Positions 1-36,442 of a stretch of DNA of 36,442 nucleotides are shown here, piece after piece. Origin of the DNA: Planctomycetaceae bacterium (GTDB taxonomy: Bacteria > Planctomycetota > Planctomycetia > Pirellulales > UBA1268); NCBI GenBank assembly GCA_005789975.1, contig SXWC01000143.1:1-36442 (forward strand), written 5' to 3'. Numbering within the stretch: position 1 is the first letter of the stretch; every line of letters starts with the position of its first letter. The notes under the pieces were generated by a model. The model did not search any database. It was not told the DNA's origin and worked only from the letters and a program-made list of their open reading frames with translations. The translations under genes and the position numbers were made by a program.

Positions 1-111
1 AAGTATTGGCATTGGACAATTCATGAAATTATGAAGACCACCTGCTTGTTTTATTCGCTCAACTCCAGGCCTTAACATTAAATGATAAGTGTTTCCTAAA
101 ATAATTTGAGA
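1..111 (-). CDS. tgt: Fragment of queuine tRNA-ribosyltransferase (Tgt), foreign to the rest of the window
   Basis: Read on the minus strand from base 111 to base 1, this AT-rich stretch is one open frame. It contains QIILGNTYHLMLRPG, then GGLHNFM and a final PIL, which is the conserved N-terminal part of bacterial Tgt (the E. coli enzyme has AQIILGNTFHLWLRPG and a PILTDSGG just after). Tgt exchanges guanine for a queuine precursor at position 34 of GUN-anticodon tRNAs. Only about 37 codons are present, and both ends are cut: one by the window edge, the other by the join to lysA near base 109-112. Base composition and codon choice (many A/T third positions) are unlike everything else here, so I read it as DNA from another genome attached at a contig end. 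The identification is strong; the origin is inference. Confidence 0.85.
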
Positions 112-891
112 GAAGGCTCGAAGCACGGCATCTGGCACGAGGAGATTCCCGACGTGCTCCGGCGGGCCGAGTGGGCCGGGCTCGCCGTCAGCGGACTCCA
201 CATGCACATCGGCAGCGGCACCGACCTCGCGCATCTGGCGGAGGTGGCCGAGGCGCTCGAACGGGTGGCGATCGAGGTCGGCCGTTCGCTCACGATGGTG
301 AGCGCCGGCGGCGGACTGCCCGTGCCCTACAAGCCGGGCGAGGTGCATGCCGATCTCTCCGGCTACTTCACGCTCTGGAATGCCACGCGGAAGCGGCTCG
401 AGGACCGGTTCGGCCACCGCATCCGGCTCGAAATCGAACCGGGCCGTTATCTGACGGCCGAATCCGGCTCCGTGGTCACGGAGATCCGCGCCATCAAGAA
501 GCAGGGCGCGCGAAAATACGTCCTCGTCGATGCGGGCTTCAACACCCTCGCGCGGCCCGTCCTCTACGGCTCCTACCACCCGATGAGCCTCTGCCCGCAA
601 AGCCGGGCCGAGCACGTCGCCGACGAGGAGGTGGCGGTGGGCGGCCCGCTGTGCGAGTCGGGCGACATCTTCACGCAGACGGATGGCGGCTTCGTGGCCA
701 CGCGCAGCCTGCCCGCGGCGGAGGTGGGCGATCTGCTCGTGATCGAGATCGCCGGGGCCTACGGATTCGTGATGGCGAGCAACTACAACTCGAAGCCGCT
801 GCCGGCCGAGGTGCTCGTCGATGGCGGCACGCACCGACTCGTCCGGGCCCGGCAGACGCCCGAAGACCTCGTCCGCGGGGAGTGCGTGTAG
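109..891 (+). CDS. lysA: Diaminopimelate decarboxylase, C-terminal two thirds (5' truncated)
   Basis: The product is the pyridoxal-phosphate enzyme that decarboxylates meso-diaminopimelate to lysine, the last step of lysine synthesis. About 260 residues remain of a family of about 420. Visible family motifs, in order, are HMHIGSG and AGGG (phosphate grip of PLP), EPGRYL, CESGDIF (the substrate-binding cysteine loop contributed across the dimer) and the C-terminal GAYGF and YNSKPLPAEVLV segment. The N-terminal part of the barrel, with the PLP-binding lysine, is missing. The frame is open through a TTG at 106, but this is not a real start: homology begins right after the join (SKHGI) and the sequence upstream is the foreign tgt fragment. 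The fragment could not be catalytic alone. The native gene is presumably complete in the source organism. Confidence 0.9.
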   Translation, partial: REGSKHGIWHEEIPDVLRRAEWAGLAVSGLHMHIGSGTDLAHLAEVAEALERVAIEVGRSLTMVSAGGGLPVPYKPGEVHADLSGYFTLWNATRKRLEDRFGHRIRLEIEPGRYLTAESGSVVTEIRAIKKQGARKYVLVDAGFNTLARPVLYGSYHPMSLCPQSRAEHVADEEVAVGGPLCESGDIFTQTDGGFVATRSLPAAEVGDLLVIEIAGAYGFVMASNYNSKPLPAEVLVDGGTHRLVRARQTPEDLVRGECV

Positions 892-958
892 CCTCCGGAA
901 AACGCTCTTGCGGCGGGCGGTGGGTTTCGCGACCCTCCCCGGCCCGCGAGGTCGCCGC

Positions 959-1648
959 ATGCTCGTCTCCTACCGCCACCGGTTTGCCTTCATTCACGTG
1001 CCCAAGACGGCGGGCTCCAGCGTGGCCGGGGCTCTTTTTTCGCACGCGGATCACAGCCAGCACTACTGGGCCAACCGCTGGCTCGAGCGGATCGGCATCA
1101 AGGTCAACCACTACGCGCCGTATCGGCTGCGGCGGTTTCGCCCCCACACGCCGGCCGACACGCTCCGCCGCAACCTGCCCGGTGACGTGTTCGAGTCACT
1201 GTTCAAGTTCGCCTTCGTGCGGAATCCCTGGGACCTGATGGTGTCGTATTTCCACTTCCTCCGCGCCAACGGGGAACACGCCACCCACGTCAGCCACCGC
1301 CGCCGCCTCGCGACGCGGCTGCCCGACTTCGAGGCGTATCTCCGCTACGAAATCCGTCGCGGCAAGATTTCGCAGACGCGGATGCTCTGCGATTCCCGGG
1401 GCCGGCTGCTCGTTGACTTTCTCGGCCGCTACGAAACCGTGGCCTCCGACTTCAGCCACGTCTGCCGCCGGATCGGCATCGTGGCCCCGCTGGGCCATGT
1501 GAACGCCAGCTCCCGCCGCGACTATCGCGACTATTACAGCCCGCGGCTCGTGGCCCTCGTCCGCGACCATTTCGCGGAGGACATCGAGCGGTTTGGCTAC
1601 GACTACGCGGCGGAGTCGCCGACGGCCGGCCTCCGCCGGGCGGCCTGA
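959..1648 (+). CDS. Sulfotransferase family protein
   Basis: This 229-residue protein resembles PAPS-dependent sulfotransferases, which move a sulfuryl group from 3'-phosphoadenosine 5'-phosphosulfate to a hydroxyl or amine of a sugar, lipid or peptide. FIHVPKTAGSS near residues 10-20 is the 5'-phosphosulfate loop, and FVRNPWDLMVSYF near residue 85 is the 3'-phosphate motif (RNPxDxxxS). A tail with NASSRRDYRDYYS resembles the region where carbohydrate sulfotransferases close over the cofactor. The frame is open from 821, but the ATG at 959 sits just before the first conserved strand and has a GAGG seven bases upstream, so I chose it. It follows lysA by 67 bases on the same strand. The acceptor cannot be told from the sequence. 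Confidence 0.8.
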   Translation: MLVSYRHRFAFIHVPKTAGSSVAGALFSHADHSQHYWANRWLERIGIKVNHYAPYRLRRFRPHTPADTLRRNLPGDVFESLFKFAFVRNPWDLMVSYFHFLRANGEHATHVSHRRRLATRLPDFEAYLRYEIRRGKISQTRMLCDSRGRLLVDFLGRYETVASDFSHVCRRIGIVAPLGHVNASSRRDYRDYYSPRLVALVRDHFAEDIERFGYDYAAESPTAGLRRAA

Positions 1649-1668
1649 TTCACGCGACTGGTCCGATT

Positions 1669-1696
1669 TTGACGGCCGGCCCGAGCCGGCTACCAT
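1669..1696 (+). promoter_or_regulatory. Candidate sigma-70-type promoter for the ferredoxin gene
   Basis: TTGACG (1669-1674) and TACCAT (1691-1696) are separated by 16 bases, which would give a start of transcription near 1703 and a leader of about 40 bases. The spacer contains the inverted repeat GCCGGC-CCGA-GCCGGC. The -10 lies in a GGCTANNAT context that recurs before other genes here. Confidence 0.4.
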
Positions 1697-1741
1697 GAAG
1701 GGGCTCCAGAAACCGTCCCCTTTCCACCGATCAAACCCACC

Positions 1742-2137
1742 ATGGCCAAAGCAGGACCCCGCAAGAAGCTCCCCAAGGAACTTGCGGTCATCAATGCCGA
1801 CAACTGCACCGGGTGCGAGTCGTGCCTCGAGGTCTGTCCGGTTGACTGCATCATCAAGGTGCAGCAGTACGACCAGTTCCACAACCTGCAGAGTTGGTGC
1901 GAGATCGACATCGAGCGGTGCGTGGGCTGCGAGGTGTGCGTGCACATCCCCGGGAAGAAGTCGAATCCCTACGATCTCAAGGTCTGCCCCTGGGACGCCA
2001 TCGAGATGGTGCCCACGGAGGAAGTCGCCCAGGTGGTGGCCCAGATCGGCGGCCCGCCCGAGTATGTCGAGCAAAACTGGGACCGCCTGGTGAACACGGC
2101 ACAGCATCTCGCGGAACTCAAGGTGGCGGCCGGCTGA
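1742..2137 (+). CDS. Ferredoxin with two [4Fe-4S] clusters
   Basis: The protein has 131 residues and is a small cytoplasmic electron carrier. The first cluster motif is canonical: C22, C25, C28 and C32 followed by proline (CTGCESCLEVCP). The second has C60, C63 and C66, but its fourth cysteine (C82, followed by P83) comes after a 15-residue gap instead of the usual three, so there is an insertion of about 12 residues (IPGKKSNPYDLK). There are two extra cysteines, C36 and C53. A 20-residue basic N-terminus precedes the first motif and about 45 helical residues follow the second. The ATG at 1742 has no clear Shine-Dalgarno sequence but directly precedes the conserved part. No partner oxidoreductase lies next to it, so its redox partner is unknown. 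Confidence 0.88.
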   Translation: MAKAGPRKKLPKELAVINADNCTGCESCLEVCPVDCIIKVQQYDQFHNLQSWCEIDIERCVGCEVCVHIPGKKSNPYDLKVCPWDAIEMVPTEEVAQVVAQIGGPPEYVEQNWDRLVNTAQHLAELKVAAG

Positions 2138-2272
2138 GGTCGGCATCGGGCGGCTGCGATCCGGCCCGGCTCGGCCCGAGGATTCCCGGCCCCCCTTTTG
2201 ACGGCGGCGATCGCATCGCCTACAACGGAACGCCTGTACACGTTCTGTCCGCGATGCTCCCGGAGCCCACCG

Positions 2273-3421
2273 ATGCCCGCCTCCAGTCCGGCGATCGACG
2301 CCGACTTCCTCGCGCATGTTCGGCTCTCCTGCGTGCCTGGCATCGGTGGCCGGCTGCGGCAGTTGCTCCTCGAACGGTTCGGCTCGCCGCAAGCCGTGTT
2401 CGCGGCGAGTTCCCGCGAGATCGCCACGGTGGGCGGAATCGGACCTGTGCTGGCGGCGCGGATTTCAGCGCTCGTGGCCGACCGCGCGGCCGAGGAGTTG
2501 ATCGACGTCTGCCGCAGCCGGGGCATCGACATGCTCGTCGAGGGTGCTGAAAACTACCCGCCGCTGCTCGCGCGGATCGACGACCCGCCAGGTGTGCTCT
2601 TCGTCCGTGGCGGCTTCAAGCCGTGCGACGCCCTCGCGGTCTCCGTCGTGGGCGCCCGCCACGCCACGCCCTACGGCAAGCGGGTGGCGTGGCAGCTCGC
2701 CGGCGGCCTGGCCCGGGCCGGCTATACCGTCGTCAGCGGGCTGGCCCGCGGCATCGACGCCGCCGCCCATCGCGGTGCGATCGACGCCGGCGGCCGCACC
2801 ATCGCGGTGCTCGGCACGGGCGTGCTTGCCGTCTACCCTCCCGAACATGCCGATCTCGCCACGGAGGTCGTCGCCCACGGCGCGGTGGTGAGCGAGCCGC
2901 CGCCTTTTTCCGGGCCTCGTGCCGGGGCATTTCCCCAGCGCAACCGGATCGTGTCGGGACTGTCGCTCGGCACGGTCGTCGTGGAGGCGGCTACTCGTTC
3001 GGGAGCGCTGATCACGGCGCGGCTCGCGGGCGAACAGGGCCGCGAGGTCTTCGCGGTGCCGGGCCAGATTGACTGCCGCATGGCCCGCGGCTGCCATCAA
3101 CTCCTCCGCGACGGGGCGAGGCTGGTCGAGAGCGTGGACGACATCCTCGAGGAACTCGGGCCGCTCTTCGAAACAGCGACCACCGCCGACGGCCGGGAGG
3201 TGAAGTCGCCGGCGGAACTCCAGCTCGGCGATGTCGAACGGACCGTGCTCGGCGCGATCGATGATCACCTCGAGCAGGCCGGGCAGCAGGCCTCCGTCGA
3301 TGTGGACGCGATCGTCGCGGCCACGGGCCTCGCCGCCTCCCAGGTGCTGTCCACGATCGGCATCCTCGAGATGCGGCGGATCCTCCGCCGGCTGCCGGGA
3401 AGCCGGGTCGAGCGGGTCTGA
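2273..3421 (+). CDS. dprA: DNA-processing protein DprA/Smf
   Basis: DprA binds incoming single-stranded DNA during natural transformation and loads RecA; it is also widely kept in bacteria not known to be competent. The 382-residue product has an N-terminal helix-hairpin-helix-like region (VPGIGGRLRQLLLERFGS), then the Rossmann-like core from about residue 120 to 305 with SVVGARHATPYG, VVSGLARGIDAAAH, TIAVLGTG and the FPQRNRIVSGLS loop, and a C-terminal winged-helix region (about 315-380) typical of longer DprA proteins. The frame is open to a TTG at 2198, but the ATG at 2273 has GGAG (2262-2265) at seven bases and starts where homology starts. Composition matches its neighbours. Assignment to the family is firm; competence is not shown by anything else here. 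Confidence 0.92.
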   Translation: MPASSPAIDADFLAHVRLSCVPGIGGRLRQLLLERFGSPQAVFAASSREIATVGGIGPVLAARISALVADRAAEELIDVCRSRGIDMLVEGAENYPPLLARIDDPPGVLFVRGGFKPCDALAVSVVGARHATPYGKRVAWQLAGGLARAGYTVVSGLARGIDAAAHRGAIDAGGRTIAVLGTGVLAVYPPEHADLATEVVAHGAVVSEPPPFSGPRAGAFPQRNRIVSGLSLGTVVVEAATRSGALITARLAGEQGREVFAVPGQIDCRMARGCHQLLRDGARLVESVDDILEELGPLFETATTADGREVKSPAELQLGDVERTVLGAIDDHLEQAGQQASVDVDAIVAATGLAASQVLSTIGILEMRRILRRLPGSRVERV

Positions 3422-3528
3422 TTCGGCACACGAGTTGCTTGCCATGCGTCGGCAGCGGCGGAGTCGTTCGTCGGGATCGCTCCCGCCGGCGGCGTTTTAC
3501 CCCGCCGAAACAGGCCTGGAGTCGACTC

Positions 3529-5697
3529 ATGACCGTTGCCAACGCTTCCCGCGGCACGTGCCGGCGACCGCCCCGGAATGCAACGCGCGCCGCATTTTGC
3601 GGCATGGGGATCGAGCGGCTCGAGGCCCGCTCGCTGATGGCGGCCGACGCCCAGGCCACCGACGCCCCCACTGGCGTCATGGCCGTCGGCATGAACCTCG
3701 AGAACGTCGTCGACTGGTCGCCGGCCTGGACGTTCACCGATGCTTTCAAGGCCTCCCGCCCCTGGATCGCGCATGCGTTCAACACCGCCACGTGGGGCAC
3801 GTCGTGGGATGATGCCGGCACGCCGCCGCTCGAACTCGACGCCGATGGCAACGTGGCCCGGCTGGCCACCTGGACCAACGCTTCCGGGCAGCTGATGCAG
3901 CAGCGTGCGGGCACACTGCTGTTCCGCGGCCTCGCCGGCGGCTATGCGGGGGGTCTGTATCGTGCCGAATGGGATGGTACCGGCGTCGTCACCTTCGGAT
4001 TCGACGCCCGCGTGGTCGCCAGCGGCACCACGGCGACCGGGAGAAACTTCGCCGATCTCCAGGTGACCCCCGGCGACAACGGCATCTACCTGGTGATCGA
4101 GTCGACGAGCCCCGCCGATCCCGCCCGCAACTTCAACGTCTGGATGCCCGACTGGGAGGGTCGCCGCTTCGTCGGCCAACGCTGGGAGCCGGGGGCGGCG
4201 TTCTCGCCGTTCCACCCGCTCTTCCTGCGGCGGCTCGCCCCCTTCCAGACGCTCCGCTTCATGGGGATGCAGGAGACCAACTCCTCCGACATCCGCAGCT
4301 GGGGGGATCGCCGTGACGCCGCCGACATTCGGCAGGGCTCGGGCCCGGCCGGCACCGCGAGCGAGCCGATCGTCAACGGGATGGCGGTCGAGTACATGGT
4401 GCAGCTCGCCAACGATCTCGATGCCGACCCCTGGTTCAACATGCCGCACCTCGCCGACGATGCGTTCGTGCGGAACTTCGCAACGTACGTCCGCGACCAC
4501 CTCGAGCCGGGCCGCAGGGTCCACGTCGAGTGGGCCAACGAGGTCTGGAACTTCGGGTGGGGGTTCGAGTCCTCGCACTGGATCGCCGACCAGGCTCGGC
4601 TCCCCGAGAATGCCGGGCTCGATCCCGACCTGGCCCACTGGCGGATCGCGGGCCGCGAGGCGAAACGCGACATGGACATCTGGTCGGCCGTGTTCGCCGG
4701 CCAGACGAATCGGCTCGTCCGCGTCGCCGCCGGCTGGGCGGCCGTCGACTGGGTGACGGGCCAGATCGCCGAAGCGATGGGAGGGTCGTTCGACGCGATC
4801 GCCATCGCTCCCTACATCACGCCCACCGATGAGCAGCGGGCGGGGTATACGGCCGCGACCACCGTCGACCGCGTCCTCGCCGACACGCGAACCAACGTGG
4901 CGACGAGCCTGGCGTGGACGGCCAATCACGAGCGACTCGCGCGGGAGTGGACGGCCCGCCTCGGCCGGACGATCCAACTCGTCGCCTACGAGGGTGGACC
5001 CCACCTGGATGGCCGCGGCGCGGCCTACCAAGACGTCTTCTACGCCGCGACGAACGACCCGCGGATGGGCGACATCCAACGCGACTATCTCCGCGGCCTC
5101 GACGCGGCGGGCATGGATCTGTTCATCGACTTCCAGTTCACGGGCCAGGCGGGGGCAGGTCCGTGGGGCGATTTCGCGAAGCTTCACCGCATGGATGAGC
5201 CCCTCGCCACCGCCCATCGCTATCGGGCGCTCGTCGCGGCGGCCGACGGCTCGCTCTGGGACGCGGCTCCGCCGGCGCCGCCGCCGCCCGTCGTGTCGAT
5301 CGGCTCCGCTTCGATCGCCGAAGGGCAGCGGGGGGTCCGCTGGATGACGTTCACGGTCATGCTCTCGACGGCATCGGTCCAGCCGGTGTCGGCCGCATGG
5401 TCGACGGCCAACCACACGGCCATCGCCGGCCGCGACTACGTCCGCGGCGGCGGCACGCTGCGGTTCGCGGCGGGACAAACGACCATGACGCTCCGAGTGG
5501 CCGTGAAAGGCGACCGGCTGCGGGAGCCGAACGAGACCTTCCGTGTCGTTCTCTCGAAGCCTGTCGGGGCGACGATCTCCCAAACGGGCTGGCAGGGCAT
5601 CGGCACGATCCTCGACGACGACACCGCGGCGGCTCGGATGGCCCTCGCCGCGATGGCATCCGGCACGACGACATCCACCACCAAACGCGTGCGATAG
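3529..5697 (+). CDS. Secreted glycoside-hydrolase-like protein with C-terminal Calx-beta domain
   Basis: This 722-residue protein has no classical signal peptide, but residues 31-39 read LEARSLMAA, preceded by a basic stretch; this planctomycete motif marks the N-termini of many large exported proteins. The middle looks like a TIM-barrel clan-A glycosidase: VEWANEVWNFG places E338 in an N-E pair (candidate acid/base) and LVAYEGG places E488 on a later strand (candidate nucleophile). Residues about 588-705 form a Calx-beta domain (SIAEGQ, DYVRGGGTLRF, EPNETFRVVLS, GTILDDD), a calcium-binding fold used in adhesion. The ATG at 3529 was preferred over an in-frame ATG at 3439 because the motif then lies near the N-terminus. 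The carbohydrate substrate and the GH family are not recognisable to me, and the catalytic assignment is inference. Confidence 0.65.
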   Translation: MTVANASRGTCRRPPRNATRAAFCGMGIERLEARSLMAADAQATDAPTGVMAVGMNLENVVDWSPAWTFTDAFKASRPWIAHAFNTATWGTSWDDAGTPPLELDADGNVARLATWTNASGQLMQQRAGTLLFRGLAGGYAGGLYRAEWDGTGVVTFGFDARVVASGTTATGRNFADLQVTPGDNGIYLVIESTSPADPARNFNVWMPDWEGRRFVGQRWEPGAAFSPFHPLFLRRLAPFQTLRFMGMQETNSSDIRSWGDRRDAADIRQGSGPAGTASEPIVNGMAVEYMVQLANDLDADPWFNMPHLADDAFVRNFATYVRDHLEPGRRVHVEWANEVWNFGWGFESSHWIADQARLPENAGLDPDLAHWRIAGREAKRDMDIWSAVFAGQTNRLVRVAAGWAAVDWVTGQIAEAMGGSFDAIAIAPYITPTDEQRAGYTAATTVDRVLADTRTNVATSLAWTANHERLAREWTARLGRTIQLVAYEGGPHLDGRGAAYQDVFYAATNDPRMGDIQRDYLRGLDAAGMDLFIDFQFTGQAGAGPWGDFAKLHRMDEPLATAHRYRALVAAADGSLWDAAPPAPPPPVVSIGSASIAEGQRGVRWMTFTVMLSTASVQPVSAAWSTANHTAIAGRDYVRGGGTLRFAAGQTTMTLRVAVKGDRLREPNETFRVVLSKPVGATISQTGWQGIGTILDDDTAAARMALAAMASGTTTSTTKRVR

Positions 5698-5753
5698 CGT
5701 TCCGAACGCAGCCCGGCTTCTCCGCGTGGAGGCCGCCGCGTAGAATCCGTTCC

Positions 5754-6879
5754 ATGGACACAGCTCTTCTCAACCGCTCCGCATCGATCCGGGCCCGGCT
5801 CCTCCAGCTCCGAGACTCTCTTTGACTGGGACGGACGCAGGCAATCGGTTCAGAAGCTCGAAGAGGCGATGAGCGGGGCCGACTTCTGGAACAACTCCGA
5901 GAAGGCCCAGGCGACCGTCGCCGAACTCAAGGGAATCAACTCCATCCTCAAGCCCCTCGAGGAGGCGGTCGCTGCCGGCGGCGACCTCGAGGCGCTGGAG
6001 GAACTCGCCCGCGAGGACGTCTCGCTCGAGCCCGAAGTCGCCGCGGAGGCCGATCGTCTCGAGAAGATGGTCGATGCGCTCGAACTCGCGTCGCTCCTCT
6101 CCGGGGCGCACGACTCCTGCGACGCCCTGGTCTCGATTCACGCCCGCGACGGCGGCACCGACGCGAACGACTGGGCGGAGATGCTCCTGCGGATGTATTC
6201 CGCCTGGGCCTCGAAACACGACTACACGGTCGAACTGCTCGACCGCCAGGATGACGCCGTGGCCGGCATCCAGAGCGCCACGGTCGCCATCAAGGGCCCG
6301 CAGGCCTACGGCTACCTCAAAGGGGAGACCGGCATCCACCGGCTCGTCCGCATCAGCCCCTTCAACGCCGAAGGAAAACGGCAGACGAGTTTCGCGGCGG
6401 TCGACGTCGCTCCCGAGATCGCCGACGACGACACCGAGGTTGAACTCCGGGACGAGGACATTCGCGAGGACGTGTTCCGGGCCAGTGGCGCCGGCGGGCA
6501 GCATGTCAACAAGACGTCGAGCGCGATCCGGATGACCCACTTCCCCACGGGGATCGTGGTGCAGTGCCAGAGCGAGCGGAGCCAGCACAAAAACCGGGCC
6601 ACGGCCATCAAGATGCTCCGCGCCCGAATCGCACGGCTCCAGGAGGAGAAGCGCGAGGCCGAACAGCTCGCCCGCTACAAGCAGCAGCCCAAAACCGGCT
6701 TCGGTTCACAGATCCGCAACTACTTTCTCCACCCCGACCAGAGGGTGAAGGACCAGCGCACGGGCCATTACGTCGGCAACTTCCAGAGCGTGCTCGACGG
6801 CAATCTGGACGGCTTCTTCAACGCGTATCTCCGCTGGAAAGCCTCCGGATCGGCCCCCACCGCCGACGACGAGGCGTAA
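5754..6879 (+). CDS. prfB: Peptide chain release factor 2 (RF2), read through a programmed +1 frameshift
   Basis: RF2 ends translation at UGA and UAA. The gene is in two frames: ATG at 5754 opens 23 codons ending ...LRDSL and then TGA at 5823-5825, and the main frame continues from GAC at 5824 ([14 protein letters not shown]...). Together they give about 374 residues, close to the E. coli length of 365. The stop-codon-recognition tripeptide SPF ([10 protein letters not shown]) and the hydrolysis motif GGQ ([12 protein letters not shown]) are both present, followed by the usual basic C-terminus. The sequence CTT TGA C at the switch is exactly the classic RF2 autoregulatory site: low RF2 lets the ribosome slip forward at the UGA. 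A start at the in-frame ATG 5869 would remove part of the first domain and is unlikely. Confidence 0.95.
5817..5826 (+). promoter_or_regulatory. RF2 programmed frameshift site (CTT TGA C)
   Basis: Codon CTT (5820-5822) is followed by TGA (5823-5825) and C. Slippage of the leucyl-tRNA from CUU to UUU skips one base and resumes at GAC. The strong purine-rich stimulator of E. coli (AGGGGG) is not present upstream; the bases before the site are CCGAGACTCT, so any ribosome-pairing stimulator is weak. Confidence 0.9.
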
Positions 6880-6950
6880 GGCCTGCTGGACTGGCCGGCC
6901 CCGGCGGGCTACATTTCGTGGACCTTCCCGACGGTTCATCAAGGATATCC

Positions 6951-7172
6951 ATGGCGGAAAAAGAACAGGCACTCGAAGTCGAGGGCGTCGTCACGCAGGC
7001 TCTTGCCAACACGCGTTTTCGCGTGCAGATCACGGGCGGACACATCGTCAACGCCCACGTCGCCGGTCGGATGAGGAAAAACTTCATCCGCATCGTTCCG
7101 GGCGACAAGGTGAAGGTCGAACTCTCCCCTTACGATCTCACCAAGGGGCGGATCACGTTCCGCGAGAGGTGA
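6951..7172 (+). CDS. infA: Translation initiation factor IF-1
   Basis: The product has 73 residues and is a single OB-fold that binds the ribosomal A site during initiation. It matches IF-1 throughout: [15 protein letters not shown], then [37 protein letters not shown] and FRER. The length is standard. AGGA lies seven bases before the ATG. It follows prfB by 71 bases on the same strand, so two translation factors are adjacent and may be co-transcribed, although TACATT at 6910-6915 could give infA its own start. It converges on tex with only 27 bases between the stops and no visible terminator hairpin. Confidence 0.96.
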
Positions 7173-7199
7173 TCGATCGTGGACTCACGGCCGGCGTGG

Positions 7200-9755
7200 T
7201 CATGAGCCGCCGGCGGGTTTTTCTTGATCGGCCGACGCTTCTTCAGCGTCCTTTTTCTCGAAAAACTGCTTGAGATCGCCGAACGTGCGGAGCGGCTCCT
7301 TGCCCTCCCGCATCGCCTTGGAGATCGGCGCCGCCGGCTTCTTCGGTCCTGCGGCCACATAGGTGCGCGGCTCGGGCTCGCGCGGAGGCCGATCGCGGCG
7401 TGGTGGGCGACCTCCGCCCTTGGCCGGCCGAGCGGGCGGACGCCCACGGCTCCCGGCCGCCTCGGCCGCCGGCGGGGGCGACTGCCGCTGTTCGGCCCGC
7501 CGCGCCTTCTGTTCCTTGCGGGCCTCCTCCCGGCGTTGCTGTCGCTCCCGGTCGGCGGGCGGGATCATCGTGAGCGCCACGCGGCGACGGGCCTTGTCGA
7601 GTTCCAACACCCAGACCTGCACGATCTGGCCGACGCTGACGAAGTCGTGCGGGTCACGGACGAACTGGCTCGACAACTGGCTGATGTGAACCATCCCGCT
7701 GTCGTGCAGCCCGATATCGACGAAGGCGCCGAAGTCGACCACGTTGAGGACGGAGCCGAGCAGTTCCATGCCCACCGCCAGATCCTCGAGTTTGAGCACG
7801 CCCTTCTTGAAGAACGGCTTCGGCAGATCCTCGCGGGGATCGCGGCCCGGGCGGGCCAACTGCTCGAGGATGTCGGCCAGCAGGAGACGGCCCACGCCGA
7901 GTTCCTGGGAGAGGGCCACGAGATCGACCGCCGCCGCCTTTTCAGCGAGCGCCTCGGCCTCCTGTCGGCTCGCGAGCATGGTCGGGCTGCCGCCGAGCCG
8001 CTCCAGCACCTTCTCCGCGATCGGATAACTCTCGGGGTGGATCCAGGTCGAATCGAGCGGATTCGTGCCCCCCGGGATCTTCAGGAATCCGACCGCCTGC
8101 ACGAACGCCGCCTCGCCGAAGCCCGGCACCTCGAGAAACTGCTGCCTCGAGGTGAACGGGCCGTTCTTGGTCCGCCACTCGTGGAAGTTTTTGGCGGTCG
8201 CCTGGTTGAAGCCGGAGACCCGCCGCAGGAGCGCCGGGCTGGCCGTGTTGACATCGACACCCACGTAGTTGACGCAGCTCTCCACCACCTGGTCGAGCGA
8301 TGCGTGGAGATGCCTTGCCTTGACGTCGTGCTGGTAGAGGCCCACGCCGATGTTCGCCGGCTCGATCTTCACCAGCTCCGAGAGCGGATCCTGCAGACGG
8401 CGGCCGATCGAGATCGCGCCGCGGATCGAGGCCTCGTGTGTCGGCAGCTCCTCACGGCCGTAGGCGCTGGTCGAGTAGACGCTCGCGCCGGCCTCGTTGA
8501 CGATCGCATAGCCCACGTCGAGTTCGCCGAGTTCGCCCGTCACCAGTTCGGCCACGAGCGTTTCGGTCTCCCGGCCGGCGGTGCCGTTGCCGACGGCGAT
8601 CACTCCGCAGGAATGGTTTTTCACCAGTTCCACGATTTTCTGGGCCGACGCCACCCGCTTCTCGTCCTTGCCGACAACGTGGAGCACGGCGTGCTCGAGC
8701 GGCGTGCCGCACTCGTCGATCACCACGGCCTTGCAGCCGCTCTTGAACCCCGGGTCGAGGGCCAGCACGCGGCGGCCGGGCACCGGCGACTGGAGCAGCA
8801 GGTTGCGGAGGTTGCGGGCGAAGACCTGCACGGCATGCGACTCGCAGACCTCGGTCATCTCCCGCCGCACCTCGCGCTCCAGGCTCGCGAGGATCAGCCG
8901 GGCGAGCGAATCACGGGCACAGGCCCGGAGAAACTCGGCGTGGGGGTGGCCCGCCGGCACGAGCAGTTCCTCGGCGGCGATCTGCATCTCCTCGGCCGGT
9001 CCCTCGACTCGCACCTTCAGCAGCCGCGCCCGTTCGCCGCGGTTGATCGCCAACAGCCGGTGGGGCGGCACCCGCTGGATGTGCTCGCCGTAGTCGAAGT
9101 AGTCGCGGTAATGCTTCTCTTCCTTGGAGAGCGCCTTGCCGGCGGTCTCGACACGCTGGCTCTTGAGGTGAGCCGAGCGGTAGAGGATGTCACGCAGCCG
9201 CTGCCGGACATCGGCACGTTCGCTGAACTCGTGGGCGATGATATGGCCGACACCGAGCAGCACGTCGGCGACGGCGGCCACCTGGGCATCGGCATCGACG
9301 AAGTCGGCCGCGCGGGTGTCGAGATCGGCGGCGGCCGGGTCGGCGGCGAGAATCTCCCGGGCCAGGGGCTCGAGCTTTCGCTGGCGGGCGACCTCTGCCA
9401 GGGAGAGCTTCCGGGCCTTGAACGGCAGGTAGAGGTCCTCGAGTTGCTTGAGGCTCTCGGCGGCGGCGATCCCGGCCTCCAGTGCCGGGGTCAGTTTGCC
9501 CTGCCCTTGGATGGTCCGGAGGATCGTCTGCTTCCGATCGGCGAGCTGCCGCGCGCGGGTCACGCATTCCGCGATCCGCCGCACGCCCTCCTCGTCGAGA
9601 CCGCCGGTCTGATCACGGCGATACCGCGTGATGAAGGGAACGGTGTTGCCCCCATCGAGCAGTTCGACCGTCGACTGCACCCCCGCGACGGGGAGGCCCA
9701 GCCGCTGGGCAATCTTTCCCAGGTCGATGACAGCAGTAATCACCGTGGATGCCAT
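7200..9755 (-). CDS. tex: Tex family RNA-binding transcription accessory protein
   Basis: Tex is a conserved multi-domain nucleic-acid-binding protein related to eukaryotic Spt6. The 851-residue product shows the N-terminal helical region (NTVPFITRYRRDQTGGLDE), a YqgF/RNase H-like domain from about residue 327 (LALDPGFKSGCKAVVIDE), helix-hairpin-helix units near residue 500 (GVDVNTASPALLRRVSGFN) and an S1 domain at about 660-732 (GSVLNVVDFGAFVDIGLHDSGMVH, shown here only as its key run DFGAFVDIG). A basic, proline- and alanine-rich tail of about 110 residues follows and ends with a short conserved-looking segment (LRTFGDLKQFFEKK); most Tex proteins are about 80 residues shorter. The ATG at 9755 was chosen over an upstream one at 9833 because homology begins at once. 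Confidence 0.94.
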   Translation of the reverse strand: MASTVITAVIDLGKIAQRLGLPVAGVQSTVELLDGGNTVPFITRYRRDQTGGLDEEGVRRIAECVTRARQLADRKQTILRTIQGQGKLTPALEAGIAAAESLKQLEDLYLPFKARKLSLAEVARQRKLEPLAREILAADPAAADLDTRAADFVDADAQVAAVADVLLGVGHIIAHEFSERADVRQRLRDILYRSAHLKSQRVETAGKALSKEEKHYRDYFDYGEHIQRVPPHRLLAINRGERARLLKVRVEGPAEEMQIAAEELLVPAGHPHAEFLRACARDSLARLILASLEREVRREMTEVCESHAVQVFARNLRNLLLQSPVPGRRVLALDPGFKSGCKAVVIDECGTPLEHAVLHVVGKDEKRVASAQKIVELVKNHSCGVIAVGNGTAGRETETLVAELVTGELGELDVGYAIVNEAGASVYSTSAYGREELPTHEASIRGAISIGRRLQDPLSELVKIEPANIGVGLYQHDVKARHLHASLDQVVESCVNYVGVDVNTASPALLRRVSGFNQATAKNFHEWRTKNGPFTSRQQFLEVPGFGEAAFVQAVGFLKIPGGTNPLDSTWIHPESYPIAEKVLERLGGSPTMLASRQEAEALAEKAAAVDLVALSQELGVGRLLLADILEQLARPGRDPREDLPKPFFKKGVLKLEDLAVGMELLGSVLNVVDFGAFVDIGLHDSGMVHISQLSSQFVRDPHDFVSVGQIVQVWVLELDKARRRVALTMIPPADRERQQRREEARKEQKARRAEQRQSPPPAAEAAGSRGRPPARPAKGGGRPPRRDRPPREPEPRTYVAAGPKKPAAPISKAMREGKEPLRTFGDLKQFFEKKDAEEASADQEKPAGGS

Positions 9756-10183
9756 CCGACTCGCGAGCCAAGGGTGATCGAACACTCCGGCCGCGCAACT
9801 CTCCTCCGCGGTCCACCTCGTCCCCGCGTGCACGAGGGGCGAGGGCTGGACTTGGAAAACTGCTGGAATCTAGGTTGCCTGCCCGATCGATGTCAAACGC
9901 CCACGGCAGCACCCTCCCCCGCCGTTCGCCCAGCCTGCCGTGTTTGCCGCGATTGACGGGCGGCGGCATGCCCTTGACCCGCGGTCGCAAACTCACCTAT
10001 TCCCCGCATATCGCGCGGGATACGGCGCGCGAGACGCCGTGCCGGATAACGCTCTGGAAACTCCGGAATCCAGTGAAGCGGTCCGCACGATCGTGACGAT
10101 CACGAAGCGTCGGCTGAGCGATCTGTTCGTACCCATCGCGATCCGTCCCCGTCCTGAGCAGGCCCATCGGAGTTCGTCGCACC
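9756..10183. other. Intergenic region between divergent tex and aminotransferase genes
   Basis: These 428 bases hold no reading frame that looks like a protein: the short open frames are arginine- and serine-rich, as expected from GC-rich noncoding DNA. It must contain promoters for both flanking genes. On the minus strand a CTAGATT element near 9875 is a possible -10 for tex; on the plus strand there is one TTGACC/TATTCC pair, listed separately. Confidence 0.6.
9974..10003 (+). promoter_or_regulatory. Candidate promoter upstream of the DegT-family gene
   Basis: TTGACC (9974-9979) and TATTCC (9998-10003) are 18 bases apart. This would imply a leader of about 170 bases before the ATG at 10184. 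It is a weak match and rests on the two hexamers only. Confidence 0.25.
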
Positions 10184-11485
10184 ATGATTCGCCGCAGCCC
10201 CGAAGCAGCATCCGCCACGCCGCACGAGACCGCCGGCGACCTGCTGCCGGCCGTGCCGTTGCTCGCCCTCGACCGCCAGTACGCCGCCCTCCGCGAACAG
10301 ATCCGCGAGGCGATCAACCGCGTCTGTGATTCGGGCAGGTTCGTGCTTGGCCCCGACGTCGCCGAACTCGAGGCGGAACTCGCGCGGATGCTCGACGTGC
10401 CCCACGTGATCTCGTGCGCCTCGGGCAGCGACGCGCTGCTTTTGGCGCTGATGGCCTTGGACGTCGGCCCCGGCGACGAGGTGATCGTGCCGAGCTACAC
10501 GTTCTTCGCGACCGCCAGCGCGGTCACCCGGCTGGGCGCCACACCGATTTTCGCGGACATCGACCCCGTGACCTATCTCGTCGATCCCCGCGACATCGAG
10601 AAGAGGATCAGCAGCCGGACGCGGGCGATCGTTCCCGTCCACCTCTTCGGACGCACGGCCGACATGGACGCGATCGCGCCGATCGCCGCGAAGTCAGGCC
10701 TGCCGATCGTGGAGGATGCCGCACAGTCGATTCTTTCGACCTGGCATGGCCGCTGCTCGGGCAGCCTCGGTGACGTCGGGTGCTTCAGCTTCTACCCCAC
10801 CAAAAATCTCGGGGGTGCCGGCGACGGCGGCTTCCTCACCACCACCCGCGACGACGTCGCCAAGCAGTTGCGCCTGCTCCGCGTGCATGGAATGGAGCCT
10901 CGCTATTACCACGAGGTGATCGGCATCAACAGCCGCCTCGATTCGATCCAGGCCGCGGTGCTTCGCGTGAAGCTCCCGCATCTCGATTCATGGACCACGG
11001 CCCGACAGGTCAACGCCGCCCGCTACCGGGAGATCTTCGCCGACCACGACCTGTCCGGCCGGGTTGCCGTGCCCGGAGACGAGCCCCGCGGTCGCCACGT
11101 CTGGAACCAGTTCGTGATTCGCGTGCTCGACGACAGCCGCGACGCCCTCCGGGCACACCTCGCGAAAAATGGCGTGGGCACGGAAATCTACTACCCCGTG
11201 CCGCTCCACCTGCAGAAGTGCTTCACCCACCTCGGCTGGTCCCGGGGCGATCTCCCGGAGACGGAGCGAGCCGCCGAGCAGACGCTCGCCCTGCCGATCT
11301 TCCCGGAACTCGAATCCGCCGAGCAGCAGACGGTGGTCGCACGGATCGCCGAGTTTTTCAGCGGCAGCACGCGGATCACCCCGACCGCGAAACCGCCGCA
11401 GGAGGCGCCGGTCTCCACGGGCGGTCTCCCCGCCCCGCACTTCATCCGCCGCGCGGTCGGCAAGGCCGACGACGTGCGCTGCTGA
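10184..11485 (+). CDS. DegT/DnrJ/EryC1/StrS family sugar aminotransferase
   Basis: Members of this PLP-dependent family transaminate nucleotide-linked keto-sugars, using glutamate or glutamine, for lipopolysaccharide, surface glycan or antibiotic sugars. The 433-residue product has the fold-type I signature: SGSDALLLALMAL (cofactor phosphate), EVIVPSYTFFATASA, the aspartate in VEDAAQS that holds the PLP pyridine, and the Schiff-base lysine K207 in FYPTKNLGGAGDGG. GTEIYYPVPLHLQ near residue 345 is also typical. The C-terminal 50 residues (after about 385) are proline-rich and look like an extra tail. No other sugar-nucleotide genes are adjacent, so the exact sugar is unknown; a sulfotransferase 9 kb away is the only other glycan-modifying candidate. 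Confidence 0.9.
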   Translation: MIRRSPEAASATPHETAGDLLPAVPLLALDRQYAALREQIREAINRVCDSGRFVLGPDVAELEAELARMLDVPHVISCASGSDALLLALMALDVGPGDEVIVPSYTFFATASAVTRLGATPIFADIDPVTYLVDPRDIEKRISSRTRAIVPVHLFGRTADMDAIAPIAAKSGLPIVEDAAQSILSTWHGRCSGSLGDVGCFSFYPTKNLGGAGDGGFLTTTRDDVAKQLRLLRVHGMEPRYYHEVIGINSRLDSIQAAVLRVKLPHLDSWTTARQVNAARYREIFADHDLSGRVAVPGDEPRGRHVWNQFVIRVLDDSRDALRAHLAKNGVGTEIYYPVPLHLQKCFTHLGWSRGDLPETERAAEQTLALPIFPELESAEQQTVVARIAEFFSGSTRITPTAKPPQEAPVSTGGLPAPHFIRRAVGKADDVRC

Positions 11486-11547
11486 GACGCGGTCACGCCG
11501 GCTGGATGCGGACTCTTGTCCGGTGGATCGCCCCCCGGGGCGGCAGA

Positions 11548-11569
11548 AGCCCGTTGTCAGCAACGGGCT
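11548..11569. terminator. Perfect hairpin between convergent genes
   Basis: AGCCCGTTG (11548-11556), loop TCAG, CAACGGGCT (11561-11569) is a perfect 9-bp stem with a four-base loop. It lies 62 bases after the aminotransferase stop and 66 bases after the stop of the small minus-strand gene, so it is placed to end both transcripts. No T-tract follows on either strand, so a dispersed palindromic repeat is an equal alternative. Confidence 0.5.
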
Positions 11570-11635
11570 CGTGGCCTGATGGGACCACGCCGCACGTCAG
11601 GGAGCGGCCGCGCCGGGAATCCGCCCCGCGATCCC

Positions 11636-11734
11636 TCAGTCGGGATCGAATCGCCGCGAGGGACGGCAGACGAGATACACGCCCAGCGTGATCAACAGGC
11701 CGAGGAGGGCGTAGGAGAGGGTGTATTTCGACAT
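11636..11734 (-). CDS. Small single-pass membrane protein (32 residues)
   Basis: The frame from ATG at 11734 to TGA at 11636 encodes 32 residues: a short polar start (MSKYTLS), one hydrophobic helix of about 17 residues (YALLGLLITLGVYLVCR), and a basic-acidic tail (RPSRRFDPD). The helix followed by CRPSRR gives a clear positive-inside topology with the C-terminus in the cytoplasm. It lies alone on the minus strand between two plus-strand genes and runs against the aminotransferase. No strong ribosome-binding site is visible. I do not know a function. The regular helix-plus-basic-anchor pattern, not length, is the reason to call it; a chance open frame of this size with such a profile is unlikely but not excluded. 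Confidence 0.6.
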   Translation of the reverse strand: MSKYTLSYALLGLLITLGVYLVCRPSRRFDPD

Positions 11735-11812
11735 GCGTGCGGATGGCCGTGATTGCAGGTACGATTTTCTCTCGTTCGCAACCCTGTTTCCTGCCCCCCC
11801 ACTCTACCTGAC

Positions 11813-12955
11813 ATGGCCCCGAAGTCGAAACACCCCGCAAAGGCGGCCGTAGGCAAACTGCCCGCGGTCGATCTCAAGACGCTCAAGCTGATCGTCGGCC
11901 TGGCCGACGAGGTCGCGGCCGCCGCCGAGAAGCGCCGCGACCCCTACCTCGACATCCCCACCCGCAGCCTTTCAAACGTCCGCTTCAACAAGACCCAGAA
12001 AATCATCGAGATGGGCGGCCAGACCAATCGCCGCCAGCTCTTCAATCTCTCGCAGGCCAAGAGCTACATGCAGACCCTGCTCGTGGCCACCGGCTGCAAA
12101 CAGTTGCTCGAGCAGCAAAAGACCACGAGCATCCGCGGTCTCTACTACCTTCTCAAGCACACGATCGATGGCACCCGGGAGGAGACGTTCGCCACGCAGG
12201 AGGAGTGCGATCCGGTCATCGAGGATCTCGAAGTCACGCTCGAGAGCCTCCGCGAGGAGCTCCACGTCTACGCCAGCAACCGTGGCGGCATGGTCGGCCC
12301 GATCACGTTGATCGACTCCGGCGACGAGATCGACTGCTCGCGGATGGGTTCCGGCGGCTACTCGATCCCGTCGATCGTCGAGGCCGATGTCGTGAAGTTC
12401 AAGACCTGCGACGCCAAGTTCATCCTGCATGTCGAGAAAGACACGGTCTGGCGCCGGTTCAACGAGGACAAGTTCTGGCGGAAGCACGGCTGCCTGCTGA
12501 CTCATGGCGGCGGCCAGCCGCCACGGGGCGTGCGGCGGATGCTCTACCGGCTCCACAACGAACTGAAGCTGCCCGTCTACTGCCTGCTCGACAACGATCC
12601 CTGGGGCTACTACATCTACTCCGTGCTCAAGCAGGGTTCGATCAACCTCGCCTACGAGTCGAAGCGGATGGCGATTCCCGAGGCCAAGTTCCTCGGCATC
12701 CGTTCCCGCGACTACGCCCGCTGCAAGCTCTCCCCGAGCGTCCAGATCCAGCTCAACGAGACCGACATCAAGCGGGCGAAGCAGATTGCCGCCTATCCCT
12801 GGTTCGCCGGCAAGAAGGCGTGGCAGAAGGAGATTGAGACGATGCTCACCAACGGCTTCAAGCTGGAGGTCGAGTCGCTGATCTCGAAGGACATCAGCTA
12901 CGTCACCGACACATACACGCCGGAGCGGCTCTCCGAGGCCGACTGGCTGGATTGA
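11813..12955 (+). CDS. top6A: DNA topoisomerase VI subunit A (Spo11-like)
   Basis: Topoisomerase VI is a type IIB enzyme, common in archaea and plants and sporadic in bacteria; subunit A breaks DNA through a tyrosine and subunit B supplies the GHKL ATPase. The 380-residue product has the winged-helix active site with TSIRGLYYLLKH (catalytic tyrosine at Y111 or Y112, the second being expected from the family) and a Toprim domain with E208 (HVEKDTVW) and D260/D262 (LLDNDPWGYYIYS). SGGYSIPS and THGGGQPPRGVRRML are also typical. The ATG at 11813 begins a lysine-rich tail just before homology. A TACGAT at 11760-11765 is a possible -10. No subunit B gene is in this window, so the partner must be elsewhere. 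Confidence 0.93.
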   Translation: MAPKSKHPAKAAVGKLPAVDLKTLKLIVGLADEVAAAAEKRRDPYLDIPTRSLSNVRFNKTQKIIEMGGQTNRRQLFNLSQAKSYMQTLLVATGCKQLLEQQKTTSIRGLYYLLKHTIDGTREETFATQEECDPVIEDLEVTLESLREELHVYASNRGGMVGPITLIDSGDEIDCSRMGSGGYSIPSIVEADVVKFKTCDAKFILHVEKDTVWRRFNEDKFWRKHGCLLTHGGGQPPRGVRRMLYRLHNELKLPVYCLLDNDPWGYYIYSVLKQGSINLAYESKRMAIPEAKFLGIRSRDYARCKLSPSVQIQLNETDIKRAKQIAAYPWFAGKKAWQKEIETMLTNGFKLEVESLISKDISYVTDTYTPERLSEADWLD

Positions 12956-13027
12956 GGAGACGCGACGGGTCGCCGCCTGCCGACCGCCGCTCCCCAGGAC
13001 CGCCGACCGTTCGTGTTCCCGGACTTC

Positions 13028-13855
13028 TCACGCCTCCTCGCGGAGCATGGGCGGGGGCTCGTCGAGGTCCTCGAGTTCGGGGGGAAGCTGGAGCTGCCGC
13101 ATCGTTTCATCGGTCTTGCGCATCCCGGCGGCCACCTCGTCGACCCGCTGGGCGATGTCGCTGACGTCCCGCTTGGCGACCGAACTTTCGGCGAGCGCCG
13201 CGATCTTGGCCTCCAGTCGCTCGACTTCGGCCGCAACCAGATCGAGCTTCCGGCGGGCCTCCTCGATGTTCTCCAGCCGCTCGCGGCTCGTTTGCAGGTG
13301 GTCCTCGATCGCCGACCGCATCTGCGCCGCGCCCGGGTTGCCCGGAGACAGCGTTGCCAGCCGCTGTTCGAGATCGGCGATCCGCGCGCGGATCGCGGCG
13401 GCGTCGGTGTGGTCGAGGAAGTCGGAGAGCGTCGATGCGCCCCAGATCATCCGCAGATATCCCCAGAGCAGTCGGTCGAGCGACTCCAGCGCGTTCTTGT
13501 CCGGACCGCCACCGTCCGGCCCCCGCATGCTGCCGCCGAGTTCGACGAGCTTGAGGCAATGGTCCCGGAGCTGGTCGAACCGCTTGAGGAGCGCGGGGGG
13601 CAGGTTCTTCCGGATCCGCTCATAGGCCTCGCGGGCGCCCGATGCCTCCAGGTTTTTCCTGGCCTTCGCCTCCTGTGCGTCGACGGCGCTGCGAAAGCGG
13701 TCACTGGCCAGCATGCTCGCCAGGTAGTAGACCTCGCCGGCCGCCACCAGCGGCAGCACGATGCCGGGAAATCCGCAGAGAAACGCCGCAGCCACGCCGC
13801 CTCCGAAGAGCAGCAGGTTCCAACGCGTCATGAACGCGGTCTTCAGGTACGTCAT
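13028..13855 (-). CDS. Membrane-anchored coiled-coil protein, last gene of the psp-like cluster
   Basis: The 275-residue protein starts with two close hydrophobic segments at about residues 11-45 (LLLFGGGVAAAFLCGF, IVLPLVAAGEVYYLA), so it is probably a hairpin in the inner membrane with a long cytoplasmic part. Residues about 60-160 are helical, and about 175-255 are a heptad-rich coiled coil (IADLEQRLATL, AAEVERLEAKIAALAESS). The tail is acidic and proline-rich. The ATG at 13855 was preferred over an upstream ATG at 13981 that would add a non-conserved arginine-rich leader. It lies 153 bases after the ABC ATPase, the widest gap in the cluster, so it may have its own promoter. I recognise no named family; a membrane partner for PspA or the AAA+ ATPase is inference from position. 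Confidence 0.7.
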   Translation of the reverse strand: MTYLKTAFMTRWNLLLFGGGVAAAFLCGFPGIVLPLVAAGEVYYLASMLASDRFRSAVDAQEAKARKNLEASGAREAYERIRKNLPPALLKRFDQLRDHCLKLVELGGSMRGPDGGGPDKNALESLDRLLWGYLRMIWGASTLSDFLDHTDAAAIRARIADLEQRLATLSPGNPGAAQMRSAIEDHLQTSRERLENIEEARRKLDLVAAEVERLEAKIAALAESSVAKRDVSDIAQRVDEVAAGMRKTDETMRQLQLPPELEDLDEPPPMLREEA

Positions 13856-14008
13856 TCGGAAGGGGTCTTCGGCGGAATCTGTGGGTAACAGCGGGTTCCG
13901 GACACGATCTCGTCGGGTCCCGGCGGGGGATTCGGCGGCGGGGCCCGAAAAGGGGAACGAGAAAAAAGCACCTGCCACCACATCGGAGGAAAAGGGGTTC
14001 GGATCGGC

Positions 14009-14935
14009 CTATCCTGCCTGGATTTGGCGGCTGGCACCATTTGGGGAACGTTTCGCGGCTGCCTCCACCTGCTCGATCCGGGCGTGCAGCGCGTTGACCT
14101 GCTCGTGGAACCAGGGCTCGGACTGGATCTCACGGGCGTTTCGCGTCGGCGACGGCAGCCGGACCTCGTCGACGATCCGGCCCGGGGTCGTGCCCATCAC
14201 GAAGACCCGGTCGCCGAGATAGACCGCCTCCTCGACGGAATGCGTCACAAAGAGGACCGTGGCCTGCACCTCCCGCCAGAGCGAGATGAGCATGTCCTGC
14301 ATGTCGAGCCGGGTGGCCGGATCGAGCGCGCCGAAAGGTTCGTCCATGAGGATCACCCGTGGCCGCAGGATCAGGGTGCGGGCGATGGCCACCCGCTGCC
14401 GCATCCCGCCCGAGAGTTCGTGCGGATATTTGCGGGCGTCCCGCCGCGGGTCGAGGCCCACCTTGGCAATCCACTCGAGCCCCTCCGCTTCGCGTTCGCG
14501 CCGCGACACCCCCCGGCACTCGAGCCCGAAGGCCACGTTGTCGAGCACGGTGCGGTTGTCGAAGCTCGTGTAGTCCTGAAACACCATGCCCCTGTCGGCC
14601 CCGGGTCCGATGACCGGCCTGCCGAGCACCGTCACCGTGCCACTCGTGGGCGGATGCTGCGGCTCGAGGCCGGCCACAAGCCTGAGCACGGTGCTCTTGC
14701 CGCAGCCGCTCGGCCCCAGAAACGAAGAGATCTCTCCGTGGTCGGCCACGTCGGGGATCGTGAAACTCACGTGGGAAATCGCCACGTATTCCCGGGGGGT
14801 CCCCCGCCCGTAGATCTTCGTCACATCCCGAAACTCGACCGCGGCAGGCCGGGCGGACGTGGACGCCGAGTCAGACGCCGAGTCAGACGCCGAGTCAGAC
14901 GCCGGGGGCGATCCGGATGGATCCGGCTGATTCAT
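14009..14935 (-). CDS. ABC transporter ATP-binding protein, nitrate/sulfonate/taurine type
   Basis: The 308-residue product is a complete ABC ATPase: Walker [11 protein letters not shown]-loop VFQDYTSF, signature [14 protein letters not shown], Walker [14 protein letters not shown] and the switch histidine in [11 protein letters not shown]. It is most like the NitT/TauT/SsuB group. The first 30 residues are a serine-aspartate-alanine linker encoded by a 12-bp tandem repeat. Its ATG (14935) overlaps the permease stop as ATGA (14932-14935), so the two are translationally coupled. In the cluster it would power the permease just upstream. The cargo cannot be told from the sequence, and given the OmpA-fused binding protein it may be something other than nutrient uptake. 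Confidence 0.92.
14862..14904. repeat. 12-bp tandem repeat, about 3.6 copies
   Basis: GACGCCGAGTCA (plus-strand reading) is repeated exactly three times from 14862 to 14897, followed by a partial copy. It encodes the Ser-Asp-Ser-Ala linker of the ABC ATPase in frame, so copy-number change would only lengthen or shorten the linker. Confidence 0.9.
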
Positions 14936-15855
14936 GGAGTTGCCTCCGGCATTGCCGCCGCCCCGTGGAGCGCCCTGCGAAAAAACCTGGGGAGCAGCCC
15001 CTGGCCACCATACCGGTGCGGGAAGAGATCGCACTGCAGCCACCAGAGCAGCCGGTCGATCGCGTAGGCCACCAGCGGGATGACCACCAACACGATCAGG
15101 ATCGGCTCCCGCTCGCCGCGCCGCTGCGACACATTGATCAGGTCGCCGAGCCCCCCCGTGTCACCGCCGAGCTTGACGACCTCCGCGAGCATCACGTAGC
15201 CGAAAGCGATGCCGAAGAGGAGTCGCAACGAGTTGAAGATCGCCGGCGCCGCCAGGGGGACGAGCACCTTGAGGATGATCTGGAGCCGCGAGCCGCCGAG
15301 CGTCAGCGCGGTGTCGACATACCGCTGGGGCACCTCGAGCACGGCGGCCGTCGTGTCGCTGACGACGAAGGCCACGCTCGCGATGAACAGGAACATCATC
15401 TTCTGGAACTCGCCGATTCCGAAGAAGAAGAACGTCAGCGGGATGAGGGCCGCGACGGGGATGTTGCGGCCAAAAATCGTCAGCGGTGCGACGAACGCCC
15501 GCACCGCCGGGAAACAGGCGGCGAGCACGCCGAGCGGCACGCCCACCACGGCCGACAGTCCGAATCCCAGACAGACCCGCCGGAGGGTCACCAGCGTGTT
15601 GGCGACGAGTCGCCGCTCACCGAAAACACTCGGCACGGCGGCGAGGGTTTCGCCGGGGCTCGGCAGCGTGGCCGGGCTGATGATCCGACTCTCCGCCTCG
15701 CCGGCGGTCGCCACGAACCACAGCGCCAACACGCAGGCCACGCAGGTCACGCCCCAGAAAACGACGGTCGCCGCCTCCGCCTCACCCCGCAGGGGCTGGA
15801 CGTTGACCGCGGGTGGCGGGCTCGGCGATGCCAACGGGTCGGTTGGCGTGGTCAT
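14932..15855 (-). CDS. ABC transporter permease, nitrate/sulfonate/taurine type
   Basis: This 307-residue membrane protein has about six hydrophobic helices, the first at about residues 30-50 and the last near 255-275. The cytoplasmic coupling loop (EAA-type motif) is visible as VDTALTLGGSRLQIILKVLVPLAA, here recognised from its GGS...KVLVPLA core near residue 185. It belongs to the binding-protein-dependent permease family of SsuC, TauC and NrtB. It starts with ATGA overlapping the stop of the substrate-binding gene (15852-15855) and ends overlapping the start of the ATPase, so the three are tightly coupled. The N-terminus (about 25 residues) is proline-rich. Confidence 0.9.
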   Translation of the reverse strand: MTTPTDPLASPSPPPAVNVQPLRGEAEAATVVFWGVTCVACVLALWFVATAGEAESRIISPATLPSPGETLAAVPSVFGERRLVANTLVTLRRVCLGFGLSAVVGVPLGVLAACFPAVRAFVAPLTIFGRNIPVAALIPLTFFFFGIGEFQKMMFLFIASVAFVVSDTTAAVLEVPQRYVDTALTLGGSRLQIILKVLVPLAAPAIFNSLRLLFGIAFGYVMLAEVVKLGGDTGGLGDLINVSQRRGEREPILIVLVVIPLVAYAIDRLLWWLQCDLFPHRYGGQGLLPRFFRRALHGAAAMPEATP

Positions 15856-17594
15856 TCCTTTTCCGCCGCGTAGACCTTGATTTCCACCCGCCTGTTGAGC
15901 GCGTGGTTGTCGGGATGATCGTCATCGGCCGGCCGCTCCCAGCCCAGGCCATCGACCGCAAAACGACCGTCGTCGAACTTGAACTTCTCCACCAACGCAT
16001 CCTTCACCGACCGGGCCCGTTCGAGCGAGAGTTCCTTCACCATCCCTGCCGGCACGGCACCCCGCATGGAACTGTCGGCGTGCCCCTCGACGACGATCCG
16101 CGCGTTGCCGAACTGCTTCGCCAGCGCCCCGGCCTCGTCGAGCACGAGGTCCACACGGGCGTCGTACGGCTCCTCGACGTCCTTGCCGTCGATCCGCCGG
16201 ATCACCTTCTTCCGCAGCTCAGCGCTATTGGGAAAGAAGTGGATCACGATCGTGTTGGTGAGAATCTCCTCGTTCTCCGCGCGAATCTGCTGGACCGTCT
16301 TGGGAGGCAGGCTGATCGCATACTCGTCCTTCGTCTCCGCATACTTGGCTTCGCGGCCGAGCTTCTGGATCACCGAGAAATCCATCACCTGATCGAAGGG
16401 CACAGGATTGTTGGCGATCGCCCCGATGCGACGGTAGAGCATGTAGGCCTGCTTCCAGATCCGCTCGAAGTTGGCCGGGTTGTTGCGATTGAGGAAAAAC
16501 TGGTAGTTCTCGGCCCAGTTGGTGCTGTGGGCGTCGCCCAGCATCGACAGGGCATCGGCGGCGGGAATCGTGTAGCCATCGGCCATCAGCGACGCCACCT
16601 CCGTGCGGGCCGACTCCTGTTTCAGTTCCGCCATCGCGTCGAAGATGCCCCGCACGATCGCCTCGATCTTGTCCGGGTGGTCCTTCGCGAAGTCGGCCCG
16701 CGCAAACCAGACGTCGGCGATCAGGCGGTTGGCCGTCTGAGTCGTGATGAGCATCCGGTTGCCCTTGGCCTCGGCGAGGTTGTAGATGTCGGGCGCCCAC
16801 GACACGCAGCCGGCGATCGACTTGTCGCGGTTGAAAGCCGCGGCGGCCTCGAAGGCGGTGTTGACGTAGATCATCTCCACGTCGGCCGGTTGCAGCCCGC
16901 CGGCCACGAGCATGTTGAGGGCGAAGAACTGGCTGGGGGAGTTTTGCGCCATCACGAGCTTTTTGCCCGCGAGATCCGCGACCGTCTTGATCGATTCGCG
17001 AACCACGATCCCGTCGCCGCCATTGGAGAAGTCGACCTGCTGATAGACGCGGGGCATGATTCGCGAATCCTTCGCGAAGCTGTCGACGAAGAGCGGGAGC
17101 ATGTCGAGGGTGGCCCAGCCGATGTGGACGTTGCCGGCGGCGTAGGCATCCCTCATCTGCACGGGATCGTCGATGAGGACGAGTTCCACCTTGAAGGGCC
17201 TGCCGCCCGGCGCCTGCCAGACTTTCCCCGGCTTGAAGCCGCCGTTGGCCCGAATGATCGGCGCCCAGCCCGCCCAGACATTGAGGGCGAATCGGACGGT
17301 GTCGTCTTCGAGGGGCTTGTAGCCGCTGACGCCCTTCACGGGGGGCAGTTTCTCCGCCGGCTTGAACGTGTATTCCTTGACCGTCGTGGGCACCGCGATG
17401 TCCGGGGCCTCGCTCATCGTCTCGGCGCCGCCGCCCGCATCCACTCCGCCGGCGGCAGGTCTCTGGCCGGCCGCTCCGGGACGACCGAAGCCGAACTGTT
17501 CGAGCATGCCCGCCCGCCACGCGGCCAGGCCGACGAGTCCGAAGATGACGGCCCAGACGGCGAGCCAGAAGGGGGCCTTGGGTTGGCTGGACAT
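15852..17594 (-). CDS. ABC substrate-binding protein fused to an OmpA-like peptidoglycan-binding domain
   Basis: The 580-residue product has one N-terminal transmembrane segment (about residues 9-28), an alanine- and glycine-rich linker, a periplasmic binding-protein fold of the NMT1/SsuA-like type (about residues 80-430: LNVWAGWAPII, HIGWATLDMLP, GIVVRESIKTVADLAGKKLV), and a C-terminal OmpA domain (about 446-575). The OmpA part shows IHFFPNSAEL, VVEGHADSSMRG, LSLERARSVKDAL and NRRVEIKV, the peptidoglycan-binding signature. It is thus probably held in the inner membrane and attached to the wall at the same time, unusual for a ligand-delivery protein. GAGG lies seven bases before the ATG. It sits between the 97-residue gene and the permease. 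The ligand is unknown. Confidence 0.9.
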   Translation of the reverse strand: MSSQPKAPFWLAVWAVIFGLVGLAAWRAGMLEQFGFGRPGAAGQRPAAGGVDAGGGAETMSEAPDIAVPTTVKEYTFKPAEKLPPVKGVSGYKPLEDDTVRFALNVWAGWAPIIRANGGFKPGKVWQAPGGRPFKVELVLIDDPVQMRDAYAAGNVHIGWATLDMLPLFVDSFAKDSRIMPRVYQQVDFSNGGDGIVVRESIKTVADLAGKKLVMAQNSPSQFFALNMLVAGGLQPADVEMIYVNTAFEAAAAFNRDKSIAGCVSWAPDIYNLAEAKGNRMLITTQTANRLIADVWFARADFAKDHPDKIEAIVRGIFDAMAELKQESARTEVASLMADGYTIPAADALSMLGDAHSTNWAENYQFFLNRNNPANFERIWKQAYMLYRRIGAIANNPVPFDQVMDFSVIQKLGREAKYAETKDEYAISLPPKTVQQIRAENEEILTNTIVIHFFPNSAELRKKVIRRIDGKDVEEPYDARVDLVLDEAGALAKQFGNARIVVEGHADSSMRGAVPAGMVKELSLERARSVKDALVEKFKFDDGRFAVDGLGWERPADDDHPDNHALNRRVEIKVYAAEKE

Positions 17595-17643
17595 GAAGTT
17601 GCCTCGGTGTGTGAAGGGAAGCCGCGCCGGGGGATGCGACCGA

Positions 17644-17937
17644 CTAGCCGCGGAAGCGCGTCTTCGGACGTGCGTGACCGGCCATGCGCAGGGCGTGCAT
17701 GAGATCGTAGGCGGTGACTTCGCAGAGCAGCCGCGTCACCTTTTCATGGGCCTCCGGGGAGAGCAACGGCTCGACCTCCCGCATGAGCGTCACCACCCGC
17801 TTCTCCTGCTCGTCGAGTTCCTTCGCCTCGACCACCTCGTCGGCGATCGCAGCGAGGAAGGAGTCGAGTTTCCGCGCATACTCCGCGATCAGCGGAGTCT
17901 CGCTCGAATCGTCAAACCAGGGGGTCTTGGCCGCCAT
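17644..17937 (-). CDS. Small helical protein of the psp-like cluster, function unknown
   Basis: The protein has 97 residues and is predicted to be nearly all helical and acidic, with no membrane segment or signal peptide. It can be followed as several amphipathic helices (EYARKLDSFLAAIADEVVEA, EKRVVTLMREVEPLL, HEKVTRLLCEVTAYDLMHAL) and a short basic tail. GGAG precedes the ATG at a normal distance. It lies 30 bases after the AAA+ ATPase gene and 49 bases before the OmpA-fused binding protein, so it is in the middle of the unit. An adaptor for the AAA+ ATPase or for PspA is a reasonable guess, but only from position. I do not recognise a named family. Confidence 0.75.
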   Translation of the reverse strand: MAAKTPWFDDSSETPLIAEYARKLDSFLAAIADEVVEAKELDEQEKRVVTLMREVEPLLSPEAHEKVTRLLCEVTAYDLMHALRMAGHARPKTRFRG

Positions 17938-17967
17938 GTTGAAACTCTCCGGGGTGCGTTCTGTGGA

Positions 17968-19839
17968 TCAGGAACCAATCACTTCGCGGATCGCCGCCAG
18001 CCTCTCCTGCAGGTGAGACCGACCGCCAGGTTGGCCGACTCTCGTCTTCCAATGTTCGGGCAGGAACCGCTTCTCGGTGCACTCGAGCACGGCCGCGATC
18101 TCCTGCATCTCCTTCTCGAGGCCCTGGGCGCTCGGCATGAAGTCGTCGAGTGCGGCCCCGAGATCCTCCGCCGATATCGTGTCGCTGGCGGGCGGACCGC
18201 CGTCGGCAGCCCGATCGAGGCCCTTGCGACGGGCCGCGAGCACGAGACTCTCGACGTCGGCGCCCGAAAGGCCGAGCGACATGTCGATCGGGCCGGGCAG
18301 GCCCGGAGCGAGCTTCAGGCGGCACTTCCTCGCCATCGCCGCGAACATCGCGTCCATCTCGGCCTGATCGTGGGGATAGAAGAGCGGAATATGGACCTCC
18401 GCGCGACCCTGCCGCTTGAGGTCGATCGGGAGCAGGTCGGGACGGCTGGTGAGCAGCATCCAGACGATCTTGCCGCGATACCGGGTGTCGCCCATCTGCC
18501 GGGCGATCATCGAGAACACCCGTGCGCTCGTGCCCGAGTCGCCGTCGCTCTGACGGTTGCCGAGCGCCGCATCAGCCTCGTCGATGATCACCACCACCGG
18601 CCCGAGGCTGCGGAGCACACCGAGGGCATGCTCGAGATTGCCCTCGGTCTCCCCCACGTACTTGCTGCGGAAGTTCTTGAGCACCACGCAGGGAATCCCC
18701 ACGCTGCCGGCATAGCATTCGGCGATGAAGCTCTTGCCGGTGCCGACCGGCCCGCAGATCAAATACCCCATCGGGGCGCTCTCGAGCTGCCCGCTCCTGA
18801 TCGCCCTCGCGTCCGATTCGAGGCGACCCTTGGCGTCGGCATGGCCCGCGACGGCATCGAGCGTGAGCCGCGGCTGAACAAACTCGATCAGGCCATGGCA
18901 CGAGCGTTCGATGAGGTCTTTTTTCCGGGCCGTGAACTCGGGGCCGTCGGGGGCCGTCCGCTCACGGGCCGAGAGCGTGACCACGGCCCGCAGGCTTTCG
19001 AGCGTGAGGCCGCCGGAAAGCGCGGCCACCCGGCGAACGCCATCAAGGTGCTCCGAAGGCATCCCGGCCGCCGCAGCGGTCGCCAGCGCGAACCGCTCCC
19101 GTTCATCGGCCTCCGGCATCGACACCTCGATGGCCGTCACGGCGGGATTGGCGACCACCCGCGGATGCATCTCCGCGAGCGAATCGGTGAGCAGCACGAT
19201 CGCCACATTGACGCGACGGAGCAGCGGATTGGTCGCCCAGCCGACGATCCGCACCAGCCGTGCCGCTCCCGAACGGGCCCCCGCTTCACCGGCGGGCACG
19301 AGATACTGCGCGTAATCGAGAACCACGGCGATCCGTTTTCGTTGCTCGGGCGGGTCGATCAGGTTCCGCTCCAGGAGCGCGTCGATCGCGGCGAGGGCCT
19401 GATCGGGATCGCGGGGCCACGTGGCCGCGTTGCCCAGCCGCTCCGTCAGCCATTGCGCCATCGTCCTCAGGCGGGCCGGGTCAGGACCGGCCAACGGCCG
19501 CAGCCCCTTGCCGACGTCATAGGCAAGCACGATGTCCCAGCGGCCGAACATTTCCCGGGCGAGGAAGTCGGGCACCGTACCCCAGGCGTTTCCGTCGGCA
19601 GCCGCGGCCGGCGCGGCGATCGGCACGAGGTCACGGACATTCCCGTGCATGAGAAAGACGCAACTCGTCCCGGAGAGATAGGCGTCCCCGAGCCGCTCCG
19701 CCCATGGCGGACACCATTCCGGCAGAGCCGCGGACCCCGCCAGCGGCGGCCCCATGCCGATACCCGCGGAAACGGAGCCCGGGGCGACCTCCGCTGCCGG
19801 CGGTCGCGGCGTGTCTCTGGCTGCTGAGGAAGTGCTCAC
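17968..19839 (-). CDS. Two-module AAA+ ATPase of the classical (Vps4/FtsH-like) type
   Basis: The 623-residue protein has two AAA+ modules. The first (about 55-290) is degenerate: GNVRDL stands where a Walker A would be, and VVLDYAQ replaces the DExx of Walker B. The second (about 320-560) is complete: Walker A GPVGTGKS (K369), pore loop KYVGETEGN (Y394), Walker B VVIIDEAD (D420, E421), sensor TSRPD and arginine fingers in KRQGRAEVHIPL. This matches the classical clade that includes Vps4, the ATPase that remodels ESCRT-III polymers. The start is GTG at 19839, supported by AGGAG (19846-19850) at six bases. It follows pspA by 40 bases. Since PspA is itself an ESCRT-III relative, a remodelling role on PspA is a strong inference but is not shown. 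Confidence 0.88.
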   Translation of the reverse strand: MSTSSAARDTPRPPAAEVAPGSVSAGIGMGPPLAGSAALPEWCPPWAERLGDAYLSGTSCVFLMHGNVRDLVPIAAPAAAADGNAWGTVPDFLAREMFGRWDIVLAYDVGKGLRPLAGPDPARLRTMAQWLTERLGNAATWPRDPDQALAAIDALLERNLIDPPEQRKRIAVVLDYAQYLVPAGEAGARSGAARLVRIVGWATNPLLRRVNVAIVLLTDSLAEMHPRVVANPAVTAIEVSMPEADERERFALATAAAAGMPSEHLDGVRRVAALSGGLTLESLRAVVTLSARERTAPDGPEFTARKKDLIERSCHGLIEFVQPRLTLDAVAGHADAKGRLESDARAIRSGQLESAPMGYLICGPVGTGKSFIAECYAGSVGIPCVVLKNFRSKYVGETEGNLEHALGVLRSLGPVVVIIDEADAALGNRQSDGDSGTSARVFSMIARQMGDTRYRGKIVWMLLTSRPDLLPIDLKRQGRAEVHIPLFYPHDQAEMDAMFAAMARKCRLKLAPGLPGPIDMSLGLSGADVESLVLAARRKGLDRAADGGPPASDTISAEDLGAALDDFMPSAQGLEKEMQEIAAVLECTEKRFLPEHWKTRVGQPGGRSHLQERLAAIREVIGS

Positions 19840-19879
19840 GATCGGCTCCTGAGGTGGCTCAACGCATCGCGCCGGTCGC

Positions 19880-20629
19880 TCAGGTGGACTTTTGCGAGAT
19901 TCGCTCGGATCCGAGCTCCTTGTCGTCGGCCTTCACGCCGGCGGTTTCCGGCGTGACCATGCCCATCTCGATCTCGAACTCGCGGAGGGCGTTGTCGGCC
20001 ATGGCCCTCTCCACGGCCTCTTCCTGCTTGATGTTCTCGAGGCCTTCCCCCGAGAGGTCGGCCGCCACGCGGACCTTCGCGCGGTTGAGACCGATCTTGT
20101 CTTGAATCACATCCTCGATCTGCCCGAAGTCGGTCGTGACGTCGAAGTTGAAACTCTGCGCGAGTTTCGCGAGCTCGGCCTCCGCCCGCGAGAGCTTGAG
20201 ATCGGCGTCATACTTCTGGATCTTGGTCTTGAGATCCGAGAGCTTCTTCGTGGCGTGCTTGATCTTCGTGACGTTGTTGTTGTACGCCGTCTCGTGCAGG
20301 CCGAGCTGCCCCTCGTTCTCGGCAAGCTCCTTCTTCGCCTTCTGCAACTCCAGCGCGAACCTCGAGGCGGTCTCCCGCTCGCCGGCCTGCAGATAAGCCT
20401 TGACCTTCGCCTCCAGCGACGCCACATGCTGCCGATCACCGTTGACCTGCCGCGTCACCCGTTCGACGAGGGCACGGTACTGCTCGAGCCCCTCTCGGCC
20501 CTCCTTCATCTGATCGACTGCCTTGTCGTATTCATACTGCAGTTGGGCGATCGGGTCGGCCGTCCAGAAAAAGTTGGCGACCTTGTTCATCTGGGCCGCA
20601 AGGGCCTTCCAGAGCTTGCCAAGAATCAT
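19880..20629 (-). CDS. pspA: PspA/IM30 (Vipp1) family protein, ESCRT-III superfamily
   Basis: PspA polymerises on the inner membrane under envelope stress and is a bacterial ESCRT-III homologue. The 249-residue product is almost entirely coiled coil. Residues 1-45 match the family start, including DPIAQLQYEYDKAVDQM after the N-terminal amphipathic helix (ILGKLWKALAAQMNKV). The long helical hairpin follows to about 150, then shorter helices and an acidic tail of about 30 residues. An upstream ATG at 20761 in the same frame must be rejected because that frame reads antisense-free through the tRNA-His gene (the familiar VVAQLVRASVCGTEGRGFESR artefact). The ATG at 20629 has a perfect GGAGG eight bases upstream. 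It is the first protein gene of the cluster. Confidence 0.92.
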   Translation of the reverse strand: MILGKLWKALAAQMNKVANFFWTADPIAQLQYEYDKAVDQMKEGREGLEQYRALVERVTRQVNGDRQHVASLEAKVKAYLQAGERETASRFALELQKAKKELAENEGQLGLHETAYNNNVTKIKHATKKLSDLKTKIQKYDADLKLSRAEAELAKLAQSFNFDVTTDFGQIEDVIQDKIGLNRAKVRVAADLSGEGLENIKQEEAVERAMADNALREFEIEMGMVTPETAGVKADDKELGSERISQKST

Positions 20630-20637
20630 GGACAAAG

Positions 20638-20642
20638 CCTCC
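20638..20642 (-). promoter_or_regulatory. Ribosome-binding site of pspA
   Basis: GGAGG on the minus strand (CCTCC on the plus strand), eight bases from the ATG at 20629. This decides the start against the longer frame that runs through the tRNA gene. Confidence 0.8.
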
Positions 20643-20663
20643 GCGAATGAAGTGGAAATCAGG

Positions 20664-20737
20664 GGTGGCTGACGGGACTCGAACCCGCGACCCTCGGTAC
20701 CACAAACCGATGCTCTAACCAACTGAGCTACAACCAC
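20664..20737 (-). tRNA. tRNA-His (anticodon GTG)
   Basis: A full cloverleaf can be drawn: acceptor GTGGTTG/CAGCCAC, D stem GCTC/GAGC, anticodon stem TCGGT/ACCGA with loop TTGTGGT, T stem GCGGG/CCCGT with loop TTCGAGT. Base 20738 supplies the extra G-1 that pairs with the discriminator C73, a histidine identity feature. The 3' CCA is not encoded (CCT follows the discriminator). The pspA start is only 34 bases downstream on the same strand. Confidence 0.97.
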
Positions 20738-20749
20738 CGTGCGGCGGGG

Positions 20750-20755
20750 AGTGTA
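20750..20755 (-). promoter_or_regulatory. Candidate -10 element for tRNA-His and pspA
   Basis: TACACT on the minus strand lies 12 bases before the tRNA 5' end. No good -35 is visible at the expected distance. If it is the only promoter, the tRNA and the psp-like cluster are one transcript. Confidence 0.35.
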
Positions 20756-20783
20756 CCACAAACCGGACGGATTTCAGGCCCCC

Positions 20784-20805
20784 CGCCACCCCGGCCGGGG
20801 TGGCG
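20784..20805. repeat. 22-bp perfect palindrome between dtd and tRNA-His
   Basis: CGCCACCCCGG followed by its exact reverse complement. As RNA it would fold with a 9-bp stem and a GGCC loop. No T-tract follows, so it may terminate dtd transcription only weakly, or act as a protein-binding palindrome upstream of the tRNA-His/pspA unit. Confidence 0.75.
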
Positions 20806-20849
20806 CTCGCAAGGGATTCCGCGGCGGCTTCCGACAGGGCCGACGACCG

Positions 20850-21302
20850 TCACTCCCGCCGCCGGGAGTCGATCACGATCGTCACCGGGCCGTCGTTGAC
20901 CAGCGACACCCGCATATCGGCCGCAAACACGCCCCGCTCCGGCCGGTGGCCCACCAGTGGCTCGAGCTCGGCCAGAAACCGCTCGTAGAGCGGCACCGCC
21001 TCCTCGGGCCGCGCGGCACGGATGAAGCTCGGCCGATTCCCCTTGGCCGTGGACGCGAAGAGGGTGAACTGGCTGACGACGAGCACGCCGCCGCCGGCTT
21101 CGACGACGCTGTGATTCATCCTGCCGGCCTCGTCGGCGAAGATCCGCAGCTGCGCGATCTTCCCGGCCAGCCATTCGGCGTCTGCGGTGGAATCTCCGGT
21201 CTCCACTCCCACCAGCACGAGCAGGCCCGCGCCGATGCCCGCCACCGGCTCCTCGGCGATCGCCACGGTCGCTCGCGACACTCTCTGGACCACGGCTCTC
21301 AT
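20850..21302 (-). CDS. dtd: D-aminoacyl-tRNA deacylase
   Basis: Dtd hydrolyses D-amino acids (and glycine) mischarged on tRNA, acting through the RNA without a side-chain nucleophile. The 150-residue product has the full family length, with the start VVQRVSRATVAI, the motif SQFTLFAS near residue 80 and the cross-subunit motif NDGPVTIVID near the C-terminus (Gly-cisPro chirality filter). It is adjacent to a tRNA gene on the same strand, which is probably coincidence. It is divergent from the acyltransferase gene with 155 bases between. Confidence 0.95.
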   Translation of the reverse strand: MRAVVQRVSRATVAIAEEPVAGIGAGLLVLVGVETGDSTADAEWLAGKIAQLRIFADEAGRMNHSVVEAGGGVLVVSQFTLFASTAKGNRPSFIRAARPEEAVPLYERFLAELEPLVGHRPERGVFAADMRVSLVNDGPVTIVIDSRRRE

Positions 21303-21324
21303 GCGGCGAGTCTATCCGGCCCCG

Positions 21325-21382
21325 GGATTGCGGGCCCCCAGGTGGCGGGCCCCCCGATCGCAGCCGCCAGGATTGCGGGCCC
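21325..21382. repeat. 13-bp direct repeat in a divergent promoter region
   Basis: GGATTGCGGGCCC occurs at 21325-21337 and again at 21370-21382, with the shorter GGCGGGCCCCC between them. The region separates dtd (-) and the acyltransferase gene (+), so the repeat could be a regulator site or just local duplication. Confidence 0.6.
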
Positions 21383-21457
21383 GCGGCCGGCGACAGTGAA
21401 TCTGGCATTCCGCCCGGCAGGCCGACGTGCTTGAATCCGTCGCCGAGGCAAGTTTCC

Positions 21458-22243
21458 ATGAGTCACTCTCCGCCGAATCCGATCACCGTCACCACGGCGG
21501 CCCCCGCCGTGGGTCACGGCTGTGTCGACGACATCGCCGAACTGTCGAAGACCATCCCGCTTTTTCCCGTCGATCGGGAGATGTGGCTGGCCGACGTCGC
21601 GGCGGCACGGGCGGCGGCCGCGCGACGGATCGGCTGGGCTGCGATCTTCCTCAAAGCCTACGCCCTTGTCGCCCGGGAGATGCCGGCGCTCCGCAGCTGG
21701 CGCGCCGGCCGGATCCTGCCGCGCATCGTCACGAGTTCCGCGAGCGTCGGCGTGCTGGCCATGAACCGCGTCGACGATGGAACCGACCGCTTGTTCTTCG
21801 CCCGGCTCGCCAGCCCCGACGCCGCCTCCCTCCCCATGCTTCAGGCCGCGATCGACCGCTTCGCGACCGAGCCGGCCGAGCGTGTGTTCAAGCGTCAGCG
21901 GCAGCTCGAATCGGTGCCACGGCTGCTGCGCCGGGTGATCCTGAGCTGGAACATGCGGTCGATGTCGCCCAAGCGGGCCACGCGGGTCGGCACCTTCAGC
22001 CTCTCCACGCTCGCCGGCTTCGGTGCCACCAACCGCTTCCATCCCACGCTCTGCACCACGAGCCTTTCCTACGGCCCGCTCGATGCGGAAGGCCGCTGCC
22101 TCGTGACCACGATCGCCGATCATCGCGTGCTCGACGGGGCTGCGGTGGCCCGGGCGCTCGGCCGCCTCGAGGAGGTGCTCACCACCGAGATCGCCACCGA
22201 GCTCAGGAGTGTTCCGGCCGCTCCTGCCGGAGTCGGCGCCTGA
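21458..22243 (+). CDS. E2-type (2-oxoacid dehydrogenase) acyltransferase domain protein
   Basis: The 261-residue protein matches the catalytic domain of dihydrolipoyl acyltransferases and chloramphenicol acetyltransferase. The catalytic histidine motif HxxxDG is present near the C-terminus (ADHRVLDGAAVARAL), and FLKAYALVAREMPAL near residue 65 is the usual helix. There is no lipoyl domain and no E1-binding segment, so it is not a normal E2 subunit; a free-standing CoA-dependent acyltransferase is more likely. The ATG at 21458 was chosen over 21431. Its last 41 bases overlap the 3' end of rarA on the opposite strand. The substrate is unknown. Confidence 0.75.
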   Translation: MSHSPPNPITVTTAAPAVGHGCVDDIAELSKTIPLFPVDREMWLADVAAARAAAARRIGWAAIFLKAYALVAREMPALRSWRAGRILPRIVTSSASVGVLAMNRVDDGTDRLFFARLASPDAASLPMLQAAIDRFATEPAERVFKRQRQLESVPRLLRRVILSWNMRSMSPKRATRVGTFSLSTLAGFGATNRFHPTLCTTSLSYGPLDAEGRCLVTTIADHRVLDGAAVARALGRLEEVLTTEIATELRSVPAAPAGVGA

Positions 22244-23531
22244 TCTCCGCCAGGCGTTCGGCGAGATCACGTTCCATTCCGCGGTCGGTCGGCTCGTAGT
22301 AGTTCTTCTCGACGCCGAGATAATCCTGTGCGGCGATTCCGTCGACCGCATCGTGGGAATACTCGTAGCCTTGGCCGCGGCCGAGCCTGTTCGCGCCCGA
22401 GAAGTGCTTGTCCTGCAGGTGGCGGGGCACGGGGATCACTGCCTGTTCACGGACATCGCGCCGGGCCGCACCGATCGCGGTCGTGCAGGCGTTGCTCTTG
22501 GGGGCGAGCGCGAGGTAGATCACGGCCTGCGCGAGCGTGAGCTGGCACTCGGGCAATCCCACGAACTCGGTCGCCTGCATGGCGGCGACGGCGATCATCA
22601 GGGCCCGGGGGTCGGCGTTGCCGACGTCCTCGCTGGCGAGAATCACGAGCCGGCGCGACAGAAACCGCACGTCCTCGCCCCCCTCGAGCATTCGTGCGAG
22701 CCAGTAAAGCCCCGCGTCAGCGTCGCTGCCCCTGATGCTCTTGATGAGGGCGCTGGCGCAGTCGTAGTGGGTGTCGCCCTGGTCGTAGGCGATGGCCTTC
22801 CGCTGGACGCTCTCGCGGGCGAGCGCGAGCGTGAAGTCGAGCGGCCGCTCCGGGCTCGAGAGCACGCCCACTTCGAGAGCCCCGAGGGCCCGCCGGGCAT
22901 CTCCGTCGGACGTCTCCGCGAGAAACATGCGGGCGTCGGGGGCCAGCGTCACCCGCTCGCCGCCCAGCCCGTGGTCGCGGTCGGCGACGGCCCGGTCGAG
23001 GACCTCACCGACGTCGTCGATGGAGAGGCTCTCGAGCTCGAAGATCCGGCTGCGGCTGACGAGAGCGGAGGTGAGCGCGAAGAAGGGATTCTGCGTGGTC
23101 GCGCCGATGAGCGCGATCACGCCGTTCTCCACGTCGGGCAGCAGCACGTCCTGCTGGGCCTTGTTGAATCGGTGGATCTCATCGATGAAGAGGCATGTCC
23201 GCTGGCCGTCGTCCTCCAGTCGCCGCCGCGCCGACTCGAGCACGTCGCGAACATCCTTCACGCCCGCCGCCGTGGCGGAGAGCTCGACGAATCGCCGCCT
23301 CGTTTCGTGGGCGATGATCTCGGCAAGCGTGGTCTTCCCGACGCCGGGCGGGCCGTGGAGAATTACGGAGCCCAGCCGGTCGGACTCGATGAGCCGCCGC
23401 AGAAGCGCGCCCTGCCCCACGATCTTCCGCTGGCCGACGTAGTCGGCGAGCCGCCGGGGCCGCATGCGGGCCGCGAGGGGCGCGGCACGGGCGAGGTTGG
23501 CGGCCCGGGATGCTGCGAAGAGGTCGGGCAT
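22203..23531 (-). CDS. rarA: Replication-associated recombination protein A (RarA/MgsA)
   Basis: RarA is a clamp-loader-like AAA+ ATPase that acts at stalled forks. The 442-residue product has Walker A GPPGVGKTT (K66), Walker B LFIDEIHRF (D117, E118), sensor GATTQNPFFALTSALVSRS and the C-terminal tetramerisation region with YWLARMLEGGEDVRFLSRRLV and EDVGNADP. GRGYEYSHD-like and EKNYYEPTDRG segments near the end complete the family match. The frame is open much further upstream, but the ATG at 23531 starts the conserved MPDLF. It converges on the acyltransferase gene with a 41-base overlap and lies 23 bases after the OsmC-family gene. Confidence 0.95.
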   Translation of the reverse strand: MPDLFAASRAANLARAAPLAARMRPRRLADYVGQRKIVGQGALLRRLIESDRLGSVILHGPPGVGKTTLAEIIAHETRRRFVELSATAAGVKDVRDVLESARRRLEDDGQRTCLFIDEIHRFNKAQQDVLLPDVENGVIALIGATTQNPFFALTSALVSRSRIFELESLSIDDVGEVLDRAVADRDHGLGGERVTLAPDARMFLAETSDGDARRALGALEVGVLSSPERPLDFTLALARESVQRKAIAYDQGDTHYDCASALIKSIRGSDADAGLYWLARMLEGGEDVRFLSRRLVILASEDVGNADPRALMIAVAAMQATEFVGLPECQLTLAQAVIYLALAPKSNACTTAIGAARRDVREQAVIPVPRHLQDKHFSGANRLGRGQGYEYSHDAVDGIAAQDYLGVEKNYYEPTDRGMERDLAERLAEIRRRLRQERPEHS

Positions 23532-23554
23532 GCGTGCCTCCGGATGGATGCCGC

Positions 23555-23965
23555 TCAACCGGCCCAGACAAACTCGATCGCGGCGTCGATGTCGGGATGG
23601 AGGCTCTGGTGCACCGGGCAGGCGCGGCCGGCCTGCTCGAGCCGCTGCCGATCCGGGTGGTCGGGCGGCAGCGGGATCGTGAGCCGGGTGCGGAGCGAGG
23701 CGATCCGCCGCGGCGGCTCCTTCGTCATCTCCTTGATCGTCTCGGCCTTCATGCCGGTCAGGTCGATTCCGTGCCGCTCGGCGACGATGCCCATGATCGT
23801 CATCATGCAGGCGCCGAGGGCCGTGGCCATGAGGTCGGTGGGCGAGAAGCTCTCCCCCTTGCCGTGGTTGTCGACCGGGGCGTCGGTGACGAGGGTGGTG
23901 CCGGAGGGGCCATGCGTGGCGCGGCAGCGGAGGCCGCCTTCGTAGACGGAGACAAGGCTGACCAT
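23555..23965 (-). CDS. OsmC/Ohr family peroxide-reducing protein
   Basis: The 136-residue product has the two conserved cysteines of the family: one in TALGACMMTIMG (about residue 53) and one in GRACPVHQSL (about residue 115). These reduce organic hydroperoxides with thiol help. FSPTDLMATALGAC is the helix that carries the first cysteine. Length and motifs are closer to the OsmC/YhfA side than to Ohr. It precedes rarA on the same strand by 23 bases, so the two may share a transcript. Confidence 0.88.
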   Translation of the reverse strand: MVSLVSVYEGGLRCRATHGPSGTTLVTDAPVDNHGKGESFSPTDLMATALGACMMTIMGIVAERHGIDLTGMKAETIKEMTKEPPRRIASLRTRLTIPLPPDHPDRQRLEQAGRACPVHQSLHPDIDAAIEFVWAG

Positions 23966-24085
23966 GGGGCTTCAAGGTCCGTTGTGGAGAAAGGGCAGGG
24001 AACGACGGGCGAGACTCCCTCATCCTACACGGCGGCGAGGCTAGGATGGAGGCGGTTTCATCGCCTTCGAGGGCCCGTCGCTCCC

Positions 24086-26002
24086 ATGGGATTTCGTTCA
24101 CTCCGCGCCTGCGTCGATGCCCTGCGGCGCGAGTCGGCGGGCCGACCCGCCGCGCGACAGCAGCTCGTCGCGATCGACCACCCGGTCGACCCGCATCTCG
24201 AGATCGCGGAAATCCAGCGGCGACTGTTTCGTTCCGGGGGGCCGGCGGTGCTGTTCACCAACCCCCGTGGCTCCTCTTTTCCCATCCTCACGAATCTCTA
24301 CGGGACGCAGCAGCGGATCGAGCGGATCTTCTCCGACACGCTCGATCGCGTGAAGCGGCTCGTCGAGCTCAAGATCGACCCTGCCGCCGCGATGCAGAAG
24401 CCGTGGCGGTATTGGAGGTCTCCGGTGGACGCGCTGACCATGCTCCCCAAACGGGTGCGGACCGGTCCCGTGCTCGCCGGCAGCATCCCGCTCTCGCGGC
24501 TGCCGCAGGTGGTGTCGTGGCCGGGCGATGGCGGTCCGTTCATCACGCTCCCCGCGGTCTACACCGAACACCCCGACAGACCCGGCACACAACAGTCGAA
24601 CCTGGGCATGTATCGCGTGCAGCTCGCGGGGAACGCCTACGAGCACGACCGCGAGACGGGACTCCATTACCAGCTTCACCGCGGCATCGGCGTGCACCAT
24701 GCGGTCGCACTCGGTCGCGGCGAACCGCTGAAGGTGGCCATCTTCGTCGGCGGCTCGCCTGCGCTGGCCGTGTCGGCCGTCATGCCGCTCCCCGAGGGGC
24801 TCTCCGAGCTCACGTTTGCCGGAGTCCTCGCGGGCCATCGCATCCCGATGATTCCGCGGAAGAACGGCCCGGCGATCTATGCCGACGCCGACTTCGTGAT
24901 CGAGGGCACGATCGCGCCGGGCGAGACGAAGCCCGAGGGCCCGTTCGGCGATCATCTCGGCTACTATGCCCGACGGCACGAGTTCCCCGTGCTGAGGGTC
25001 GACCACGTCTGGCATCGCGAGGGGGCGATCTGGCCGATCACCGTCGTCGGCCGCCCGCCGCAGGAAGACACGCTTTTCGGCTGGCTCGTCCACGAACTCA
25101 CCGGCCCGGTCATCCCCACGGTGCTCCCCGGCGTGAAGAGCGTGCACGCGGTCGATGCCTCTGGCGTGCATCCGCTGCTGCTCGCCGTCGGCAGCGAGCG
25201 TTACCTCCCCTGGAAGCCGTCGAACAGGCCGGCCGAACTGCTCACGCAGGCCGCCGCGATCCTCGGCCAGGGGCAGCTCTCGCTCGCGAAGTATCTGTTC
25301 ATCGTGGCCGAGGGCGACTCCCCGGGCCTCGACGCCCACGACGTGGCCCCCTTCCTCTCGCACCTGCTCGCGCGGGCCGACTGGCGCCGCGACTGCCATT
25401 TCCACACCGAGACCACGATCGACACGCTCGACTATTCGGGGAGCGGCTTCAACTCGGGATCGAAACTCGTGGTGGCGGCCCGTGGCCCGGCGATCCGCTC
25501 ACTCCCGCGCGACCTGCCCGCGACGCTGTCGCTCCCCGATGGCTTCCGCAATCCGCGAGTCTGCCTGCCGGGTGTCGTGGCGATCGAAGGGCCCCGGATT
25601 GAGCCGCGGCCGCGACTCGAAGCGGAGAGCGACGCGTCGATCTGGGAGGTGGCGGCGACGGCCCCATGGGCTGCCGATGTCGAGCGCTTTTCCGCCGCCA
25701 TCGGCCCCGAACATCCGCTCCGCGAATGGCCGCTCATCGTGATCCTCGACGACGCAGGCTTTGCGGCGGCTGCGCTCGCCAACTTCCTCTGGCTGACGTT
25801 CACGCGCTCGAACCCGGCCGCCGACGTGCACGGCGTGGATGCCTTCACGCACCGGAAACACTGGGGGTGCCGCGGGCCACTCGTGATCGACGCCCGGCTC
25901 AAGCCGCACCACGCGCCACCTGTCGAGGAGGATCGTGCCGTGACCGCAGCCGTCGACGCACTTTGTGCGAGCGGCGGTCCGCTTGGCAGCCTCGGACTGT
26001 GA
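24086..26002 (+). CDS. UbiD family (prenylated-FMN) decarboxylase
   Basis: UbiD enzymes decarboxylate aromatic or unsaturated acids with prenylated FMN made by UbiX. The 638-residue product shows GGPAVLFTN near the N-terminus, NLGMYRVQL (with the catalytic arginine), HRGIGVHHAVAL, and PEGPFGDHLGYYA near residue 286 (one of the catalytic glutamates), followed by KSVHAVDASGVHPLL. It is about 140 residues longer than E. coli UbiD, with an extended C-terminal half. The ATG at 24086 begins homology; the frame is open far upstream over osmC. No ubiX or other quinone gene is adjacent, so quinone synthesis versus another substrate is open. Its stop is one base from the rplU stop (convergent). Confidence 0.9.
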   Translation: MGFRSLRACVDALRRESAGRPAARQQLVAIDHPVDPHLEIAEIQRRLFRSGGPAVLFTNPRGSSFPILTNLYGTQQRIERIFSDTLDRVKRLVELKIDPAAAMQKPWRYWRSPVDALTMLPKRVRTGPVLAGSIPLSRLPQVVSWPGDGGPFITLPAVYTEHPDRPGTQQSNLGMYRVQLAGNAYEHDRETGLHYQLHRGIGVHHAVALGRGEPLKVAIFVGGSPALAVSAVMPLPEGLSELTFAGVLAGHRIPMIPRKNGPAIYADADFVIEGTIAPGETKPEGPFGDHLGYYARRHEFPVLRVDHVWHREGAIWPITVVGRPPQEDTLFGWLVHELTGPVIPTVLPGVKSVHAVDASGVHPLLLAVGSERYLPWKPSNRPAELLTQAAAILGQGQLSLAKYLFIVAEGDSPGLDAHDVAPFLSHLLARADWRRDCHFHTETTIDTLDYSGSGFNSGSKLVVAARGPAIRSLPRDLPATLSLPDGFRNPRVCLPGVVAIEGPRIEPRPRLEAESDASIWEVAATAPWAADVERFSAAIGPEHPLREWPLIVILDDAGFAAAALANFLWLTFTRSNPAADVHGVDAFTHRKHWGCRGPLVIDARLKPHHAPPVEEDRAVTAAVDALCASGGPLGSLGL

Positions 26003-26003
26003 A

Positions 26004-26378
26004 CTAGGCCGAGATCGTCGCGATGCGGATCTTCGTCGAGATCGAACGGTGGCCGGTGCGACGGCGGTAGTTCTTGCGGCGGGCGAACTTCTGCACGTAG
26101 ATCTTCTCCCCCTGCACGAGCCCGAGGACTTCAGCCTTCACCTTGGCGCCCTTCACCTTCGGCTTGCCGATCGTGAGCTGACCGGCCTTGCTGACGGCGA
26201 GCACGTCGTCGAAGACCAGTTCGCTGCCGGCGGGCAGATGACGGAAGTCGATCTCGAGTTCCTGCCCCTCCATCACGCGGTATTGGCGACCGCCATCGAC
26301 GACGACGGCGTAGTTGTGGGCCGCGCCCTTCATGCTGGCGGCGGAGGATTCGGCGGCGGGGGTGGTGGCCTTGGCCAT
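26004..26378 (-). CDS. rplU: Large ribosomal subunit protein bL21
   Basis: The 124-residue product matches bL21: YAVVVDGGRQYRVMEGQELEIDFRHL, then VFDDVLAVSKAG and the basic end IYVQKFARRKNYRRRTGHRSISTKIRI (recognised from KNYRRRTGHR). The usual protein starts at the tyrosine with about 103 residues, so this has an N-terminal extension of about 20 residues (alanine-, serine- and threonine-rich). An internal ATG (MKGAAHNY) could give a shorter form. The gene for bL27, which follows rplU in most bacteria, is absent here. Confidence 0.94.
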   Translation of the reverse strand: MAKATTPAAESSAASMKGAAHNYAVVVDGGRQYRVMEGQELEIDFRHLPAGSELVFDDVLAVSKAGQLTIGKPKVKGAKVKAEVLGLVQGEKIYVQKFARRKNYRRRTGHRSISTKIRIATISA

Positions 26379-26458
26379 GGCTCTGGTCCGATGATTGCTT
26401 CGTAAAAAAGGGGAATCCGAGCCCTGTACGATATCGCGGTCCGAGTCGCGGGTCGAGT

Positions 26459-26474
26459 GGGGCCTTTCGGCCCC
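26459..26474 (+). promoter_or_regulatory. Hairpin in the glpD leader
   Basis: GGGGCC-TTTC-GGCCCC is a perfect 6-bp stem, 43 bases before the glpD start and in the divergent rplU/glpD region. It is followed by GGAAAA, not by a T-run. TACGAT at 26427-26432 could be the -10 upstream of it. Confidence 0.4.
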
Positions 26475-26517
26475 GGAAAAGAGCCGATTCCAGCTGCGTC
26501 CCGGACTCCCACGGCCC

Positions 26518-28140
26518 ATGGAAAGCATGCTCATGCCCGTCGCTTCCCCCCCGTTCAGCCGCGATGCCATGCTCGCCCGGGTGCAGTCGGGGGGTGCCTT
26601 CGACGTGGTCGTCGTCGGGGGCGGGGCCACCGGCCTCGGGGTGGCGGTCGATGCCGCAGCCCGCGGCTTCTCGACGCTGCTCGTGGAGGCGGAGGACTTC
26701 GCCAAGGGCACGTCGAGCCGGGCGACAAAACTCGTTCACGGAGGCGTGCGGTACCTGGCGCAGGGCAACGTGAACCTCGTTCGCGAGGCGCTCCGGGAGC
26801 GGAGACTCTTTCTCGACAACGCGCCGCATCTCGCCCAGCCGCTCTCCTTCGTGGTGCCGGCCTACGGGCTGCGGGGCCGATTCTGGGATCTGCCCTTCTA
26901 CGCGGCCGGGCTGACGATCTACGAACTGCTCTCCGGTTCGAGCCGCCTCGGAAGCGTCGGCCTGCTCGGCCGCCGCGCCGCACTCGACGCCGCCGCCGGG
27001 CTCGAACCCGACGGCCTCGTGGGCGGCATCCGCTATTGGGACGGCCAGTTCGACGATGCCCGGTTTGCCGTCGCGCTCGCCCGCACGGCGCACCGGGAGT
27101 CTGCGACGGTCCTCAACTACTGCCGGGCCGCCGGTTTTCTCTACGAGGGCGACCGGATCACGGGCGTCACCGTCGAGGACGTGGAGACGGGCCGGCGGCA
27201 TGACGTGCCGGGCCGCTGCGTGATCAACGCCACGGGCGTGTGGGTCGACCGTCTCCGTCGGCTCGACGCACCGGCGGCCAGTGACCTGGTGACGCCAAGC
27301 CAGGGCGTGCATCTCGTCGTCGATCGCGATTGCTTTCCATCGTCCAGCGCGATGCTCGTGCCCAAGACGGCGGACGGCCGCGTGTTGTTCGCGGTGCCTT
27401 GGCTTGGGACGGTGATTCTCGGCACGACCGACACGCCGCGGACCGACCTGCCGCTCGAGCCGCGGCCCTTCGACACCGAGGTCGAGTTCATTCTCGCCGA
27501 GGCCGGCCGGCGACTGGCGGCGCCGCTCTCACGGGCGAGCGTCCGTTCGGCCTGGGTCGGCCTGCGGCCGCTCGTGAAGCGGGGTGCGGGCGGCCACGAC
27601 ACGAAGCGGCTTTCGCGGGAGCACGTCGTGGAGGTGTCGCCACACGGGCTCGTCAGCGTGACGGGCGGCAAGTGGACCACCTACCGGGCAATGGCGGAGA
27701 GCGTGCTGGCAGCCGCCTTCGCCCGCGGTCTGCTGCCGGAGCGGCCCGCCGGCATCACACGGCGGCTGCGGCTGGTCGGCGCGCCGCCGACCAGCTCATC
27801 GCTGACGCCGCTTTCGGCACCGCCCGGCCCGCACCTCTACGGCACGGAAGCTCCGGTGGTCGCGGCACTTCCTGGCGCCGAGCGGATGCTCCTGCCCGGT
27901 TTTTCCGAGGCCATGGTCCGGTTCGCCGTGAGGCATGAGGCCGCGCGGACCGTGGAAGACGTGCTCGCGCGGCGGTCGCGTTGGCTGCTGCTCGACGCCC
28001 GGAGCGCGGCGAATGCTGCCGGCGGCGTTGCCGAGATCATGCGCGACGAACTCGGCGACCGCTTCGACGCCGAAGCATCGGCCGCGGCATTCATTCGACT
28101 GGCGGAGTCATATCTCCTGCCGGGCTCGTGTTCGGAGTGA
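26518..28140 (+). CDS. glpD: FAD-dependent glycerol-3-phosphate dehydrogenase
   Basis: The enzyme oxidises sn-glycerol 3-phosphate to dihydroxyacetone phosphate and passes electrons to the quinone pool at the membrane. The 540-residue product has the FAD dinucleotide fold VVVVGGGATGLGVAVDAAAR near residue 30, the family signature GTSSRATKLVHGGVRYL, then INATGVWVDRL, GTTDTPR and VTGGKWTTYR. The C-terminal helical domain (AVRHEAARTVEDVLARR) is complete. The ATG at 26518 was chosen; a second in-frame ATG is four codons later. No glycerol kinase or facilitator gene is adjacent. It is divergent from rplU with 139 bases between. Confidence 0.93.
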   Translation: MESMLMPVASPPFSRDAMLARVQSGGAFDVVVVGGGATGLGVAVDAAARGFSTLLVEAEDFAKGTSSRATKLVHGGVRYLAQGNVNLVREALRERRLFLDNAPHLAQPLSFVVPAYGLRGRFWDLPFYAAGLTIYELLSGSSRLGSVGLLGRRAALDAAAGLEPDGLVGGIRYWDGQFDDARFAVALARTAHRESATVLNYCRAAGFLYEGDRITGVTVEDVETGRRHDVPGRCVINATGVWVDRLRRLDAPAASDLVTPSQGVHLVVDRDCFPSSSAMLVPKTADGRVLFAVPWLGTVILGTTDTPRTDLPLEPRPFDTEVEFILAEAGRRLAAPLSRASVRSAWVGLRPLVKRGAGGHDTKRLSREHVVEVSPHGLVSVTGGKWTTYRAMAESVLAAAFARGLLPERPAGITRRLRLVGAPPTSSSLTPLSAPPGPHLYGTEAPVVAALPGAERMLLPGFSEAMVRFAVRHEAARTVEDVLARRSRWLLLDARSAANAAGGVAEIMRDELGDRFDAEASAAAFIRLAESYLLPGSCSE

Positions 28141-28253
28141 GAGCGTGCCTCAAATGGCACGAGCAGGCTGTGGAACGGATAAAGCACCGCCCTGCCCCGG
28201 TGATAGACGCTGGTTCCCAGACCGCGAACGATTCCGGTTCCGAGGCCGTCGCC

Positions 28254-28333
28254 GATCGACATCCACAGACTCTGAGCCGTGCCGGCCGCGAGGCACCCAG
28301 GCCCCGGAAACGGCGAACTGGGACGCGGTCTGC
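28254..28333 (+). repeat. Dispersed noncoding repeat, copy A
   Basis: Within the 291-base gap after glpD, these 80 bases resemble 35976-36054 over their whole length. Shared runs include GAACTGGGACGCGGTCTGC, CACAG-CTCTGAGC-GTGCCGG and GATCGA-AT-CACAG. The bases after it (CCGAGGCG) resemble the third, inverted copy. No open frame is shared. Confidence 0.75.
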
Positions 28334-28431
28334 ACCGAGGCGCCCTGTTCCTAAACCCTCATATCCCCTGGTACAGGAAATCCAACCCGGCCAGAGCGTG
28401 ATGACTCATCATCGGGCTACAATAGAGGACG

Positions 28432-28641
28432 ATGTCGGACATGAAAACAAACCCCGAGATGCCCGTCTGGATTGGTCGTCGCGGCGAACGCGAGCCAAAT
28501 CCCTATTCCGGAATGACGATCGGGGAGCGTGTTGCACTGGTCTGGCCGCTCACGCTCGCGGCCTGGGAGTTCGCCGGGAAACCCGTCCATGAATCGCGAC
28601 TTCGTCGAGATGTTGACCGCGTTGTCCGCCGAGGGCGTTGA
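28432..28641 (+). CDS. Small protein paired with a nucleotidyltransferase, possibly a toxin-antitoxin-like partner
   Basis: The 69-residue product begins polar (MSDMKTNPEMPVW) and has a conserved-looking core, GERVALVWPLTLAAWEFAG, followed by a basic end (ESRLRRDVDRVVRRG). AGAGGA precedes the ATG closely (three bases from GAGG to 28432; 12 bases to a second ATG at 28441), so either start is possible. TACAAT at 28418-28423 could be a -10, which with the ATG at 28432 would make the message nearly leaderless. It overlaps the next gene by 53 bases in another frame. Small proteins of this shape often precede such nucleotidyltransferase genes; its own activity is unknown. Confidence 0.65.
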   Translation: MSDMKTNPEMPVWIGRRGEREPNPYSGMTIGERVALVWPLTLAAWEFAGKPVHESRLRRDVDRVVRRGR

Positions 28642-29047
28642 GTTCCTCATCGTCGGAGCATACGCGGTCGCCGGTCACGGCCTGCCGCGAGCCACGGGCG
28701 ACATCGATCTTTGGGTCCGGCCCTCGCGTGACAACGCCACGAAGGTCTGGAACGCGCTCGGGCGTTTTGGGGCACCGCGGAGCCGCCTCACTCCCGAATC
28801 GTTCACGGAACGCGACATCGTGTATCAGATCGGCCTGCCGCCGAATCGAATCGATATTCTCACGGACATCGACGGTGTGACGTTCGATGAGGCGTGGAGA
28901 GACCGCGTGCCCTGCCCCGTGGAAGGCGGATCATTTTCCATGATTTCCCGGCATCATCTGCTGGCCAACAAGCGGGCCACCGGGAGACCCCAGGATCTTG
29001 CCGACGTCGCCCGCCTCGAGGAAGGGGCGTGTGACCTGCCCCCCTGA
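28589..29047 (+). CDS. MNT/AbiEii-like nucleotidyltransferase
   Basis: The 152-residue product carries a minimal nucleotidyltransferase core: FLIVGAYAVAGHGLPRATGDIDLWV gives the G-A-Y-A-V helix and the DxD metal pair (DIDLW), and RIDILTDIDG gives the third acidic strand. Near the end, ANKRATGRPQDLADVARL is the conserved K-x-x-GR-x-D-x-D segment of this group. Related enzymes are toxins or antitoxins in MNT/HEPN and AbiE-type systems. There is no HEPN gene beside it, only the overlapping 69-residue gene upstream. It may be a mobile or selfish pair, but the composition is like the neighbours. The overlap suggests coupled translation. Confidence 0.75.
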   Translation: MNRDFVEMLTALSAEGVEFLIVGAYAVAGHGLPRATGDIDLWVRPSRDNATKVWNALGRFGAPRSRLTPESFTERDIVYQIGLPPNRIDILTDIDGVTFDEAWRDRVPCPVEGGSFSMISRHHLLANKRATGRPQDLADVARLEEGACDLPP

Positions 29048-29133
29048 ACCGGGGCCACTTCGGGAGCGGCAGTTCTGGGTGGCGAGCTTGTCGCCGTGCC
29101 ATTGGACGACCTATTCTCCGGACGGCGTCTGTC

Positions 29134-29163
29134 GTCTCTTTCGCGAGAGTCTCTTTCGCGAGG
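29134..29163 (+). repeat. 15-bp tandem repeat before a PEP-CTERM gene
   Basis: GTCTCTTTCGCGAGA is followed at once by GTCTCTTTCGCGAGG, each with a TCGCGA palindrome. It ends ten bases before the ATG of the next gene, so it lies in its leader and may influence translation. Confidence 0.7.
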
Positions 29164-29172
29164 TTTGTCTGC

Positions 29173-30885
29173 ATGACCTCTGTGCCCCGACTCCGCGGGT
29201 TGTTGCTCGTGTGTCTGCTGCTGCCCCTCGTCACCCTGGCCCAGGCCCAGGATCAGACGGTCACGGGCACCGGGTCGGCTGGCTTTTCCACGGTCACGAA
29301 CTGGTCCGCAGGCGGCCGTGGATACCAGATCACGCTGCAGAGCCACACGTGGTCCGACCCGGCCAACCCTCTCCCCGGACTGCAATCCTTCGCCTCGGCC
29401 GTCTATGACAACGAGTGGGTGATGGTCGCGGGCCGCACCAACGGAATGCACGATTTCACGAACAGCGGCGAGGCGAATTTTCCTCCCAACCGGCAGAACG
29501 TCGACGTGTACGTCGTCAATCCGGTCACCCAGCAGACGTGGCGCCGATCGCTCGCCGACGGTACCGGCCTCTCGCTCGATCAGCTCAGCAGGCTTTCCGC
29601 CACCAACACCCAGTCGTTCCATCGCGGCGACGGCTTCTTCGTCGTTGGCGGCTACGGTGCGATCCTGACGTCCGCGTCTTACAGCTCGATCACCGGTTCC
29701 ACGACCATCGTTTCCAGCGGCTCGTTCGTGACCCACAACTCGCTCACCGCAATCCACCTGCCGGAGCTGGTCGGCTGGGTCAAAAGCGGCACGGCGGCCG
29801 TGCCCACGAGTCTGCCAGCGAGCGCCGTCACCCAGATTTCCGGTTCGAACGATTTCTTCACCGTCACGGGTGGGGATGCCTTGAGAACGGCGAACGACCA
29901 GGTGCACCTGGTCTTCGGCCAGAACTTCCAAGGGCCTTACACCGGCTCCTCCAACGGCATCTACACGTCCCAGGTCCGCAGTTTCACGGTGGACTACACG
30001 CCCGGCAGTGAAGGGGGCACTCCCACGCTCTCGTACACCCCGACGAGCGCGTCCCCGGAGCCTGGCGACGACACGCTGTTTCGGCGCCGCGACCTCAACG
30101 TCGTGCCCAGCATCCGCCGCGACCCGAACGACCCCGCCGCCGTGCAGGAAGGCATGACCGCCTACGCGGGCGTGTTCACCGGCCCCGTGATCGCCACGGG
30201 AACGGGCACGGTGTCTTCCCCCGGCAACGGTGTGTGGACGCTGCCGGTGGAGATCTCCGCGACCGGAACGCCCACCATGGTGGGCACCACGTCGACGGCC
30301 AGCAGTTTCGTGCAGCCCATGAACCACTACGCATCAGCGAATCTGAGCGTGTATTCCGGCAGCACGGGCGACTTCACGACGTTCATGTTCGGCGGCATCA
30401 CGGCCAACACCTACGACCCGCAGTCCGGCGCGCTGACCTATCAAGCGGAGTATCCCTTCACCAACCAGATCACCGCCGTGACTCGCGATCTCGCCGGCAG
30501 CTACAGTCAGCAGTACGTGGGCGACTACCCCTTCACGCCGATCGTATCCGGCACCCGCACCTTCTCGCTGTATGGGGCGGAGGCGAAGTTCTTCGCCAGC
30601 CCTGACCTGCCGGCGAACGCGATGTTTCAAAACGGCGTGTTCAAGCTCGACGAACTGCTGGCCTTGGGGAGTGGCACGATCGGCTACATCTTCGGCGGGA
30701 TCGTCTCCAGTGTGCCCAATACCAGCTCACGACTCGACAGCACGGCGTCCCCGGAAATCTTCTCCGTGATCATCACCGCCGTCCCGGAACCGTCCACCTG
30801 CGCGATCGCCCTCACCGGCCTCGCCGGAGCCGCCCTCGCCGCGATTGCCCGCCGCCGATCGAATCGCTCGCGGCTCCGGGCATGA
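29173..30885 (+). CDS. PEP-CTERM sorting-domain protein, extracellular or surface
   Basis: The 570-residue protein has a signal peptide (about residues 1-26, LLLVCLLLPLVTLAQAQ) and ends with the PEP-CTERM sorting signal: VPEPST at about 538-543, a hydrophobic helix (ALTGLAGAALAAIA), and RRRSNRSR. Such tails are thought to be handled by the exosortase system and processed at the outer membrane or surface. The body is serine/threonine/glycine-rich and beta-like with repeated strands, including FFVVGGYGAILTS, HLVFGQNFQGPY and TTFMFGGITANTY, which resemble each other and suggest a beta-propeller. No catalytic motif is seen. No exosortase gene is in the window. Confidence 0.8.
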   Translation: MTSVPRLRGLLLVCLLLPLVTLAQAQDQTVTGTGSAGFSTVTNWSAGGRGYQITLQSHTWSDPANPLPGLQSFASAVYDNEWVMVAGRTNGMHDFTNSGEANFPPNRQNVDVYVVNPVTQQTWRRSLADGTGLSLDQLSRLSATNTQSFHRGDGFFVVGGYGAILTSASYSSITGSTTIVSSGSFVTHNSLTAIHLPELVGWVKSGTAAVPTSLPASAVTQISGSNDFFTVTGGDALRTANDQVHLVFGQNFQGPYTGSSNGIYTSQVRSFTVDYTPGSEGGTPTLSYTPTSASPEPGDDTLFRRRDLNVVPSIRRDPNDPAAVQEGMTAYAGVFTGPVIATGTGTVSSPGNGVWTLPVEISATGTPTMVGTTSTASSFVQPMNHYASANLSVYSGSTGDFTTFMFGGITANTYDPQSGALTYQAEYPFTNQITAVTRDLAGSYSQQYVGDYPFTPIVSGTRTFSLYGAEAKFFASPDLPANAMFQNGVFKLDELLALGSGTIGYIFGGIVSSVPNTSSRLDSTASPEIFSVIITAVPEPSTCAIALTGLAGAALAAIARRRSNRSRLRA

Positions 30886-30950
30886 GGATTCTCTCACAAG
30901 ACCTGGGCCAGGATTTGGGGAGGACGTCAATTTGCCGGGGTTCTGTGGCA

Positions 30951-30979
30951 TTGACCCATGAACTGCCGGTGGTGACAAT
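30951..30979 (+). promoter_or_regulatory. Candidate promoter for the large PEP-CTERM gene
   Basis: TTGACC (30951-30956) and GACAAT (30974-30979) are separated by 17 bases. A second TTGACA at 30979-30984 has only a TAATCT 14 bases away. The leader would be about 257 bases and would contain the hairpins near 31100. The matches are moderate. Confidence 0.35.
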
Positions 30980-31096
30980 TGACAGCGGTCGTCGTTTTTA
31001 ATCTTCATGCTCTCAGGATCCGCTGCTGCACGCACCTGTCATCGGCGCCCCCACGGCTCGATGGCCTTCTCTTGGCAGCGCGGCTTCCCGGATGGC

Positions 31097-31137
31097 GCCG
31101 GCCTGATGCAGGCCGGCGGGCGTTCGTGCCGTTTTTT
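31097..31137 (+). terminator. Hairpins with T-run upstream of the large PEP-CTERM gene
   Basis: A perfect 9-bp hairpin, GCCGGCCTG-ATG-CAGGCCGGC (31097-31117), is followed by a shorter CGGCG...TGCCG hairpin (31114-31131) that runs straight into TTTTTT (31132-31137). The two share bases 31114-31117, so only one can form fully at a time. It may terminate the upstream PEP-CTERM transcript or act as an attenuator in the leader of the next gene. Confidence 0.45.
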
Positions 31138-31242
31138 GTGATCTCCGGGCAGGGGATTCTCCGCGCCGAGGCAGGGGCCAGGACCGTGGTTCGTTTCCGT
31201 TGATCGGTTCGGCAGCCGTGCACCCCCACGGAAAGTCTGCTC

Positions 31243-34200
31243 ATGACCTGCTGCCACCCGAGGCGGCCCGCCGAGCGCGGGGCCGCTGCTCGTGTATTCG
31301 TCGCGCTGGCGCTCGCAGCCCTCGTGGAATCGACCGCGTACGGCCAGGTCTACCTCTACAACTACCTGCAGAACAGCCTGATCGGGTCCGGTTTCTACAA
31401 CGCGTACGCCTTCGGGGACAGCGCCGAGAAGTTGGCCCAGCGGTTCGTCACCCAGACCGGCGGCAACGTCGTCACCGACGTGAAGGTGAACGTCTGGACC
31501 GGACTCTCCAACCCCGGCACCTTCACGGTCAGTCTCTACTCCGACGACTCCAACAAGGTCGGGACGAGCATCGCCACGCTCGGCACCCGGGACATCCAGA
31601 CGATCTACGCTCCCTCCGGCACGACGGCCGCCGTCGCTTTCAGCGGCCTCAGCCTTGGCCTGACGCCCACCACCTCCTACTGGATCGTGGTGGAGAACGA
31701 GACCGACGTGGTCGGCAGCGAGATGTACTGGGGCTACGGCGGGACCGGATCCAGTTCCAACGTGTTTCCAAACCCCACGACCGCCGCCCGGTTCAGATCC
31801 TACACCACGCCACAATGGCAGAACGTCACCCCGCCCGCGCTGGGCATGCAGGTCACCGCCATTGCCGAACCTGCCCCGGGCAACGTCGTCTGGAACGTCC
31901 CCTCGGGCGCATGGAATGTCGGCGGCAACTGGTCGGGCGGGCTCACGCCCTTCGCCAGCGGCACCGCGATCATCGATGGCGGCCGCACGGTGCTGCTGGG
32001 AAGCGGGGTCGTCGGCACGGCCACCAGCGCCATCATCGCCAACACGTCCACCGGCACGATGAGCCTCTCGGGCGGCCAGCTGACGGCCGCGTCGAGCATC
32101 GTGGGCATGAGCCAGGGGTCGAGCGGCAGCGTGACCGTCAGCAGCGGCAGCTGGGCCACCGCCGGTGACCTCGAACTCGGCCGCTCCGGAACCGCGACGA
32201 TGCAGATCTCCGGTGGCCGGGTCAGCAACGCCACCGCCTACATCGGCAACTGGTGGGTCATCAGCGGGGCCAATGCCACCGGCAGTGCGACCGTCACCGG
32301 CGGCACCTGGGCCAGTTCGGGCGATCTCTACGTGGGCTGGTCGGGCGTCGGCACGCTCTCGATCAACGGCGGCTTGGTGACCAATGCCAACGGCCTGATC
32401 GCCTTCAACGGCGGCGCCATGGGCAGCGCGACCGTCAGCAGCGGCACCTGGACCAACAGCGGCACCCTGACGATCGGCGGCACTGGAGCTGGAGCCCTCA
32501 CCCGTGGGGCATCGCTGCTCGTCAACGGCGGCTTCGTGTCCAACACCGACGCGCTGCTCGCTTCAAAGTCGCTCTCCACCGGCACCGCGACGGTGAGCAG
32601 CGGCACCTGGGCGTCGAGCGGCATGCTCAGCGTGGGCAACTCCGGCACGGGCACGCTCACCCTCAGCGGCGGTCGCGTGACCAGCGGCACGGCCTTCGTC
32701 GGGAGGAACAGCGACTCCCGGGGCATCGCGACGGTCACGGGCGGCACCTGGGCCACGACCGGCGACCTCACCATCGGCGGCTCCGGCACGGGCTCGCTCT
32801 CCATGAGCGGCGGCAGCGTGACCAGCGGCAGCGGTGTGCTGGGTGCTGCCGCCGGCTCCAATGGCACCGCCACGATCAGCGGCGGCACCTGGGCGACGAG
32901 CGGCGACATGATCGTCGGGGGAACGGGCAGTGCCGCGCTCACCGTCTCCGGCAGCGGCGTCGTTCGCATCAACGGCGGCGTCGGCACGCTCGCGCTCGCC
33001 TCGGCGGCCGGATCGGTCGGCACGCTGAATCTCGGTTCCGGCGGATCGGTCGGCACACTCGCGACAAACACGATCTCCGGTGGGGCCGGCACGGCGACGG
33101 TGAACTTCAACGGCGCCAACGTCACGTTCACCACGCCGCTGACCGGCACGCTCGCCGTCAACCAAACAGGGACTGGCACGACGATCCTGGGCGGGAACAA
33201 CTCCTACGCGGGCACCACCGCCGTGACCGCGGGTACCCTGCAGGCCGATTCGAACGCGCGGCTGGGCACGAGCGCGCTCTCGCTGAGCGGCGGCAGCTTC
33301 CGCTTCGGCGCGGCCTTCAGCGATCTCCGCGGCATCGCGCTCGGCACCAGCGGCGGCACGCTCGACACCAACGGCTTCAGCGTGGCCTACGGGTCGGCGA
33401 TCACCGGCAGCGGCAGCCTTACGAAGGCGGGCCTGGGCGGCCTGACGCTCTCCGCATCGAGCAGCTACACGGGCGGCACGATCGTGACGTCGGGCACCCT
33501 GCGGGTCGCCGCGGGCGGCGCGATCAATCATGCGGCCGCGGCGACGACCGTCGCCTCCGGCTCGGGCGACTCGGCAGCACTCGTGATCGCCGGCGGCATG
33601 GTCACGAGCTCGACCGCCACAATCGGCAGCGGCACCGGTGCGATCGGCGCCGCGACGATCTCGAGCGGCACGTGGGCCAACAGCGGGAGCCTCACCGTCG
33701 GAGCGTTTGGGTCGGGCACGATGCTTGTCAGCGGCGGCAGCGTCACGGCCAGCAGCGGGGCGCTCGGCAACGCCGCGGGCTCGAGCGGCGCCGCCACGAT
33801 CAGCGGCGGAAGCCTTGCCACGAGCGGTTCGCTCACGATCGGCAACGCGGGGAGGGGCGCGTTGGTCGTGAGCGGTGGCAATGTGACCGCCGCCAACGGC
33901 GGCATCGGCTGGGGTGCGGGCTCGAGCGGCACGGCCACGGTCACGAGCGGCACCTGGGCCAACAGCGTCTATCTCTACGTCGGCAACTCGGGCACGGGCG
34001 CGCTGATCGTCGACGGCGGCAGCGTGACCGATCAGTGGGCCTATCTCGGCTATGCCGCCGGCTCGAGTGGCTCGGCGACGATCACGAGCGGCACATGGAC
34101 GAGCACGAACGACCTCACCGTCGGGTATTCCGGAACCGGAGCGATGACCATCAGTGGCGGCCGCGTGGCCAACAACCGCTGCTGGGTAGGCTTCTCCGCC

Positions 34201-35778
34201 GGTTCGACGGGCAGCGTGCTCGTCACCGGCGGCACATGGGCCAACAGCGGCAATCTCGATGTGGGATCCGGCGGCAACGGCACGCTCGTCGTCAGCGGCG
34301 GCAGCGTGACCAACACAACGGGCTATATCGGCACGAACGGCGGCGTGAACGGCAGCGCGACGGTGAGCGGCGGCACATGGTCCACGTCGGCGCTCTTCGT
34401 GGGGTTCATTGGCAACGGCACGTTGAACGTCACGGGCAGCGGCGGCGTGACGGTCGGCGGCGGCGCCGGCACGATGACGCTCGCGCGATTTGCGGGGGCG
34501 ACGGGCACCCTCAACCTCGGAACCGGTGGCGTGGCGGGCACGCTCGCGGCGGCCGTCATCAGCGGCTCCCGCGCCGGGTCGACCGTGAACTTCAACCATA
34601 CCAACGACACCACTCTCGCGGCATCGCTCATCGGCACGCTCGCCGTGACGAAGGCGGGCCCCGGCACGGCCACGCTCAGCGGCACCAACACCTACGCCGG
34701 CACCACGACCGTGACCGGTGGCCTCCTGCAGATCGACGCCAACTCGCGGCTGGGCTCGAGCACGCTCGGGCTCGCCGGCGGCGGCATCCGGTTCGGCGCG
34801 GCCTTTAATGACCTGCGGAGCACGACGCTCACCGGCAGCGGCGGCACCTTCGACACCAACGGCTTCACGATCTCGTATGCGTCCGCCGTTTCCGGAACCG
34901 GGGCGCTCACGAAGACGGGCCTCGGCACGCTCACCTTGGCGGGCAACAAGAGCTACGGGGGGGGCACGATGGTCACGACGGGCACGCTCATGGCCGGAGC
35001 CGCCGGGGCGTTCGGCAGCGGTGGGATCACGGTGGGCCCCGCGGGCACGCTCGATCTCGCCGGCTACGCCGTGACCAACGCGATCACCAACGGCGGCGGC
35101 TCGATCGTCAATGCCGCCGCCTACGGCGGCAGCCAGGCGGTGACGGGCGTCGTCTCAATGACCGGCACGATCGGGGGTGCGGTCAACGTCGCGGCCGCGG
35201 GAGTGCTCAGGGGCAACCAGACGGTGTTCAACGGCGGCGTGTCGCTGGCCTCCGGAGCGACCCACTCTCCGGGGGCTTCCCCGGGAATGCAGACGTTCGC
35301 GGCAGGGCTCTCCTACGATGCCGGATCGATCCTCACCTGGGAGCTGATCGCCAACTCCGGCACGGGGGCCGGCACGAACTACGACTTCCTGAGCGTGACC
35401 GGGGGCAGCCTGTCGATCTCGTCCAGCGCGTCGCTGGACCTCGTCTTCGATGGGGCGGGCTCGGCCGTGGACTGGAGCAGTGCGTTCTGGAACGCCGGCC
35501 ATTCCTGGACCATCATCGACGCCTCGGCCGCGGCGTCGAGCACCGGACTCTTCACGCTGGGCACGGTCGGCAACGATGCCTTCGGGCGGTCGCTGCCCTC
35601 GGTGCGGCCACTCGCGTCCTTCGAGATCGACCGGAGCGGGCCCGACGTGCTCGTAACCTACGTGGTTCCCGAGCCTTCGACGCTCACGCCGGCGATGCTT
35701 GGCCTCGGTTTCGGCTGTTACTCGCTGCTTCGACGGATAGCCCGGTCAACGGCACTTCGGCAACGGTCCTCCGGCTAA
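31243..35778 (+). CDS. Very large autotransporter-repeat, PEP-CTERM surface protein
   Basis: The 1511-residue protein has an N-terminal signal peptide (about 1-36, VFVALALAALVESTAYGQ), a domain like the choice-of-anchor type found in PEP-CTERM proteins (about 37-205), a long glycine/serine/threonine-rich repeat part, and a C-terminal VPEPST at about 1475-1480 with a short hydrophobic helix and RR. The middle is made of ~47-residue units of the form GSSG-ATISGGTWA-SGDLTVG-SGTG-LTISGG-VT, six in a first block (about 285-575) and six in a second (about 786-1072). Each block is followed by an autotransporter-associated beta-strand module (LTKAGLGGLTLS...YTGGT and its twin LTKTGLGTLTLA...YGGGT). 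It is probably a surface beta-helix. The last ~9 codons lie in a dispersed repeat. Confidence 0.85.
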   Translation: MTCCHPRRPAERGAAARVFVALALAALVESTAYGQVYLYNYLQNSLIGSGFYNAYAFGDSAEKLAQRFVTQTGGNVVTDVKVNVWTGLSNPGTFTVSLYSDDSNKVGTSIATLGTRDIQTIYAPSGTTAAVAFSGLSLGLTPTTSYWIVVENETDVVGSEMYWGYGGTGSSSNVFPNPTTAARFRSYTTPQWQNVTPPALGMQVTAIAEPAPGNVVWNVPSGAWNVGGNWSGGLTPFASGTAIIDGGRTVLLGSGVVGTATSAIIANTSTGTMSLSGGQLTAASSIVGMSQGSSGSVTVSSGSWATAGDLELGRSGTATMQISGGRVSNATAYIGNWWVISGANATGSATVTGGTWASSGDLYVGWSGVGTLSINGGLVTNANGLIAFNGGAMGSATVSSGTWTNSGTLTIGGTGAGALTRGASLLVNGGFVSNTDALLASKSLSTGTATVSSGTWASSGMLSVGNSGTGTLTLSGGRVTSGTAFVGRNSDSRGIATVTGGTWATTGDLTIGGSGTGSLSMSGGSVTSGSGVLGAAAGSNGTATISGGTWATSGDMIVGGTGSAALTVSGSGVVRINGGVGTLALASAAGSVGTLNLGSGGSVGTLATNTISGGAGTATVNFNGANVTFTTPLTGTLAVNQTGTGTTILGGNNSYAGTTAVTAGTLQADSNARLGTSALSLSGGSFRFGAAFSDLRGIALGTSGGTLDTNGFSVAYGSAITGSGSLTKAGLGGLTLSASSSYTGGTIVTSGTLRVAAGGAINHAAAATTVASGSGDSAALVIAGGMVTSSTATIGSGTGAIGAATISSGTWANSGSLTVGAFGSGTMLVSGGSVTASSGALGNAAGSSGAATISGGSLATSGSLTIGNAGRGALVVSGGNVTAANGGIGWGAGSSGTATVTSGTWANSVYLYVGNSGTGALIVDGGSVTDQWAYLGYAAGSSGSATITSGTWTSTNDLTVGYSGTGAMTISGGRVANNRCWVGFSAGSTGSVLVTGGTWANSGNLDVGSGGNGTLVVSGGSVTNTTGYIGTNGGVNGSATVSGGTWSTSALFVGFIGNGTLNVTGSGGVTVGGGAGTMTLARFAGATGTLNLGTGGVAGTLAAAVISGSRAGSTVNFNHTNDTTLAASLIGTLAVTKAGPGTATLSGTNTYAGTTTVTGGLLQIDANSRLGSSTLGLAGGGIRFGAAFNDLRSTTLTGSGGTFDTNGFTISYASAVSGTGALTKTGLGTLTLAGNKSYGGGTMVTTGTLMAGAAGAFGSGGITVGPAGTLDLAGYAVTNAITNGGGSIVNAAAYGGSQAVTGVVSMTGTIGGAVNVAAAGVLRGNQTVFNGGVSLASGATHSPGASPGMQTFAAGLSYDAGSILTWELIANSGTGAGTNYDFLSVTGGSLSISSSASLDLVFDGAGSAVDWSSAFWNAGHSWTIIDASAAASSTGLFTLGTVGNDAFGRSLPSVRPLASFEIDRSGPDVLVTYVVPEPSTLTPAMLGLGFGCYSLLRRIARSTALRQRSSG
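32095..32960 (+). repeat. First block of six ~141-bp coding repeats
   Basis: Each unit encodes about 47 residues ending near SGG-VTN/S. The units are diverged, but share AGCGGCGGCA-like and GGCACCTGGGCC-like runs. The following module (to about 33597) has its twin after the second block. Confidence 0.7.
33600..34455 (+). repeat. Second block of six ~141-bp coding repeats
   Basis: Six more units of the same kind, in the same order relative to the following module. The module after it (about 34456-35100) aligns with the module after the first block, including NSRLGSSTLGLAGG against NARLGTSALSLSGG and FGAAFNDLRS against FGAAFSDLRG. Confidence 0.7.
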
Positions 35779-35900
35779 CGAGCGACTCGTGAGCCTCGGG
35801 GGGCGGCCTGGGCGTCCGGAGGCTGCTCCCCGTCGCGCCGCTCACCTCCTGCGACGGCAATGTCTCGCCTCGGCGCAGACCGCTCCCGGTCCGCCGCGCC
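35751..35900 (-). repeat. Dispersed noncoding repeat, copy C (inverted)
   Basis: Read on the minus strand, this segment aligns with copy B on the plus strand: CGGTCTGC, then CTCCGGACGCCC, then ACGAGTCGCTC, GCCGGA-GACCG and a final AGTGCC against GGTGCC. The first 71 bases (35751-35821) are the best conserved. The stop codon of the PEP-CTERM gene is inside it. Confidence 0.7.
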
Positions 35901-35975
35901 CACCGACTGGGGAGAGCTCTTGCAGACCCATGACGATCGCGATGTCTTTCAAGCCACGGATAGACGAACTGCCCG

Positions 35976-36183
35976 CGATCGATATTCACAGCCTCTGAGC
36001 GGTGCCGGACGCGACCCACGCGTGTCGGGAAACTGCGAACTGGGACGCGGTCTGCTCGAGAAGCGAGAAAAACGCCACCGCAGCGGGTGCGGGGCGTTTC
36101 GAGAAACCCGCTCCGGACGCCCGGGCCGCTCCTCCCGAGGTCCACGAGTCGCTCATCGGCCGGAAGACCGGTGCGGAGGTGCC
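35976..36183 (+). repeat. Dispersed noncoding repeat, copy B
   Basis: Bases 35976-36054 match copy A behind glpD, and bases from about 36030 to 36183 match copy C in inverted orientation. This is the fullest copy seen. Bases 36111-36183 form the best conserved arm. A terminator hairpin lies inside it. Confidence 0.75.
36068..36100. terminator. Bidirectional intrinsic terminator
   Basis: AACGCC-A-CCGCA, loop GCGGG, TGCGG-GGCGTT forms an 11-bp stem with one bulged A (36071-36098). It is followed by TTC on the plus strand and preceded by a run of five A's, which on the minus strand reads as a T-tract after the stem. It would best end transcripts coming from the right, and could also end the PEP-CTERM transcript 290 bases upstream. 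Confidence 0.65.
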
Positions 36184-36442
36184 ATCCTACTGGCCGAGCC
36201 TCGCCTCGGCCGGGGCTCGAGGCACACGAATCCATGCCGCTTGAGCAGCTGGTAGACCCCTCCCTGGCGATCAAGATGGCCAAGCCGACACGATCAGGGT
36301 CCGCAGGGAACCACGCATGCGGCGTCGTTCTTCTCGGCGAACAAGGAGACCGTGAGGGGCTACCCGTGCCCCGGGAGCCGGCGTAGGCCGACCAACCGCC
36401 TGCGGCGGATCGGTGCCCGGCGGAGCCATGGATGGCGGAGCG

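Follow-up and report, generated by a model that had tools for sequence, protein, structure and literature searches.

The window considered here, that is, the whole stretch of 36,442 nucleotides analysed, carries seven genes in a row on the minus strand (13028-20629), and all seven reading frames are open. From pspA onwards, they encode a PspA/IM30-family protein, an AAA+ ATPase, a 97-residue helical protein (hel97), a substrate-binding protein, an ABC permease, an ABC ATPase, and a protein with a predicted transmembrane hairpin and a coiled coil (TMcc) (Table 1). Their spacing is as claimed in the initial annotation: gaps of 40, 30, and 49 bases are followed by two ATGA overlaps of 4 bases each and then by a gap of 153 bases upstream of TMcc, which shrinks to 27 if TMcc starts at an upstream in-frame GTG (13981). 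The span of that annotation, up to 20738, does hold the seven genes; its right end covers a tRNA-His and no eighth protein gene. This tRNA-His lies upstream of pspA on the same strand in 18 of the 35 loci scanned.

Table 1. Features of the gene block, in window coordinates
Feature	Position	Strand	Basis or remark
TMcc, TM-hairpin and coiled-coil protein, 275 aa	13028..13855	-	predicted
ABC ATPase	14009..14935	-	PF00005 (ABC_tran), 94.8 bits
ABC permease, taurine/nitrate/SaoP type	14932..15855	-	PF00528 (BPD_transp_1), 59.0 bits
Substrate-binding protein with N-terminal hydrophobic segment and fused OmpA-like domain	15852..17594	-	NMT1 35.2 bits, OmpA 41.5 bits
OmpA-like peptidoglycan-binding domain	15903..16142	-	PF00691, residues 485-564
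hel97, 97-residue helical protein, candidate adaptor	17644..17937	-	no profile family above cut-off
AAA+ ATPase, 623 aa	17968..19839	-	AAA domain in C-terminal half; N-terminal half without Pfam match
Arginine-finger stretch KRQGR	18403..18417	-	61/61 full members
Walker B VVVIIDEAD	18571..18597	-	pattern in 59/61
Pore loop KYVGETEGN	18637..18663	-	K[YF]VGETEGN in 58/61
Walker A GPVGTGKS	18730..18753	-	pattern in 61/61
PspA/IM30-family protein, 249 aa, tailed subfamily	19880..20629	-	PF04012; subfamily by tree
PspA tail motif KELG, residues 237-240	19910..19921	-	alignment and motif count
tRNA-His	20662..20737	-	32 bases upstream of pspA; context, probably outside the machine

Conservation of the block and co-occurrence of its genes

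All seven genes are kept in 26 of the 32 well-flanked related loci, and six acidobacterial loci also have all seven, arranged differently. This conservation across related loci and in a second phylum bears out the operon initially proposed. A consensus scan revealed no sigma-70-like promoter; 6 terminator-like sites were observed vs 4.6 expected, and sigma-54-like sites in the window stand at chance level (11 vs 11.3 expected). The block is thus read as a single transcription unit from its spacing and conservation only.

The three ABC genes appear to make up a full importer. The fusion of the substrate-binding protein to an OmpA-like domain, recognized from the start, is confirmed by profile matches to both NMT1 and OmpA, and the GHxD...L[ST]xxRAxxV pattern of the latter domain occurs in 38 of 47 full members. 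The permease reaches 112 bits with the SaoP model, under the cut-off of 295. The Walker A, signature, and Walker B patterns of the ABC ATPase are found in 34 of 34 full members, and its VTH pattern in 23 of these. Together with the separation of parts of the block in some lineages, such a complete set would suit a plain nutrient-import operon sharing stress regulation with unrelated membrane genes, with no joint machine. This explanation is highly improbable in view of a second phylum retaining all seven genes in a rearranged order, and of the coupling of the ATPase and tailed PspA within genomes even when unlinked.

That coupling, put forward at the outset, is found at the genome level. Among 294 Planctomycetota genomes, a sample that includes G001 and G012, both found via the ATPase, PspA is present in 40 of the 53 with the ATPase vs 38 of the 241 without it (Fisher one-sided p = 6.6e-17). 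The count scores as PspA-negative three genomes (G125, G021, and G128) in which a divergent PspA-like protein adjoins the ATPase (E 2e-6, 5e-8, and 0.007, respectively). The 27 PspA-ATPase pairs located on the same contig all lie within 6.5 kb.

Genes of the block do stand apart in part of the related genomes, an arrangement that the initial annotation had held to speak against a common unit; the genome-level co-occurrence nevertheless persists. The ATPase is on a different contig from PspA-SBP-permease-ABC-TMcc in G166, G195, G135, and G036, all deep Planctomycetota genomes, and G012 has TMcc-ATPase-hel97 with no PspA match anywhere in the genome. No PspA is visible in 8 of the 20 acidobacterial ATPase regions fetched, out of 28 acidobacterial ATPase genomes, one of the 8 being a 4-kb contig; these absences are weak because many comparison genomes lie in pieces. 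The ATPase could be pictured as a chaperone that assists the assembly or quality control of the transporter and TMcc, while PspA would only guard the membrane during the building of the wall-linked complex, its tail docking on TMcc or the transporter. This alternative, favored by the four deep genomes in which PspA stays with the transporter and TMcc, by G012, and by TMcc often being the immediate neighbor of the ATPase, is unlikely and is countered by 3 of the 32 well-flanked loci, which keep PspA-ATPase-hel97 and miss both the transporter and TMcc.

Both small partners are without a known family. hel97 is found in 63 of 68 loci (all 68 from records titled as metagenome bins), each time less than 300 bases downstream of the ATPase, and is predicted to fold as a three-helix bundle (mean pLDDT 76). 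TMcc, also without a family above cut-off, adjoins the ATPase or the transporter in both phyla; its predicted model (mean pLDDT 75) gives weak fold matches. Its profile comparison with PspA yields 0.1%, and Snf7 is absent from the best 25 of its 115 weak Pfam families.

The ATPase and its relation to Vps4

The initial annotation presented the neighbor of PspA, a protein of the ESCRT-III superfamily, as a Vps4-type ATPase. The pair itself is confirmed, with the active-site motifs of the AAA+ ATPase intact and the AAA domain (PF00004, 74.8 bits, residues 360-485) found in 27 of 27 members. The pore loop and arginine fingers called Vps4-like are present as well, but KYVGETEGN is the general pore loop of classic AAA proteins and is not specific to Vps4. 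As for the Vps4 type, it is not supported by sequence profiles, which detect neither an MIT domain (Pfam matches at E 0.01) nor Vps4_C (PF09336) in any of the 27 members. PF09336 matches occur in 30 of the 294 genomes, never on the contig that bears the ATPase gene. With the CdvC equivalog (NF041006), the ATPase scores 32.3 bits for a cut-off of 650, less than the 57.7 bits obtained with the CDC48 model, which are below that model's cut-off too. Its closest solved relatives are AFG2 and CDC48, and by sequence it is not a Vps4. An ESCRT-component gene nearby is the second criterion for Vps4, stated for archaea and eukaryotes (PMC10936438), and the adjacent PspA provides such a neighbor if it counts as an ESCRT-III relative.

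The two halves of the ATPase give a probability of 0.2% when their profiles are compared. At the sensor-1 position, S is found in 43 members, C in 9, and A in 5. Classic AAA proteins carry Asn at this position, so hydrolysis may be slow.

A subfamily of PspA with a conserved tail

The PspA of the block belongs to the PspA_IM30 family by score (PF04012, 50.8 bits for a cut-off of 33.9), and its family profile gave no match at E 0.01 with the sequences of solved structures. The PspAs partnered with the ATPase make up a subfamily, defined by tree, whose flexible tail ends in [KR]x[LMI]G. K237 and G240 are invariant across the 24 aligned rows. The motif stands in the last 25 residues of all 59 full PspAs of the window family, whereas it appears in 2.5% of their shuffled tails. 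Among further PspAs, the same rule retrieves it in 29 of 31 subfamily members vs 4 of 44 others (p = 3e-14), or strictly in 28 of the 31, since the match in G119 sits in a helix; in G093:C102 and G188, it is present but farther from the C-terminal end, and a last-50 rule gives 31 of 31 vs 6 of 44. Among 15 PspAs adjoining the ATPase, six of them new (G001, G150, G240, G271, G186, and G147:C61), 14 carry the motif and the remaining one is truncated at the edge of its locus.

The motif was first spotted in these same Planctomycetota data, and only the later count in Acidobacteriota comes near an independent test, four acidobacterial PspAs having already been seen before it. There, 9 of 13 tails carry the motif, the L239 6898-7959 tail, which looks unlike a PspA end, being scored as a miss; of the four misses, three have KTM, KTL, and KTM as their last residues.

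The subfamily follows the ATPase, as 28 of its 31 rows come from ATPase-bearing genomes vs 8 of the 44 other PspA rows (p = 2.6e-10). Seven of these 8 exceptions are second PspAs, their genomes having in addition a PspA that belongs to the subfamily or is linked to the ATPase. Conversely, G148 and G204 hold motif-bearing subfamily PspAs in genomes without an ATPase match. This analysis covers 75 of the 104 PspA matches, the others being unfetched or, as G169 with its internal stop, unused; nine of the 75 rows, which are short profile matches, were omitted from the tree and counted among the 44 others. The main split of the tree is weakly supported (bootstrap 62/100).

A conserved tail suits a binding site equally with a threading handle. 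PspA represses the AAA protein PspF in enterobacteria, a subject of works cited by title in PMC8281802, and, following this precedent, the PspA of the block might act on the ATPase as a partner or inhibitor instead of being its substrate, the small proteins then being regulators. Such a role is quite improbable and agrees poorly with the Pfam matches of the ATPase, which are to general AAA families only and include no DNA-binding or sigma-54 part. The classic PspF-PspA-PspB-PspC system shares PspA with the block, where PspA is of another subfamily and bears the tail. As stated in the initial annotation, the block lacks PspC, for which none of the seven proteins gave a match; of 23 related genomes, 3 have PspC (PF04024), always on a contig separate from the block.

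A possible membrane-remodelling module

The preferred reading, which has about an even chance of being right, is that the block is a bacterial ESCRT-III-like remodelling module, in which the ATPase would engage the PspA tail to remodel polymers, with hel97 as adaptor. PspA polymers would form a coat on the inner membrane or seal it. The ATPase hexamer would capture the flexible tail at the [KR]x[LMI]G motif, perhaps via hel97, and thread it through its pore, pulling PspA subunits from the polymer. The ATPase would act on PspA as Vps4 does on ESCRT-III, without being Vps4. TMcc may be the membrane platform of the complex, and the ABC importer, which its OmpA domain would tie to peptidoglycan, may couple the machine to solute uptake or membrane-wall spacing. 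Lipid transport and the sensing of envelope tension, both suggested in the initial annotation, would be speculative further roles. As it tracks the adjacent AAA+ ATPase, the tail motif offers a concrete handle for mutation, and the idea is directly testable in vitro with few purified proteins.

Both this block and ESCRT-III/Vps4 of eukaryotes and archaea (CdvB/CdvC) pair an ESCRT-III-superfamily protein with a classic AAA ATPase, and the polymer protein bears a conserved C-terminal tail in both. The PspA motif is reminiscent of the ESCRT-III tail that Vps4 grips but differs from the MIM1 and MIM2 motifs as their consensus is commonly given. Unlike Vps4, the ATPase here is without MIT and Vps4_C and is nearer to CDC48, AFG2, and FtsH.

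The gene pairing and the remodelling idea are already in print. Indeed, section 18 of Ravi et al. 2024 (PMC11237479) describes operons with PspA, AAA+, ABC, and PBP-OmpA genes and proposes an ESCRT-like remodelling; PspA, the AAA+ ATPase, the ABC ATPase, the permease, and PBP-OmpA are common to the block and to those operons (example OGG56892.1). The tail motif is what is added here; that section names neither a C-terminal PspA motif nor the 97-residue protein. The "Snf7 homologs with a TM segment" that it mentions may correspond to TMcc. It also describes an inactive N-terminal AAA copy in the ATPase; the N-terminal half here gave no Pfam match.

A dedicated Vps4-like ATPase for any bacterial ESCRT-III protein was left open in the Discussion of Liu et al. 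2021 (PMC8281802), and a 2024 survey (PMC10936438), in its account of two-part ESCRT systems, confines them to archaea and eukaryotes. A wider proposal, rather doubtful as a whole, is that bacteria own such a pair in at least Planctomycetota and Acidobacteriota. It would combine a CDC48-type AAA+ ATPase (not Vps4), [KR]x[LMI]G as the capture motif of the polymer tail, and a separate small MIT-like adaptor (hel97, or a substitute of about 200 residues in deep Planctomycetota), and would use ATP to remodel a membrane site tethered to the wall.

The archaeal Halo_adaptin and Meth_adaptin loci, as described in the same survey (PMC10936438), differ from the block in their winged-helix proteins and CDC48-type N domain, for which the seven proteins here gave no match. 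They share with the block a MIT-less Vps4-like ATPase beside a weakly PspA-like protein (Halo_adaptin) and the presence of an ABC substrate-binding protein (Meth_adaptin).

Conservation of the seven-gene block

All seven frames are open and lie on the minus strand; the first is pspA and the last encodes a TM-hairpin/coiled-coil protein (TMcc). The gene spacing claimed for them by the initial annotation was borne out. Profile searches named five of the products (see the table), while the 97-residue helical protein and TMcc gave no family above the cut-off. An ATPase scan of genome contigs yielded 68 loci from Planctomycetota and Acidobacteriota, onto which the seven proteins were then mapped. 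All seven genes are kept in 26 of the 32 loci with sufficient flank; the operon described by the initial annotation is real and conserved. Three further loci carry PspA-ATPase-helical protein only, and one each carries ATPase-helical protein, ATPase-helical protein-TMcc, or all genes except the permease and ABC ATPase. The helical protein was detected in 63 of the 68 loci, and in all 63 its gene follows that of the ATPase within 300 bases.

The planctomycete order is PspA-ATPase-helical protein-substrate-binding/OmpA protein-permease-ABC ATPase-TMcc. Six acidobacterial loci (L055, L059, L062, L063, L064 and L067) show the order PspA-substrate-binding/OmpA protein-permease-ABC ATPase-TMcc-ATPase-helical protein, with the PspA of L055 truncated at the contig end and the permease of L063 appearing in one of two mappings only.

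In 18 of the 35 loci scanned, a tRNA-His gene precedes pspA on the same strand, the interval ranging from tens of bases to several kb, so pspA may be driven from the tRNA promoter. The gene of a topoisomerase VI subunit A/Spo11-like protein adjoins the operon in many loci and is nearly always convergent, the exception seen being locus L005.

Features of the window and of related loci (L001, L125, L127, L136)
Feature	Sequence	Position	Strand	Remark
PspA	window	20629-19880	-	First frame of the block; PF04012, 50.8 bits (profile search)
AAA+ ATPase, 623 aa	window		-	AAA domain at residues 360-485 (profile search)
Substrate-binding/OmpA protein	window		-	NMT1-type substrate-binding part with fused OmpA domain (profile search)
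ABC permease and ABC ATPase	window		-	Both named by profile search
TMcc	window	13855-13028	-	TM/coiled-coil protein; last frame of the block
TMcc C-terminus	window	13043-13072	-	Acidic stretch with invariant proline and hydrophobic residues
tRNA-His	window	20662-20737	-	Ends 32 bases upstream of pspA
Topoisomerase VI subunit A/Spo11-like protein	window	11753-12955	+	Toprim domain, 194 bits
1511-aa frame	window	31243-35778	+	Four passenger-associated-transport repeats (PF12951); autotransporter-like surface protein
About 200-residue protein	L125	8225-9013	-	Directly 3' of ATPase
About 200-residue protein	L127	11408-12016	+	Directly 3' of ATPase
About 200-residue protein	L136	8647-9270	+	Directly 3' of ATPase
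ATPase	L001	1261-3186		21-residue exact duplication

A PspA tail motif that accompanies the ATPase

The PspAs of the operon end with a helix (..ALREFEIEMG..), followed by a linker and then by an invariant K and, three residues on, an invariant G. Other Planctomycetota PspAs share this architecture with different linkers (..PKDLGPSESVKA, ..EKTIGPAERAKG, ..IKQMGPQAQ); canonical PspAs stop at the helix end or soon after, and so do those that occur as second copies in these genomes. In a tree of 77 PspA rows built without the tail, the tailed PspAs are confined to one half, the split having a weak bootstrap (62/100). The motif [KR]x[LMI]G, spotted in the same Planctomycetota data as counted here, occurs within the last 25 residues of 29 of the 31 tailed-group rows, whereas only 4 of the 44 others match (p 3e-14), all four at helix ends. 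All window-family PspAs carry it in that position (59/59), against a rate of 2.5% in their shuffled tails. It was also found in 9 of 13 PspA tails from acidobacterial regions fetched after the motif was noticed, and three of the four misses have KTM, KTL and KTM at the extreme C-terminus.

The ATPase is present in the genomes of 28 of the 31 tailed-group rows, whereas this holds for 8 of the 44 other rows (p 2.6e-10); of the three tailed rows without it, those of genomes G148 and G204 have the motif and that of G119 has none at its end. Of 294 Planctomycetota genomes, 53 match the ATPase profile (E 1e-40) and 78 match PF04012 (E 1e-5); 40 have both (Fisher p 6.6e-17). All 27 pairs located on one contig lie within 6.5 kb. 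PspA stands away from the ATPase in thirteen ATPase genomes; in G166, G195, G135 and G036, it heads PspA-substrate-binding/OmpA protein-permease-ABC ATPase-TMcc on a contig separate from the ATPase. Thirteen other ATPase genomes gave no PF04012 match at E 1e-5; in three of them the ATPase has a divergent PspA-like gene as its neighbour. In G012, TMcc, the ATPase and the helical protein are present and no PspA match was found in the genome. In Acidobacteriota, 28 of 199 genomes carry the ATPase, and PspA was found nearby in 12 of 20 fetched ATPase regions and not in the other 8. When a single acidobacterial ATPase was used as the query of a protein search, 5794 clusters were returned at E 1e-30; Acidobacteriota, Edwardsbacteria, Sumerlaeota and Fibrobacterota are among the names of the 120 clusters listed.

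The ATPase and the small partner proteins

Full ATPase members retain Walker A (61/61), the pore loop K[YF]VGETEGN (58/61), Walker B (59/61) and KRQGRxExHIPL (61/61). Classic AAA proteins have Asn at sensor-1; among the members in which this stretch could be located (57, counting partial sequences), the position holds S, C or A. PF00004 matches all 27 aligned members, and neither MIT nor Vps4_C was detected in any of them (Pfam, E 0.01). The best NCBIfam score is that of CDC48 (57.7 bits, versus 32.3 for CdvC), all scores being below cut-offs, and the closest solved relatives are AFG2 and CDC48 among the best 60 of 261 matches. By sequence, therefore, the ATPase belongs to the classic AAA type rather than to Vps4; as a statement of membership, the initial "Vps4-type" label was wrong. 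An exact duplication in the L001 ATPase, absent from the other 26 aligned members, is perhaps an assembly artefact.

The 97-residue protein is predicted to form a three-helix bundle (mean pLDDT 76, pTM 0.56), and no PDB match was found for it. The TMcc model consists of a hydrophobic hairpin and then helices (mean pLDDT 75, pTM 0.58), with weak fold matches of the coiled-coil and BAR sort; its C-terminal stretch is possibly a second short binding motif. Several deep Planctomycetota have, immediately downstream of the ATPase, an approximately 200-residue protein dissimilar to the 97-residue one, which was not found in these loci. That of L127 gave no Pfam family above the cut-off. Frames weakly similar to the approximately 200-residue protein adjoin PspA in L250, L256 and L257.

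Proposed mechanism and earlier descriptions

In the proposed mechanism, the ATPase would grip the flexible tail of PspA and remove subunits from the polymer. Under such a mechanism one would expect a polymer-former to have a conserved flexible tail and to be coupled, genome by genome, to a pore-loop AAA+ ATPase, as observed; the contact between ATPase and PspA is inferred from their co-occurrence. Vps4 is known to treat ESCRT-III in this way (PMC11746142, PMC8281802). Because its OmpA domain, whose pattern occurs in 38 of 47 full members, should bind peptidoglycan, the importer could mark the site of contact between membrane and wall; the role of the transporter is the least certain part of the mechanism.

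Liu et al. 2021 (PMC8281802) left it open whether a Vps4-like ATPase serves PspA or Vipp1, and the terms Vps4 and Planctomycet are absent from the main text of Popp et al. 2022 (PMC9239133). A literature text search found no description of the [KR]x[LMI]G PspA tail motif in the titles or abstract openings of the papers listed. According to Liu et al. 2024 (PMC10936438), Vps4 and ESCRT-III occur together in ESCRT systems of archaea and eukaryotes only; these authors note an archaeal locus type that is MIT-free and PspA-linked. The operon kind is already in print: Ravi et al. 2024 (PMC11237479) describe it and put forward an ATP-dependent remodelling role connected with solute transport, their section 18 mentioning neither the small helical protein nor the tail motif. 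They also place a dead AAA domain in the N-terminal half of such ATPases, where no Pfam match was obtained here and a profile comparison with the C-terminal half did not reveal one. Of the initial annotation, the conserved operon stands, though of a published kind, the Vps4 membership does not, and Vps4/ESCRT-III as a working analogy is strengthened by the PspA tail motif.
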